Source of the DNA: Verrucomicrobium sp. BvORR034
Lineage (GTDB): Bacteria > Verrucomicrobiota > Verrucomicrobiia > Verrucomicrobiales > Verrucomicrobiaceae
Assembly (NCBI RefSeq): GCF_000739635.1
Contig: NZ_BATQ01000127.1
Span: forward strand, 1-54,747
Direction: 5' to 3'
Length of the DNA stretch: 54,747 bases
Shown piece by piece: positions 1-54,747 of the stretch (position 1 is the first letter of the stretch; the number at the start of each line of letters is the position of its first letter). The translations under genes were made by a program, and so were the position numbers. The notes under the pieces were generated by a model. The model saw nothing but the letters and a program-made list of their open reading frames with translations, searched no databases and was not told the DNA's origin.

Positions 1-46
1 CCTACGAACTGCGGCCCCATCCCAATCCCCAACCTGATGCCCAGCC

Positions 47-320
47 ATGACCACTATTGAAGATCTTCCCATCAGAGTCGATCGTGAGACCCTGCCGCCC
101 CGCTTGGTGACCTTTGGTCTCGGCGGCTGCTCGGTCTACTATTCGACCCACCGCTTCTCCACCGGCAACCACAACGGCACTCCGGTTGAATCGTTCTGCC
201 GCCCAGAAAGCCCTGCAGCACGCACGCCCGGGCGGACGTCTTGCAGCGGCCGTTGAGCAGCACCTCGCCCTGGTGGAGGCAGATATCCTCCACCTCGCCT
301 TGAAGCAGTCGGCTCAGTAG
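47..320 (+). pseudogene. Small element gene apparently split by a frameshift
   Basis: A frame starting with ATG at 47 reads with good GC3-type codon use until about position 185, then its codons deteriorate and it stops at 256. From about 190 the next frame has strongly coding-like codons (an Ala/Leu/His-rich helix ending in LALKQSAQ) and stops at 320. Joined by a +1 shift, the two give one protein of about 90 residues. Alternatives are a sequencing error, a real inactivating mutation, programmed frameshifting or two overlapping genes. I recognise no family. It is the first gene of the + strand small-gene train. Confidence 0.4.
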
Positions 321-352
321 CCGGCCTTTGAACCAACCCGCCCGTCATCCAT

Positions 353-385
353 GGCGGAGCTATGCCCAACCCCTGATACACGTAG
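353..385 (+). promoter_or_regulatory. Bipartite intergenic repeat, copy 1 (candidate promoter)
   Basis: GGCGGAGC at 353-360, a 16-nt spacer, then TACACGTAG at 377-385. It ends 44 nt before the ATG at 430. The same two boxes with exactly the same spacing recur at 697-729 and 1449-1481, each shortly before a gene. The spacer length fits a -35/-10 arrangement, but the boxes are not sigma-70 consensus. Confidence 0.55.
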
Positions 386-429
386 GCACTAAACTTCCTA
401 GAACCAGCATCAAAAACACCACCACCCCC

Positions 430-660
430 ATGTACCAGATCCTGCTTTCCACCACCAGCACGAGCCACCCGAAAGTGCTCGCTGAAGGCTCCGATACGGA
501 ATTGCGCGGCCGACTGAGCAACATCCTCCGTCAGCGCCGCGCCTCCGATATTGAGAAACCGCGCCGCGTGGCGCCGCACACGTTCGCGTTCGCCAATGGC
601 TCGCGAATCCGCCTGACCATCCAGGTCGCCGGCATCTCCGCCGCCTACAAGGCCGCCTGA
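430..660 (+). CDS. Hypothetical small protein (76 aa)
   Basis: No family is recognised. The protein is basic (an Arg-rich middle with RLSNILRQRRASDIEKPRR) and ends in a short beta-rich segment with the pattern FAFANGSRIRLTIQV. I chose the ATG at 430 over an upstream start at 328 because 328-429 contains the intergenic repeat and codes poorly, while codon use improves after 430. The start is preceded by a C-rich stretch without a Shine-Dalgarno sequence, as in most genes of this element. Confidence 0.6.
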   Translation: MYQILLSTTSTSHPKVLAEGSDTELRGRLSNILRQRRASDIEKPRRVAPHTFAFANGSRIRLTIQVAGISAAYKAA

Positions 661-696
661 TCCATCACTCAACCTGGCTGCACCGCCAACCCCGAA

Positions 697-729
697 GGCG
701 GAGCTGGGTTCACACCCTCCTACATGTAG
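697..729 (+). promoter_or_regulatory. Bipartite intergenic repeat, copy 2 (candidate promoter)
   Basis: GGCGGAGC at 697-704, a 16-nt spacer and TACATGTAG at 721-729, ending 37 nt before the ATG at 767. The spacer sequence differs from copies 1 and 3, so the conservation is concentrated in the two boxes. The right box extends to the palindrome CTACATGTAG in this copy. Confidence 0.55.
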
Positions 730-766
730 GACCCTCCACCCAACACAACCACCAACATCCCTCGCC

Positions 767-1108
767 ATGAACGACTACACCGTCATTGGATCCACCCCTT
801 GCGATGAAGACTGTCAGCAGGTCGGAGCGCCCGACTATGACCGAGCTGCTGCGATCGCAGAATGCAAACGTTTCCGAGACTTGATCCGCGAGCACTGCGG
901 TGAGGAACCAGAGGGGGCACGACTCATCATCAAAGGGGAAACCCACGAGTTCGGCACCTACCACGAAGTCCATTGCGTGTTCAATGACAACATCGACCTG
1001 GCCGTGGACTACGCGTTCCATGTCGAAACACATGCCCCTGCCAAGTGGGATGGCTCCGGTGCCCGACGCTGGCTGTCCACTTCTCAAGCCGAGCCCCAAC
1101 CGTCATGA
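767..1108 (+). CDS. Hypothetical protein (113 aa)
   Basis: No family is recognised. The translation looks genuine: an acidic, mixed alpha/beta protein with paired Cys near the N terminus (CDEDC, residues 12-16) and further Cys at about residues 33 and 44. It follows copy 2 of the bipartite repeat, and its stop codon overlaps the next start (ATGA at 1105-1108), so the two genes are probably translationally coupled. Confidence 0.65.
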   Translation: MNDYTVIGSTPCDEDCQQVGAPDYDRAAAIAECKRFRDLIREHCGEEPEGARLIIKGETHEFGTYHEVHCVFNDNIDLAVDYAFHVETHAPAKWDGSGARRWLSTSQAEPQPS

Positions 1109-1386
1109 CTCGGCTTACCATCCTCACCCGTCGGAGCCGGGCGCGCGTGATCGAGCTTCTGACCCCACCCACTGCCGTCACCAAGCTGCAACGGCCGGCC
1201 CCTGTAGGTCTGACCATCAAAAAACTCATGTGCCACAAACGGTATCGCAGACTGCGGGACACCTATACGATCGCCCGCATCGGATGCGGTGAGCTCGTTC
1301 CCCTTTCAGCCATCCGCCTGCACGGGAAAAAGTACTATTTCTACATGGAACAACTGCCGCCCCTTCGTCAGACCACCGACGACTGA
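1105..1386 (+). CDS. Hypothetical protein (93 aa)
   Basis: A basic protein of unknown family. The start at 1105 is chosen because its ATG overlaps the TGA of the preceding gene, a common arrangement in this element; an in-frame start at 1045 would lie inside that gene. The C-terminal part has an aromatic patch (KKYYFYME) that could form a strand. It shares the transcription unit that starts after the repeat at 697-729. Confidence 0.6.
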   Translation: MTRLTILTRRSRARVIELLTPPTAVTKLQRPAPVGLTIKKLMCHKRYRRLRDTYTIARIGCGELVPLSAIRLHGKKYYFYMEQLPPLRQTTDD

Positions 1387-1448
1387 ACGTCCTCCCGGGC
1401 CATGACGCCCGGATCGTCTTCCGCATCTCCCTTCACTGCCCCCCCCCG

Positions 1449-1481
1449 GGCGGAGCCATGCCCAGGCGCTGATACGCGTAG
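1449..1481 (+). promoter_or_regulatory. Bipartite intergenic repeat, copy 3 (candidate promoter)
   Basis: GGCGGAGC at 1449-1456, a 16-nt spacer and TACGCGTAG at 1473-1481, ending 32 nt before the ATG at 1514. Over 33 positions it differs from copy 1 at only five bases, including conserved spacer blocks ATGCCCA and CTGA. The three copies share orientation relative to the downstream gene. Confidence 0.55.
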
Positions 1482-1513
1482 TACCGGCCACAGCCCCTTC
1501 CCTTGCGCACTCC

Positions 1514-2095
1514 ATGACCCTCTCTCCCTCTCGCTTCATTCCCGAAGGCTCCACCCCAGTCCCGCACCCGATGGGCGAGTCCCTTGGCATCGTCTATACT
1601 TACACGAGCCTCAACAAAGGTGCGCCTGCCGCGATCGCCTACCGCGGCAGGTCCGCCAAACGTGCCTGGCATTTCCGGTTCACCTCTGAATCCAATCGGG
1701 AGGCAAAGATCCGTGAGTTCTTCGAAGGCATCAGCAGCCGCCAAGACATCATCAAATCTCGCAAGGCCCGGGCATCAATGCCCCACAGCTACAAGGTCGG
1801 AGATATTGTGGTCAACTCGTGGGGCTACGATCAGACCAACATCGACTTCTACAAGGTCACCAAGATCACCGCGAACTTCGTATACCTGGTCAGGGTGGAC
1901 AAACAGACTACGCCAAGCGGCGCATTGGCCATGCAAGGCACCACCATCCCGATACCTGACGAGGAAATTACCGAGGGCTACTTTGCCAAGCAAAATGGCC
2001 GCCATCGGGCCGATGCAGAGGGATGGGTGACCTTTGAGCACGGTGCCGGTTACAAGTGGGCTGGCAAACCGGAGAGCTGCTCCTGGTACGCATAA
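1514..2095 (+). CDS. Phage-type hypothetical protein with SWGYDQTN motif (193 aa)
   Basis: The N-terminal half (about residues 25-85) is basic and may be a small domain of its own. The C-terminal half (about 90-193) begins with YKVGDIVVNSWGYDQTNIDFYKV, a pattern I recall from uncharacterised proteins of phages and other mobile elements, and ends in a Trp/Tyr-rich tail. The biochemical role is unknown. A downstream Met at residue 88 (MPHSYKVGD) could be an alternative start giving only the C-terminal domain. Confidence 0.65.
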   Translation: MTLSPSRFIPEGSTPVPHPMGESLGIVYTYTSLNKGAPAAIAYRGRSAKRAWHFRFTSESNREAKIREFFEGISSRQDIIKSRKARASMPHSYKVGDIVVNSWGYDQTNIDFYKVTKITANFVYLVRVDKQTTPSGALAMQGTTIPIPDEEITEGYFAKQNGRHRADAEGWVTFEHGAGYKWAGKPESCSWYA

Positions 2096-2126
2096 CCCCG
2101 CCCCAGCTTGACACTTTGCGAGGGCC

Positions 2127-2393
2127 ATGGCCTCACCCAAAGCACCCTCCATGGAGCTCCGCCGCGAGCTCCAGAAACTCTGGAACTCTGTTGAAGAACT
2201 CACCTCAGAAATAGTTGACCCCGACGAAGACGCCCTGGCCACCGTCCAGGAGCTGGTCGAGACCGTCGCCACATTGGCAGGCGTGACTCTCGGCGAGTAC
2301 TCCGGAGCCCACCGCAAGGCGTACCGGCAACATCAGCGGGACTCCGGCGTGCTCGATGGCGACAGCGATCCGGAGGATGACGATGAGGATTGA
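2127..2393 (+). CDS. Hypothetical acidic protein (88 aa)
   Basis: Mostly helical by composition, with a very acidic C terminus (DGDSDPEDDDED). No family is recognised. It lies between two other small genes in the same direction with gaps of 31 and 12 nt, suggesting one transcript. The acidic tail could be a protein- or DNA-mimic surface, but nothing further supports that. Confidence 0.6.
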   Translation: MASPKAPSMELRRELQKLWNSVEELTSEIVDPDEDALATVQELVETVATLAGVTLGEYSGAHRKAYRQHQRDSGVLDGDSDPEDDDED

Positions 2394-2405
2394 CCCCTCC
2401 CACAC

Positions 2406-2615
2406 ATGAACACCCTACTCGACTTCATCATCCACTTTGCCCTGCCACTGCTGGGCTTCCTCGCCAGCGGGTATGTCCTCGCCTGGCTGCGGGCAGACCG
2501 CGAACGCATCGAGCGCGAGGAGATTCAGGACGCAGCCATCCGTGAGGCCTACAACCGCGGCATCACCAAAGGCCGGCAGGACTGGCAAGAGTTCGTCCAG
2601 ATAGGCAAGAACTAG
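2406..2615 (+). CDS. Small membrane protein (69 aa)
   Basis: One hydrophobic segment at about residues 5-27 is followed by a charged helix rich in Arg and Glu (about 28-69). The layout fits a single-span inner-membrane protein with a cytoplasmic coiled-coil tail. Small proteins of this shape are common in phage and plasmid modules, but no specific family is recognised. Confidence 0.6.
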   Translation: MNTLLDFIIHFALPLLGFLASGYVLAWLRADRERIEREEIQDAAIREAYNRGITKGRQDWQEFVQIGKN

Positions 2616-2626
2616 ATCACAATGCC

Positions 2627-2788
2627 ATGGCACACCTCTTCTTCACTCCTCCAGCGATCAACACTACACCTGAAATCGAATTGGCTCTGATTTCGAGGAA
2701 ACGCTCCCCCTCCAGCCTCAACTGCCCCCGGAAACGCAAGAAAAACCGGAAGGGCACAGGGGCCCACAAGTCACGTCCCAAAAAGTGA
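2627..2788 (+). CDS. Very basic small protein (53 aa)
   Basis: A short frame starting with ATG at 2627 and ending with TGA at 2786-2788. Its second half is extremely rich in Lys and Arg (RKRSPSS, then PRKRKKNRKG, ending SRPKK). It fills the otherwise empty gap between the flanking genes and sits 11 nt after one and 15 nt before the next. A role in nucleic-acid binding is a guess from charge alone. It is shorter than usual annotation cut-offs. Confidence 0.45.
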   Translation: MAHLFFTPPAINTTPEIELALISRKRSPSSLNCPRKRKKNRKGTGAHKSRPKK

Positions 2789-2803
2789 CAGCCCGAGAGG
2801 GGC

Positions 2804-3343
2804 ATGAAACTGATCATCACCCTCCTGGCGGTCTTTCTGGTGACCGCCCTCCCCTTCACCAGCGCCCTCGCCATCCTTTGGTGTGCTGGCATCGCCATCC
2901 TGCATGCCCGGGAGGAGTACCACGGACGACTGTGGGATTACTTCGGCCGCATCACGGACAACCAGTGGGTGGCGGAGCTCGGCAGGCTAAAGGGCTTTCT
3001 CCTCATCGTCCTCCCCGCGCTCGCCCTGCAGCTCACCGCCTCTTGGATGGCCTTCCGCTACAGCACCATCCAGCCCGCCCCCTTCTGGTTGGGCTTGCTG
3101 ATCGGTGCCCGCCTGGGAGATGCCCTATTCTCCCATGGCCTGCCCACCGTTCGCGGCCGCGTTGGCAATCCTGGCCTGCCCACCGCTCTGATCTACCACA
3201 CAGACGGCCTGCTGCTCCTGGTGTTGTTTCATGTGCCCCTGATGGCATCCCCGGCTGAGGCCTGGGCAGGCGCCCTGGGTGGTGCGCTCTTCTTCTACTC
3301 CGTTCTGCCTTTGATGAGGCTTACCCGGAACTTCCGCTTCTGA
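2804..3343 (+). CDS. Polytopic membrane protein of unknown function (179 aa)
   Basis: About four or five hydrophobic segments: residues 1-30 (possibly two spans or a signal anchor plus span), 65-85, 95-110, 125-145 and 150-170. Between spans three and four is a conserved-looking stretch with GARLGDALFSHGLP and RGRVGNPGL, suggesting a functional site facing one side of the membrane. I cannot assign a family. A weak purine-rich GAGAGG lies just before the ATG. Confidence 0.65.
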   Translation: MKLIITLLAVFLVTALPFTSALAILWCAGIAILHAREEYHGRLWDYFGRITDNQWVAELGRLKGFLLIVLPALALQLTASWMAFRYSTIQPAPFWLGLLIGARLGDALFSHGLPTVRGRVGNPGLPTALIYHTDGLLLLVLFHVPLMASPAEAWAGALGGALFFYSVLPLMRLTRNFRF

Positions 3344-3412
3344 CTTCACCCTTTGCCGTCGCCCAGGCGGCACACTGCAGGCCCTGGCTGGGATCCTGCA
3401 GGTTCTACACCA

Positions 3413-3445
3413 GGCCCACCGTCTGTCGCGAGCAGGCGGTGGGCC
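3413..3445 (+). terminator. Intergenic hairpin before the methylase-like gene
   Basis: Perfect 9-bp inverted repeat GGCCCACCG / CGGTGGGCC with a 15-nt loop. It is followed by only a weak T-rich stretch (ATTTCTA), so termination is possible but not certain. A second inverted repeat, CTGCAGG / CCTGCAG, lies just upstream at 3375-3401. Together they fill the 120-bp gap between the two genes. Confidence 0.4.
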
Positions 3446-3463
3446 GCATCATTTCTAGCCCCC

Positions 3464-4339
3464 ATGAAATCCACATGGTTCTCCCGCAAACCGCACCACG
3501 AGTTCGCCAAGTGCCTGCGTGAGGCTGATTCCAGCCGCTCCCTCTGGGAGTCTTTCTCAGACTGGCTCAATCTCGCCTACCTCTCCCTCTCCCAGGCCGC
3601 CCACAAGGTCCGCACGGGCTCCCTGGACGACGCAAAGGAGCAGGGATACCTCGAACTCATTGGGCAGTACAAGAACCCGTCCAAGATGTCGGAGGCCCTG
3701 GCCATCGTGGTCAACGCCCTCGAGATGGATCGGTACGACTTCATCGGCAGCGCCGCCGGGGAGCTGGAGCTCCTCAACCAATGGAACGGCCAGTTCTTCA
3801 CGCCCAAGACCGTCTGCGACTTGATGTGCCAGATGACGCTGGGCGAATGTCGGCCGGATCCAGAGCACCGCCTGCGAATTGCAGAGCCTGCGTGCGGTGC
3901 AGGAGCCATGGCCATCGCAGCAACGGAGGTGCTCAAGGAAAACGGATTCGCCCCCTGGCACTACTGGCTGGACTGCACGGATATCGATCACCGGATGTTC
4001 AAGGCTTGCTACATCCAGCTCACCTTGTGCGGTGTCCCCGCCGTGGTCCGCCATGGAGACACCTTGCGCGCCACCCAGCATCGTGCCGAGCCCACCCTGG
4101 TGGCCGTTCTGCACCCCTACCGCTACACAGCCAAGGAACTGGCAGAGCAAGAGGCAGCCCAAAAGGAGCGGGAGACCGCAGAGGAAGCCGCCCGCATCGC
4201 GGCCAATACCCTCACGCTCTCCACTGCTCAGCCACTGGCGGTACCGGCCCGCAGGCCAGTGCCGCGTCCCGTTGCTTCCACCCCCAAACCTACCAAGCCT
4301 GCGCCCGTCGGACAGGCGGAGTTCAGCCTCTTTCCTTGA
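3464..4339 (+). CDS. N-6 DNA methylase-like protein lacking the NPPY motif (291 aa)
   Basis: The middle resembles the SAM-binding half of HsdM-type adenine methyltransferases: FTP at residues 112-114, motif I EPACGAGAM at 141-149, an acidic strand end at LDCTDIDH (about 169-176) and HGDTL at about 197-201. The catalytic NPPY/F motif that should follow is absent; the sequence instead runs into a charged helix and a Pro-rich tail ending in FSLFP. It may bind SAM or DNA without methylating, or belong to a divergent mobile-element family. The ATG at 3464 is preferred over an upstream TTG at 3353 that would read through the hairpins. Confidence 0.65.
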   Translation: MKSTWFSRKPHHEFAKCLREADSSRSLWESFSDWLNLAYLSLSQAAHKVRTGSLDDAKEQGYLELIGQYKNPSKMSEALAIVVNALEMDRYDFIGSAAGELELLNQWNGQFFTPKTVCDLMCQMTLGECRPDPEHRLRIAEPACGAGAMAIAATEVLKENGFAPWHYWLDCTDIDHRMFKACYIQLTLCGVPAVVRHGDTLRATQHRAEPTLVAVLHPYRYTAKELAEQEAAQKERETAEEAARIAANTLTLSTAQPLAVPARRPVPRPVASTPKPTKPAPVGQAEFSLFP

Positions 4340-4421
4340 ACTCCCACGGCTCACTTAATTGACAGTTTTTCCCCAGTCACAGCCCCCACTTAAGCGAAAC
4401 CACCCACACCCAAAACATGCC

Positions 4422-6122
4422 ATGAGCAGCCGCAACATCCCGCCTACCGCCACCGCCCAGGAGGTCATCCACGAGTACCCCCTGGACAAGGTCCACGTCA
4501 GTGAGTTGAACACCCGCCAGCCTACGGTGGATGAGGTCACCACAGCTGGCCTCGTCAAAAGCCTCAAGGAACTGGGTCAGACCACCCCAGGCATCGGTCG
4601 CCCCTTGAAGGGCAAACCAGGCCACATTGAGCTCGCTGCCGGCAGCCGCCGTCGGGTCGCTGCAGGGGCGGCAGGGCTGCCCCACTACAAGGTCATCATT
4701 CGGGATCTGACGGACGAACAGTTCAACACCTTGATCCTGGTGGAGAATTTCCAGCGGGAGAATCCCACTCCCAAGGCGGAGGCCATCGTGGTGAAGCGCC
4801 TGTTTGACGAGGGTCTCTCCACTCCCGCCTTGATCTCCGCCCGCCTGGGCAAGCCCGAGCACTGGGCCCGGCGCCGTATGCAGCTGCTGAAGCTGCATCC
4901 ACTTCTGATGAAAGAGTGGGAAATGGGCCAATACTCCCATTTCACCGTGGAGATGATCGAGCAGCTCGCGGCCCTAGCTCCCGACACCCAAGCCAAGCTG
5001 GTGAAAAGCTGGCACACCATCCACTGCAACAACTTCAAAGAGCTGGTCGCCCATCTCAAAAAGAGCGTGCTCTGCAGTCTGGATGTTCCGTGGCTCGATG
5101 ATCCGGATACCTTTGTCAAAGGCTGCGGTCCAAAATGCGTGCACGATTCTTCGGCTCAAAGTGAGCTATTCGGGTTTGAAGATGGTGGCAAGAAATCGAA
5201 GTGCGGGAACTGCACCAATCAGGCCTGCTTCTTTGCCCGTCGGGAGAAGTACAATGCCAAACGGCTGAAGGAGCTCGATGGCGGCGAGGGCCTGCCGCTC
5301 ATCACCACCGATTACAATTCGGTCGAGGTGGGAGGCGTCAAGGCAAGCCGGGTCTACGACAGCGAGATCTTTTCTTCCAAGGCCAGCCAAAAAGAACTCG
5401 CCACTGGAAAGAAGGCCATTCAAGTCAAAGAGGACGGAGGGCTGGCAGTCGTTTATCTCAAACCCAAATCTGCAGGCGGCTCATCTGGCAAAAAACTCGC
5501 CAGCCCCAAGGAAAAGGCGGAGGCCAAAGTCAAGGTCCTGCAGTCCAAGCGCTGGAAGATCGTCCACGAGAAACTCGTCACCAGACTGGAGAAGGCCACT
5601 CACACCGACTGCACCGGAGACATCGACCAGCTGGTGGGAGTCTATGGCCTCCCCTGGCGGCGGAATTTCTGGGAGCGGCGCAATCAGCGGTGGTGGAAGA
5701 TGCTGGATGGCGGAAACTACCTTCTCTATGCTCCCGGAGGTGGCAGCGAGAAGACCACCACCAACCGCCACGAGGCCCTCTGGTCCGGTCTGAAGGTGGT
5801 GCTGCTCGATCAGATCCGTGGCTTCCGTCTCGCCACCGAGATCCTCGACGTAGTTCCAGACATGGAACGCATCTCGACTCTCCTGAGCTTCCCCATCACC
5901 GAGGAGAAACGCCTGGCCGACCTCGCCGTGCCACCGCCCAAGAGCTGGGGGCCCACCGATACCCACACACTGCAGCCCCTCTCCGGCAACGGTACCGCAC
6001 AGAAGCCTGCAGCAGTCAAAGCGGCGGCCGCAAAGGTCCCCGCCAAAAAAGCCACGAAGAAGGTCGCCAAAAAAGCTGCCAAGAAAGTGGCCACAAAGAA
6101 AGGAAAGGGCGCGGCCGCATGA
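4422..6122 (+). CDS. ParB/Spo0J-like nuclease-domain protein with histone H1-like tail (566 aa)
   Basis: The ParB N-terminal (CTP-binding/nuclease-like) domain spans about residues 20-115, with GSRRRVAA at 74-81 and ENFQREN at 108-114. A helix-turn-helix-type region follows (about 118-160, with STPALISARLGKPEHWARRR). Residues 235-269 hold five Cys (CxxxC, then CxxC and a further Cys), a possible zinc site not typical of chromosomal ParB. The last 35 or so residues are Lys/Ala-rich (KKATKKVAKKAAKK). At 566 aa it is about twice the size of chromosomal ParB. No ParA is visible nearby. A parS-like palindrome lies at 10,156-10,171. Partition, regulation or nuclease activity are all possible. The ATG at 4422 is preferred to a TTG at 4359. 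Confidence 0.75.
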   Translation: MSSRNIPPTATAQEVIHEYPLDKVHVSELNTRQPTVDEVTTAGLVKSLKELGQTTPGIGRPLKGKPGHIELAAGSRRRVAAGAAGLPHYKVIIRDLTDEQFNTLILVENFQRENPTPKAEAIVVKRLFDEGLSTPALISARLGKPEHWARRRMQLLKLHPLLMKEWEMGQYSHFTVEMIEQLAALAPDTQAKLVKSWHTIHCNNFKELVAHLKKSVLCSLDVPWLDDPDTFVKGCGPKCVHDSSAQSELFGFEDGGKKSKCGNCTNQACFFARREKYNAKRLKELDGGEGLPLITTDYNSVEVGGVKASRVYDSEIFSSKASQKELATGKKAIQVKEDGGLAVVYLKPKSAGGSSGKKLASPKEKAEAKVKVLQSKRWKIVHEKLVTRLEKATHTDCTGDIDQLVGVYGLPWRRNFWERRNQRWWKMLDGGNYLLYAPGGGSEKTTTNRHEALWSGLKVVLLDQIRGFRLATEILDVVPDMERISTLLSFPITEEKRLADLAVPPPKSWGPTDTHTLQPLSGNGTAQKPAAVKAAAAKVPAKKATKKVAKKAAKKVATKKGKGAAA

Positions 6123-6439
6123 ACCCCTCCGTTCAGCAGCTTCAGGTCAGGCAGGTCAAGCTCGTGGGAGGCCCTGCCGACGGCCTGATCTCGATGGCCT
6201 CTCACTCCACCGCCATCGCAGATGGCGAGATCTATGTGTGGGACGGCAGCAAAGACCACAACCGTTTCGTTCACGCGAAGAGCTACCTCGCCACCCTGCC
6301 GAAAGAGCAAAGAGCGGAAGAAATCACCTTCGTCAAGTCGTGGTGCGAACACCCTCGGCCACTGACCGGCCAGGAACCAATGCCCGCCTGGCGATTCCGT
6401 GCCTGGCTGGAGCTGATCCGTTACGGACAAGTCGAATAA
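6119..6439 (+). CDS. Hypothetical protein (106 aa)
   Basis: The ATG at 6119 overlaps the parB-like stop codon (ATGA), so it is probably translationally coupled to it. The protein begins with KLVGGPADGL, a pattern seen in small phage proteins whose N-terminal strand precedes a Gly-Gly-Pro turn, and ends in a Trp-rich segment (PAWRFRAWLELIRYG). Function is unknown. The long frame that starts upstream at 5201 is not credible because it lies inside the parB-like gene. Confidence 0.6.
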   Translation: MNPSVQQLQVRQVKLVGGPADGLISMASHSTAIADGEIYVWDGSKDHNRFVHAKSYLATLPKEQRAEEITFVKSWCEHPRPLTGQEPMPAWRFRAWLELIRYGQVE

Positions 6440-6462
6440 CCATCACCCAACTGTAATTTCCT

Positions 6463-7074
6463 ATGAATGATCCCCGCCTCATCAATATAGCAGCCGCTGC
6501 CATCGCCAATGCCCGTAGCAAGCGCCTCGGCGCCGCGCATGTTCCTAACATCTTGGATTTACTCCCTTCACGGCTCCGCGAAGAAGCCTGCCAAGATGCA
6601 GAAGCGGTCCTCAGCGCGTTGGTCCATGATCCCCAAAGGCCCACGCTCAAGTGGCCGCCAGTGGTGACCACCTCCCTCCTGCCAGAGGTTGGAGATAACT
6701 ACCTCGAACTCACGTTGGGCCGGTGCCAGCCGGATGCCTACGGCGATGAACCACGCTGCCACATCCGGATCGAGCCCGGGTGGGTCCAGCTGTGCGGTCT
6801 CTATGTTCCCCATTTCGTTCGTGGGCAAGGCCTCTCCACGATCCTGGTGGACGCGGCCAAGGAGTACTGCCTGCCAGAGAAACTCCCCCTCTACATCGAG
6901 GTCAATCCTTTCGGAGTACTCCCCATGAGCCGTGAGGTGCTCATGCGCTGGTACGAAGTGGGCCACGGTTTCAAGCCCGTCGCCGGCCACCCCTACGCCA
7001 TGGTCTGGATACCTGACATCCCTTCGGAATCTCCGGCCCGCACCAGCGATGCGGATTCGCTCAGCGGTTGGTAA
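6463..7074 (+). CDS. GNAT-fold acetyltransferase-like protein (203 aa)
   Basis: The C-terminal half has the order of GNAT elements: a beta strand VQLCGLYVP (about 107-115), the acetyl-CoA loop region VRGQGLSTILVDAA (about 118-131, matching the Q/RxxGxG/A motif), a LYIEV strand (about 142-146), and RWYEVGHGFKPV (about 161-172) with the usual aromatic-Gly-Phe end. The N-terminal 70 residues are unassigned. Substrate cannot be predicted; mobile-element GNATs can modify proteins or small molecules. Confidence 0.6.
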   Translation: MNDPRLINIAAAAIANARSKRLGAAHVPNILDLLPSRLREEACQDAEAVLSALVHDPQRPTLKWPPVVTTSLLPEVGDNYLELTLGRCQPDAYGDEPRCHIRIEPGWVQLCGLYVPHFVRGQGLSTILVDAAKEYCLPEKLPLYIEVNPFGVLPMSREVLMRWYEVGHGFKPVAGHPYAMVWIPDIPSESPARTSDADSLSGW

Positions 7075-7095
7075 CCCTATCCCACTGCCACTAAG

Positions 7096-7581
7096 ATGCC
7101 CACTTTTCATTCCTCAGAATTCAAAGCCCGCGTTGCTGCCTGGTGCCCGGCGCAGTTCCGCAATGAACCCTTCGAACTGCAGCTTACGCGAGCCTTCCTC
7201 GCTGCCTCAGCTTGTGCGGCTGATCAGCACCGGGCACTGCTGGGCGCCCGACCGATCAGGCCGCTGAAGTCTTACCCAGATCCCGTCGAGGCCCTCGGGT
7301 TTGCCAAGATCGACTACACTGGCTGGCCCGATTGGGTCAGCGGCTTGGAGGTCAAGGAAATGACTGCCAAGGTTTTCAAAGATCTCCCAGAGTACTCCAC
7401 CTCAATACCTGACAGCTATCGCCGCCCCATAGCGGAGGGAGGCCGACCGTGGAAGCGGAACCTCAATGCTTTCGGCCAGTTCCAGCCCGAAACCGAGGCT
7501 TTGTGGCTCTACTGTGAGTATCGCACCCACAGTGATCCCACCAAACTCGAGATCTACACCGCCCAGATCAAGATCGTATGA
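7096..7581 (+). CDS. Hypothetical protein (161 aa)
   Basis: No family is recognised. The translation has normal composition, with a Trp-rich middle (GWPDWVSGLEVKEMT) and a beta-rich C terminus (ALWLYCEYRTHSD, then YTAQIKIV). Its stop overlaps the start of the next gene (ATGA at 7578-7581). Confidence 0.6.
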   Translation: MPTFHSSEFKARVAAWCPAQFRNEPFELQLTRAFLAASACAADQHRALLGARPIRPLKSYPDPVEALGFAKIDYTGWPDWVSGLEVKEMTAKVFKDLPEYSTSIPDSYRRPIAEGGRPWKRNLNAFGQFQPETEALWLYCEYRTHSDPTKLEIYTAQIKIV

Positions 7582-7937
7582 CGACCCCCTTTAAGCCCGG
7601 TCTTGACGTCCTGAACACAGGCCATGGCCACGCCGAAATCAACTTCGACCCCGCCAAATGCGAGGAGGTGGAGGTGGCACGGAATGCCATCACCGACATG
7701 CTCCAAAGAGGCTATCTCTTGTTCCTCGAGGGAGCTGACGGAAAGATCGTCAAGGTAGAAGCGTTCGACGCGACTCAGGGGCGCTACATCATAGGAGACT
7801 GCAGCATGCATCCTGCAGCCACGCCAGCAGCCGAGCCACCCAAGCGCCGCCGTGGGCGCCCACCCGGGACCAAGCGTGGTGCCGTTCCGATGGACCAGGT
7901 GCGGGCCACAGCCATGGGAAGGAGCGCGGGAGGATGA
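7578..7937 (+). CDS. Small protein with C-terminal AT-hook (119 aa)
   Basis: The first 75 residues form a mixed domain of unknown family. Residues 87-99 read KRRRGRPPGTKRG, a classical AT-hook core (GRP flanked by basic residues), which binds the minor groove of AT-rich DNA. In a GC-rich genome this could target AT-rich islands, such as the cargo gene at 12,653-14,407; that is inference only. Start and stop overlap the neighbouring genes by 4 nt each, indicating a tightly coupled operon. Confidence 0.6.
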   Translation: MTTPFKPGLDVLNTGHGHAEINFDPAKCEEVEVARNAITDMLQRGYLLFLEGADGKIVKVEAFDATQGRYIIGDCSMHPAATPAAEPPKRRRGRPPGTKRGAVPMDQVRATAMGRSAGG

Positions 7938-8632
7938 ATGAATCCCCCACCAACGCAGAGGCCCACGCCTACTTGAAGGTGGTGGCCAGCGCGGCAGGCG
8001 AGTACGCCGGCATTCCTTTCCCTCTTCAAGGAACCCGACTGGTCATTCACCCCAAGTACCGCTTTGCCGAAGTCTTCAACAACAGCGATGAGGATGTACC
8101 CCCAGACACCACACAAAGTGAACCGTCATACTGGCCGGTCAATGCATGGACCAGCCGCCGGGGCGGCAAATGCATCATCGTCCTCCGGGACAAAGAGGAC
8201 CGCAGAACCGCCCTAATCATCCCTGCTCCGACCTCGCTGCAGTTCGCCATCAACACCATGGGTCTCACGGTCGCGTGGACTCTGGAGGCTGAATACCGCG
8301 CGCTGGAAAAGCTGGCGTCGTTGTTGACTCCTCACGCCTTCAACCTCTACGTCCTCACCGGTAGTTTCGTAGAGACGAGTCCCCGGTCAGGAGTAAGCTA
8401 TCTATTTCGCAAGCTGCGACCTACACTCGCCATTCGCGAAAGGGATGGTGACCAGACGGTGTTGTGCGCCCTTTGCCTTCACTCCATCGGGTACTACAAA
8501 GATTCATTCGGCGGTTCCTTGGTGCCGACAGATGACGTCATCAGTCACCTGCTACTCATGCGCGGGGACGAGCCCGGATTCTGGAGACTTGCCAACCAAC
8601 ACCCCGCCTGGGCACCGCAAGCTGCAGTCTAA
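7934..8632 (+). CDS. Hypothetical protein (232 aa)
   Basis: A globular protein of unknown family with no obvious motif, signal peptide or membrane span. A short cysteine pair, CALC, occurs near residue 180, not enough for a zinc site. The start overlaps the stop of the AT-hook gene (ATGA). It is probably expressed with the two preceding genes. Confidence 0.6.
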   Translation: MNESPTNAEAHAYLKVVASAAGEYAGIPFPLQGTRLVIHPKYRFAEVFNNSDEDVPPDTTQSEPSYWPVNAWTSRRGGKCIIVLRDKEDRRTALIIPAPTSLQFAINTMGLTVAWTLEAEYRALEKLASLLTPHAFNLYVLTGSFVETSPRSGVSYLFRKLRPTLAIRERDGDQTVLCALCLHSIGYYKDSFGGSLVPTDDVISHLLLMRGDEPGFWRLANQHPAWAPQAAV

Positions 8633-8644
8633 CTCTGCCAATCC

Positions 8645-8908
8645 ATGAGCCCTACATCCATTTGCTACCTCTGGCAATTCACACTCAAAGGAGTACTTCC
8701 CGACGGCAAGCCCATTACTCTCAGCGGGCATTGTTTCGGAGCCACTTCGGAGGAGGCTTCGCAGAACGCTGAGAAGAACGTCAAGAAGCTGAAGCCCGGC
8801 CTTACGCTTCTGGATGCCAAGATCGCTCAGAAAGCGCTGGTTGAGCCCGAGACCCGCAGCTTTCTCCCCGCCTCCCAAGAACCCTTACTTTTGCCATCAC
8901 CTGGCTGA
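8645..8908 (+). CDS. Hypothetical protein (87 aa)
   Basis: A small protein starting 12 nt after the previous gene. The middle contains an Ala/Lys-rich helix (EEASQNAEKNVKKL). No family is recognised. The gene is the last of the operon before a noncoding stretch with a mini-cistron and a terminator hairpin. Confidence 0.55.
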   Translation: MSPTSICYLWQFTLKGVLPDGKPITLSGHCFGATSEEASQNAEKNVKKLKPGLTLLDAKIAQKALVEPETRSFLPASQEPLLLPSPG

Positions 8909-8942
8909 TGACAGGCGGCGATAGACCTGCTCACCAAGAACC

Positions 8943-8967
8943 AAAGGAGGTACCCACTATGAAATAA
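8943..8967 (+). other. Two-codon mini-cistron with a perfect Shine-Dalgarno sequence
   Basis: AAAGGAGGT at 8943-8951 is fully complementary to the bacterial anti-Shine-Dalgarno sequence and lies 8 nt before ATG AAA TAA at 8959-8967. Most genes around it have no such site. It could be a vestige of a deleted gene start, a ribosome-binding decoy or a leader element. It is followed by the terminator-like hairpin at 8994. Confidence 0.45.
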
Positions 8968-8993
8968 CCCACCCATCCATCACCAACGGTTCC

Positions 8994-9035
8994 GAAGCCC
9001 GCGTGCGCCCTGCAGCCACGCGGGCTTCCTGTTTT
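8994..9035 (+). terminator. Rho-independent-like terminator
   Basis: A perfect 12-bp stem, GAAGCCCGCGTG / CACGCGGGCTTC, with an 11-nt loop (8994-9028), followed by CTGTTTT. It ends the operon whose last gene stops at 8908 and lies before the next coding region. Confidence 0.7.
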
Positions 9036-9098
9036 CCACCCCCATCGACCCACGTTCTCATGCGCAAAGCAAAAGCACCCCACAACCCACCCACCATC

Positions 9099-10073
9099 AT
9101 GTCTCTTCCGCCATCCACCCCGTTCAGCATCCCCTCCCTGGAGACGATCAACCGCTACTCCCCAGACCATCGCATTGCCCTCTACGTCCAGTGCGATGAA
9201 GAAGTCCGCGGCCGCTTCCTGGTTCAGGGCAAGGTACTCCACACCCTGGGGGACGAGGGCGAAAAACTCCTCAAAGAGGCGGGCATCAAACCCTCCAGCC
9301 TCGGCAATGCCCGGTACGCCCAGCTGGCCCTCAGCCTGGCTGACGGCAAGCGCAAGATCCACCCCGGCGGCACCGGCAAGAAGGTCAAGCCCGTCCTCTT
9401 CACGGAGGAGATCTACGATGCCCTCACGCTCGATCAGTGTGTGCTGCTTGCCTACGGCTCCACTTACCGCGGCTCCGCCCGGGTGGTGCAGCACCGCCCG
9501 GCTCCGGAGACGTTTGAGGCCATTCTGAAGCTCCCCGAGTGGGATCAGGAGCTCGAGTCCTACTTTGCCCACGGCGCCACCCGCGAGATGCACGCCGCCG
9601 CCCTTGCCGTAGCAGAGCAGCGGGCCAAGGATGCCCAGGCCATGAATGATGCCGCGCGGGAGCTCCAAGCCTCCCAGGCCCCCCCGCCGGCCATCCCCGT
9701 CCCACCTGCCCCCGTCATCGTCAGCGCCCCACCAGCGGCTCCAGAAGGCACTCCCGAGCCGGCTCCCGCCCCCGCGCTACCGGCAGAGGTGACCAACGTC
9801 GTCCCCTTCCCCGGTACCGCCGGGCTGACGGAAGTCTCCGACCAGCTGGGCGATCACAGCGAGGTGGACAACACCGACGACCACGTCTCAGACGAGGACA
9901 TCGGCATCACTGCCTCCGAGTGGCAGGAGCACTTCGAGCAGCTCCAGGCGCTCTCCCGGCAATTCTCCCCGCACGTCACCGCGGAAGATCGGGCCGAGAT
10001 GGTCTCCCAGCTCCGGGAGCTCGCTGAGGAGGTCGAGGCCACCCTCGCCGAACTTGCACAGGTCGCTGCATAG
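9099..10073 (+). CDS. Hypothetical protein with Pro-rich linker and coiled coil (324 aa)
   Basis: The N-terminal domain (about residues 8-130) is compact and has a pattern of repeated LLAYGSTYRGSARV-like strands. A Pro/Ala-rich linker covers about 188-240, and the end is an acidic, Glu/Leu-rich helix likely to form a coiled coil (about 275-322). No family is recognised. ATG codons at 9060 and 9099 are both possible; I prefer 9099 because it is preceded by the CCACC-type context seen at other starts here. A hairpin follows immediately after the stop. Confidence 0.6.
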   Translation: MSLPPSTPFSIPSLETINRYSPDHRIALYVQCDEEVRGRFLVQGKVLHTLGDEGEKLLKEAGIKPSSLGNARYAQLALSLADGKRKIHPGGTGKKVKPVLFTEEIYDALTLDQCVLLAYGSTYRGSARVVQHRPAPETFEAILKLPEWDQELESYFAHGATREMHAAALAVAEQRAKDAQAMNDAARELQASQAPPPAIPVPPAPVIVSAPPAAPEGTPEPAPAPALPAEVTNVVPFPGTAGLTEVSDQLGDHSEVDNTDDHVSDEDIGITASEWQEHFEQLQALSRQFSPHVTAEDRAEMVSQLRELAEEVEATLAELAQVAA

Positions 10074-10088
10074 GTCCGGAGGTCCAGA

Positions 10089-10122
10089 GGGACTTTCCCG
10101 CCGTCTGCGGCGGGAAAGTCCC
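10089..10122. terminator. Perfect 15-bp hairpin after the 324-aa gene
   Basis: The inverted repeat GGGACTTTCCCGCCG / CGGCGGGAAAGTCCC is perfect, with a TCTG loop. It begins 16 nt after the stop codon at 10,073. There is no U tract on either side, so it may act in Rho-dependent termination, RNA stabilisation or as a DNA structure at the start of the 350-bp noncoding block. Confidence 0.6.
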
Positions 10123-10155
10123 CGGCCCAAACCGCCCCAAACCTCCCCTTCCAGA

Positions 10156-10192
10156 TGTTCCACGTGGAAAAACGGCCCGTTCCACGCGGTTT
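10156..10192. promoter_or_regulatory. parS-like palindrome plus degenerate second copy
   Basis: TGTTCCACGTGGAAAA at 10,156-10,171 matches the bacterial parS consensus TGTTTCACGTGAAACA at 13 of 16 positions and has a perfect 12-bp palindromic core, TTCCACGTGGAA. A related half-conserved copy, GTTCCACGCGGTTT, lies at 10,179-10,192. The element encodes a ParB-like protein at 4422-6122, which makes a partition or ParB-binding role plausible. It is also possible that this is a host ParB target or an unrelated palindrome. Confidence 0.5.
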
Positions 10193-10238
10193 GCATAGGT
10201 GTTCAAACCACCTCCCCCAAAACCTAATCCGTGCACCA

Positions 10239-10257
10239 ACCGTTGAAAATCAACGGT
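10239..10257. repeat. Short perfect hairpin in the noncoding block
   Basis: ACCGTTGA, an AAA loop, then TCAACGGT: an 8-bp perfect stem. It lies between the parS-like palindrome and the larger inverted repeat at 10,284-10,379. No T tract follows it. Confidence 0.5.
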
Positions 10258-10283
10258 CCTCATGCTGCCTCTTCGAGGTCGGG

Positions 10284-10379
10284 GAGGTTGTAGAGGTCAG
10301 TGTCGATTGTTGTGAAGGACTCCGAGAAATTTTCTTGCCGAGATCTCCTGAGGAATTTGGCACTGACCGCCTCAACCTC
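10284..10379. other. Large imperfect inverted repeat (possible structured RNA or origin element)
   Basis: GAGGTTG (10,284-10,290) pairs with CAACCTC (10,373-10,379), and GGTCAGTG (10,295-10,302) with CACTGACC (10,361-10,368), separated by a symmetric 4-nt internal loop. The 58-nt interior contains a further weak AGAAA/TTTCT hairpin. It lies 45 nt before the clamp gene. The 10,074-10,424 block as a whole has no convincing coding frame; an open frame at 10,155-10,385 starts inside the palindrome and codes poorly. Confidence 0.5.
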
Positions 10380-10424
10380 CGCTAGCCCCGCATTTCCCCC
10401 ACTTCAGCCACCCCCGTCCCACCC

Positions 10425-11621
10425 ATGAATTTCACCACCACCCAGCCCGAACTGAAGCGCCTCGCCGCCCTCCTGCGCCCCTTGGGGCTGCCCAAAAGCA
10501 GCCTGCCCGTCCTCACCCATTTGCGCCTGGAGGCCAACGGATCCGGCATCACTGCCTACGCCACCGATCTGGAGACCGCCCTCATCGCTCCCCTGCAGCC
10601 CACGCAGATCGATCCTGATCCCAGTTTTCACGCCAGCCTGCCGGTGGAGTTCCTGCTCCGTGTCGCCCGGGAGGCGGACAAAGACACCTCCATCACCTGG
10701 GCCCTGGCAGACAGCCAGCTGGAGCTGCGGTGGTCCTCGCAGGGCGTTCCCATGCATGAGAGCGCTCCCTGTTTGCCCCACCACGACTTCCCAGCCATCG
10801 ACACCAGCGGCCACGAGCACGGCCTCTGGGTCGGCGCGCCCCTCCTGGAGGCATTCCGCCAGGCCCTGTCTCATGTCAGCGAGGACACGACCCGCCACGT
10901 GCTCATGGGCGTGTTCCTGGACCATGAGGACCACCGCATCGTTGCGACCGACGGCCGTCGGCTCTTTTGCAGCCGGTCCCCGGTGGCTCTACCCTGCAGC
11001 GTCATCATCCCCACAGCGGCCGCCAGTTTCTTGGCCGATCACATGGGGGAAGAAGGTCCCATCTGGTTCAAGACACCACCTGCAGGGGAGGGACAGGTGC
11101 CCTACGCCAGCTCAATCTACGCCCGCCTCGCCGGCAACGCCTTCTACACGTGCAAAACCATTGAGGGCGTCTTCCCGCGGTACCAGCAGGTCATCCCCTG
11201 GTCCAGCCTGCCGCATGAGGCGCACCTCACGATGGAGCGGGACACTCTGCTCAAGCAGCTCCGCCATGTGAGCAGCGTGGATGCCCGCTTGGCCTTCCGG
11301 ATGGGGGATGGCATCCTCGCCATCTGCTACCGCCCCACGCCCCAACGGCCGTTTACGGATTGGATTGCCGTCGGCACCACCGCCTATCAGGGGCCCGCCG
11401 TCGTGTCGGCGTTCTGCGGCGCCTACTTCACCCAGGCCATCCAGTCTTTGACCAGCCCCGTCCTCCGCTTCCTGGATGAGCTCAGCCCCATCATGCTGGA
11501 GAGCGGCCCAGCCCTGACCGTCATCATGCCCATGCGCATCGAGGGCGAAGGCCTTCCGGATCCCACCCGCCTTCTCGCCAACCGCGCTTCGGTCCCGCCC
11601 GTTTTCCCGCCCGCCACTTAA
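10425..11621 (+). CDS. DNA polymerase sliding clamp (beta subunit, DnaN-like), element-encoded
   Basis: A divergent beta-clamp. Near the N terminus, LPVLTHLRLEANGSGITAYATDLE (about residues 26-49) matches the first-domain pattern of DnaN. Later, DHRIVATDGRRL (about 167-178) matches the conserved TDGHRL segment of the second domain. The length, 398 aa, is slightly above the usual 366 or so. A clamp tethers polymerase and other clamp-binding proteins to DNA; an element-borne copy suggests control over its own replication or interference with the host clamp. It is flanked by the noncoding block on the left and a strong terminator on the right, so it is probably transcribed alone. Confidence 0.75.
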   Translation: MNFTTTQPELKRLAALLRPLGLPKSSLPVLTHLRLEANGSGITAYATDLETALIAPLQPTQIDPDPSFHASLPVEFLLRVAREADKDTSITWALADSQLELRWSSQGVPMHESAPCLPHHDFPAIDTSGHEHGLWVGAPLLEAFRQALSHVSEDTTRHVLMGVFLDHEDHRIVATDGRRLFCSRSPVALPCSVIIPTAAASFLADHMGEEGPIWFKTPPAGEGQVPYASSIYARLAGNAFYTCKTIEGVFPRYQQVIPWSSLPHEAHLTMERDTLLKQLRHVSSVDARLAFRMGDGILAICYRPTPQRPFTDWIAVGTTAYQGPAVVSAFCGAYFTQAIQSLTSPVLRFLDELSPIMLESGPALTVIMPMRIEGEGLPDPTRLLANRASVPPVFPPAT

Positions 11622-11642
11622 GCGAAAGTTGACGGTGTTCGA

Positions 11643-11693
11643 AAGCCACCTCCCCGACCTCTGCAAAGACGAGGGGAGGTGGCTTCACTTTTT
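11643..11693 (+). terminator. Rho-independent terminator after the clamp gene
   Basis: A 13-bp perfect stem, AAGCCACCTCCCC / GGGGAGGTGGCTT (11,643-11,685), followed by CACTTTTTC. It starts 21 nt after the stop codon of the clamp gene. Confidence 0.8.
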
Positions 11694-11707
11694 CAAAATC
11701 TTCTCCC

Positions 11708-11983
11708 ATGGCCGGTACAAATATCACCCTCCCGTCGGATACCGAGCTGCTCGACCACCTGCAGCGCCTCATCTCCGAGTGCCCCCACGCCGAGATCATC
11801 CACAACATGGATGAGGACCATGAAGACTACCCCGTAGGCTGGTCCATCCGCATCGTCGGGTGTGAGACCAGCCACGTCACCGCCCCCAGCTTCCGCGAGG
11901 TAATCGCTGCAGATATCGAGCTCCACCAGCGCTGGCTGTCCGAGGGCGGCCCGCCGGCCGAAGATCACGATCACAAAGCCTGA
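11708..11983 (+). CDS. Hypothetical protein (91 aa)
   Basis: A small acidic protein with no recognised family. Two acidic/His clusters occur (NMDEDHEDY in the middle and EDHDHKA at the end) that could bind a metal, but there is no defined motif. It starts just after the clamp-gene terminator, so it needs its own promoter, which I cannot identify. Confidence 0.55.
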   Translation: MAGTNITLPSDTELLDHLQRLISECPHAEIIHNMDEDHEDYPVGWSIRIVGCETSHVTAPSFREVIAADIELHQRWLSEGGPPAEDHDHKA

Positions 11984-12012
11984 TTCCGTTAAACCACGAA
12001 CCCCCGTTCGTT

Positions 12013-12498
12013 ATGGCAAACACCATCGATGACCTGCTTGAAGAAGTCCGGTCCCTCAAAGCCAAAACCGTTGCCCCCGATCCCACCGGGATCATCGCCG
12101 CCGCTGAACTTGCTCGCGAGCGCGCCGAGTCTCTCAGAGATCAGGCCATCAAAGAGCGAGACGAGGCCCTGGCCGCGCTCGCGAAAGTGAAGGCAGATGT
12201 CCAGTGGACCATGGGGCAGCTCCTCATCCGGGACATTATCTACCTCAAGAGTGATGAACTGCCCGCAGCGGTGGAGGGGTGGCTGCCAGGCTGGGGGCAG
12301 GATCCGGAAGACACGGCCCGCATCGCCTGGCTCAACCAGCACGGCCGCATCAAGATTCACGCCCATAACTGGCTGCTCGCCATCCCCCATCAGATGGTGT
12401 TCGCGGAGGAGTCAATCCCTGACGTCTACAATCTCCGGCACATCATCGACATTTCACGCCGCACCTGCCCTGAAGGAAATAACCCAAAGAGGCCATAG
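12013..12498 (+). CDS. Hypothetical protein with N-terminal coiled coil (161 aa)
   Basis: Residues 1-65 are rich in Glu, Lys, Ala and Leu with heptad spacing and look like a coiled coil. Residues 66-161 form a Trp-containing globular part (EGWLPGWGQ, HAHNWLLAIPHQMVF). No family is recognised. It is the last + strand gene of the left arm; the next gene is convergent. Confidence 0.55.
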   Translation: MANTIDDLLEEVRSLKAKTVAPDPTGIIAAAELARERAESLRDQAIKERDEALAALAKVKADVQWTMGQLLIRDIIYLKSDELPAAVEGWLPGWGQDPEDTARIAWLNQHGRIKIHAHNWLLAIPHQMVFAEESIPDVYNLRHIIDISRRTCPEGNNPKRP

Positions 12499-12587
12499 GA
12501 GTCATTGGAAACTACCGGAACGGTCCAAGTCGCCCGCGCCAGTGAAACATCGCGGATCTCCAAATCTTCACAGGCCACGAATTCGGC

Positions 12588-12636
12588 AAAAAAACCCTTC
12601 ACAGCTGCCGACGAATGGCATCCGACCGTGAAGGGT
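12588..12636 (-). terminator. Terminator for the AT-rich secreted-protein gene
   Basis: ACCCTTCAC (12,594-12,602) pairs with GTGAAGGGT (12,628-12,636). On the minus strand the stem is followed by seven T residues (complement of 12,588-12,594), a good intrinsic terminator for the convergent minus-strand gene. Confidence 0.7.
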
Positions 12637-12652
12637 AATCAGGGCGAACAGA

Positions 12653-14407
12653 CTACTTGGGCTTGCCAAAAATCAGGGTGTGCCGCCCACCGAACACGCT
12701 GTGAGTGAGTAACAAGTACATGGAAGCCCCCATTTCATTCGTCTGCTGATTCAAAAAAAGAACGAATTTTGCATCCGCATCCCCACCTGTGAATATCTGC
12801 TCTGAGACTACAATAGCTTTGTATTCCCATGTTCCCGGATTGCTCCTTACCTGAAGTAGTGGATTGGAAATGGAAATATTTCCACCGCTCACCTCTACCT
12901 TTCCTGAGATGTTATTCAGTCCTTGTCCAAGAGCTATAGCCGAATCATCAAATTTCTTCAGTTGTTCTGCAGTGAGGCTAACCGGAATCGGTTGAGGAGG
13001 CATCACCCAGTCCACCAAACCCAGCTGACTAGTTTTAAGCGTCAGACGTCGCTGAGCGTCCTCAGATCTGATCGTGTACGCAGCCTTCACTTTTATCATC
13101 ACTGATCTACTGCTTGCCTCCTGAAAAAGATCAATTTTCCGCGCAATGTTGAGTCCGCGAAAAAATATACGGGGCTCCTCCCCCTTCTCAATTCTCACTT
13201 TCGCCTTGAACTCATCAAGCTGTTCTTGGCTCTTGAAGAAATCATCACTGGAAGAACTGCTACCCCCTCCAGCCGACCCTCCAAGTGAGAACATCGACGC
13301 CGCAAAACTTCCGGCAGCTGAGGCAGAGACATTCGAGCTCTTGAGCACAGATTTGATGGTCTCATTAGCTGCCTTATGCGTCTGTGACTCAAGAGCAGTT
13401 TTAGCAATATCCCACATAACAGTAATGGGGCGACCTTGTTCCAAAGTCGCACCTTCCCCCAAAATCTGGGTAGCAAACGTTTGCATCTCCTTCTGCTTAA
13501 ATCCAATCTCGGATTCCATCCTCTTTGCTGCAGCTGCCATCAGCGCCCTTGACTCTTCTCCTATGGAATTTTCCATACCCGGATCCACAAACTCAAGGAC
13601 AACCTGATTCGAAACAGACTGCAGCAACAACTCCCTCACGTCTTTCTCTATCACGAATTCCTTCCCTCCTGTGTTGGCCATCCGTGTCTCATATGCTTTC
13701 TCCAACCCCAAAGCCGTCACCTCTATCATATTCGAACTCAACTTACCTGCTTTGTACCCATATTTAATGGTCAATGGCACCCCTTGCCCATGATCGACCA
13801 GCTCCTTTCGAAATCGGATCCATGACTTTCCAGGGATCACAAGCGTCACTTGTGCGGGACTCTCACCTCCGATTTTCGATACCCCACCAATCACTTTTAC
13901 GCCCTTCAGCCACGGAATTTCCTGGTCAACTTCAATACTATAGGACGTCAATTTTAGAAGAGACACCGCAGATTCGCTGATCGCGGACTCATCCATGCCT
14001 TTATACTTGCCCATCAATATATCTTTTCCAATACCACTGTACGAATGCTCAAAAGATACATCGAGGGTTATATCATCTTCTTCCACCGTCCGCGCTTTAC
14101 TTACTTCAGTTAACCTTTGGACACTTGCTGGGGAGAAAACGGGTAAAAACTGTGGAGTAAAATAAAACTGGTAATCTCTATTCCACCATCGGCTTTTGGC
14201 CTCCGAGCCTGTATCTTTTAGAATCTCATTGTGCGTACTGACTGTAGGATAAACGCGCACGGTGACTGCCCGACGGGTATCGTGCGAAAAACCATCAGAT
14301 ATTAAGGCATTTGCACCCCCATCAACATCTATTTGGGCGTATGCGAGGTTTCCCAGGGCGATCAAGGACTGTACACCTAAAGCAATTAAAAGTGTGGAAG
14401 ATTTCAT
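12653..14407 (-). CDS. Secreted protein of unknown function, AT-rich cargo gene (584 aa)
   Basis: A signal peptide covers about residues 1-24 (hydrophobic core TLLIALGVQSLIALG, cleavage probably after LAYA). I chose the ATG at 14,407 because GGAG lies 9 nt upstream; an earlier ATG at 14,422 lacks this. The body is mixed beta/alpha with a Gly/Ser/Ala-rich hydrophobic stretch near residues 360-395 (SAAGSFAASMFSLGGSAGGGSSSS), a feature sometimes seen in membrane-inserting proteins. Base composition is clearly more AT-rich than its neighbours and it has its own terminator, so it looks like recently acquired cargo or a lysogenic-conversion gene. I recognise no family. Confidence 0.7.
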   Translation of the reverse strand: MKSSTLLIALGVQSLIALGNLAYAQIDVDGGANALISDGFSHDTRRAVTVRVYPTVSTHNEILKDTGSEAKSRWWNRDYQFYFTPQFLPVFSPASVQRLTEVSKARTVEEDDITLDVSFEHSYSGIGKDILMGKYKGMDESAISESAVSLLKLTSYSIEVDQEIPWLKGVKVIGGVSKIGGESPAQVTLVIPGKSWIRFRKELVDHGQGVPLTIKYGYKAGKLSSNMIEVTALGLEKAYETRMANTGGKEFVIEKDVRELLLQSVSNQVVLEFVDPGMENSIGEESRALMAAAAKRMESEIGFKQKEMQTFATQILGEGATLEQGRPITVMWDIAKTALESQTHKAANETIKSVLKSSNVSASAAGSFAASMFSLGGSAGGGSSSSSDDFFKSQEQLDEFKAKVRIEKGEEPRIFFRGLNIARKIDLFQEASSRSVMIKVKAAYTIRSEDAQRRLTLKTSQLGLVDWVMPPQPIPVSLTAEQLKKFDDSAIALGQGLNNISGKVEVSGGNISISNPLLQVRSNPGTWEYKAIVVSEQIFTGGDADAKFVLFLNQQTNEMGASMYLLLTHSVFGGRHTLIFGKPK

Positions 14408-14655
14408 ATTGGATAGCTCCATTGTTAGTTTTCAGTAGACTCTTATTTGCATACACGTCGTCCAAAAGTCCAGCCAATTCACTGTAATTTTCGGACAGAG
14501 ACCAGAATCGGGAAAGCGTGGGAACGCACTTTCAACTAGCGCAACCTTTGACGCCTGCTTCTACCAAAGCTGTTTTCGATAAAGGCTCGGGGTCACAGAC
14601 AGCAGAATTCGAAGAATATATTTGCTACTGACTGCGATTCATTACAGCGTTTGGA

Positions 14656-14844
14656 ATGAAGGTAAAGATTTTCAGCTCAAACAACGTCGAAACCTTGGAG
14701 CAACGTGTCAATGAGTTCCTCCGAGACAATGATGAAACGATTGATGTAAAAAGCATCACCCAGTCTGAGTCGGTGTCCGAAAAGCAGAGCGGCCCCCCTC
14801 TCTATAGTGTGACGATTACGATCTTCTATCTTGAAGCTCACTAG
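14656..14844 (+). CDS. Small Cse60/DUF2758-like protein (62 aa)
   Basis: The pattern KVKIF at the N terminus, followed by LEQRVNEFL at about 14-22, and YSVTITIFY near the end resembles the small Cse60 family known from sporulating Firmicutes and from mobile elements. The function of that family outside sporulation is unknown. The gene is AT-rich like the secreted-protein gene, transcribed divergently from it, and its TAG stop overlaps the stop of the convergent SRAP gene (shared CTAG). Confidence 0.5.
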   Translation: MKVKIFSSNNVETLEQRVNEFLRDNDETIDVKSITQSESVSEKQSGPPLYSVTITIFYLEAH

Positions 14845-15551
14845 GGAACATCGTTTAGTGGCACCACCGCATCTGGTTCCTCATACCGAGCGTTGCTCAT
14901 CTTGCGAGTAACAGGCCATTGATTCATTTCAGTGGCCGCTCTCCCTGTCTGCACCTTTTCGACAAGCCATGCCAGTTCTTCGGGCGAGATCTTGTCGTCC
15001 ATCCAGTGAACCCAGTCCTCAGGGGCCAGTACCACGGGGAATCGGTCGTGAATCCAGGCTCCTCGCGTGGTAGCTTTTGTGGTGAGAATGGTAAAGGTCT
15101 CCGTGAGCGGAGTTTCAGGCGGAGCTTCTTTGGAAGTCCAACTTTCCCAAAGGCCCGCGAAGACCATCAGGCTCTCGCCTGGCAGCGTGAAAAGCCACGG
15201 TTGCTTCGATTTATCAGGCAAGGTCTCCCATTCATAGAAACCGTGGCTCAGCACCAGGCACCGTCGAGTTTTGAACGCACTCCGAAAGGCCGGCTTTTCA
15301 GGAACCGTCTCGGCGCGCGCGTTGATGGCCTTGCTCGCAAAAGACTGGTCCTTCGCCCAGAATGGGAGCAGTCCCCAGCGCAGCGCTTCGACCTCGTGCC
15401 CGCCATCTTTCGTAGCTCGCACGATGGGCGAGAACTGTGTCGGCGCGATGTTATAGCGGGGCGGGAACATCTTCCGGATCTCCAAGCCCGGAACGTGCTT
15501 GAGTTCATCAGCCTCAGTCGTGATGCCGCGGTATCGGAATCGTCCACACAT
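14841..15551 (-). CDS. SRAP-family (YedK/HMCES-type) DNA abasic-site protein (236 aa)
   Basis: SOS response-associated peptidase family. Starting at the ATG at 15,551 exposes the catalytic Cys as residue 2 (MCGRF), as the family requires; the longer frame from 15,596 would bury it. Other active-site positions are visible: N34 (RYNIAP), N77 (NARAE), E107 (FYEWE) and H168 (WIHDRFPVVL). The enzyme forms a covalent link to abasic sites in single-stranded DNA and protects them. It lies 45 nt after the terminase large-subunit gene in the same direction, so it is probably in the same operon, suggesting protection of phage DNA during replication or packaging. Confidence 0.9.
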   Translation of the reverse strand: MCGRFRYRGITTEADELKHVPGLEIRKMFPPRYNIAPTQFSPIVRATKDGGHEVEALRWGLLPFWAKDQSFASKAINARAETVPEKPAFRSAFKTRRCLVLSHGFYEWETLPDKSKQPWLFTLPGESLMVFAGLWESWTSKEAPPETPLTETFTILTTKATTRGAWIHDRFPVVLAPEDWVHWMDDKISPEELAWLVEKVQTGRAATEMNQWPVTRKMSNARYEEPDAVVPLNDVP

Positions 15552-15596
15552 GGAATGGTTGTACCACGCGAGTCTAGCCAGGCAAAGATCGAACAA

Positions 15597-17459
15597 TTAA
15601 TATCGCAGCTCATAGTCCCTTCCCATTGATGGCGGTGGGTCGGCCTCGGTGGTCAGCTGCAGCTCCCCTGCCCTGGGTGGGCTCAGCAGGCCGGTGATGT
15701 CGGCCACGGCGATCTGCATACGCTCCGTGTCGGTCGCGTGGTCATCCGTCCGCTTTTGGTACCACTCGCCAATCTCCTCGCCCTTGCCGTTGGTACGGTA
15801 CCGGCGATCCCAGGCCGTGACCTGCAGCTTGTACTCTTCGGAGGTCTCCTCATGCAGCTGCCAGTCACCAAGCTCCCCGTACATCATCATGTACAATCGG
15901 TCCAGGGTAGAGGGCTTAGAGAACCGGTAGAGCGGGATCGGCCGCACTCTGCCGGCATTGGCCGTTCCCAGGGCGGGATCCACCGGCGAGACATCCCAGA
16001 TCTGCTTGCGGCGGGCGGTTCCCTCCCCCACGAGGAAGTGCATGGCGTCGTCACCCTTCATCGCCTTCCACTTGTACCCTGAATCGACCACCATCTGATA
16101 GCCCTCCGCCGTGGCAAAGGCGGTGTCGATCGCGATGTTGTAGTCGTCCACATGCCAGTCGTCCCGAAGCTGCAGGATTGCCGCTTTGGAGTGGACCTTG
16201 CCAAAGAAGAGCTTCCGGGAGATCCCTCCGTACCCCCAGGCACGGATGTTCACCCAGTAATGGCGTCCGTCTTTAGCCTGGACGTCGATCGTCATCACAC
16301 GACGTTGCTCGAGCTCCCATTTGTCCAGCCTGCCATAGGGGCGCACCCGCTGCAGCAGGAAGCGTTCTTCTTTCTGGTGGCGCAGGCGGTCTGTCCAGGG
16401 CAAGCCCCGGGTTTCGTTCCAATGGTCCTTGTAGTCGGAGTAATCCCCCCACTTCATCGCGGTGACGGCCGCCAAAAACTCCTTCACCTGGTCCTCCCAG
16501 CTGGTGAAGTGCGGCAGCAACGCGTTCCAGTGGTAGGACTTCGTATCGGACGCCGCATTCGGATTCGCTGGGATCCAGCGGCCGGTTCGGCAGAAGTATT
16601 TCCGATCAGACTGGGTCGGCCCGATGTTTCGGTACGTGTGACCGCACGCTGCGCACTCGAAGTGCAGCGTCTTCACCACCTCATCCAGGTTCCACTTGCC
16701 ATCTGGGCAGGTAGTTTCATTGGACTCCCATTTAAGGCCGCCAGGCTTGCCCTTCTCACCCCACTCCAGACGGAACTCATGATCACACTCCGGGTTGCGA
16801 CACTTCACGTGCCAGTGGTTCTGGTTGCCCAGCAGGAAGGCGCGGTGCACCGCATCCCCCTCCATGTCTGGACAGGAAATGGTGAGGTGCTTGTAGTTGT
16901 GCGGGAAGGACCGGGTGCGCTTGCGCACCATCGCCAGGGCGCCATCCTTCCACTGGCGCACCTCATCCAGGAAGAGGTACCGGTACGGCGTGGACTGCAG
17001 GGAGGCTTCGTTCTCCGCACCCACCACATGCAGGTAGGATCCCGGAAAGTACATCTCCAGGAGGTTGCGCTTGCCCTTCTCCTTGGGCAGCCGCTCCGCA
17101 ATCCGCGGAGTGTTGTCGTACATGGGCCAGAGGCGGCCCTTCACCAGCTTTTTGGCCTCGGGCGTGCTCTTCGTCACCCACAGCGCCGGCCCGGCATCTT
17201 CGTCCAGCGTCCAGCCCAGCAGGCCCATGTTCTTCACCGTCTTGCAGCTCTGGGCAGAGCACATCGACGTGACGTTGCGCACACCCTCGTCGGCAAAGTC
17301 GTCCATCGGCTGCCGGAGGAACTCCAGGTCCGGATCCCACCGGTCTCCGTTGTGCAGGACTATGTTACGGGCACACCAGTCGAAGGGAGAGACTTTGCCT
17401 GGAGGGCGGAGAGCTGCTTGGAGACTCTCGACCAGAATATTTTTTTTTAGCCCAATCAC
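15597..17459 (-). CDS. Phage terminase large subunit, GpA family (up to 620 aa)
   Basis: This is the DNA-packaging motor. The ATPase domain has a deviant Walker A, SAQSCKT (residues 68-74), and Walker B YLFLDEVRQW (161-170). A Cys-rich zinc-type insertion follows (about 215-280, with CRNPEC and CAAC). The C-terminal nuclease domain starts with a strand ending in Asp (MTIDVQAKDGRHY) and contains AIDTAF. The only in-frame start is GTG at 17,459, which gives a 95-nt overlap with the small subunit. The overlap contains an A9 tract, so the true N terminus may come from frameshifting or from a later non-ATG codon. No portal gene follows; SRAP does. Confidence 0.88.
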   Translation of the reverse strand: MIGLKKNILVESLQAALRPPGKVSPFDWCARNIVLHNGDRWDPDLEFLRQPMDDFADEGVRNVTSMCSAQSCKTVKNMGLLGWTLDEDAGPALWVTKSTPEAKKLVKGRLWPMYDNTPRIAERLPKEKGKRNLLEMYFPGSYLHVVGAENEASLQSTPYRYLFLDEVRQWKDGALAMVRKRTRSFPHNYKHLTISCPDMEGDAVHRAFLLGNQNHWHVKCRNPECDHEFRLEWGEKGKPGGLKWESNETTCPDGKWNLDEVVKTLHFECAACGHTYRNIGPTQSDRKYFCRTGRWIPANPNAASDTKSYHWNALLPHFTSWEDQVKEFLAAVTAMKWGDYSDYKDHWNETRGLPWTDRLRHQKEERFLLQRVRPYGRLDKWELEQRRVMTIDVQAKDGRHYWVNIRAWGYGGISRKLFFGKVHSKAAILQLRDDWHVDDYNIAIDTAFATAEGYQMVVDSGYKWKAMKGDDAMHFLVGEGTARRKQIWDVSPVDPALGTANAGRVRPIPLYRFSKPSTLDRLYMMMYGELGDWQLHEETSEEYKLQVTAWDRRYRTNGKGEEIGEWYQKRTDDHATDTERMQIAVADITGLLSPPRAGELQLTTEADPPPSMGRDYELRY

Positions 17460-17946
17460 CCAGGGAGAGATCCTGCAGCAAACCGTCGTGTGCGTTGCCC
17501 AGGCGCTTGGTCGCCTCCGGCACAGTTTCCCCTACCACCTGGGGAGCGATGTTGTGGCGCAACGTCCGCAGGTTCGAGACCAAACCACCAAACAAGGCCG
17601 ACATGACTGAGACCACCTCGTCCACGTGGAGCAGCTCGCCGCGCATCTTGGCAAGCTCGATGTCCTGCATCTCCAGCTTGCCAGCCGCGATCTTGGTCTC
17701 GATGTCGAGCTTGTTTTCCTTCTCCTTCTTGCCGTGGCGGCGGCCGCTCTTGTCGATCCACTCCTTCCATTCCTCAATGGGATAGCGCCCGTCGGCCGTA
17801 TGGCCAGGGTTACCCTCAATCTTCAGCCACCGCTGGATTGTCTTGCGGTCACGACCAATCAGCTCCGCCAGTACGGCCTGGTTTTTCGCGTACCCCGGGC
17901 TCGCTGACGGAGTGTCACTGTCACCTATCGGCAATTCTCCATCCAC
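17365..17946 (-). CDS. Phage terminase small subunit (193 aa as read)
   Basis: DNA-recognition subunit. A Nu1-like helix-turn-helix region lies at about residues 20-62 (AVLAELIGRDRKTIQRWLKIEG, then IEEWKEWI). A long charged helix (about 72-110) ends in MRGELLHVDEV, and LFGGLVSNLRTLRHNIAPQV (about 118-137) is typical of small terminase C-terminal helices. The start is a GTG at 17,946. After an A9 tract (residues 168-171 AKKK) the reading frame turns into low-complexity Ser/Pro sequence, which is probably not native; the natural continuation is the large-subunit frame. Confidence 0.8.
   Translation of the reverse strand: MDGELPIGDSDTPSASPGYAKNQAVLAELIGRDRKTIQRWLKIEGNPGHTADGRYPIEEWKEWIDKSGRRHGKKEKENKLDIETKIAAGKLEMQDIELAKMRGELLHVDEVVSVMSALFGGLVSNLRTLRHNIAPQVVGETVPEATKRLGNAHDGLLQDLSLGDWAKKKYSGRESPSSSPPSRQSLSLRLVCP
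17440..17448 (-). other. A9 tract in the terminase overlap (possible slippage site)
   Basis: On the coding strand the small-subunit frame reads GCT AAA AAA AAA TAT. Removing one A moves translation into the large-subunit frame (AAT ATT CTG GTC GAG). Such A runs promote transcriptional or ribosomal slippage. It is equally compatible with a one-base assembly error in a homopolymer. Confidence 0.5.
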
Positions 17947-18216
17947 CCCGTCCCCCGCGCGTCAACCTGCGACTTGTCCCGCGACCTGTCCCACCTCCAC
18001 GACCTCACCTAAACGGCTGCTTCTGCCAACTCGATCAGCATGGGACATTCAGTAAAAACACCGGACATCGCGCGACAAAGCGGGTATTACCAACGTGAAC
18101 GCTTTTGGGGGTAAAAAGATTCCTTTAACCACGGTGGTGGTGCCCCACTTCCCCTCTCAATTCTAAGCGCGCATTCAACAACAACGGGATTCGGGGGCGC
18201 GCTGCCTCCATCAAGG

Positions 18217-18639
18217 TCAGGGCTGCACGTCGTACTTGCCCTCATACACGGCCACCATGTTCCTGATGGCTCTGGCGAGCGCTGGGTTGTTCTTGCCCAT
18301 GTCACTCAGGCGCTTGATCGCCCTGTCGAAATCGTCTGCGTCTTCCTCTTCCCTGATCACGCTCTCCCCATCGAGACTACGTTTTGCTATCAGCACCAAG
18401 GACCTAGCATTCTCTGGCAATCGGTCTTCGATGAAGGACTGCACCAGCTGCTGCTTGTCTCGGTCGGGAATGAAATCCTGAGCTACGAGCTTCTCCAACA
18501 TGACCGTCGTGAGCAGGCCTACCCCCCGGCCAATCTTCGCCAAGCTCGCTGGGTCAATGTCCGCCTCTCTCGCAATACTGGTGATGGCCTTGCCGGTGTG
18601 CTCAACGATCGCTTGGAGAGAATGGGGGGTCTTGGGCAT
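18217..18639 (-). CDS. Putative helix-turn-helix repressor-type regulator (140 aa)
   Basis: Residues 7-50 (LQAIVEHTGKAITSIAREADIDPASLAKIGRG) have the spacing of a small helix-turn-helix domain. The remainder is helical and acidic. The gene starts next to a divergent control region with inverted repeats, the classical place for a phage repressor. Identity as the immunity repressor is inferred from position and fold-like pattern. The 270 bp between it and the terminase gene contain no other gene and probably hold a promoter for the packaging operon. Confidence 0.5.
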   Translation of the reverse strand: MPKTPHSLQAIVEHTGKAITSIAREADIDPASLAKIGRGVGLLTTVMLEKLVAQDFIPDRDKQQLVQSFIEDRLPENARSLVLIAKRSLDGESVIREEEDADDFDRAIKRLSDMGKNNPALARAIRNMVAVYEGKYDVQP

Positions 18640-18717
18640 GTAGGTAATTTCTATACATTTGGGCGAAAGTGCAAATCTTTCTTGACCGATTTAGGCATTT
18701 CTCCTAAATGTCTGTAT
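18640..18717. promoter_or_regulatory. Divergent control region with operator-like inverted repeats
   Basis: For the rightward gene: -35 TTGACC (18,682-18,687), 17-nt spacer, -10 TAAATG (18,705-18,710), only 7 nt before the ATG at 18,718, so the mRNA would be leaderless. An inverted repeat ATTTAGG-N7-CCTAAAT (18,689-18,709) fills the spacer and covers the -10, an ideal repressor site. A second pair, ATTTG / CAAAT (18,657-18,676), lies nearer the leftward gene. The region is conspicuously AT-rich. Confidence 0.6.
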
Positions 18718-18906
18718 ATGGCCCTAGCAGAAATCCAAACCACCCCGCTGCGGACGCCAGCCCACGTTGCCTTGATGAAGGTGTTCTTGGACCTGGCCGT
18801 CTCAATGCGTGACGCCGGTGCTGACCGCACCACGGCCCGGGCGGCCCTCGACTTTGAAGAAGAGTTCGAGCGTCGCCTCGCAGAGGCCGCCAGCCCCCAA
18901 GGCTAA
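18718..18906 (+). CDS. Hypothetical small protein, first gene of the rightward operon (62 aa)
   Basis: An Ala/Arg/Glu-rich helical protein with no recognised family. The start at 18,718 is chosen because the longer frame from 18,598 would run through the operator region and into the divergent gene. Its position opposite the putative repressor is that of a Cro-like or early gene, but I see no clear DNA-binding motif. Confidence 0.5.
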   Translation: MALAEIQTTPLRTPAHVALMKVFLDLAVSMRDAGADRTTARAALDFEEEFERRLAEAASPQG

Positions 18907-18927
18907 GCCCCACCCCGCCTCCTACCT

Positions 18928-19218
18928 ATGCTGATCACCTCTCTAGCAGGAATCTTCTGTATCGCTGGCATTGCCGCCATGTTGATACACCGGCACATAA
19001 AGGCCGCTGAAGACGCCTTGGCAGCCATTGCGGCAGAGCCCTTGAAGCGTGGTGACGCAGTCTACCGTGGAACCGACGGCAAATGGCACAAGTGCCAGCC
19101 GGGCAAACCCTCACAAATCGGCACAATCATCGACAGGATTGAGCCCAAGACGCTCATGAGCCTTGAGGATCTACTCTCCGGAACGGGAATCCCAGCAGCA
19201 TTCACCACCCAGAAGTAA
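18928..19218 (+). CDS. Small membrane-anchored protein (96 aa)
   Basis: One hydrophobic segment at residues 2-20 is followed by a soluble part of about 70 residues with a short beta motif (GDAVYRGTDGKWHKCQPG). It could be an inner-membrane anchor protein or a secreted one. Its stop overlaps the ATG of the next gene (TAATG), suggesting coupling. Confidence 0.55.
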   Translation: MLITSLAGIFCIAGIAAMLIHRHIKAAEDALAAIAAEPLKRGDAVYRGTDGKWHKCQPGKPSQIGTIIDRIEPKTLMSLEDLLSGTGIPAAFTTQK

Positions 19219-20639
19219 TGACCCACCCTGAAGCCGTCCAATACCTGGCAGAGGTTCACAGTGAGTTCCCCTTTGCAGAAGGGCGCGTAGGCAAACTGCT
19301 CGCCGATCACAATGGCAACGCGGCCAGTATCCCTCCGCATTTGTGGCCACGCTCGTACCGTGTGCACATTGGTTGCATGGTGTCCATGGCCTGTGGCGGC
19401 CTCATTCCCAAGGGGGCCTCACGTCTGGGCTTCGCCAACAACGCCAACGCACCACGCTCGGGCAAGACCCTGCTGGCCAAGATGGCCGTAGCCCCCATCT
19501 ACGGCTGGACGCAGGTCCGCACATGGCCAACCAACGATCGCAAACGATCAGATGAGGCAGAAATTCGCAAGGCGCTGGATGCCGTCGCGCTTGAGGCCAC
19601 GCCCTACATCATTTTCGACAACATCAAAGGAGTTGTCACCTCTGAAGCCCTGGAAGGCTTCATGACCGCGCCTGTGTGGGCTGGTCGCGTACTAGGCACA
19701 AACCGGTCATTCACCGCGGAACACAGCACCACTGTGGTTCTCACGGGCAACAACCTGCAGCTGAGCACGGATAACATGGGTCGCTTCCTCCTTTGCGACC
19801 TGTCAGTAGAGGAAGCAGAGGCCCAGGACCGCGAGGTTAAGGAGCCGATCGAAGAGAACTGGATCATCGATAACGGCCGCAAGCTCAAAGATGCCGTGTT
19901 GTCGTTGGTCCTGCATTGGGTGGGCCAGGGCCGCCCCAAATGCACTGGGAGAGTACGGCGCGGCTTTGAGATCTGGAGTCACACAGTCGGAGGGATCTTG
20001 GAAGCCGCCGGCCTTGGAGACTTGTTTGAAAAGCGGCCAGACGACTCTGTCTCCGGCTCTCCGGATGACGCCGATCTGCGCCGACTCGCCCTTGAGCTGC
20101 TCAATCGCCTCGATCTGGACAACCGAACCATGGGCTTCAACTTTGCAGAGATCGTGTCCACCTGCCATGAACATGGCATCTTGGAGCGCTTCCTTGATGG
20201 CAAAGAGGAAACAGAAGGCTCGGGACCAGCGCAGAAGAAGGTCTTCACCCTCACCAGCGCCGCCAGAAGCAGGTTTGGTAATTTCCTAAAGCGCTACGCG
20301 CCGGAAAAGACCGGGCGCATCTGGCACTTCCCGCCTGATCAAGAGCATCCCTACCCACGCACCTGCAGGTTGCAGTGCTCGGGGCATGATCGCACCCGCG
20401 AATACGTGGCGAAGCTTGAGATATCTCCACAGGCCGAGCTGCAGGCCCTCATGCACCTGGACCACATCAAGTGGCCCGATCTGGTGCCAATCTTGGAGAA
20501 GAATCACGTCCCAACCAGGCTCGAAGAAATCAGCCCTCTGGACCTGAAAGCACTCATCGCCAGCTGGAGGACCCTGATCCTGCCATACTTCGACGAGCTC
20601 CGCCGCAACCTCATCACCCCCGCAGATGCACAAGAGTGA
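19218..20639 (+). CDS. Phage/plasmid replicative helicase-like P-loop ATPase (473 aa)
   Basis: Walker A is NAPRSGKT (residues 77-84), Walker B YIIFDN (130-135) and a sensor-like strand VVLTGNN (173-179). The layout is that of the ATPase/helicase half of phage and integrative-element primase-helicases. The N-terminal part is too short for a primase domain. A region at about 255-330 with hydrophobic helices is followed by a possible winged-helix C terminus. It probably acts in replication of the excised element. The next gene overlaps its end by 14 nt. Confidence 0.65.
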   Translation: MTHPEAVQYLAEVHSEFPFAEGRVGKLLADHNGNAASIPPHLWPRSYRVHIGCMVSMACGGLIPKGASRLGFANNANAPRSGKTLLAKMAVAPIYGWTQVRTWPTNDRKRSDEAEIRKALDAVALEATPYIIFDNIKGVVTSEALEGFMTAPVWAGRVLGTNRSFTAEHSTTVVLTGNNLQLSTDNMGRFLLCDLSVEEAEAQDREVKEPIEENWIIDNGRKLKDAVLSLVLHWVGQGRPKCTGRVRRGFEIWSHTVGGILEAAGLGDLFEKRPDDSVSGSPDDADLRRLALELLNRLDLDNRTMGFNFAEIVSTCHEHGILERFLDGKEETEGSGPAQKKVFTLTSAARSRFGNFLKRYAPEKTGRIWHFPPDQEHPYPRTCRLQCSGHDRTREYVAKLEISPQAELQALMHLDHIKWPDLVPILEKNHVPTRLEEISPLDLKALIASWRTLILPYFDELRRNLITPADAQE

Positions 20640-20919
20640 CTTACAAATCATCAGGCTCATTGAGTCGTTTCCGAGCATTGCTTGGCGGGCAGAGATGTAC
20701 CGCAAGGCAGGCGAATTCAATGTTGATGAGTTCATGAGCCACTGGGGCACATCAAGCAGCGGAGAGAGGCACGCATTGCTCTTCGTCGCCAATGTTTGGA
20801 ATCCCGGCTACGCCACTGAATCCAAGTGGAACTTCGACCTATTCGATGCCTGCGGCAGTTGGGACACCAAGCATCGGCTGGCCGCTATCGAATGGATGAA
20901 ACAACCCTTTTGGCCATGA
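20626..20919 (+). CDS. Hypothetical protein (97 aa)
   Basis: A Trp-rich, mostly helical small protein (SHWGTSSSGERHALLFVANVW). No family is recognised. It overlaps the ATPase gene by 14 nt at its start and the next gene by 4 nt at its end, so all three are likely translated together. Confidence 0.55.
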   Translation: MHKSDLQIIRLIESFPSIAWRAEMYRKAGEFNVDEFMSHWGTSSSGERHALLFVANVWNPGYATESKWNFDLFDACGSWDTKHRLAAIEWMKQPFWP

Positions 20920-21149
20920 ATGCATCTCTTATCTTTCTGCCAGCCACACTTACGACCCTGGAAGCCCATGAATACGTGCGCAAGCGCGTCTTTTGGGAGT
21001 GGCTTGTCGAGAACTACAAGCTGCAGCCCATCTACAAGGGCAAGCAAGGCAAGACCGTACTGTGGCATCGTTCGGCGATCGACAGCGCCCTTCGCCAGCT
21101 TGAGCTCAACGGCGGCTACGACATCGAGACCGGAAAACCCGTCGAGTAG
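20916..21149 (+). CDS. Excisionase-like helix-turn-helix protein (77 aa)
   Basis: The ATG at 20,916 overlaps the previous stop (ATGA). The sequence TLEAHEYVRKRVFWEWLVENYKLQPIYKGK, then TVLWHRSAIDSAL, follows the MerR/excisionase-type winged-helix pattern: an initial helix, a recognition helix, a short wing with Lys/Gly and a final strand plus helix. Excisionases bind attachment-site DNA and direct the integrase toward excision. The integrase is about 1.1 kb downstream. It could instead be a transcription factor. Confidence 0.5.
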   Translation: MNASLIFLPATLTTLEAHEYVRKRVFWEWLVENYKLQPIYKGKQGKTVLWHRSAIDSALRQLELNGGYDIETGKPVE

Positions 21150-21185
21150 GCAGCCAGCACCCACCAAACAAGACAAAACGAATCA

Positions 21186-21743
21186 ATGAACGCACCACAT
21201 CCCGCCTTCCAAGACTCATTTTTGATCTCTTACCAACTGCAAGATGAGCAGAGCGGCAAAAACATCTATCGTCTCATTGAGTGCGTTACTGAAGCGGCAG
21301 AGGCCAAAGCTGAAAAGCGTGCAGCTTGCCACAAGTTTCCGCTTTTCGCAGTCACAGGGCCGCCAATGAGCGGCAAGACGCACTTACTCAAACATATTCT
21401 AAGCACATTGCCCTCCGGCCCCCGGGAGCTTGAGATCTTTCTCAGCGAGGACTTCGAGTACATGTCTCAATGTTCCTCCCCATTGATCGTCATTGAACGA
21501 GGCGCCCAACTGAAAGTCTTGGAAAACAAGAAGTCCACCAGCCGCGTTATCAACGCCCAAGGCCTGGAAACCTTTCTTCACGCCTCCGAGTGGCCACCTC
21601 GGGAATTCGCCACGATAAACACAGTCACGGTGCCCAGAAATGCCGTGATCGCCCTGGTCGCGGCGGAGGTGCAGGTGCCGGAGTCATTCACTGAGCACAC
21701 CCTATTCATTAATTTGGCGGAGAGAGAGCGCAAAGCCTCCTAG
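21186..21743 (+). CDS. Small P-loop ATPase (185 aa)
   Basis: Walker A is GPPMSGKT (residues 58-65), with a possible Walker B strand LIVIERG (about 99-105). It is too short for a full helicase, and its core recalls the ATPase at 19,218-20,639, from which it may have been duplicated and reduced, or it may be a DnaC-type loader. The C terminus ends in ERERKAS. It is placed in the replication module by context. Confidence 0.55.
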   Translation: MNAPHPAFQDSFLISYQLQDEQSGKNIYRLIECVTEAAEAKAEKRAACHKFPLFAVTGPPMSGKTHLLKHILSTLPSGPRELEIFLSEDFEYMSQCSSPLIVIERGAQLKVLENKKSTSRVINAQGLETFLHASEWPPREFATINTVTVPRNAVIALVAAEVQVPESFTEHTLFINLAERERKAS

Positions 21744-21784
21744 AGAAACGCCTCATCAACAACTGCGACCAACCCCGTCCTCCA

Positions 21785-22195
21785 ATGTCCACCCCTCCTT
21801 TTGAAACGCCACAAGCTCGTCTAGCCAGGCTCGAAAAAGCCTGCTGGGAAATGCGCCACTCTCTTAGAGGCGAGGGGTGGACTGAAGAAGACCTCACCAC
21901 CGCGTTCGGGGCGACCGGCAGCGTGAAGCCGGAACCGCCAGCAAAAGGGTCACCGGAGGATCCGTTGGACCGAATCTATGACTCATTCACCATCGAGCTG
22001 CCCGAAGGAACCCATCCTTCGGTGGCAGTGCATCTGACTGCACAAGCACTGCCAGAACACTGGGTAAAGGAGCTCGCCTTGTTTTGCACGAACTGCGAGT
22101 GGACCCAGGCAAGCGGTCGCCCACCGGCCATCACGATTTCAGCGCGGTTCAGAGTGCCGCCTCAGCAAGCCAACACCTCCACCCAATTGCCATGA
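21785..22195 (+). CDS. Hypothetical protein (136 aa)
   Basis: The N terminus is a charged helix (ARLARLEKACWEMRHSL), the middle is Pro-rich, and the C-terminal part is beta-rich (DSFTIELPEG, ITISARFRVPP). No family is recognised. It is the last gene before the convergent integrase gene, 38 nt away. Confidence 0.55.
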   Translation: MSTPPFETPQARLARLEKACWEMRHSLRGEGWTEEDLTTAFGATGSVKPEPPAKGSPEDPLDRIYDSFTIELPEGTHPSVAVHLTAQALPEHWVKELALFCTNCEWTQASGRPPAITISARFRVPPQQANTSTQLP

Positions 22196-22233
22196 CTAAA
22201 CCGTCATTTGGCTGCTGATCCCATGGAACAATC

Positions 22234-23583
22234 TCACATTCCGTTGCCACCCCCGCCGGCAATCAAGCCGTCTAGAAGCTTGGCAGCCTCCCCACCCCCT
22301 TGCTGCTTCGTCAACAGCTCAGCAATCATTCGGAGCACCTTCTCCGGCGCGACAGCATCGTCGCCTGGGGACGTCACAGTGAGCCCCGCATCGGTGTGGG
22401 CCCGGTTGGGCACGTAGCCAGCATAGGTCTCATAGGTCGTCTTTACATCGTCTCCAAGCCACCTCGCCACAACCGCAATAGGCACCCCTCCCATCACCAA
22501 ATGCGTCGCGTAAGTATGCCTCAATGTATGAACTCCCACCCAGGACAGCCCGGCCTTCTTCACCAGTGCCTTAAATGGGCGCCGTGGATTCCAGCGATAT
22601 TTATCCTTCCCACGCTCGATCTCTGGATGGAGAAGGTACTTCCCCTCCCATTTGCGGTTCTTCATGAACCGCAGGAGTTCCGAATTCATCGGAATCGAAC
22701 GAGCTTCCCTGTCCTTGGGTTTGAACGTGTCTGTCTCCTGGACCACAATCTCCCCGTGCCACTCGGCACCCGCCTTCCAAAAACGGATCCATTCCGGTCT
22801 GGCCTGCACAATTTCGTTGAGGCGCAGCCCGGCATGGAACCCCAGCCAGAGCAACGTTTCCATATCCTCCCGGTCACAGCAGGAGAACAAGACGTCACGC
22901 TCGGCTTTTTGGCAAAAGAGCTCGACTCTCGTCTTCTTGCTATTCGGGACCTCGACTTCGCGGACGACGTTCTTCACCAACCCACCTTGGTCTTTGAGCC
23001 ATTCGAAAAACGTCCCTACCCTCGTGACATAGGTCTTCACAGTGAGATCAGAGAGGGGTTTCCCCTTGGGTTTGGGAGCCCCCTCGACAAGTCTTTTCCT
23101 AGACACCTTGCCCTCCCTGGCCAGAAAGTCGCGCCATTGCTCCATCTTAGCAGCCGAGATGCCACTGATCATCGTCTCTCCGCCGACGAATTCACAGAAC
23201 AGCTTGATGGCCGATTCATCGGAATCAACGGTCCACTCACTGGCATTTTTCCTCTTCTTCTCTGCCAAGAATCGCTTCGCTTCGAACGCGATGCTGCCAG
23301 CACGATATTCCTGGTCGGTGGTCCGCTTGTATTGGAGGGCCAACTGAACAGCAGTATCGAAGTCTTGGGTGTCCAGCGCAATTCTACGTGGCCGCATCCC
23401 CTTCACTTGGGCGGGCCGATAGTAGAACCAGCCGTTGATCTGTGTCAGGCCGGAGATCTTCTGTGCACCACTTCTGGCCTGTTTTTTCCGTGGCCCTGCT
23501 TTTTGACCACCATCTTTGACCAGATGACCACTTTTCATGTGTGCAATGTGGTCAAATTCTGTGATTCGTGCAACGTCTTTCAC
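22234..23583 (-). CDS. Tyrosine recombinase / phage integrase (up to 449 aa)
   Basis: The catalytic domain has the full set of residues: R254 (AGLRLNE), H352 and R355 (HTLRHTYAT), W375 in the ARWLGDD position where many family members have His, and the nucleophile Y387 (TTYETYAGY). Residues 100-200 form the SAM-like core-binding domain and the N-terminal 60 residues are basic. It catalyses site-specific integration and excision at the adjacent tRNA site. The first codon of the longest frame is GTG at 23,583; ATG at 23,538 is the alternative. Transcription runs away from the attachment site. Confidence 0.93.
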   Translation of the reverse strand: MKDVARITEFDHIAHMKSGHLVKDGGQKAGPRKKQARSGAQKISGLTQINGWFYYRPAQVKGMRPRRIALDTQDFDTAVQLALQYKRTTDQEYRAGSIAFEAKRFLAEKKRKNASEWTVDSDESAIKLFCEFVGGETMISGISAAKMEQWRDFLAREGKVSRKRLVEGAPKPKGKPLSDLTVKTYVTRVGTFFEWLKDQGGLVKNVVREVEVPNSKKTRVELFCQKAERDVLFSCCDREDMETLLWLGFHAGLRLNEIVQARPEWIRFWKAGAEWHGEIVVQETDTFKPKDREARSIPMNSELLRFMKNRKWEGKYLLHPEIERGKDKYRWNPRRPFKALVKKAGLSWVGVHTLRHTYATHLVMGGVPIAVVARWLGDDVKTTYETYAGYVPNRAHTDAGLTVTSPGDDAVAPEKVLRMIAELLTKQQGGGEAAKLLDGLIAGGGGNGM

Positions 23584-23623
23584 TTAATTGACGAGCGACG
23601 CCCCACGGATATCGACTTGCTAT

Positions 23624-23673
23624 TCTCATTCGCAATGAGAAGGTCAGGGGTTCGAATCCCCTTATCTCCACCA
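23624..23673 (+). other. Attachment site (attR): 3' fragment of a tRNA-Ala(CGC) gene
   Basis: Anticodon arm TCTCA-TTCGCAA-TGAGA (23,624-23,640), variable loop AGGTC, T arm AGGGG-TTCGAAT-CCCCT (23,646-23,662), 3' acceptor strand TATCTCC, A73 and CCA. No D arm or 5' acceptor strand (GGGGATA expected) precedes it. The CGC anticodon and U at position 70, able to make the G3-U70 pair, both point to alanine. Such a truncated tRNA beside an integrase marks the right junction of an element inserted into a tRNA 3' end. Confidence 0.85.
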
Positions 23674-23715
23674 AGCCCCTCTTCGGGAATCTAAGCCGCC
23701 CCCCTCTCTCGCCAA

Positions 23716-24390
23716 ATGGTTTATCGACACATAGACCGGATAGCGACCCTCCTCGCTATGGCGTGGGCCATGACTTCCGCCTTGTCTGCCGCAGGCCCCA
23801 GCAGGCCCGTCGCTCAGGCCTATCAAGTCACCGAAGCTGACCGGCCAGTTCTTTCCCGGGCGACGGAATGGAGCCTCGATATGTTGCTGATGTTCCTGGA
23901 GGACTTGCGCCCAAAAGTGGCCCAGTCCGCGGACTATGAATCGATCCGTTTGATGTGCTTCAGCAGCCGGGGTTTTGTCTATGCTTTTCATGTCGTCCAA
24001 CCCCGGTCAAAAGGCGCAAAGCTCGAATGGACCGAGCATGATTTCAATTTTCGGAACCAACCCACCCGGTCTGGCAAGATCACGCTCAGCGAGACGGAGC
24101 GTCTGGCTCTGGTGAACAGCATCGATTCGCCAGCCTTCCGCACCGCGTTGGACGATGACAAACCAGTCTCCATTGGTCACCCCTACATGTACCTGGTAGA
24201 GATCATCGAGGCAGGAAGCTACCGAATCATCCGACGGGACACACCTGAGAGCAACTGGCAGGACCGGGGACTTTCAGGGTTCAATCAAGTGACTCGCTCC
24301 TTGATGAAACTTGCCAGGATTGCGAATCCAGATTGTCACGCGCCCATTCCGCCCGACCCGACGCCAGTGGGTGGGGCGGCAAAACCATAG
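23716..24390 (+). CDS. Secreted protein of unknown function (224 aa)
   Basis: First chromosomal gene after the element. A signal peptide is likely (residues 1-26, ending ALSAAG). The body has no recognised domain; its C terminus is Pro/Gly-rich. It may be an envelope protein. Nothing around it suggests a role. Confidence 0.6.
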   Translation: MVYRHIDRIATLLAMAWAMTSALSAAGPSRPVAQAYQVTEADRPVLSRATEWSLDMLLMFLEDLRPKVAQSADYESIRLMCFSSRGFVYAFHVVQPRSKGAKLEWTEHDFNFRNQPTRSGKITLSETERLALVNSIDSPAFRTALDDDKPVSIGHPYMYLVEIIEAGSYRIIRRDTPESNWQDRGLSGFNQVTRSLMKLARIANPDCHAPIPPDPTPVGGAAKP

Positions 24391-24479
24391 CACACCGTAT
24401 TCATCCAAGCAGGCCACCCTCCCGTTGCGCCAGCTCTTCGACTCGCCTACAGCTTGGGCAAAATGCTCCTTCCGTTTCG

Positions 24480-24884
24480 ATGAAGTTTCTCCTCAAGCAC
24501 ATTGCCGGATTCACCGCTTCGACCTTGCTTCTGAACGTGGTGACAGGGTTAGACGGCATTGGCCATGCCCTGGCGAGCAGTCAGGTCCCTTTGATTGGCG
24601 CCTCCTTCGCGTTGTCGGGAGTAGTTGCCATCTTGTTCGGCCTCACCATCCTCGCCCCGGTGGCATCCATTGCCAGCTATCTCGCGGAGCAGCGCCTATC
24701 GGTGCACTGGTCGTTGGAGCCGCTCGTGTTGTTGAGCGTACTACTGGGCTATGCCACGATTCCGCTGCTCCTCATAAGCCGGGGGCATCTCATCGTCACC
24801 GCCATCCTGCTGGTTTCGTTGTTTCTGCCAGCGCTTACGTATTACCTCGTGCTGCGCGCGCTGGGATTTCGGGAATACCTCTAG
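24480..24884 (+). CDS. Membrane protein of unknown function (134 aa)
   Basis: Four hydrophobic segments at about residues 5-25, 35-60, 75-95 and 100-125 predict a small four-span inner-membrane protein. The ATG at 24,480 is chosen because the frame from 24,333 reads through Pro/Ser/Arg-rich noncoding-like sequence and overlaps the previous gene. Confidence 0.6.
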   Translation: MKFLLKHIAGFTASTLLLNVVTGLDGIGHALASSQVPLIGASFALSGVVAILFGLTILAPVASIASYLAEQRLSVHWSLEPLVLLSVLLGYATIPLLLISRGHLIVTAILLVSLFLPALTYYLVLRALGFREYL

Positions 24885-24902
24885 GCTGGCTCACAGCCCC
24901 GT

Positions 24903-25126
24903 AGAACCTGTTTGGATAAAAACGCTGGGTGTGTTGCGAGGCATTTTGAGTCTGGACAAGGCGCGAAGAGGGCGTGAATCGAGATTCACAACCGATGAGC
25001 AACGCAGTCCAGGCTCAAAAGGACCCCAACCCGGAGGGGGCAGTTCTCAGGCTCGGCGAAGCCGCTTTTATCTCATTCCCTTAGTTGAACCTGCCACACC
25101 CGGATGTTTTTATCCAAACAGGTTCT
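24903..25126. mobile_element. MITE-like element with long terminal inverted repeats (224 bp)
   Basis: The two ends are perfect inverted repeats of 21 bp (starting AGAACCTGTTTGGATAAA at the left), extended by a matching GGGTGTG / CACACCC after a short mismatch. Inside are nested inverted repeats: TTTTGAG-T-CTGGAC with GTCCAG-G-CTCAAAA, and GTGAATC-ga-GATTCAC at the centre. No coding frame is convincing. The structure fits a non-autonomous transposable element or a large palindromic repeat. No clear target-site duplication is seen. Confidence 0.7.
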
Positions 25127-25159
25127 TGGGTCCGCAGGCCTCACCCCAATGGGTCGCAA

Positions 25160-25621
25160 CTACTTGCCCGAGTTGCCCCAGCGCTGGTTGGTGGGAGACC
25201 CGCTCGGCCCGCCGTAAATGGCGGTGATGTCCCCCTGCCCTTCTGGGCATCTGGCCGAATCACGACCATTGCGATACTCTCCCGCCACCACCTTGTCATC
25301 AATAGCCAGACGAGGCTCGTCATAGTGCAGCCACGTGCGATACACCGTGGAGTCCCAGTCGCGCGGGTGAGGAATCAACTTCCACTCTGGATCCCGCATG
25401 CGTACCTTGCCACGAGAAACCAGAGTCTCTGGGTGATCGGGATCACAGGAGATCCAGCTGTTGTAACGGACCTGCCCCGGACCTGAAGCCACCCCGGAAT
25501 CACAGCAGGTGCAACTGATGCCCGCAACCGCAGCGCCAGACAACGCAACGAGGGTGAAGATCTTCTTCCAAGCAGGACCCGACAGCGGCAAATGGCGAAG
25601 CGACGAGAAAGGCATCCTCAT
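25160..25621 (-). CDS. Putative lipoprotein of unknown function (153 aa)
   Basis: After a basic N terminus with a hydrophobic stretch (KKIFTLVALSGAAVAG), the sequence ISC at residues 35-37 could be a lipobox Cys, followed by CTCC. The remainder is polar and not assigned. It may be an outer-membrane lipoprotein. Confidence 0.5.
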   Translation of the reverse strand: MRMPFSSLRHLPLSGPAWKKIFTLVALSGAAVAGISCTCCDSGVASGPGQVRYNSWISCDPDHPETLVSRGKVRMRDPEWKLIPHPRDWDSTVYRTWLHYDEPRLAIDDKVVAGEYRNGRDSARCPEGQGDITAIYGGPSGSPTNQRWGNSGK

Positions 25622-25691
25622 GAAACCCAGTGTGCGTCAATCCGTTGCAAAAGTGGAGCAAAAACATCCAAAGGCAGGGTCGTCCGGTCAA

Positions 25692-25913
25692 TCAACTCGC
25701 CCGGGCCGCGAGGAGTTCCTCAGTGACGGTCCCACCTGCCGCCGGAGACACCGAGACATCGCGGATGCTTGCCACCAGATCCGAACGATAGGAAGCAACC
25801 CACCCCTTGGACGGACCGCGGAAAAACATGATCAGCTCACCAATGCGGGTGTAGCCCTCAGCGGTCACATGGCCTGACCCGCCGGAAGTTAGGAGAACTT
25901 GGTACAACTTCAT
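25692..25913 (-). CDS. Hypothetical small protein (73 aa)
   Basis: The ATG at 25,913 (MKLYQVLLTSGG) is preferred to one at 25,937. The sequence reads like a compact cytoplasmic domain with a basic, aromatic middle (LIMFFRGPSKGWVASYRSDLV). No family is recognised. Confidence 0.5.
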   Translation of the reverse strand: MKLYQVLLTSGGSGHVTAEGYTRIGELIMFFRGPSKGWVASYRSDLVASIRDVSVSPAAGGTVTEELLAARAS

Positions 25914-26013
25914 GCCCGCGATTCGAATTTGCCCCACTCACTGGATGGGTGGCGAAGTCATTTTTTTCGCTCAGGAAACTCACTCACTCTGGACCCGCCA
26001 GAATACCCCCATC

Positions 26014-26682
26014 TCACCAAGTCTGCTGCAACGTCACCTTGTGCGTCTGGCTGTGCTCTACCAGCTTGGCAAAAATCTCTGCCACTTTCCGGTTCGCTGC
26101 GGCATACTCATGCTCGGCATCCTCCGCACTCACGCGATAGGGCGGCGGAAGGGTGATCACCACGAGGCGGTCTCCACCCGCGTCTCCGTCCAGAGTGGGC
26201 GTGGTTTCAATCAGCTTCAAGGCCGCAGCGAGATCCAGTTCCTTGCCACTCTCATAGATCGCACCATCTGCCCCCAGCCGCAGATGCGGTGGCTTCATCC
26301 CCTCAGGTGGCATGGCAAACTTCCACACTTTCTTCTCCGCACGGGGCGGCAACGTCAAGGCCACTTCGGCAGGAGCCACCCAGAAGCAGTTCACGAAGCT
26401 ATCGTCCATGTCCTCGATGCTGTCATTGTAGGTGGCCGACAGCACCTGGATCTGCTCTGGCAGGTTGGGATACACCGTCAGCAGGAAGGTCCGCTGTGTT
26501 GCATCCGGTTTCAATTCCCCGCTTTTGGCAATCTCCAGCTGCTGGGCGGCTGAAAGTCGGATGCGCACCGTGCCCACAAACACCTCCTGGGTGCTGGAGT
26601 TGTAGGGGTATCCATCTGCCTTCACCTCAGCAGTTCCGAGGCTCAATGCGAAGAGGATAATGGAGGCCGCAATCGCTTTCAT
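26014..26682 (-). CDS. Secreted protein of unknown function (222 aa)
   Basis: Signal peptide at residues 1-22 (AASIILFALSLGTAEVKA). The mature part is beta-rich in the first half and helical at the end (a long Glu/Ala/Lys-rich helix from about 180). No domain is recognised. It is transcribed divergently from the esterase gene. Confidence 0.6.
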   Translation of the reverse strand: MKAIAASIILFALSLGTAEVKADGYPYNSSTQEVFVGTVRIRLSAAQQLEIAKSGELKPDATQRTFLLTVYPNLPEQIQVLSATYNDSIEDMDDSFVNCFWVAPAEVALTLPPRAEKKVWKFAMPPEGMKPPHLRLGADGAIYESGKELDLAAALKLIETTPTLDGDAGGDRLVVITLPPPYRVSAEDAEHEYAAANRKVAEIFAKLVEHSQTHKVTLQQTW

Positions 26683-26842
26683 GACAGCAGAATTGAGAGT
26701 TCAGACACCCGGCACCAAAAACAACTTTCTCATGCTATCACCAAGCACAACCTCTGAGGAAGCAGCAATTTTGCGCGACATCGCCCCAGCCCGCCCTTCC
26801 GGTTCTGAGAAGGAACAGGAGCCTGCCGCCGTATTTTCCACG

Positions 26843-27952
26843 ATGCTCCGACTGCTCCCCCTCATCGCTGCCACTAGCCTCGTCGCCCACGCCCACGCCG
26901 CTGCAGACAACCCTCTCGGCACCCCAGCGCGGCTGGACCCCTTCAAGCCTCTGGAAGTCCGCGCTCCCAACGGCAGCAACAGGCCAGCGACCACGCCAGC
27001 AGAATGGAAACCTCGCCGACTGGAGATTCTAAAAGCAGCCCAGTCTGTGATGGGTCCGCTGCCGGATGCCAGCAAACGCTGTCCGTTGGACGTGCGGATC
27101 GAGGACCAGTCGGATGAAGGAAACTACATCCGCCAGCGCATCACCTACCAGTCTGAGCCTGGCAGCCGCACCCCCGCCTATCTGTGCGTACCCAAGACGG
27201 CCCTGCAATCCGGAAGCCAATCCACCTACCCGGCGGTACTGTGCCTCCACCCCACCGACAACCAGGTGGGTTATGGCGTCGTCGTGGGTCTGGGAGGCAA
27301 GGCCAACCGTCAGTACGCCAGCGAACTCGCGGCCCGTGGCTTTGTCACCATTGCTCCAAACTATCCGCATCTGGCCAGCTACACTCCGGATCTCAAAGCT
27401 CTGGGCTACGAAAGTGGCACCATGAAGGCGATCTGGGACAACATGCGGGCTCTGGATGTGCTCGACAGCCTTCCGTATGTAAGTCGCGGACGCTACGGGG
27501 CCGTGGGCCATTCACTGGGTGGGCACAATTCCATTTACACCGCCGTGTTCGATCCACGGATCCAGGTTGTGGTCAGCTCCTGTGGTCTGGACTCCTACCG
27601 CGACTACAAGAATGGCGACCTCCGGGGCTGGACCCAAGAACGCTACATGCCCCGCATGGCCCAATACCTGGGCCGGCCGCAGGATGTGCCGTTTGATTTC
27701 CCTGAACTCCTCGCCGTGCTGGCCCCACGCCATGTCCTCATTTCAGCTCCCATGCGGGACAGCAATTTCAAATGGGACAGCGTGGATCGGGTCGCTGCCG
27801 CCGCACGCGACGTGTACCGCCTTCACAACGCAGCGGATCACCTGCAGGTGATCCACCCAGAATGCGACCACGACTTCCCCAATGAAGCCCGTGAGCAGGC
27901 GTACAAGCTCTTCGAAACGCTGCGGGAAGCAAAGAGCGGCCCCGCTTCGTAA
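26843..27952 (+). CDS. Secreted alpha/beta-hydrolase, acetyl-esterase/dienelactone-hydrolase type (369 aa)
   Basis: A signal peptide follows the ATG at 26,843 (LLPLIAATSLVAHAHA); a longer frame from 26,660 has a non-coding-like N terminus. The nucleophile is S224 in VGHSLGG. The acid is probably the Asp in SAPMRDSNF, and the catalytic His lies in HPECDHDFP near the C terminus. A CLHPT strand at about 134-138 marks the oxyanion-hole region. Substrate is unknown; in this kind of host such enzymes often act on acetylated or methyl-esterified polysaccharides. Confidence 0.75.
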   Translation: MLRLLPLIAATSLVAHAHAAADNPLGTPARLDPFKPLEVRAPNGSNRPATTPAEWKPRRLEILKAAQSVMGPLPDASKRCPLDVRIEDQSDEGNYIRQRITYQSEPGSRTPAYLCVPKTALQSGSQSTYPAVLCLHPTDNQVGYGVVVGLGGKANRQYASELAARGFVTIAPNYPHLASYTPDLKALGYESGTMKAIWDNMRALDVLDSLPYVSRGRYGAVGHSLGGHNSIYTAVFDPRIQVVVSSCGLDSYRDYKNGDLRGWTQERYMPRMAQYLGRPQDVPFDFPELLAVLAPRHVLISAPMRDSNFKWDSVDRVAAAARDVYRLHNAADHLQVIHPECDHDFPNEAREQAYKLFETLREAKSGPAS

Positions 27953-27973
27953 GGAACTAGAGGACCAACCACC

Positions 27974-30016
27974 TCACGCGAACTCGAAGTCACCGCGACG
28001 TGCACGCCACAGCATGTAGATCACGACCAGCAACGCGCTCACGAGCATCCCACGCCACGCCCAGGCGGGCACCCGCCAGGGTTCCGGAGTAGTCACCACA
28101 AAGATCGGAGACGGTTCGGAGAATTTTCCATCGCGGTCCACACCGCGCACTCGCATCTCGTACTGGGAGGCGGGGCGCAGGGCCAGCACCTTCACGACCA
28201 CCTTGTCATTGTCACCGGAAACCGTCTTCCAATGGTTCACCCGGTTCCAAGTTTTGATGAAGAGGTTGCTTCTCTCATCTTTGGACATGGAGGCAGTCTC
28301 CAGAGCCCAGCCCGCGGGAGCCACACCGGGCTTCTTCCAGGCGATGGTGAAGTTTGAAGTTTCACGATCCACCAGTTCCACACTGTTCACACGGTCCAGA
28401 TGCGGGTTGATAGAGCTGGAAGGCATCGGGAGGCCTTCCGTCGCCAGATACGCGGCCAAGGCACTCTGCACATTGTTAAGCGGGGCGCGGGGTGTATCCG
28501 AGGGAGCGCTTCTACGCACGGGAGTAGCGGCCGGACTGGGGGCCACTGCCACAGGGGCAACTGCGGGCGTTACTGCCACGGGAGATGCCGTCGGTGCCGG
28601 GTCAGGCTGCGAATCGCCGGTTGAAGGAGTCACCGGAGCAGCAGGGGCGGCCGCCACGACGGGAGGCGCAGGAGCAGCGTCAGGAGCGGCCAGTTCACGA
28701 ACGTACGATTTGAGGGTGACCACCGACTCCGATGCGCCCCCGATGATGCGCAGGTCGCTGATGACGTTGCCCAGAGACTCACTCTTCAGGAAGACCTTCA
28801 CGCTGCGCTGTTGGCCGGGCTCCAGACGCAGGGCCTGACCAGAAAACTCTGACACGTACGGATTGCGAGCCTGCACTTCCACCACCAGCAGTTCTCCACC
28901 GGTATTGGCCAGAATGATGTCGCGGCTGGTCGCCTTGCGCTGGGTCACCTGTCCGAAGTCCAAGGTACCCTTTTCTGGAGAAACCACCTTCAGCTCAGCT
29001 GGCTTGGGCCGGGACTGCACCGCAACTTTCTCGGACACGCCGTCTGCCTCCACCACCACTTCGCCAAGAAACTGGGGCACATCGGTGGCAGGCAGTTGCA
29101 GCAGCACCTCAGCCTTCTGCTGCGGTGGAATCTCCAGTGTCGCCGGGGCTAGGAGCCGGATGGGGAACTTGATGGTCACCTTCATCGGATCTGAGCGCCC
29201 ATTGACCAGGGTCAGAATCCCTGAGCGCACCCCCGTGGTGCGATTGTAGTCCAAGGTCAGATATCCAGGGCTTACCGTCAGAGCGCGCAACCCTTCACCA
29301 AACAGGGTCAGCTTGCTGGTCTTCACACCAGGTTGAAGTTCGATCTCATGCCGCACCTCACCCGGACGCACCGGCTTGAAGATCAGTTGGAAATCCACGG
29401 TATCCCCCGGGTTCACCTCCAGTGTGGGCGGGCCAGACCAGCCCTCGCTCCACACCATGTTCATGCGATAGGGTGCCCGTCCCATATTCCGCACGGAAAC
29501 AGTGCCGGATGCCTCACCGCCCAGAAACACCCTGCCAAACGACGGCATTTTGACGATGGAAAGGATCGGCTCCATGCGCTGTCCGCGCAGCGTGACCGTG
29601 GCCGGCGCGGAGAAAGGGCCGCCATCCACCCGCACCGAGTAGGTAAAGCGATCCGTCAGGGACGCCTGTTCCCCAGCATGGGTGTAGGTGATGAGGGACT
29701 TGTTGGATTCGCGTGGATGCGGGCGCAGGTTGGTCAGCGTGCCATGCTCCGGAAGCTGACGAACCACGAAGTCGGCCTGCTTCAGGGTTCCAACGGTCCC
29801 AATCAGTTCAATATCAACAGCATTCCCGGCCACAAAGCTGGCCGACACATCACGGGCCTCAGGAATGAAAACGTCGTCCTTGCTGCGCTTGCCGTCCCCC
29901 GCCCTTAGTTTCACATCCGCCAGGGCCATGCCAGAGGTCAGAGCAGTGAGGGCAAGCAGCATCCCACCCATGCGGGCAGCGCGAGACCAAGGCAGAAGTA
30001 CGGACAAAGAAATCAT
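27974..30016 (-). CDS. Large exported surface protein with Ig-like/HYDIN-type repeats, FN3-like domain and C-terminal anchor (680 aa)
   Basis: A signal peptide is followed by several beta-sandwich repeats (about residues 140-440) with the pattern LDFGQVTQRKATSRDIILANTGGELL, which recalls ASPM-SPD2-Hydin/choice-of-anchor repeats. A Pro/Ala-rich linker covers about 450-520. An FN3-like unit follows (NFTIAWKKPG, then ALRPASQYEMRVRGVDRDGKFSEPS). At the end come one transmembrane helix (AWRGMLVSALLVVIYMLWRA) and a basic/acidic tail. The ATG at 30,016 is preferred over a GTG at 30,043. Confidence 0.65.
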   Translation of the reverse strand: MISLSVLLPWSRAARMGGMLLALTALTSGMALADVKLRAGDGKRSKDDVFIPEARDVSASFVAGNAVDIELIGTVGTLKQADFVVRQLPEHGTLTNLRPHPRESNKSLITYTHAGEQASLTDRFTYSVRVDGGPFSAPATVTLRGQRMEPILSIVKMPSFGRVFLGGEASGTVSVRNMGRAPYRMNMVWSEGWSGPPTLEVNPGDTVDFQLIFKPVRPGEVRHEIELQPGVKTSKLTLFGEGLRALTVSPGYLTLDYNRTTGVRSGILTLVNGRSDPMKVTIKFPIRLLAPATLEIPPQQKAEVLLQLPATDVPQFLGEVVVEADGVSEKVAVQSRPKPAELKVVSPEKGTLDFGQVTQRKATSRDIILANTGGELLVVEVQARNPYVSEFSGQALRLEPGQQRSVKVFLKSESLGNVISDLRIIGGASESVVTLKSYVRELAAPDAAPAPPVVAAAPAAPVTPSTGDSQPDPAPTASPVAVTPAVAPVAVAPSPAATPVRRSAPSDTPRAPLNNVQSALAAYLATEGLPMPSSSINPHLDRVNSVELVDRETSNFTIAWKKPGVAPAGWALETASMSKDERSNLFIKTWNRVNHWKTVSGDNDKVVVKVLALRPASQYEMRVRGVDRDGKFSEPSPIFVVTTPEPWRVPAWAWRGMLVSALLVVIYMLWRARRGDFEFA

Positions 30017-30096
30017 GTGGGCCAGGATAAGGGTGGCTGGCACACCAGGAGGACGCCAGCAAAAATAATCATCCGGACCGACATCATGAATCAGAA

Positions 30097-31353
30097 TCAG
30101 CCGTTCGGCAAGGCATACCCTTGCAGACGCCGACGGACGAAGTCGAGCGCCGTCTGACTGGTGAGAATCTTAAATCGCTCCCGCTCACCCCGAAACCAGC
30201 GCTTCCGCACCTCCACAGGAGCGCCCTTGGACGCAAGCGCGATAAACACCGTGCCGGTGGGTTTCTCCGGGGTTCCCCCGGTGGGTCCAGCGATTCCCGT
30301 CACCGCCACGGCATGATCTGCGCCGCTGATGCGGAGGCATCCCTCCGCCATGGCGGCCGCTACGGGTTCACTGACTGCCCCATGTTCCTTGATCAATTCT
30401 GCGGGCACACCCAAGTGCTGGGTCTTGGCCTCATTGGCATAGGTCACCAGGCCGTGGCCCAGTACCGCGGAGGCACCGCTCACATTTGTGACGCGATGAG
30501 CGATGAAGCCGCCGGTGCAGCTCTCCGCCGTGGCGAGCCACTCCCCGCGCTCCTTCAGCAGGTCCACCACCACCTCTTCCACGAGGCGACGGTCATCAGA
30601 AACCAGGAACTCGCCCAGTTTCTCCCGACAGAAGACTCCGGCACGCTCAAGAGCCCTGGCGGGTCCATTTACCCGCACATCCACATCGCCCTTGCCCAGG
30701 CAATACCCGATTTCCAGGTCGCCAATGGCTTCCAGGCCCTCCTGGAGTGCCATGGAAATATCCGATTCACCAATCCCGGTAAATTTGAAGTAGCGGCACT
30801 GCATGTCCGTGCCCCCTGGCAGCATGCCCCGTAGGATGGGCTCCACCAGTTCCGTCATCATCGGCTTCAGTTCCCGGGGAGGTCCAGGCAGAAGAAACAG
30901 CGTGCAGTCCAGACCTTTGGGAGTACCCAGACTTGCGGGCAGATGCAATCCCGGAGCAGTGCCATGAGGATTGGCCAGCACATGAGCCCCTTTCACCACC
31001 AAGGCCTGTCGTTGATTGTGCTCATTTACCCCCTTGCCCGAGCGGGCAAAGATCGCCTCCAGCACCTTCATCACTTCCGGATCAGTCTCAAGGGTCAGCC
31101 CCAGCACTCCAGCGGCTGCCTCTCTGGAGACATCGTCCGAAGTCGGGCCCAGCCCTCCGGTGATGATCACGACGTCTGAACGGCGCACCGCATCATTGAG
31201 CGCGTCCTCAATGGCCATGCCATCCGGCACAATCGTGGCGCGCTGCACGAGCACACCCAGATCAACCAAGCGCTGGCCCAGCCAGGCGGCGTTGGTGTTG
31301 ACGACATCGCCAATGAGCAGTTCCGTGCCCGTGTTGATGAGCTCCAACCTCAT
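30097..31353 (-). CDS. cinA: CinA-family protein (nicotinamide-nucleotide amidohydrolase type)
   Basis: The N-terminal COG1058/MoCF-like domain has ELINTGTELLIGDVVNTNA and ITGGLGPTSDD (about residues 3-75). The C-terminal PncC/CinA domain has TAESCTGGFIAHRVTNVSGAS and VTGIAGPTGGTPEKPTGTVFIAL (about 260-380). It has both domains, at 418 aa. CinA proteins are linked to NMN deamidation in NAD recycling and, in some bacteria, to competence. The start is 5 nt after the rsfS stop, so the two form an operon. Confidence 0.93.
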   Translation of the reverse strand: MRLELINTGTELLIGDVVNTNAAWLGQRLVDLGVLVQRATIVPDGMAIEDALNDAVRRSDVVIITGGLGPTSDDVSREAAAGVLGLTLETDPEVMKVLEAIFARSGKGVNEHNQRQALVVKGAHVLANPHGTAPGLHLPASLGTPKGLDCTLFLLPGPPRELKPMMTELVEPILRGMLPGGTDMQCRYFKFTGIGESDISMALQEGLEAIGDLEIGYCLGKGDVDVRVNGPARALERAGVFCREKLGEFLVSDDRRLVEEVVVDLLKERGEWLATAESCTGGFIAHRVTNVSGASAVLGHGLVTYANEAKTQHLGVPAELIKEHGAVSEPVAAAMAEGCLRISGADHAVAVTGIAGPTGGTPEKPTGTVFIALASKGAPVEVRKRWFRGERERFKILTSQTALDFVRRRLQGYALPNG

Positions 31354-31358
31354 GCCGA

Positions 31359-31895
31359 CTACTTACGCGCGGCTTTCTTGGCAGGAGCCTTCTTTACAGG
31401 GGCTTTTTTGGCGGCAGCTTTCTTGGCAGGAGCGGCGGCCTTTTTGGCAGGCGCAGCCGCTTTCTTGGCCTTGGGCGCCGGAGCGGCGGCCGCTGGCACA
31501 GCCGGCTGCCAGGCCACCCGGGGCGCATCGCCCCAGAGTTCTTCCAGGGCGTAGAAGTCGCGTTTTTCCTTGTGGAAGACGTGCACCATCACATCCCCGT
31601 AGTGCAGGATGATCCAGAGACTTTCCATCTTCTCATCCACGGCGATGGGCTTGCGATTGTGCTCCACCCAAAAACGGTCTTTCACCTCGTTGCGAATGGC
31701 CTTGAGGTGCGGCATCGAGGTCGCGGTGCAGATCACGAAGTAATCCGCCACAGGCGAGATTCCCTGCACGTCCATGATCACGATGTCTTCCGCCTTCTTG
31801 TCATCGGCGAACGTGGCGGCCGCAAAGGCCATCTCCTCCTCATCGGAGCGTTGAGAGGTGAGGATCGTTGCCTTTTTTACAGCTTTTTTTGCCAT
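31359..31895 (-). CDS. rsfS: Ribosomal silencing factor RsfS with Lys/Ala/Pro-rich tail
   Basis: Residues 20-125 are a typical RsfS/DUF143 domain: DIVIMDVQGISPVADYFVICTA, then SLWIILHYGDVMVHVFHKEKRDFYALEELWGDAP. RsfS binds ribosomal protein L14 and blocks subunit joining in starvation. Unusually, a tail of about 45 residues follows with repeats of AAAPAKK and KKAP, like a histone H1 C terminus. The N terminus also begins with a basic KKAVKK stretch. Normal length is about 105-130 aa, here 178. Confidence 0.92.
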   Translation of the reverse strand: MAKKAVKKATILTSQRSDEEEMAFAAATFADDKKAEDIVIMDVQGISPVADYFVICTATSMPHLKAIRNEVKDRFWVEHNRKPIAVDEKMESLWIILHYGDVMVHVFHKEKRDFYALEELWGDAPRVAWQPAVPAAAAPAPKAKKAAAPAKKAAAPAKKAAAKKAPVKKAPAKKAARK

Positions 31896-32026
31896 GGTCG
31901 AGGGATTGTGAGCCAGTTAGTGCCCAGTTGCAACCCAAACCGCGCCCCACCAACGACTTCCACCCCCACCCACCAACTCAAAGTTCTCTCTCCTTTTCCC
32001 TTACCTCTCTCCCCTTGACCCTCGCC

Positions 32027-33271
32027 TTAGTACATCAAATAACGCTGCCGTTTGGCCCGGAACCCATCCTCGAACCGCTTCCAGGAACCGACAATACGGG
32101 TCGGAGAAACACCCCGCATCAGATCCCGCCGGAGACTGTCGCTACCGTACACCTTGTTGAACAGGTTGATCTGAGAAGCAGACATCCGCCCCAGCACCGC
32201 CCCACGCGTCTGGTTCTGCAGGCCAGCGATCAAGTACACATCCAGAGCCGTGACGTTCGCTGGAGTCCGGGGATCAATGCGCAGCCTCACGCCGCCAAAG
32301 CCCTCTCGGGAGTACGGCTCATACCCCACACCGGGAAAACCGAGGCGTCGGCAATAGTCGGCAAACACCTGCGGATTCACCCCGCGGCCTCCCGCATAGC
32401 CGAAGGGGTTCTCCGTGCCAATCCCCACATCGACCGCCGCCGCCCCGCCGAGCATCCCGGTGGCCACGTAGTACACGGGTGATCCCGCGTGCGGAATGTT
32501 GGGGGACGTACGGTACCAGCGCAGGCCCGTGTCCTGCCACAGCATGTTTCTGTCGTAACCGCGCATCTTCACCACCCGCAGACGAGGCCGACGAGTGATC
32601 CATCCCTCTCCGGCGACCATCATCGCCAGTTCCCCCGTCGTCATGCCATGCACATAGGGCACATTCACCTGGCTCACGAAGGACTTCCACTGCGGCTCCA
32701 CCGGCGGCCCCTCCACGCGCCATCCGCCCAACGGATTCGGCCGGTCCAGCACGATGAATTCCTTCCCGCTCTCCCCGCACGCCTCCATGGCCACCACCAT
32801 GGTGGAGATATAGGTATAACTGCGTGACCCGATGTCCTGTAGATCGAACAGCAAGACATCGATCGGTGCCAGCATGCGCGGGGTTGGCTTGCGCGTGTCG
32901 CCATAGAGGGAGTACACCGGCAACCCCGTCACCGGATCCTTCCGATCCTGCACATGGATCCCCGCCTTGATGGTCCCATCCACCCCGTGCTCCGGCGCAT
33001 AGAGCGCGACCAGATTCACCCCCGCGCGCTTCAATGCCACCCGGGTCATCGTACCGTTGCCCGTCATGCTCGTCTGGTTGCAGATCAGCCCCACCCGCTT
33101 GCCTCGGAGCAGGTCATAGCCATTGCTCGCCAGCACATCGATCCCCAGCGTGAAGGGAGCATTTGGGGCCGCTGCGGGTCCTACGGGACGTCCTGCAGGC
33201 TGCTGAGGAAGGGTGCAACCGGCTATCGTGAGTCCAACAAGAAGGCTGAGTAGAATCTTGAGTGCAGGCAT
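32027..33271 (-). CDS. DUF1343 / NamZ-type exo-beta-N-acetylmuramidase lipoprotein (414 aa)
   Basis: Lipobox TIAGC near residue 18. Family hallmarks: KRVGLICNQTS, APEHGVDGTIKAG, TGLPVYSLYGDTRKPT, FDLQDIGSRSYTYISTM and IVLDRPNPLGG. NamZ removes N-acetylmuramic acid from peptidoglycan fragments, allowing cell-wall recycling. The lipid anchor places it at the envelope, probably facing the periplasm. Confidence 0.88.
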   Translation of the reverse strand: MPALKILLSLLVGLTIAGCTLPQQPAGRPVGPAAAPNAPFTLGIDVLASNGYDLLRGKRVGLICNQTSMTGNGTMTRVALKRAGVNLVALYAPEHGVDGTIKAGIHVQDRKDPVTGLPVYSLYGDTRKPTPRMLAPIDVLLFDLQDIGSRSYTYISTMVVAMEACGESGKEFIVLDRPNPLGGWRVEGPPVEPQWKSFVSQVNVPYVHGMTTGELAMMVAGEGWITRRPRLRVVKMRGYDRNMLWQDTGLRWYRTSPNIPHAGSPVYYVATGMLGGAAAVDVGIGTENPFGYAGGRGVNPQVFADYCRRLGFPGVGYEPYSREGFGGVRLRIDPRTPANVTALDVYLIAGLQNQTRGAVLGRMSASQINLFNKVYGSDSLRRDLMRGVSPTRIVGSWKRFEDGFRAKRQRYLMY

Positions 33272-33365
33272 GGGGTCATCCCCTTTAGGACGAAAGCCAG
33301 CGATTGCAAGACAGCGGGACGACTCTCACACCCGCAGCACCAGTGCTGGTCTCCCTCTATCGGCC

Positions 33366-34607
33366 TCACTTCTCCACTCCCATCTTGTCCAAACAGAGCG
33401 GAGCCGCCCCCTGGACCGAGCGATCAGGCAGTATCAGATCACCAGTCTGCACATTGAAGAACAGAGATGTGTACCTCTGCCCAGGCTCATCGACAATCGC
33501 CTGACACCAAGGCCTCAGCGCTTTCACATCAATGCTCTTGGACGGATACTTCCCCGACAGCTTGAACAAGCCCAGCAACTCCTCGGTGTCCCAGTGCAAA
33601 CGATCTCCCGTGATACGGACACGGATTCCCGAAGGCCGGGTCTCCGCGTCCTCCTCCCATCGCGTTTTCACCCAAGGGTGAGCCACCAACCTTTCCAAGG
33701 CACCAAGCAATTCTTCCGGCGAAATCTCAAAAGCCAGTTCGTCCCCCTTCACCACCGGAATGACGGCCCTTACCTGGACAGGGAAGGCCAAAGCCTTCTT
33801 CGGTTCAAGGTATGCACACCATTCAGGCCCGTCAAAGTGCACAGATGACATGCTCATCTCCGGATCCGCTGAGGGACGTGTGACTTCAAAGAGCTTCTCC
33901 ATTGCCACCCTTGCGGGGAAGGCGCTCCAAAGCTTCTGGCCTCGGGCGAGTGCGTTCCTCCCCCTCTCCGCATCCAACTCCAGCATCGTCTTGGCCCCGG
34001 CATCACGGCCCGTCTCCGTTATCTCGCCGGTGGCAATGTTGAACTGGTAGGTGGTCTTGTCTGCCATCACCAAATGAAAGCTCTTCGAGGCCAGACCATC
34101 AGGCACCGTCTGCACCTCGGGGCTCCAGAAGTAGTGACTTGCGGTTTGCACAAGTGCTTCTGGATTCTTGATAAGATCCTTCACCCTGTATTGCTTCAGC
34201 AGCTTGCCCCGGTCATAGAAAGCCACCGCCAGATCCGTGCGGCCTTCATAGTCGCTCGCCCAAGGCCCTTTCCGCACAAAATACCGACCGTCTTCGCTCA
34301 GCCACCCACGTTGCGCAAACCATCCTTTGGTTCGCCAGCGCTCCACGAAGTCGCCTTTTTGATCCACCTCATAGGCAACTCCGAACGCTTCTTTGGTGAT
34401 GACATACTTGTCACCCACAAAACGTCCCTCGGCAGGAACCATCTTGAAAAGATGGTCTCCAAATTGTGAGGTGACCACCCAGGCAGAAGGCGGACTCACT
34501 TGATCAGCCCTCACTGCCGGAGTCGCGAAGCAACACAGGGCGAGCACACCCACCACGGAGTGCAGAGCCCATGCAAATTCTCGCCAGGGACAAAACAGCG
34601 CATTCAT
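33366..34607 (-). CDS. Secreted protein of unknown function (413 aa)
   Basis: The ATG at 34,607 gives an N terminus with a signal peptide (ALHSVVGVLALCCFATPAVRA). The longer frame from 34,748 has an additional hydrophobic stretch but poor codon use. The mature protein reads as a repeated-strand domain (FVGDKYVITKEAFGVAYEV) followed by a helical region. No family is recognised. Confidence 0.6.
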   Translation of the reverse strand: MNALFCPWREFAWALHSVVGVLALCCFATPAVRADQVSPPSAWVVTSQFGDHLFKMVPAEGRFVGDKYVITKEAFGVAYEVDQKGDFVERWRTKGWFAQRGWLSEDGRYFVRKGPWASDYEGRTDLAVAFYDRGKLLKQYRVKDLIKNPEALVQTASHYFWSPEVQTVPDGLASKSFHLVMADKTTYQFNIATGEITETGRDAGAKTMLELDAERGRNALARGQKLWSAFPARVAMEKLFEVTRPSADPEMSMSSVHFDGPEWCAYLEPKKALAFPVQVRAVIPVVKGDELAFEISPEELLGALERLVAHPWVKTRWEEDAETRPSGIRVRITGDRLHWDTEELLGLFKLSGKYPSKSIDVKALRPWCQAIVDEPGQRYTSLFFNVQTGDLILPDRSVQGAAPLCLDKMGVEK

Positions 34608-34821
34608 CGGAATTTTAACACCACGTCGCCCTAATACTCCAAAAGACCTTCCGAATAGTAAAGTCAATCCTGTCACAGTCACGACAAGCCACGCCAGACT
34701 GCAAACACGATCCAGCGTCCCTCCGGGACGAAAGCAGCCAACGTTCACCCTTCACCTCAACCAGCGCAGCGTCTCAACCAGCCGCCGCCCCTGCGGCCGC
34801 GTCTCAACTCTCCTTCCCCCC

Positions 34822-36189
34822 TTATCCCTCTTCCCTTACCCCCCCTTCCCTCTCCCTCCTATATGCCTCCGCCAGCAGGCTCACCGGCTGCGTCACCTCA
34901 TGGCATTTCGCCTCCGGCTTTGACCGCAGCCCAAAGGCGAGCTGCATGTGGCATCCTGGGTTCGATGTAGCAACCACGCCGGCCCCGGTGGCTTCGAGGT
35001 TCTTCAGCTTGCGCTCCAGGAGCTTGGCCGACTGTTCCGGCTGGGTGATGTTGTAGATCCCGGCGCTGCCACAGCACCAGTTGCTTTCCGGCAGCTCCTT
35101 CACTTTCAACCCGGGGATGGCGTTCAACACCGCCCGCGGCTGGCTGGTAATCTTCTGCCCGTGACAGAGGTGACAGGACTCATGATAAGTCACCTCCACC
35201 GGAGTACTGTCCACGGTGGCAGGGGCAGACGCCGGTTTGCGAATACCGATTTCCACGAGCCATTCGTGAATGTCCCGCACCTTGCGATCCCACTCCGCCG
35301 CCCTGGGACCATACACGGGGTCATGATGAAGCAGATGCCCGTAGTGCTTCAGGTGGGATCCGCATCCGCCCGCATTGGTGATGATCGCATCCAGGCTATC
35401 GACATCAAACATGTCGAGCTGGCGTCGGGCCAAATCGCGAGCAAGCTCCGGCGCACCGTTGTGCCCATGCAGGGAGCCACAGCAGTATTGGTTGCGGGGA
35501 GTGATCACCTCGCACCCGTTCGCCAGCAGCACGTCCGCCGTATCGCGATTGATCTGGGAGAAGACCAGATCCTGCACACAACCCGTCAGCAAAGCCACGC
35601 GATATCGGGGCTTTTCCGCAGGCGATTCCACCGCATCAATGAGGTCATCGGAAAATGCCTCCGCCACCGTGGGGGTCTGCGGCTCCAGGGAGCCCAGTTT
35701 GCCAGGCATCAGCTTCGGAAGCCCCAGCTTCCGGACCAAGGTCTGCAAGCCCGTCTGCTGATACACCCGGAGCATCAGGCCAACCGCCCTCAACAGCCGC
35801 GGATGCATGAAGAGCACCTCCAAGGTAAGCCAGCGCCAGAAATCACGCTGCCCACGAGGCTGCACCCCGCTGCGCTCCACCTCGGCCCGCGAGGTCTCAA
35901 AGAGCTCCACATAGTTCACCCCTGCCGGGCAGGCGGTCTGGCAGGCCAGACACCCCAGGCAGTAGTACATTTCATCGGCAAAGCTCTTGGTCACGGGAGC
36001 CTCGCCGTCCGCCATGGCCCGCATGAGGGCGATGCGCCCCCGCGGGCTGTTCCGCTCCCGTTTCGTCTCCATGTAGGTGGGACATGTGGGCAGACACATA
36101 CCACAGTGCATGCACTGCTGGAGCACTGAGTAGTCCAGCTGCTTGAGCAACGTCGCCCCCACCCCTTTTTTTCCAGGTTCGGTGCTCAT
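34822..36189 (-). CDS. glcF: Glycolate oxidase iron-sulfur subunit (GlcF-type, 455 aa)
   Basis: Two 4Fe-4S ferredoxin motifs are visible at the N terminus: CMHCGMCLPTCP and CLGCLACQTACP. Two CCG-type cysteine-rich domains follow (CCGSLHGHNG and CCGSAGIYNI), as in GlcF and heterodisulfide reductase B. The protein transfers electrons from the flavin subunit to the quinone pool. The gene begins 3 nt after glcD. No separate glcE is present, so the complex may work as GlcDF, or as a D-lactate dehydrogenase. Confidence 0.88.
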   Translation of the reverse strand: MSTEPGKKGVGATLLKQLDYSVLQQCMHCGMCLPTCPTYMETKRERNSPRGRIALMRAMADGEAPVTKSFADEMYYCLGCLACQTACPAGVNYVELFETSRAEVERSGVQPRGQRDFWRWLTLEVLFMHPRLLRAVGLMLRVYQQTGLQTLVRKLGLPKLMPGKLGSLEPQTPTVAEAFSDDLIDAVESPAEKPRYRVALLTGCVQDLVFSQINRDTADVLLANGCEVITPRNQYCCGSLHGHNGAPELARDLARRQLDMFDVDSLDAIITNAGGCGSHLKHYGHLLHHDPVYGPRAAEWDRKVRDIHEWLVEIGIRKPASAPATVDSTPVEVTYHESCHLCHGQKITSQPRAVLNAIPGLKVKELPESNWCCGSAGIYNITQPEQSAKLLERKLKNLEATGAGVVATSNPGCHMQLAFGLRSKPEAKCHEVTQPVSLLAEAYRREREGGVREEG

Positions 36190-36192
36190 GGC

Positions 36193-37608
36193 TCAGTCAA
36201 AAATTTTACCGGGGTTCAGGAGTCCGGCCGGGTCCAGGGCCTTTTTCACCAGCTTGAGCAGGTCATAACTGGCCTTGCCAAACTGTTGTTTCAAGAACCC
36301 CTTCTTCGCCAGCCCCACCCCGTGCTCACCGGTGATGGTGCCGCCCATCGCGATTGTCTTGTCCACGATCTCGCCCAGAGCCAGCTCCACGCGATGCATC
36401 TCCTCCTCGTCCTTCTCGTTAGTGAGGAAGGTCGGATGCAGATTGCCGTCCCCCATGTGACCGAAGGTGCCGATCAGCAACCGGTGCTTCGCTGCCGTCT
36501 CGTTGATAAACTTCACCATCGCCGCCAGCTCACTGCGGGGCACGGTCACATCTTCCAAGATGGTGGTGGGCTTCACACGGGCCAGGGCGGAGAAGGCATT
36601 GCGCCGGGCTGCCGCCAGCCGGGCCCCTTCCGCCTCATCAGCAGCCATCTTCACTTCACGAGCTCCGTTCTGGCGGGCGATCTCCATCATGCGATTCGCC
36701 TCATCCTCCACCGCTGCAGGATGGCCGTCCGTCTCCATGAGCAGGAGCGCCTCCACATCCGTGGGCAGCCCGATCTTCGCATAGTCTTCCACACAACCCA
36801 GGGTCATGCGGTCCAGGAACTCCAGGGTGCAGGGAATGATCCGGGCCGCAATGATGGCGCTCACCGTCTCCGCGGCCGCCTCCATGGAGTCATACATGGC
36901 CAGTATCGTTCGCCGTGCTGCCGGCTTGGGCAGGAGCTTGAGGAGCACTTCCGCGATGATCCCCAGCGTGCCTTCACTCCCAATAAAGAGATCCTTGAGC
37001 GAGTAGCCAGCCACATCCTTCACACACTTGTTGCCCAGCCACGCGATCTCCCCATCCGGCAGGACCACCGTCATGCCCATGACGTAGTCCCGCGTCACCC
37101 CATACTTCAGCCCGCGCAGACCCCCGCTGTTCTCCGCCACATTGCCCCCGATGGTGGAGATTTTCATCGAACCCGGGTCGGGCGGATAAAAGAGACCATG
37201 TCCTGAAGCGGCGTCATCAATCTCCTTGGTGATCACCCCACATTGCGCCCGAAGCGTAAGATTGCGGGGATCCACCTCCAGAATGCGGTCCAGCTTCACG
37301 AGACACAGAACCAGACAACCCGTCAGAGGCACACTGCCACCGCTGAGACCGGTGCCGCTGCCCCGGGTCACCACCGGCACCCCATGCTGTCCGGCCAGCT
37401 TCACGCAGGCCGCCACCTCCTCTGTGCTGCGGGGGAACACCACACACGCCGGGCGTTGTTTGAGCGCAGCCGTTCCATCAAAGCTGTAGGGGACGAGGTC
37501 TTCATCGGAAGACAGCACCGCATCCCCTCCCAAGAGGTTCACGAGTGCGGCGATCCAGGGAGTGGCGTCAGAGTTCAAGCGATCCAGTTTGAAACACGCA
37601 TTTACCAC
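36193..37608 (-). CDS. glcD: FAD-linked glycolate (or D-lactate) oxidase subunit (GlcD-type, 471 aa)
   Basis: The FAD-binding PCMH domain has VTRGSGTGLSGG and PPDPGSMKISTIGGNVAENSGG (about residues 80-165), and the C-terminal FAD-oxidase domain contains GHMGDGNLHP and TGEHGVGLAKKG. It oxidises a 2-hydroxy acid to the 2-oxo acid, with GlcF as electron acceptor. The first codon is GTG at 37,608; no ATG lies in a better position. It is transcribed divergently from the MFS gene. Confidence 0.9.
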   Translation of the reverse strand: MVNACFKLDRLNSDATPWIAALVNLLGGDAVLSSDEDLVPYSFDGTAALKQRPACVVFPRSTEEVAACVKLAGQHGVPVVTRGSGTGLSGGSVPLTGCLVLCLVKLDRILEVDPRNLTLRAQCGVITKEIDDAASGHGLFYPPDPGSMKISTIGGNVAENSGGLRGLKYGVTRDYVMGMTVVLPDGEIAWLGNKCVKDVAGYSLKDLFIGSEGTLGIIAEVLLKLLPKPAARRTILAMYDSMEAAAETVSAIIAARIIPCTLEFLDRMTLGCVEDYAKIGLPTDVEALLLMETDGHPAAVEDEANRMMEIARQNGAREVKMAADEAEGARLAAARRNAFSALARVKPTTILEDVTVPRSELAAMVKFINETAAKHRLLIGTFGHMGDGNLHPTFLTNEKDEEEMHRVELALGEIVDKTIAMGGTITGEHGVGLAKKGFLKQQFGKASYDLLKLVKKALDPAGLLNPGKIFD

Positions 37609-37726
37609 GTCAAGACCGAGTCACCAAATGACCACAATGCGTAACAAGTCTTGGGACCTGTTTTGTTTGCTCCATGGACAAGCGGCTTCTCCCGCCCAAT
37701 TTGACTTTTAGACAGCACAGACCCCA

Positions 37727-39343
37727 ATGAGCGTCAGCGCCTCCCACGCCTCCCCGCCCCCCGCCTCGACGCGGGTCTCCGCCTGGGCCCCCTTGCGTGA
37801 CTGGCAGTTCCGGGGCCTCTGGCTGGCCAACATCGTGTCCAACATCGGCACGACCATGAATGACACGGCGGCCATCTGGACGATGACCTCCATCTCCGCC
37901 TCTCCCCTGCTGGTGGCTCTGATGCAGACCATGACGGGGCTGCCTCTTTTTCTGCTGGCCCTGCCCGCCGGAGCCCTCGCGGACCTCGTGGACCGGCGCA
38001 AACTCATCCTGCTGGCTCAAGTTGGAGCCCTGCTCACGGCTGCAGGCATGACCTACCTGGCCTTCGCGGGTAAACTCTCTGCCCCGCTGCTCCTGCTGGC
38101 GACTTTTCAACTGGGGGTCGCCTCCGCCTTCACCATGCCCGCCTGGCAGGCCCTGATTCCAGATCTGGTGGGTCGCCCCCAGCTTTCTGCCGCCCTGGCC
38201 TTGGGCAGCGTGGGATTTAATACTGCCCGCTCCCTGGGCCCTGTGGCAGGCGGCTTGCTGGTGGCCGCCGCCGGACCAGGACCTGTCTTCGCCCTCAACA
38301 CCCTCTCATTTGGCGCAGTGATCCTTGCCGCCTGGCGGGTACGCCCCCCTTCTCCACCAAGGTCCACCGAGCAAGAGCGGATGATGGGTGCCATGGTGGC
38401 CGCTCTCCGCTATGCCCGCCACGCCGCCCCCATGCAGGCCGTCCTGCTCCGCGGCGCAGTGCACGTCTTCGCCGCAGTGGCTCCGGTGGCACTGCTCCCT
38501 ATATTAATTCACCGACGCGGGTGGAGCGGGTCGGACTACGGCCTGCTCATGAGCTGCTACGGCCTGGGGGCCATTGTGGTGGCCCTGTTTCTCCTCCCCA
38601 AACTGCGCGCCCGCCTCAGCTTCGACATGGTGGTCACAGGCGCCGGACTCTCCTCGGCACTCGCAGCCTGCCTGCTCGCCGTGGTACCGGATCGCTATAG
38701 CATGGGCGCAGCCCTGGCCCTCGCTGGCGCCGGCTGGATGAGCGCGCTCAATACCTTTAGCGTCGCCGCCCAGAGCGCCTTCCCCAACTGGGTTCGCGCC
38801 CGTAGTTCCGCCATCTATCTGGTGGCCGTTCAGGGAGCCTTCGCCTTGGGAGCCCTGGCCTGGGGCCGGCTCCTCTCTGACTGGGGCGCCACCGTCGCCC
38901 TTCTCAGCGCAGCCGCCTGGCTCCTCATCAGCATCACACTCCAGAGATGGTGGCCGATCAGTCACGTGGACAAGCTGGATCTCTCCCCCTCCAACCACTG
39001 GCCGGAGCACACTCTCACCACCACTCCCGGTCCAGAGGATGGCCCCGTCTTGATCACCATCGAATATCGACTCTCCCAAGAAGACGAGCCCGCCTTCCGC
39101 GAGGCGATGCGGGCCCTGCGCAAGATACGCCTTCGCGATGGAGCGTTTCGTTGCTCCCTCTTTGTGGATCTCAACAATCCACGCGTTTTTCGAGAAACGT
39201 TTATCGTCGGCTCCTGGGCAGAACACCTTCGCCAGCATCAAAGAGCCACGGTAGAGGATCGCCGCATTGAGGACGCAGTGGTGGCGTTTCACCAGGGCGA
39301 CGATCCGCCACGCGTTCGGCATCTGCTGATGGTGGAGCTCTAG
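37727..39343 (+). CDS. MFS exporter with C-terminal extra domain (EntS/MFS_3-like, 538 aa)
   Basis: Twelve or so hydrophobic segments span residues 20-415, with the MFS motif A region ALPAGALADLVDRRK (about 87-101). This is the transmembrane-secretion-effector (MFS_3) type. After residue 430 a soluble domain of about 100 residues follows (ITIEYRLSQEDEPAFREAMRALRKIRLRDGA), resembling antibiotic-biosynthesis monooxygenase-like folds that occur at this place in some MFS_3 proteins. Substrate is unknown. Confidence 0.8.
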   Translation: MSVSASHASPPPASTRVSAWAPLRDWQFRGLWLANIVSNIGTTMNDTAAIWTMTSISASPLLVALMQTMTGLPLFLLALPAGALADLVDRRKLILLAQVGALLTAAGMTYLAFAGKLSAPLLLLATFQLGVASAFTMPAWQALIPDLVGRPQLSAALALGSVGFNTARSLGPVAGGLLVAAAGPGPVFALNTLSFGAVILAAWRVRPPSPPRSTEQERMMGAMVAALRYARHAAPMQAVLLRGAVHVFAAVAPVALLPILIHRRGWSGSDYGLLMSCYGLGAIVVALFLLPKLRARLSFDMVVTGAGLSSALAACLLAVVPDRYSMGAALALAGAGWMSALNTFSVAAQSAFPNWVRARSSAIYLVAVQGAFALGALAWGRLLSDWGATVALLSAAAWLLISITLQRWWPISHVDKLDLSPSNHWPEHTLTTTPGPEDGPVLITIEYRLSQEDEPAFREAMRALRKIRLRDGAFRCSLFVDLNNPRVFRETFIVGSWAEHLRQHQRATVEDRRIEDAVVAFHQGDDPPRVRHLLMVEL

Positions 39344-39514
39344 CCCTCCGAGGGCGAAAAGCATCGCCTCCCTACCTGGAGCGCCGCCCCTCACCAAAAC
39401 GGCATTCCCAGGCAGGTCACCTCACGCGGTCGGCATGCCTGACTGCGTTCCGGGGGAGAGGGACAGCGAGTCAATCAACGCCTCCCCGACCGCCCCTCAA
39501 TTGAGGGAGTTTCA

Positions 39515-39647
39515 TATTTGCGAATTCGTGCCGCAAAAACGTGATTTTGCGATGATTCTATGGAAAATGAGCCCGTTGGTAAATAAATCTGCACCTCCAA
39601 TCGGCTCAGTTTCTAGTATTTGCGATTCTCTGGTGATATTTGCTATT
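39515..39647. repeat. Cluster of TATTTGCGA-type repeats upstream of the PEP-CTERM gene
   Basis: Four imperfect copies: TATTTGCGAATTC (39,515), GATTTTGCGATGATTC (39,543), TATTTGCGATTC (39,617) and TATTTGCTATT (39,637). A further copy, GATTTTGCGATCATT, lies downstream of the gene at 40,805. The stretch is markedly AT-rich against the chromosome and lies 32 nt or more before the ATG at 39,679. The rest of the 335-bp gap (39,344-39,514) shows nothing. Confidence 0.45.
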
Positions 39648-39678
39648 GCATTTGAGAGTTTTAGTATTACTTTCGAGA

Positions 39679-40677
39679 ATGCAACCCCCAGCATCTCTCA
39701 GCTTTGCAAACCGTATAGCGCGATATCTTGTTCTCGCCGTTTCCAGCCTGCTGACTTTCGGCTTCAGCCAAGTCAAGGCTCAGAGCTACACTTGGGAAAA
39801 CTACAACGCGATCATCTTCGGCAACCTGAACATCCAGGGCGAGATCGAAGGACGCACCCTGGTCGGCGGCAATCTGACGGGCAGCAATTCCTCGAACTTC
39901 GGCATCGGCCTGCCCAGCGGCACCTCAACGACGGACAAGACCTTGGTGGTGGGTGGAAACATCAGCAGCGGCAACCCGCTCCAGCTCAACAAAGGCAGTC
40001 TGTACTTGGGTGGAACCAACGGCCGCACCGTCAACTACAATGGCGGCGGCAGCCAGATCAGCCAGTCCACTGACTTGTCCACCCTCAAGCAGGCTTTCCT
40101 CAGCGAGAGCGCCAACCTCAAATCCCTCGCCACCGACAGCGTGGTGACCTCATCCACCAATGGCCAACCGGGCCCCGTCACCTTCACCGCTACGGCGGGC
40201 AGCGATGGCTTGGCCGTCTTCAGCATCAGCGCAGACGCCATCTTCGGCAGCAACCTCTCCCAGCAAATTGGCCTCGTCGCCAACGGTGCCACCAACATTG
40301 TCATCAACGTATCCGGAACCACGGTGAACTGGATCCAGAACGCTGGCAACATGGTGGGCGACTTCACCAGCGACTACTGGCAGGCCCACATCGTCTGGAA
40401 CTTCTACGAAGCCACCACGATCAATCTCGGAAGCCATCAGTTCAATGGCAGCATCCTCGCTCCGAATGCCACGATCACGACCTCCAACAACATCGACGGA
40501 GCAGTGATCGCCAACAACCTGAACCTGACCGGTGAAGTCCATCTGCCAAGCAGCAGCAGTGCCAACTCCTACGCAGGCTATCGCGCCCAAGCCGTACCCG
40601 AACCTGGTAGCGCCCTTCTCCTGGCCGTGGCCGGACTGATCATCCTCACTCGTCGCCGGTCCAATCTGCGCCGCTAG
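39679..40677 (+). CDS. Choice-of-anchor A family surface protein with PEP-CTERM signal (332 aa)
   Basis: Signal peptide (IARYLVLAVSSLLTFGFSQVKAQ, residues 12-34, written here in two parts by function: basic N region, then core). The body is the choice-of-anchor A domain (IFGNLNIQGEIEGRTLVGGN, TVNYNGGG, FNGSILAPNATI). The C terminus is a PEP-CTERM signal: VPEPGS, a hydrophobic segment and RRRSNLRR. Exosortase would cleave at PEP and sort the protein to the outer surface. The ATG at 39,679 is preferred to one at 39,640. Confidence 0.88.
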   Translation: MQPPASLSFANRIARYLVLAVSSLLTFGFSQVKAQSYTWENYNAIIFGNLNIQGEIEGRTLVGGNLTGSNSSNFGIGLPSGTSTTDKTLVVGGNISSGNPLQLNKGSLYLGGTNGRTVNYNGGGSQISQSTDLSTLKQAFLSESANLKSLATDSVVTSSTNGQPGPVTFTATAGSDGLAVFSISADAIFGSNLSQQIGLVANGATNIVINVSGTTVNWIQNAGNMVGDFTSDYWQAHIVWNFYEATTINLGSHQFNGSILAPNATITTSNNIDGAVIANNLNLTGEVHLPSSSSANSYAGYRAQAVPEPGSALLLAVAGLIILTRRRSNLRR

Positions 40678-40701
40678 TTTCCCCTCTCCAAGACTCCCTC
40701 A

Positions 40702-40745
40702 CCCCCACCTCGCCTGTTTTTATCAGGTGGGTGGGGTTGTTTTTT
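40702..40745 (+). terminator. Terminator after the PEP-CTERM gene
   Basis: An imperfect stem between CCCCCACCTCGCCTG and CAGGTGGGTGGGG with a T-rich loop, followed by TTGTTTTTTGG. It lies 25 nt after the stop codon at 40,677. Confidence 0.7.
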
Positions 40746-40856
40746 GGCGATACTACAGATCTCTTAAGGGTATCAAATGTGATTTTTAGTTCGCTTTAGT
40801 TACAGATTTTGCGATCATTTTCTTGATTCTATACTGATAATGTTCTTATATATGCC

Positions 40857-41060
40857 ATGGACACCACGGCAGCTCTCAAAATTCAGAAGCCTGGCACGGA
40901 CAAGCTTCTGCCGGGACTCCATTTCCAGACGTTAGAAGCCAGACTTGCCACCCTGCTAGAGCGAGGGGCGCTCCCTCAGGCAGGACGTCCTTCGACAGAA
41001 GGTGAGAATCTGACTCCCGTTCCTGCCATCGCCTTTGAGGCCCTCCGCGGAGTTTCCTGA
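40857..41060 (+). CDS. Possible small hypothetical protein (67 aa)
   Basis: The frame starts with ATG at 40,857, after an AT-rich promoter-like stretch (40,760-40,855). The translation has a short helix (TLEARLATLLERG) and a Pro-rich end, with no family recognised. It may be a real small gene or chance. Confidence 0.3.
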   Translation: MDTTAALKIQKPGTDKLLPGLHFQTLEARLATLLERGALPQAGRPSTEGENLTPVPAIAFEALRGVS

Positions 41061-41112
41061 GAACAGCGGCCTCACCCTCTGCTACCCCAATTGCGGGGCA
41101 TGGCATTGCCGG

Positions 41113-41937
41113 TTACACCGCCTCGGGCACCACCTGTAGAACATAGCGCTCCCCATTCTGAATGAGCTGGAGCGGCGCGCCGTAAGCCTGGCTCAGCAGG
41201 CTGGCAGACATCACCTCCTCCTTGGAGCCAGCACGCAGCACGGCCCCGTCTTTCAACAGCAGCACCCGGCTGAAGCAAGGGAGGATCTCCTCCACATGGT
41301 GGGTCACCAGCACCATGGAGGGTGCCCCCTCTTCCCGGGCGAGGATCTGCAACCATTGCAGGAAGCGCTCACGCGCGACAGGGTCAAGCCCCGCGCAGGG
41401 TTCATCCAGGATCAGCACCTTGTACCGCGCCATGAGGGCGCGACAGATCAAGATCTTTTGCCGCTCCCCTTGGGAAAGCACGCCCCAGCGGGAATCCGCC
41501 AGGTAACCGCAGCCAATCCGGTTGAGCAGATCACGCGCCTCATGACGAAGGGCCGGATCCACCTCCCCCACGAGATTGATCATCGCATCCCGCCCGCTCA
41601 CCACCGCATCCAGCACCGGCTCACCCGGTTCGAGGTAGAAGGTGAGCGTGCTCGTCACCAGCCCCACGCGTTTGCGCACCTCGCGCCAGTCAGTACGGCC
41701 ATATTCCGCGCCATCCACAAAGATGTCGCCTGCGGTGGCCATCTCATAACCGGTCAGGCAATTGATCAGCGAGGTCTTTCCACAACCATTGGGTCCCAGG
41801 ATGACCCAGTGATCCCCAGGTTCCACCCGCCAGTCGATGCCTTTGAGAATCTCCCGGTCCCGGACGTAGCGGAGCCCTTGGATGGCGATGGTGGCATTTT
41901 GGTTGGAAGTCGCGGAGGATGAATCCTGTGGAGGCAT
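41113..41937 (-). CDS. ABC transporter ATP-binding protein (274 aa)
   Basis: Walker A GPNGCGKT, Q-loop region around VGLVTSTL, signature LSQGERQK, Walker B VLILDEP and the H-loop THHVEE are all present. The closest type by layout is the single-ATPase, ModF-like family. No permease gene is adjacent, so the partner is unknown. The ATG at 41,937 is preferred; the frame from 42,036 adds a poor N terminus. Confidence 0.85.
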   Translation of the reverse strand: MPPQDSSSATSNQNATIAIQGLRYVRDREILKGIDWRVEPGDHWVILGPNGCGKTSLINCLTGYEMATAGDIFVDGAEYGRTDWREVRKRVGLVTSTLTFYLEPGEPVLDAVVSGRDAMINLVGEVDPALRHEARDLLNRIGCGYLADSRWGVLSQGERQKILICRALMARYKVLILDEPCAGLDPVARERFLQWLQILAREEGAPSMVLVTHHVEEILPCFSRVLLLKDGAVLRAGSKEEVMSASLLSQAYGAPLQLIQNGERYVLQVVPEAV

Positions 41938-42149
41938 GAGAGGAGGTGGTTTTTTCGCGAATGATGAAGTAAACCCGGTGGCATGCTTGCTGCTTGACCG
42001 GAGTACCTCCATAGCCGGAACCACCCGTCCGGTCAACGCCCCGAGAATATCCTCATCGAACCCCGCCCACGGGTATCGGAGTCAACACGATCTGTGACGC
42101 CCCCTCACCTGCTGCGACACCGGAGACGCTCTCCCTGACACGCCTATCA

Positions 42150-44003
42150 ATGAACCTTGCCGATTCCTCCCTGTCCTCACCGATACTCGACTACCTCAGA
42201 TTCCTGCACGCCAAATACGCGACGCTCGATGAAGGCGCTGTCGCCACCTACATCCCAGAACTAGCCAAGGCCGATCCCTCCCTATTTGGTATATGCCTGG
42301 TAACTGCTGACGGGCAGATCTACGAGGTCGGCGACAGCCAGCACCATTTCACCATCCAGTCCATCTCCAAGCCCTTCGTCTACGGCATGGCCCTGGAGGA
42401 CAAGACCCGCACGGAGGTGTTTACCAAGATTGGAGTGGAACCCACAGGCGAGGCCTTCAACGCCATCAGCCTAGAGCCAGGTACTGGTCGGCCCCGCAAT
42501 CCGATGATCAACGCGGGCGCGATTGCTGCCGCAGGCCAGATCGCGGGCAAGTCCCAGAACACTCGCCTGCAGCGGATTCTCGACACATTCTCCCTTTATG
42601 CAGGCCGGGAGGTGGAGCTCGACTCCAGCGTCTATCAGTCAGAGAGCGACACTGGGCACCGCAACCGGGCCATCGGCTACATGCTGCGAAATTTCGACAT
42701 CCTGACTGAGGACCCCCTGCCCGTGGTCGATCTCTATTTCAAGCAGTGCTCCCTTTCCGTGACATGTCGTGATCTGGCGATCATGGGCGCCACGCTGGCA
42801 AATCACGGCGTGAACCCCGTGACGGGAAGGCGCGCCATCCGGGGCGAGTATGTGGAAAGCGTACTCAGCGTGATGGCCTCCTGCGGCATGTATGACTACG
42901 CAGGTGAGTGGATCTATCGCGTCGGCATGCCAGCAAAGAGCGGCGTCGCAGGCGGTATTGTTGCAGTGCTTCCCGGCCAGCTGGGGATCGGTATTTACTC
43001 GCCTCCCCTGGACGTGCGAGGCAACAGCGTCCGGGGCATCAAAGTATGCGACGATCTCTCACGACACTTTGACCTTCACCTGTTCAACTCCCCACACACC
43101 AGCTCCTCTGTGGTGCGACTCGAGTTCAACGGATCCGAAGTGAATTCCAGCCGGGTTCGTACCCTGGAAGAAGCCAGCCTGCTGCGCACGGCAGGCCGCT
43201 CCATCCTGGTCCTGCAATTGCAGGGAAATCTGGTCTTCTCGACTGCCGAGGTGGTGGTGCGGGAGGCGATGAAAGACCTGGGCAACCGGCGCTTCATCAT
43301 CCTGGACTTGAAGCGGACTCTCGTGGTGAATGAAAGCACCTGCCGCCTCTTCCACCAGTTGCTCCTGAAGCTGGCCTCATCCGGCATCAAGCTGATCTTC
43401 ACCCACATCTTCCGCGCCCCCATGCTGCGGCGCTACATGAAGGCCAAGCTTGGCGAGAACTGGACCACGATGTTCCACTTCTTCGACGACAACGATCCTG
43501 CCCTGGAGTGGTGCGAGAACCACCTGCTGGCAGAGTTGCAGCCCAACCATCCGGTCGAAGCCTCCGCCACGCACTCTGAGTACGACATGCTCGAAGGGCT
43601 GAAACCTGATGAAGTGTCGATCGTCTCCCGCCTTTTTGTCAGGCAGCAGTACCGCAAGGGCAGCGTCGTCGTCAACGCAGGGGATGCCGCCCGGGAGCTC
43701 TTCGTGCTCGCCCGCGGCACAGTGAGTGTCACCGTCACGCTGGCCAGCGGCATGCAGAAGCGCCTGGCTACCTTCTCCCCTGGCATGGCTTTCGGCGAGA
43801 TGGCGCTCCTGGATGAGTCTCCCCGCTCTGCCGTGGTCATGGCTGACACCGATGTCGAATGTGACCTGCTGCCCATCGAAGCCTTCGAGAAGCTGGAGGA
43901 CACACACCCCCACATCAAGATCGTGCTTCTGCGCAATCTGGCGCGACACCTCTCCACCAAGCTGCGCAAAGCAAACCGGGAGGTCAGTATTTTTGACTAC
44001 TGA
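42150..44003 (+). CDS. Glutaminase fused to STAS and cyclic-nucleotide-binding domains (617 aa)
   Basis: Residues 1-310 form a serine-dependent beta-lactamase-related glutaminase: S71 and K74 in QSISKPF, NPMINAGAI (about 117-125) and a GVAGGIVAVLPG segment (about 266-277). They convert glutamine to glutamate and ammonia. Residues about 345-460 resemble a STAS domain (SILVLQLQGNLVFSTAEVVV, RFIILDLKRT). Residues about 480-605 form a cNMP-binding domain (GSVVVNAGDAARELFVLARGTVSV, FGEMALLDESPRSA). The fusion suggests regulation by a cyclic nucleotide and by protein partners. Confidence 0.88.
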   Translation: MNLADSSLSSPILDYLRFLHAKYATLDEGAVATYIPELAKADPSLFGICLVTADGQIYEVGDSQHHFTIQSISKPFVYGMALEDKTRTEVFTKIGVEPTGEAFNAISLEPGTGRPRNPMINAGAIAAAGQIAGKSQNTRLQRILDTFSLYAGREVELDSSVYQSESDTGHRNRAIGYMLRNFDILTEDPLPVVDLYFKQCSLSVTCRDLAIMGATLANHGVNPVTGRRAIRGEYVESVLSVMASCGMYDYAGEWIYRVGMPAKSGVAGGIVAVLPGQLGIGIYSPPLDVRGNSVRGIKVCDDLSRHFDLHLFNSPHTSSSVVRLEFNGSEVNSSRVRTLEEASLLRTAGRSILVLQLQGNLVFSTAEVVVREAMKDLGNRRFIILDLKRTLVVNESTCRLFHQLLLKLASSGIKLIFTHIFRAPMLRRYMKAKLGENWTTMFHFFDDNDPALEWCENHLLAELQPNHPVEASATHSEYDMLEGLKPDEVSIVSRLFVRQQYRKGSVVVNAGDAARELFVLARGTVSVTVTLASGMQKRLATFSPGMAFGEMALLDESPRSAVVMADTDVECDLLPIEAFEKLEDTHPHIKIVLLRNLARHLSTKLRKANREVSIFDY

Positions 44004-44057
44004 ACCAGAAAAAAATTCTCGCACGAAACCCGGCAGATTCCACGTTGTGAGAGCCGC

Positions 44058-44657
44058 ATGAAACTGCCCGCGTTCCTCCCCAACCTTGCCGCCGCCCTGG
44101 CGATCGTCACCACGTTCATCAATCCCGCCTTTGCCGCCCCGGATGACACCTGGCAGCCCGAGCCGGGATTTGCCAGCCTCTTCAACGGCAAGGACCTGAG
44201 CGGATGGAACGACCCCAAAAAGGGCGAAAACTTCGACGGCAAAACCGCCTCCGGCGACGGTCGCTACTCTGCCGCCGGCGGTGTACTTACCGTGAACCCA
44301 CCCAAAGACGTGCCCCGGCTCGTCCAGCAGATCTACACCGTGAAGGAGTTCCCCAAGGACTTCGTGCTCAAGCTGGAGTTCCGCGCGTCGGTCAATGCCG
44401 ATAGCGGCATCTTCCTGCGGAAGCCCCAGCTTCAGTGCCGTGATTACCTGGTGGCCGGCCCCTACAAGGAGCTGAAGCAATACAAGGCCCAGGACTGGAA
44501 TCAGATCGTGGTGACCGTGAAAGACGGCGTTGCCCACTGCACCTGCAATGGTGAAGTTCTCGAGGCCGCCCTGGCCCTGCCCCCCACCGGTCCCATCGGC
44601 CTTGAAGGCGATCGCGGCACCATGGAATACCGCCACATTCAGCTGAAGGAGCTGTAG
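44058..44657 (+). CDS. Secreted DUF1080 (3-keto-disaccharide hydrolase-type) protein (199 aa)
   Basis: Signal peptide (AALAIVTTFINPAFA, about residues 12-26). The DUF1080 pattern is clear: GFASLFNGKDLSGWN, then FVLKLEFRASVNADSGIFLR and NQIVVTVKDGVAHCTCNGE. The family is abundant in Verrucomicrobiota and Planctomycetota, and some members hydrolyse 3-keto-glycosides. It lies convergent to the FAD oxidoreductase gene, which could make or use 3-keto compounds; that link is inference. Confidence 0.85.
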   Translation: MKLPAFLPNLAAALAIVTTFINPAFAAPDDTWQPEPGFASLFNGKDLSGWNDPKKGENFDGKTASGDGRYSAAGGVLTVNPPKDVPRLVQQIYTVKEFPKDFVLKLEFRASVNADSGIFLRKPQLQCRDYLVAGPYKELKQYKAQDWNQIVVTVKDGVAHCTCNGEVLEAALALPPTGPIGLEGDRGTMEYRHIQLKEL

Positions 44658-44680
44658 TTCTATCCAGCCTTTGCTCGCGG

Positions 44681-46981
44681 CTACGATGATGCTTTCGGCT
44701 GGAGCCGGTCCGGCACATTGTTGTTGTCGCGATCAAACGGCAACGCATCCTCCAGATTCCCCAGCCCATCTTCATCAGCATCTTCGCCTGGACGCAACCA
44801 GACGCCGGATTCAGGAAACGACTCTCCCTGCAGTTGCAATGCCCGCCAGAGATGCTGCACCGCCTCGGCACGCTGCAAAGTCCGCCCCTTGTTGTCGAGC
44901 AATCCCCGGGAAACTGGCAGCCCCAGCCGGGTCAACCAATCATGCAGGGTGCCCGACGTGGCGACTTCATCCGGACGAAACTTCTCCGCTGTAGGCTGAA
45001 AGTCGCCCCAGGTGACCATCGCCTCGATGAAAGAACGATCCGCGTCATCCTTCGCCACATCCTGATAAAGTGGTTGCTCCCGGGACGGCCACGCCTTGGC
45101 AACCACACTTGCACGATGCAGCTTCGCCAGAGCTCTCGCGAGCTCACGCCGCGTCAGGATCTTTCCCGGCTGAAAAAAGACACTCTCCACCTCTGGTGTC
45201 CAGACGCCGCGTAGCGTCAAGGCGTTGGCGGCCTCAAAGAAGTCTTGATCCGGATCCACATCGTGCCAGGGCCAGATCAACACACCCGGTCCTCCGGAGC
45301 CGCGCAGAAGCTTCATCTGAAGCTCCCGCACACTTGCCAGGTCTCCCGCCACGGCCCGCGGTTGTTTCCCATCCCGAAGGCAAAGCCACGCGAGCGTCCC
45401 TCCCGCCTGGCCCACATGCATCATCTGTCCGTGCAATCGCAGGGCTGACTGCACCACACTGCTCACGCCGATGTTTTTCCCGCCTCCGATCAAGCCATCC
45501 ATGGTGATCGGGACCAGACCACGCAGAGGAAACAACGCACGATCAGTATCCGTGTGCCAGCCCCGGGTCGGAGTGTGAACAAACTGCCAGGGGCCATTGC
45601 GATCCTCCGTGAGGTATTTTCGCCGGGTGGGATGGAAGTCGATGTTGAACTGGAAGCCGAACACTCCGTCAGTAGGCAGCACGCGTGCCCACTTGGGCTC
45701 CTTCTCGTTCGTACGGATGTCCTGCTCCCTGAGCATGCTGAGGGCCTCCAGCCGCAATCCCTCACGCACGTAGGGTTTGGGCGGCAGCCGGTCCGCTGTG
45801 CCGAATTCGTTGGTCAGGGCCATGTAGCGAAATGACTGGGGGAAATCCCCCACCCGGTCATGCACCGCCGTCTGCAGATGGTGCAGCACCCCCAAGGCAT
45901 GCTGCCGGGCATCGTCGAAAATGATCCGCCTCTGAGCGGGGGTGAGGTCCACGATGTTTTTCCTCGATGCCCCGGCCTCGCTTCGCTCCAGAGCATCCAC
46001 CACCCGCTGCGGCAGCTGGCACAGCGGATAGTCCTGCACGGGATAGTTCAGAAATGTGGCCTCCGTTCCTGGTGCGAAGCCGTTGTGCCAGCGGTCCACC
46101 AGCCGTCGGTGAGTGTAGGGGCTGTTGCCGCTGGGGCTGTACATGCCAGCGCTCATATCGCTGTCCACCCACGGGGCCAGTTTGTCTAGAGCGGCAAAAG
46201 AACGCGGATCATACGAGGCAGGTCTCGGCCCCACCGCTGGCTTGCCCCCGGTCTCCCGCAACACCACACACCAGGAAAGCGGATTCATTTCTTGTGATCC
46301 TGCCTCATCAAACGCCTCGGGGGCACTGGGCTCACCAAACCGGGATTTGAGATCAGGGCCAGCTCCGTACTTGGCCCCACTTAGTCGAATCACATCCCCC
46401 CAATCGCTGGCATCCAGGGTCAATTTCGCAGTGATGCGCAATCGATCATGCCCCGCTGCAACGGGTCCAAACTCCACCCCTACTACCGCCCCATCCTGCA
46501 CCTGCACTTTGACGGGTTCCCAGCCACGCTCGATGCGCAGCACTCCGCTCTGCACGTAGGGTTTCACCAGTCCTTCAAACAACTCCGCAGCAGCGGCCGG
46601 TTCAATCGTGTCTGTCCCGCAGAATGCGTTGCCAGGAGTGGCCTTGCCGTACTTGGCGCTGTTGTGAGCCTGGATGCGACGCACCATCTCCAGAAACAAA
46701 CCACTGCGCGGGAAGTTGACCCGCCGGCCCTCCACCATCGTCCACTCATCCAGACAGCCCACTCCCTCCGCACTGAACTGCCCACCCAGCCAGTCGATGT
46801 CATTCACCAGCACCACCTTCTTCACCCCCAGCCTCGCGGCCTGCACAGCGGCCGCACAGGCAGATTCGTTGCCGCCGACAATGAGCAGATCAGCGTCCAG
46901 ATCGGCAGCGCCGCACAGGGGGCCCCATGTCGCGACGCTGGCGAGTACGGCCAAGAAGGGATGCAAACGGAGTGACGCCAT
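44681..46981 (-). CDS. Secreted FAD-dependent oxidoreductase with SLH-like repeats and a Ca-binding-like end (766 aa)
   Basis: A signal peptide (FLAVLASVATWGPLCGA) is followed by a Rossmann dinucleotide motif, DLLIVGGNESACAAAVQAARLGVKKVVLV, and LGGQFSAEGVG, the PF12831 type. The last 150 residues contain FQPGKILTRRELARALAKLH, YQDVAKDDADRSFIEAMVTWGDFQP and LQRAEAVQHLW, which look like S-layer-homology repeats. The end is DADEDGLGNLEDALPFDRDNNNVPD, a calcium-binding-type Asp-rich repeat. The ATG at 46,981 is preferred. It is divergent from an IclR regulator. Confidence 0.8.
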   Translation of the reverse strand: MASLRLHPFLAVLASVATWGPLCGAADLDADLLIVGGNESACAAAVQAARLGVKKVVLVNDIDWLGGQFSAEGVGCLDEWTMVEGRRVNFPRSGLFLEMVRRIQAHNSAKYGKATPGNAFCGTDTIEPAAAAELFEGLVKPYVQSGVLRIERGWEPVKVQVQDGAVVGVEFGPVAAGHDRLRITAKLTLDASDWGDVIRLSGAKYGAGPDLKSRFGEPSAPEAFDEAGSQEMNPLSWCVVLRETGGKPAVGPRPASYDPRSFAALDKLAPWVDSDMSAGMYSPSGNSPYTHRRLVDRWHNGFAPGTEATFLNYPVQDYPLCQLPQRVVDALERSEAGASRKNIVDLTPAQRRIIFDDARQHALGVLHHLQTAVHDRVGDFPQSFRYMALTNEFGTADRLPPKPYVREGLRLEALSMLREQDIRTNEKEPKWARVLPTDGVFGFQFNIDFHPTRRKYLTEDRNGPWQFVHTPTRGWHTDTDRALFPLRGLVPITMDGLIGGGKNIGVSSVVQSALRLHGQMMHVGQAGGTLAWLCLRDGKQPRAVAGDLASVRELQMKLLRGSGGPGVLIWPWHDVDPDQDFFEAANALTLRGVWTPEVESVFFQPGKILTRRELARALAKLHRASVVAKAWPSREQPLYQDVAKDDADRSFIEAMVTWGDFQPTAEKFRPDEVATSGTLHDWLTRLGLPVSRGLLDNKGRTLQRAEAVQHLWRALQLQGESFPESGVWLRPGEDADEDGLGNLEDALPFDRDNNNVPDRLQPKASS

Positions 46982-47086
46982 GACGGGATAGATTTCGGGT
47001 TCGGACAGCTTGACCAAAACAGCACCAATTTCGCCGCTCTATCATTTCGTTTGTCATTTCAAACCATGTTTGTGATATAAAACAAC
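46982..47086. promoter_or_regulatory. Divergent promoter/operator region between oxidoreductase and IclR genes
   Basis: Contains direct repeats TCATTTC (47,042 and 47,054) and GTTTG (47,049 and 47,068), and an inverted repeat GTTTG-N6-CAAAC (47,049-47,064). AT-rich TATAAA lies just before the IclR start. The arrangement fits an IclR-type operator controlling both genes. Confidence 0.45.
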
Positions 47087-47947
47087 ATGAGCACCCGGCC
47101 GAAGCGGAAAGCAAATTCACAGTCTGCGGGCAAAAGCCTCCAGGAGATTGATCCATCTCTGACAGCCCTCGCCCGCTACCGGGTTCCTATTCTTGACCGT
47201 ACCCTGGACTTCATTGAACTGCTGGCCAGGCAGCCTGAAGGGTTGACCCTTACTGGGCTGACAGACGGGCTCAAGATTCCCAAAAACACCGTCTTCAGGA
47301 TCGCCTCCACCCTGGCGCTCCGCGGTTATCTGGAAAGGGATGAAGAAAGCAAGTCCTACCGGATCAGCCGCAAAATCCTGGCCCTCGGCCATACCGCTCT
47401 CGGAGGGGACCGGCTCCTACAGGTCTCGGATCCCGTGCTGGTATCTCTCCGCAATGCCACCGGGGAAACAGCCCTGATCGGCACCTTGGCCGGCAGCCAT
47501 GGCGTCGTCCTGGATCAGGTCCCCTCCCTCCATCCCGTGAAGGTGGTGGTGGAGTTGGGTCATGCCTTTCCCCTCCACTCTGCTGCACCGGCAAAGGCCA
47601 TGCTGGCGTTTCTGGATCCATTGTCCCTTGCCCGCCTGGAGTCACATCTGACTTTTGTGCGTTTCACCCCCCATACGATCACCACCCAGACAGAGTACGC
47701 CAGAGCCCTCCAAGAGGTGCGGACCGTCGGCTACGCCCTGGATCAGGGGGAAGAAAGTGAGTCCTTTCGGTGCGCCGCAGCACCCGTATTCGATCACCAC
47801 GGTCATCCCGTCGCCGCCCTCTGGATCAGCGGACCTGTGGACCGGCTCTCGCCCACGGCTCTCCTCCAGGCGGCGGAGGCAGTCAAGGAACACGCCTCCA
47901 GACTCACCAGCCGGCTTGGAGGATCTTTCCCGGCTGCTTGCGCATGA
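47087..47947 (+). CDS. IclR-family transcriptional regulator (286 aa)
   Basis: The winged helix-turn-helix lies at about residues 35-90 (LDFIELLARQPEGLTLTGLTDGLKIPKNTVFRIASTLALRGYLERD). The effector-binding IclR domain follows (LHSAAPAKAMLAFL, TQTEYARALQEVRTVGYALDQGEE, AAPVFDHHGHPVAALWISGP). It probably binds a small metabolite and controls the divergent FAD oxidoreductase gene. About 30 N-terminal residues are extra and basic. Confidence 0.9.
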   Translation: MSTRPKRKANSQSAGKSLQEIDPSLTALARYRVPILDRTLDFIELLARQPEGLTLTGLTDGLKIPKNTVFRIASTLALRGYLERDEESKSYRISRKILALGHTALGGDRLLQVSDPVLVSLRNATGETALIGTLAGSHGVVLDQVPSLHPVKVVVELGHAFPLHSAAPAKAMLAFLDPLSLARLESHLTFVRFTPHTITTQTEYARALQEVRTVGYALDQGEESESFRCAAAPVFDHHGHPVAALWISGPVDRLSPTALLQAAEAVKEHASRLTSRLGGSFPAACA

Positions 47948-47968
47948 AACCTGCCCCAAAAAGAGAAA

Positions 47969-47996
47969 AGGGTGATGCCCCTTGAGGCATCACCCT
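47969..47996. terminator. Bidirectional terminator hairpin between convergent genes
   Basis: AGGGTGATGCC / GGCATCACCCT, an 11-bp perfect stem with a 6-nt loop. On the minus strand it is followed by a T-rich stretch (complement of AAAAAGAGAAAA); on the plus strand only by AAATCTTG. Confidence 0.75.
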
Positions 47997-48038
47997 AAAT
48001 CTTGTGTTCAGCTTGGTGCTGGACAGTTGCCGGTGTGA

Positions 48039-48497
48039 TTACCAGCGATCGCCGCCACGGCTTCCGCCGCCGCCGCCGTAACCACCACCACCGCCGCCGC
48101 TACGACGGTCGCCACGGCCACCGCCGCCGCCGCCGTAACCACCACCACCACCGCCGCCGCCGTAGCCGCCGCCGCCGCCTTTGCGACCACCACCGCCACC
48201 GCCGCCGCCGTAACCACCACCGCCACCACCGGAATAGGAGGGGCGCTCCTCACGGGGGCGAGCCTCATTCACGGTCAGCGCACGGCCCATCCACTCAAGG
48301 CCGTTGAGACCCTTGATAGCGGCGTCCATTGCCTCCTTCGTGTCCATTGCCACAAAGGCAAAGCCACGTGGGCGGCCCGTGTCACGATCCGTGGGAAGGC
48401 TAACTTCCGTCACGCTGCCGTACTGGGAGAAAAGTTCACGGACATCTTGCTCCGTGGCGCTCCAGGCCAGGTTGCCAACATACATCTTCGTATTCAT
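48039..48497 (-). CDS. RRM-type RNA-binding protein with glycine-rich tail (152 aa)
   Basis: A single RNA-recognition motif at residues 3-80, with RNP2 MYVGNL and RNP1 RGFAFVAM. A long tail of Gly, Tyr, Arg and Ser (residues 88-152) resembles eukaryotic GRP and cyanobacterial Rbp proteins. Such proteins act as RNA chaperones, often in cold adaptation. The tail is encoded by a GC-rich, repetitive DNA stretch (48,050-48,235) that may be prone to length change. Confidence 0.92.
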
Positions 48498-48968
48498 CTT
48501 GTACCATCTGCTCGGACCGACTGCTGCATCTTCGACTGTTCCCGACCGTCGGGTTTCAAATCACCACTGAATACAAAGACTCACCTGATGACCTGCCATG
48601 CCTTGAATTGGACAGGTGTTCTCGCTAGAGGCAGAAGACTATCACAGGTTCTCTAAAATGGAAACAGGAAGTTTTGCTATTCCGCGAAAAGTGTTCATCC
48701 CCAAGCTCAAATAGCGGCCAAACCCCATGAAATCTTCCTGCTTTGATTATCCAACCCTCAGAAAAACTACGCCCTCCCTCACTGCTTCACGAGCTTGAAA
48801 CCCTGGTTCATCATGCGCACCAGGGCTTCCACATCAAAGGTCAGCCGTAGGTGCAGGGGTGAGACAAGCAAAAGGAGAGTGGGCAGGCAATGTTTTCTCA
48901 CCCCACCCTCCTCCGATTTGTCGTTGGCGTACTGTGGCCCGCCCACCCTACAGGAACAGGGAGAGCCA
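48498..48968. other. Intergenic region, possible gene remnant
   Basis: The first 100 bp are the upstream region of the RRM gene. On the minus strand at 48,780-48,851 a short segment reads like a protein C terminus (TFDVEALVRMMNQGFKLVKQ, then stop), but the frame upstream of it is unconvincing. This may be the remnant of a decayed gene. No RNA gene or clear promoter is recognised. Confidence 0.3.
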
Positions 48969-49346
48969 CTACTCCCCCAGAAATCTGACCGGCTTCTCAT
49001 AGATGGCCAGGACGATGCAGCCCGCATCGCTTCTCACCTCGTGGCTGGTCCCCGGCGGATGGATCCGGAGCGTGCCCGCTTCGATCTTCCCTTGATGATC
49101 CCACTGGCTGCCGGCCAGCACCAGAATGTGCTCATAGCCTTCATGCACATGCTCGGGAATATGGGCCGCCTTGCGAAACCTCAGCAACGCGGCCGTGGGT
49201 CCAGTGATGCCGTCTCCATAGAGACGGTAGATTTCCACGCCATCGCGAAAGGGCTTCCAAGGCACCGATTCAGGATGCTGGGCAATGTTAAACAGGTCCG
49301 GTAGTTCGACGAGAGGAAAAGGAGGAGGAGAAGCGGAGGGAATCAC
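48969..49346 (-). CDS. Cupin-domain protein, ChrR-like (125 aa)
   Basis: A small single-domain cupin. Motif 1 is seen as HIPEHVHEGYEHILVLAG (about residues 59-76), with the metal-ligand spacing His-x-His and Glu, and motif 2 as HPPGTSHEV. It resembles the cupin domain of ChrR anti-sigma factors but stands alone. The start is a GTG at 49,346. The function, presumably metal-dependent binding or catalysis, is unknown. Confidence 0.75.
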   Translation of the reverse strand: MIPSASPPPFPLVELPDLFNIAQHPESVPWKPFRDGVEIYRLYGDGITGPTAALLRFRKAAHIPEHVHEGYEHILVLAGSQWDHQGKIEAGTLRIHPPGTSHEVRSDAGCIVLAIYEKPVRFLGE

Positions 49347-49706
49347 GCGTGCAGGGAGGGTTTGAATGGCACTGCAAGGTTAGGTCGGGTTCTGCCTCCT
49401 TTTCGTCTCCAGAGTCCCAAACTGCAACTCCAGGACACATCGTCACGAAAAGGCCAGAAAGCGGATTTGCACTGGCCTGCTGCGGGCTCACCTCCGCAAC
49501 TGGCTGTCATGCAGCACCGCCTTCTGGCAATTGGCACTTACCCAACACAACCAAACTAACTAGACTGACTGACTGAAAAGAATTTCAAGGTGAGATGAAT
49601 GCTCATCTTCTGGAGCGGTACCCGGCGCTGCAGCCACACAAGTCCTTGGGGCTGCAGCGTCCGGGCAGCGGGGCGACGGGTGCCACGCCACCGGAGTGAC
49701 ACAAGG
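49347..49706. other. Intergenic region with a strong hairpin
   Basis: No coding frame is convincing. At 49,621-49,665 a hairpin is formed by CGCTGCAGCC (49,626-49,635) and GGCTGCAGCG (49,650-49,659), extended by CCCGG / CCGGG. It lies 42 nt past the stop codon of the permease gene and may protect or terminate that transcript, although no T tract follows on the minus strand. Confidence 0.5.
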
Positions 49707-51305
49707 TCAAGCCGGGGTGGCAGCCTCCCCAAGTTCTTCTTCCTCCTCGCCGTGGGCGGCGGGCAGAGGCTCGGTCGTGGCGTACTTGGCGCAGCCAAAG
49801 AGCACTCCAGCGACCAATAGATAAGTGAGGGCCATGACGGGTGACTCGGCGATGCCGATCTTCTCCCCGTGCATCAACCCAAAGAAGGTGAGTACGCCAC
49901 CGGTCACTGCAAAGGCACCCGCCTTCACGAAGCTGCGGTCAATGATGAACACCGCGATGGCGGGCAGAATGACGCCGCTCAAGATGGCACCGCCGCCCAT
50001 CACTTCCAGCCCATGGTAGAGCACGCCCACCTGGCCGAGCTTGTCCAGTCCCACAGCAGCCGCATTCGTTCCGGCAGCGCCCAGGCTGTTGTCGATCAGC
50101 ATCTTGCCCCAGGCCGCGAGATGCGGTGTGAGTGCAAGGATGATGGCCGGAGCATGACGTTTGGGCGTCTCCTGGAAAGCCTGGGCCCCAATCAGCATGC
50201 CGATGTACAGGAGGATCGGCGAGATGGCGACGATCGGGATGAGTGAAGACATCAAGGAAACAATCCCAAAGGTACAGAACAGGATCACAACCACACCCGT
50301 GGCGGCTGAGTAGCCGATGCGCCCTCCCATCGATTTCCAGCCGGGATGGCCAATGTAAACCGCGTTGATGAAGGGATTCCCCAGGCAGCAACCGATGAGG
50401 CTGATGACGCCGTCTGCCGTAAGCACCCGGGTAGTGGGAAACTCATCCCCTGCCACCGCCGCGCTCTCCACATTGTCGAGCGCCTCCACGAGGTCGTAGA
50501 TGCCGAAGGGAATGGCCGTGACCAGGATGACCCCCAGAAACTCAAACCCGGAGAAGATGTGACCGAAAGCCGGCAATGGGATGGAGAAGCCGAAGCTGCT
50601 GAAGGACTGGCTGAGCTTGTCCAGGCTCATGCCGCCATAGTTGGCGCCAAACAGATTCGATCCCCAGGCGATAAGGCTGCCCACCGCGATGGCGATGAGC
50701 CCCGCCGGAATGCCCTTGAAGTAGCGCACTCCGCCGAACCAGCTAAGCAGAATGATCGCAAAGCAGACCACACCGATGATCGGCGTCATGAACATTTCCA
50801 CCGCCGGGCGCATGGAGATGAAGCTGATGGACACACCGGCCAGTGTGCCGAGCAGGGCGGCACGAGGGGTGATCTTGCGAATGATCGGGGCGATGAAACC
50901 ACCGATCATGAGCACAAAGCTCTGGATAAACACCCACGTGAGGCCAGCCTCCCAGCCCTTGATCGGGTCCCCCGTCTTCAAGGAGATGGGCAGCATGATG
51001 ACAAAGACGACCACAAACATGTGCGGCACGCTGGTGCCAGACGGCAGTGCACAGACGTCAGAACGCCCCGTTTTGAGAGCCAGCTTGTAGGCCAGCCACG
51101 CATAGTACACCGTGCTCAGGCAGAGCATCAGCCCCGTGGCGGGGAGAATGCGGCCGAAGACAATGTCATCAGGCATCTTCAAGACATAGCGCAACAGTGC
51201 GGTGAGGGTGAGAAGGTTGACCAGGATGTTGGTCCCGAATCCGAAAAAGGCATTCCAGTCACCTGGAACCCATATCTTGGGCTTGCTAAGGGAGGGAGTG
51301 GTCAT
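49707..51305 (-). CDS. Nucleobase-type permease (NCS2/AzgA-like, 532 aa)
   Basis: About 12-14 hydrophobic segments. Features that recall NCS2/AzgA transporters are an early ALPSGTSVPHM stretch (about residues 84-94), VTAIPFGIYDLVEALDNVESA (about 258-278) and CCLGNPFINAVYIGHPGWK (about 299-317). It probably imports a purine, pyrimidine or related ureide with protons. The C-terminal tail is Glu-rich. It lies 66 nt downstream of an isochorismatase-type amidase gene on the same strand. Confidence 0.7.
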   Translation of the reverse strand: MTTPSLSKPKIWVPGDWNAFFGFGTNILVNLLTLTALLRYVLKMPDDIVFGRILPATGLMLCLSTVYYAWLAYKLALKTGRSDVCALPSGTSVPHMFVVVFVIMLPISLKTGDPIKGWEAGLTWVFIQSFVLMIGGFIAPIIRKITPRAALLGTLAGVSISFISMRPAVEMFMTPIIGVVCFAIILLSWFGGVRYFKGIPAGLIAIAVGSLIAWGSNLFGANYGGMSLDKLSQSFSSFGFSIPLPAFGHIFSGFEFLGVILVTAIPFGIYDLVEALDNVESAAVAGDEFPTTRVLTADGVISLIGCCLGNPFINAVYIGHPGWKSMGGRIGYSAATGVVVILFCTFGIVSLMSSLIPIVAISPILLYIGMLIGAQAFQETPKRHAPAIILALTPHLAAWGKMLIDNSLGAAGTNAAAVGLDKLGQVGVLYHGLEVMGGGAILSGVILPAIAVFIIDRSFVKAGAFAVTGGVLTFFGLMHGEKIGIAESPVMALTYLLVAGVLFGCAKYATTEPLPAAHGEEEEELGEAATPA

Positions 51306-51371
51306 GACTGCAGTTGTTATTTGAGTTTCATGCGTTGTTGATCGAGAGAGTCGAAACTGGCAGAGAAGCCG

Positions 51372-52046
51372 TCAGGCAATGGCCGCCACAATCGCGGGAG
51401 AGCTGGTGACCCAGCCGAAGATGCCGCCCTGGGCCTTGATCATCTTGAGCCCCATCTCCTGGAACTCCGGGAAATAGGAGCCAACACAATCCTCCGGCAC
51501 CAGGCATTCGTAGCCGCGGTCATTGGCCTCACGCACCGTGGTGTTCACGCAGACCTCCGTGGTGACCCCGGTCACCACCAGCTGGGTGATGCCTTTGTTC
51601 TGCAGGATGGCGTGCAGGTCGGTGGCGAAGAAGGCCCCCTTCCCCGGCTTGTCGATGACGGGCTCATCCGGCAAAGGATAGAGTTCAGCGATGATGTCGT
51701 GCCCCGGCTCGCCTCGCACGAGGATCCGCCCCATGGGCCCCGGGTCACCGATGGTCTTTTCACTTTTGCCACGTACCTTCTTGGCCGGAGGCAGATCCGT
51801 CAGATCTGGACGGTGACCCTCCCGCGTGTGCAGCACCTGAAGCCCCGCTCCGCGCCAGGCGGCAAGGAGCGACTTGTTGGGCTCGATGGTGCGGCGGAGC
51901 TGCGAGACATCGTTGCCCAGCATCTCGCCAAATCCCCCGGGTTCAAGGAAATCCCGCTGCATGTCGATGATGAGCAGGGCACACTGGTCCGGTTTGAGCT
52001 CGAAGGCGTAAGGTTCCGCGTCAATGCTGGCTGAAGGGGTGCTCAT
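51372..52046 (-). CDS. Isochorismatase-family cysteine amidohydrolase (biuret-hydrolase-like, 224 aa)
   Basis: The catalytic triad is visible: D28 (IIDMQRDF), K136 (KPGKGAFF) and C166 (TTEVCVNTTVREA). The stretch VREANDRGYECLVPEDCVGSYFPEF recalls biuret and related ureide amidohydrolases. It would release ammonia or carbamate from a small amide. The ATG at 52,046 is preferred over one at 52,094. With the permease downstream it suggests an uptake and hydrolysis cluster. Confidence 0.8.
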   Translation of the reverse strand: MSTPSASIDAEPYAFELKPDQCALLIIDMQRDFLEPGGFGEMLGNDVSQLRRTIEPNKSLLAAWRGAGLQVLHTREGHRPDLTDLPPAKKVRGKSEKTIGDPGPMGRILVRGEPGHDIIAELYPLPDEPVIDKPGKGAFFATDLHAILQNKGITQLVVTGVTTEVCVNTTVREANDRGYECLVPEDCVGSYFPEFQEMGLKMIKAQGGIFGWVTSSPAIVAAIA

Positions 52047-52153
52047 GGGCTGGATGGATGGTCCGGGAGGATGAGATGGAGAAGGAGGCTCCACGGCGGG
52101 TACAGCGGAGACCTCCCCGCCATGAAGCCAAGCATTTGCCGCGCCGGGACGGC

Positions 52154-53098
52154 TTAGAAGAAGATGGAGATGCCGCCGTGGAACTGGACGAGGTCCTCAC
52201 GATGCTCGTTGGGAGTGAGCACCTTGTTGCCATCCAGAAGGCCCTGGTTATCCAGGTGGTAGTATTTCACCCCGGCATAAGCCGTCCAAAACCCCAGGTC
52301 TTTGGGAACAAAGGTCAACGGTACGCTCACTTTCATACCGGTGGAGAAGACTGCCAGCCCGGAGCCGCCTGGGGAGCCATCCATCTGCTGGTAGAACTCG
52401 TCGCCCACCAGGTTGATGGAGGTCGGGAACTCAAAGGTGAGGTTCTTCAGCTTGAACGAGGGCTTGATCCCGATCGTGAAGTAGAAGGAACTATCAGAGG
52501 TGCTGGTGTCAAAGACGACCGTGGCTTTCTCATCCAGCTCCTGCCAGAAGGCGATCCAGGGATTCAGGGCAAACTTGCCCAGGTACTTGGAGTCATCGAA
52601 GGACAGCTTGGCTTCGAAGTGCGTGGAGGTCGGGTAGGAATCCACCATGCTCTCGAAGGAGGTGAAGGTGGTGTCCAAAGTGAACCCGCCAGCGAACTTG
52701 AAGGTCAGACCCAGAATGGGATCGAACTCATTCCAATAGCCTGGGTCGGCTCCAGACTCATGCGTGTGGATGGAACTCCACACCCCGGTGGTCAGCGTCA
52801 CATCCGTGAGGAACCCTGCATCCTTGTCGGAGTAAAGGTTCCAGAACACCAGAAACAGGGGCTGGAAGATGACGCCCTCATTCTCCACATTCAGGCCGCG
52901 AGGCGTGATGTAGTGGTCGGAGATGTCGAGCTGGAACAGGGCATGCACCCAAGGCTCCTCGGGAGCAGGAGTGATGGCTGCCACGGGTGCCTTGGCAGAC
53001 GGTTCGCCAGCCATGGCAGGAGCGGAGAGCCCCAGACAGGCCCCGAGCGACGCGGTCGCAAGCAGGGCACGAAGACAAACGGGAGTCGATGCTTTCAT
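52154..53098 (-). CDS. Outer-membrane beta-barrel protein (314 aa)
   Basis: A signal peptide (LRALLATASLGACLGLSAPAMA) is followed by alternating amphipathic strands (VTLTTGVWSSIHTH, FTLDTTFTSF, FYFTIGIKPSFKL) and a terminal Phe (SIFF), the hallmark of an outer-membrane barrel. The ATG at 53,098 gives the correct signal peptide. As the first gene of the amidase-permease group it could be the outer-membrane pore for the same substrate. Confidence 0.7.
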   Translation of the reverse strand: MKASTPVCLRALLATASLGACLGLSAPAMAGEPSAKAPVAAITPAPEEPWVHALFQLDISDHYITPRGLNVENEGVIFQPLFLVFWNLYSDKDAGFLTDVTLTTGVWSSIHTHESGADPGYWNEFDPILGLTFKFAGGFTLDTTFTSFESMVDSYPTSTHFEAKLSFDDSKYLGKFALNPWIAFWQELDEKATVVFDTSTSDSSFYFTIGIKPSFKLKNLTFEFPTSINLVGDEFYQQMDGSPGGSGLAVFSTGMKVSVPLTFVPKDLGFWTAYAGVKYYHLDNQGLLDGNKVLTPNEHREDLVQFHGGISIFF

Positions 53099-53378
53099 AG
53101 GGAGTGTTGTTGTTGGCAGGTCCGCAACTGGCGGACGACTGCGAGCCATGTTTGAGCACTGGGGATGCCAACCCAGCTCCACAAGACTCAACCCACTCAT
53201 CCTGAATACGTAACAAACTTATGGAATAAACTTGAACCCAAATCCACACACCATTCCCTGTTGCAGTCAGCGACACTTGCAACACCCCGCCCTCCCCCCG
53301 TTGCCGGACCCCACGGGACAAATGCCACCTGATTGCGATCACCATTGGACAATTGCCAGTTCCCCTGCACCATGGGGG

Positions 53379-54548
53379 ATGTCAGCTCTTACCGTCCAAC
53401 CCCGCTCCCGCCTCTTTCACGGGCACGAGTGGGTCTATGCTAGTGATGTCAAAGGAACCATCGGAAATCCCGCACCAGGGGATGTGGTCACCCTCAGAGA
53501 CGTCAAAGGACGGTCCCTGGGCAGCGCTATCTACAACCCCAAGTCACAGATTGTAGCCCGGCGCTTTTCCTTCCGCCGCCAGGACTTGGACGAGGACTTC
53601 TTCGTGCGCCGCATCGAGCGCGCACTTGCCTTCCGCAAAACCCTCCCGATCGACCAGGAGCTCTGCCGTTTGGTGTGGAGCGAATCCGACGGCCTGCCAG
53701 GCGTGATCGTGGACCGCTACGGCGATCACTTGGTGATGCAGACCCTCACCATGGCGATGTCCATGCGCCAGGACCTCATCGCGAACGCGCTCAAGGAGCT
53801 CCTCAAGCCCAAGAGCATCATCGCCCGCAACGACGCCCCAGTGCGCAAGGCGGAAGGTCTGGAACTGGAGAAGACGCTTCTTCACGGCCAGGCACCCAAG
53901 CCTTTCTCCATCAAGACGGGCAAGCTCCACTTCCAGGTGGACCTTTACGAAGGTCAGAAAACGGGCCTTTATCTCGATCAGCTCGACAACTACACAAAGG
54001 TGGCCCGCTATGCCAAGGGACGCCGCGTCCTGGACTGCTTCACGAACCAGGGCGGCTTTGCCCAGGCTTGTGCCGTCGCTGGCGCCTCTGAAGTGGTCGC
54101 CGTGGACATTAGCGAGAGCGCCGTCAACATGGCGCTGCAGAACGCCCGCTCCGCTGGCGTCGCTCTTGGGGCGCGCACGGAGAACGTGTTCGACTTCCTC
54201 AAGACGGCAGAAAAGAACGGCAACACCTACGATCTCATTATCCTGGATCCGCCGAGCTTTACCAAGACGAAGCAGTCCCTCCATGATGCCCTGCGTGGCT
54301 ACAAGGAGATCCACCTTCGCGCCCTCCAGATGTTGGAGCCCGGCGGCATCCTCTCCACCTTCAGCTGCTCCCACCACGTCGGAGCGGGCGACTTCCGCGC
54401 CATGATCAATGCCGCAGCGGTGGATGCCAAGCGCTCCCTGCGTCTGCTGGATGTGCACAGCCAGCGCGCTGACCACCCCATCATCACCGGCATTCCGGAA
54501 ACGGAGTATCTCCGGGGCTACACCCTCGAGGTTATGGGGGGCTGGTAG
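53379..54548 (+). CDS. 23S rRNA cytosine methyltransferase, RlmI-type (389 aa)
   Basis: An N-terminal PUA domain (about residues 4-80, RSRLFHGHEWVYASDVKG) precedes a Rossmann methyltransferase: RVLDCFTNQGGFAQACA (motif I), AVDISESAV, LIILDPPSF and the catalytic Cys in FSCSHHV. It methylates a cytosine of 23S rRNA at the C5 position in the RlmI family. The start at 53,379 is chosen by domain layout; the frame from 53,232 has a non-coding-like N terminus. Confidence 0.88.
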   Translation: MSALTVQPRSRLFHGHEWVYASDVKGTIGNPAPGDVVTLRDVKGRSLGSAIYNPKSQIVARRFSFRRQDLDEDFFVRRIERALAFRKTLPIDQELCRLVWSESDGLPGVIVDRYGDHLVMQTLTMAMSMRQDLIANALKELLKPKSIIARNDAPVRKAEGLELEKTLLHGQAPKPFSIKTGKLHFQVDLYEGQKTGLYLDQLDNYTKVARYAKGRRVLDCFTNQGGFAQACAVAGASEVVAVDISESAVNMALQNARSAGVALGARTENVFDFLKTAEKNGNTYDLIILDPPSFTKTKQSLHDALRGYKEIHLRALQMLEPGGILSTFSCSHHVGAGDFRAMINAAAVDAKRSLRLLDVHSQRADHPIITGIPETEYLRGYTLEVMGGW

Positions 54549-54747
54549 TCTCCTCTGGAACGGCGCAGCGGGGTGGGTTGGATTGTAGCAAACAACACAC
54601 CCCGGCGCGCTCACGTTTTCGACGGCGCATCACGCTCATCATCAAGGCCGCCGTCAGAAGCATCGCCCGCGACGGCTCCGGCACTTGGTCAAACCTCAGA
54701 TTGTCGATCGCGATATCGACGGCAGACGACGTTCCCGTGCCGCCAAT
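54532..54747 (-). CDS. PEP-CTERM protein, 3' end only (runs off the window)
   Basis: The frame is open from the window edge (54,747) to TAA at 54,532-54,534, 71 codons. It contains IDNLRFDQVPEPSRAML, a hydrophobic stretch LTAALMMSVM and RRRKRER, the typical PEP-CTERM sorting signal. An unusual further tail of about 24 residues follows and overlaps the end of the RlmI gene by 17 bp. The tail may mean the true stop is earlier and was lost, or that the signal sits internally. Confidence 0.75.
   Translation of the reverse strand: MGGTGTSSAVDIAIDNLRFDQVPEPSRAMLLTAALMMSVMRRRKRERAGVCCLLQSNPPRCAVPEETTSPP

Follow-up and report, generated by a model that had tools for sequence, protein, structure and literature searches.

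The window, that is, the whole stretch of DNA analysed here (54,747 b), is the entire contig C74 of a genome of 8.58 Mb (8,576,512 bases in 200 contigs), and it carries a pair of terminase genes on its minus strand. The product of terL (15597..17459; 620 aa when counted from the GTG at 17459) is a large subunit of the lambda gpA type, since it matches both the ATPase domain GpA_ATPase (PF05876, 2.2e-34, 119.7 bits against a curated Pfam cut-off of 25.6) and the nuclease domain GpA_nuclease (PF20454, 5.1e-16, 59.2 bits against 22.5), in addition to phrog_15 (7.1e-67). Directly upstream of it lies terS (17365..17946, minus strand), a 193-aa ORF from a GTG as the sequence stands, whose product matches the PHROG families phrog_57 (1.9e-13) and phrog_141 (2.9e-10) and was aligned with the TerS of six relatives; this family match and its position identify it as the small subunit, and no Pfam model matched it in the Pfam scan. 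A comparison of this TerS with solved structures returned three matches up to E 1, which are proteins of other kinds (best 0.00097, a PCNA) and were taken as chance, and the TerL profile found no solved structure up to 0.001. ORF calling confirmed the 95-nt overlap of the two genes (17365..17459, minus strand) reported in the first-pass annotation, together with the run of nine A's inside it (17440..17448, minus strand). The same annotation was right that TerL has no ATG near its start, as the first ATG in its frame comes 142 nt past the start of the run; the only canonical start ahead of the run in this frame is a GTG 11 nt upstream of it, and the conserved TerL protein begins at the run itself. 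This A9 is the sole A9/T9 in the window and one of three in the 8,576,512-base genome, the other two lying between predicted ORFs (at least 60 aa).

Scans with the window TerL alone found no relative among the genome contigs or the viral contigs, and tblastn with the window TerS against the phage collection gave no match. Relatives beyond L003 were found by scans with a two-sequence and a seven-sequence TerL alignment; the genome scans drew 142, 387, 384 and 386 genomes, and 80 of the 190 relatives in the seven-sequence scan were taken, so the set is a sample. Loci (numbered with the prefix L) L032-L047, L201 and L208 are left out of the junction counts, and repeats (L049/L050, L106/L107, L093/L206 and contigs fetched twice) were merged before counting. 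There are 21 distinct clade loci with a readable junction: the window, L003, L048, L050, L051, L088, L089, L092, L093, L094, L096, L097, L100, L101, L102, L103, L104, L106, L110, L196 and L207. A run is found at the junction from TerS to TerL in 20 of these 21, as A10 in 11 loci and as A9 in nine; the close homologues thus have the run at the overlap, and no A8 was seen. Over about 600 residues, the window TerL shares 43-49% identity with seven clade members, and many pairs within the clade are only 43-55% identical. The closest terminase relative of the window among the sampled genomes is L003, from a genome of the same family, with a TerL 49% identical and the same layout with A10.

The run is restricted to this clade. 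The 80 loci, less two repeats, gave 78 rows, which comprise 14 run loci, L096, L108 and 62 others. These 62 are more distant (42 of them are distinct when the first 400 codons are compared, and one has less than 120 nt upstream), and none has a run of at least 8 between 330 nt upstream and 60 nt into the match. Likewise, no run of at least 7 was found within the interval that begins 200 nt ahead of the match start and ends 120 nt past it in 28 genome loci (L004-L031) or in 37 viral loci (L052-L087, L090), and the A run is absent from seven further genome loci (L197-L200, L202-L204). In a TerL tree of 62 rows, which was made by a quick method and excludes the later finds L196 and L207, 18 run loci, L096 and the truncated L108 lie on one side of a branch with an SH-aLRT of 100; some branches are long (the window and L101 among them), and placement inside the clade is unsure. 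With L108 not counted, two trait changes suffice on this tree, which we read as one gain and one loss of the run. The loss would be that of L096, which has no run and has an ATG at the junction (9977-10076), with a run-bearing sister, L102; here the slippery site appears to have been lost naturally, and a start codon has taken its place. In the run-less L114, TerL starts M-N-I-V-E where the run clade reads KK-N-I-L-V-E, and its start overlaps the TerS stop as ATGA. L108 (L108:2-1786) is a clade member whose contig ends right at the junction, which leaves the run unreadable.

Several observations argue that the run is kept by selection. Across 19 clade pieces, one of them the window, only two other A9 or T9 runs occur in a total of 262,771 bases. 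Lysine is mostly encoded by AAG in most clade genes (AAA fraction 0.06-0.67), and A-ending codons across the whole run are expected, from each locus's own codon use, in 0.96 of 20 loci against the 20 run loci observed, so chance codon choice was rejected as the source of the run. These 20 loci share descent and are not independent, but TerL identities of 43-55% imply that there has been ample time for loss. The run is never shorter than 9 in any of them, even at loci where it is completed by Gln, Glu, Thr or Asn codons. A search pattern that allowed six or more A's but required the flanks TGGGC...TTYTGG gave 23 matches in the viral collection, in which all ten terminase junctions have A9 or A10 and the other 13 matches are unrelated. 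Random assembly error across the whole clade was rejected as well, since separate records of near-identical phages agree on the run length (L049/L050 A10, L106/L107 A9, L093/L206 A10 at about 97-98% nucleotide identity); four record pairs were compared, of which L003/L091 are the same contig and carry no weight, and L106/L107 show no difference over 2,600 bases and may come from one source.

The reading frames around the run are arranged in the same way in nearly all members: relative to TerS, TerL is in the -1 frame at 19 of the 20 run loci, and the window is the sole exception (+1). A typical TerS frame is ...GAT TGG GCA AAA AAA AAA CCG TTT TGG... (DWAKKKPFW), and the corresponding TerL frame is ...GGC AAA AAA AAA ACC GTT TTG GTC... 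(GKKKTVLV). The TerS frame stops 16-35 residues past the run. An FW motif follows the run in the TerS frame in 14 of 17 loci tested, and synonymous shuffles of TerL gave this motif in 1-26% of draws for the 14 loci that have it and in none for the other three. Since the beginning of the TerS tail is thus conserved beyond what synonymous shuffling gives, both frames beside the run seem to be under selection, although the same picture would arise if the nucleotides were conserved for some other cause. How long the TerS tail stays open was rejected as evidence for dual coding, as more than half of the shuffled draws matched or exceeded its length at 15 of 17 loci.

In the window, the A9 is followed by TATTCTGG, and past the run the TerS frame departs from the family tail and reads YSGRESPSSSPPSRQ..., with KKNILVESLQAAL in the TerL frame. 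The family-like tail IFWSRVSKQLSALQ, which contains the conserved motif FW.RV....L, sits in the third frame, and a frame display against the TerS tails of relatives marks 17360..17439 (minus strand) as a likely remnant of this tail (IFWSRVSKQLSALQAK...). The Ser/Pro sequence that the first-pass annotation had described after the run is therefore present in the window but is not the TerS tail of the family. In the same way, its statement that loss of one A joins the two frames holds for the window as printed, where one base fewer or two more would do so, but not for the clade, in which the -1 position of TerL in 19 of 20 loci calls for one extra A or a -1 ribosomal slip. The window sequence thus appears one base short relative to the layout of its kin, and the missing base may be either a sequence error or a real indel. 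We consider it slightly better than an even chance that sequencing or assembly has turned an A10 into the A9 and that the strain itself follows the layout of its family: the third frame right after the run holds the conserved TerS tail motif, as if one base were missing, the window alone among the 20 run loci has TerL in +1, and homopolymers of about 9-10 bases are error-prone in sequencing. Against this, A9 is also found in eight other members, though in a context that preserves the usual frames, and a true indel, of the kind that DNA replication readily produces in such runs, would look alike. The first-pass annotation had proposed that a one-base error hides a normal gene start; a missing base is plausible here, but an A10 would expose no normal TerL start, because the relatives have no start at a conserved place and would need a frameshift themselves.

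Taken together, these results lead us to propose, with a probability of roughly 0.85, that programmed frameshifting at the run yields TerS plus a TerS-TerL fusion, whichever agent is responsible. Programmed slippage to a fusion, one of the two options raised in the first-pass annotation, is strongly supported by the retention of A9 or A10 at the junction in 20 of 21 distinct clade loci. The conserved run near the end of terS would be the frameshift site. An unshifted message would be read to the TerS stop and would give free TerS with its conserved tail, and the fraction that enters the TerL frame at the run would give a TerS-KK(K)-TerL fusion, probably the main source of TerL and in some members its sole source. 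The outcome would be a set ratio of TerS to TerL and a TerL tethered to TerS. The sequences themselves establish where the run lies, that it is conserved and confined to the clade, how the frames relate and that TerL has no conserved start codon; from this arrangement we infer that the shift occurs, through which agent and how efficiently, and that the fusion is used. The run-bearing phages would probably then be a group, some of them lodged in Verrucomicrobia, whose large packaging protein comes from a slip at the run.

Two agents could produce the same fusion. RNA polymerase could slip on the run, adding one A in the relatives, or removing one or adding two in the window as printed; a close second agent would be the ribosome, by a -1 slip on A_AAA_AAA without any slippage of the mRNA, as in E. 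coli dnaX, where -1 programmed ribosomal frameshifting occurs, or in lambda G-GT. The ribosomal route draws on the in-frame slippery heptamer A_AAA_AAA, which is present in 20 of 20 run loci, and on the -1 direction in 19 of 20, since a single constant direction points to ribosomal frameshifting and not to polymerase slippage by a rule given in PMC3711429. The direction in the clade is also held by the overlapping reading frames; freedom of direction among orthologues is typical of transcriptional slippage but not required for it, and the one deviating direction, in the window, may be a sequence error. If real, that change of direction would favour polymerase slippage. Polymerase slippage is favoured because the run reaches at least 9 in all 20 loci although a ribosomal heptamer needs only 7, and all ten terminase junctions have A9 or A10 in a pattern open to six. 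Bacterial RNA polymerase slips efficiently in vivo at nine A or T, as in Thermus dnaX according to PMC5009743, and a run of about nine or more A/T lies at the ORF overlap in 20 of 21 distinct clade loci. Polymerase slippage is also favoured because neither of the stimulators common, though not universal, at ribosomal sites was found: no downstream RNA structure stands out in pseudoknot-free folding (mean z 0.03, 0 of 20 below -2), no base pair emerged from an ungapped consensus fold of 17 rows, and the 20 run loci share no recurring SD-like motif. Moreover, a -1 slip cannot join the frames of the window as printed. We therefore lean towards the polymerase over the ribosome as the agent; we give polymerase slippage in particular about an even chance and regard ribosomal frameshifting as a possible but rather doubtful form of the proposed mechanism. 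In its fullest version, TerL would be made only as a covalent TerS-TerL fusion by polymerase slippage, the slip rate would set the ratio of initiator (TerS) to motor, and the clade would have given up the start codon of the motor; we hold this version tentatively, at somewhat less than even odds.

Another reading concerns the window only: its terminase would belong to a decaying prophage, and the A9 would be a first inactivating frameshift. The window encodes an integrase of the tyrosine-recombinase type (22234-23583, Pfam) and a sliding-clamp-like protein (10425-11621, phrog_947), of which L103 also has a counterpart. Many lambda-type phages have head-joining and portal genes after terL, and a portal gene (phrog_21) is found downstream of terL in L106. 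In the window, a SRAP gene (PF02586; 14841-15596, minus strand) directly follows terL, and the phage-like region also holds a 589-aa ORF (12653-14422, minus strand) with an N-terminus that looks signal-like by eye and no Pfam or PHROG match. Decay would be in line with a scan of 13 window proteins that found neither a portal nor a capsid match and with the position of the genome's one lambda-type portal (C76:112892-113746, L209; the only PF05136 match) on a different contig, C76. The portal gene, however, stands about 6 kb from the end of this contig, so a single prophage divided between two contigs may account for both the C76 portal and the window terminase. The TerL frame runs for 620 codons without interruption and keeps its conserved motifs, and decay in one strain leaves the conservation of the run in the relatives unexplained, which makes this reading unlikely.

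Very unlikely, in our view, is that TerL is a separate protein made by internal initiation or reinitiation at an NTG near the run (the GTG at 17459 in the window; ATG, GTG or TTG before the run or TTG after it elsewhere). Ordinary terS/terL overlaps can be coupled in this way, for example through the ATGA of L114. A canonical start lies near the run in 14 of the 20 run loci, so that individual loci may start TerL internally, and the window GTG has a 4-nt SD-like match upstream. These starts have no fixed place or codon (before the run in nine loci, only after it in five), and those before the run are largely a by-product of the TerS Trp codon (NTGG). In the other six run loci (L094, L097, L100, L102, L110 and L196), the first ATG, GTG or TTG comes 85-152 nt (28-50 codons) after the run begins, a short way ahead of the Walker A motif. 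In six loci (L051, L092, L094, L102, L106 and L196) a stop (TAA or TGA) formed partly of the A's of the run closes the TerL frame after any upstream start, and in L110 a stop in the TerL frame ends just ahead of the run. An SD-like match of at least 4 upstream of the first start is absent in 18 of 20 run loci, and internal initiation leaves the conservation of the run unexplained. A missing canonical start is in itself not proof of a frameshift, because five of the 62 run-less rows (L132, L133, L138, L149 and L150) also have no ATG, GTG or TTG near the junction. Four of these five have a CTG there; L132, L133, L149 and L150 read CTG-AAT where others read ATG-AAT, and these may be CTG starts.

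In an AlphaFold model of the fused TerS-ATPase part (556 residues, 24 rows, mean pLDDT 81.3, pTM 0.64), the junction (residue 166-167) falls within residues 162-180, which are modelled with low confidence and connect a TerS helix to the ATPase domain; the model is compatible with a fusion but is no test of it, as the alignment had the TerS and TerL of relatives as separate rows. In PMC9611059, lambda terminase is described as one TerL with two TerS, the TerS C-terminus is reported to bind TerL in lambda, and the binding site in P22 is given as the first 23 TerL residues, the place of the fusion here. The same source reports that excess TerS inhibits T4 packaging in vitro. Fusion in a set fraction of the product would put the two binding parts side by side and fix their ratio. 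The lambda pair Nu1/A (TerL1:TerS2), whose TerL is of the same Pfam families, differs in consisting of two separate proteins (PMC9611059). Nu1 and A have separate starts.

Frameshifting of this kind has parallels elsewhere: programmed cases are known among phage tail chaperones and IS transposases and in dnaX. As described in PMC5009743, dnaX of Thermus thermophilus (tau/gamma) likewise has an uninterrupted run of at least 9 and two products that share their N-terminal part; there the unslipped message gives the long product, whereas here the short TerS is in frame and the long product needs the shift, and slippage has been measured for Thermus dnaX, whereas for the terminase it is predicted from sequence. 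Similar in layout are the two-ORF dnaX genes of Chlorobium and its kin and the IS transposases, in which programmed transcriptional realignment also joins overlapping ORFs at a poly-A run and gives a frame-zero product plus a trans-frame fusion, as proposed here, with A10 in nine of the dnaX cases (PMC3711429). These are different proteins, and the IS family cited there shifts in both directions, against -1 in 19 of 20 in the clade. Lambda gpG/gpGT are, like the terminase subunits, phage assembly proteins with a short form and a minor -1 fusion, but serve tail assembly and not DNA packaging, and their shift is ribosomal (PMC5009743). Recoding has likewise been proposed in a terminase gene of Streptomyces phage Hau3, as a possible translational bypass surrounding a UUA codon and not as a joining of terS and terL at an A run (PMC5009743). 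No report of a frameshift joining two terminase subunits was found in the portion of the open-licence PMC literature covered by our search. What we describe is thus a probable recoding site, conserved within one phage clade, at which TerS and TerL would be joined; it is of a mechanism type that is known and at a place that is new as far as searched.

For annotation, the finding means that gene callers likely choose a doubtful TTG or GTG, or clip the first TerL residues, in this clade. For the phages, slippage at the run, if true, would let a member survive a one-base change of the run, as the A9 of the window may show. With the fusion, TerL would be permanently paired with TerS and made in a defined amount without needing its own start codon; the fusion would also be a natural covalent form of the TerS-TerL complex, which is usually transient (PMC9611059).
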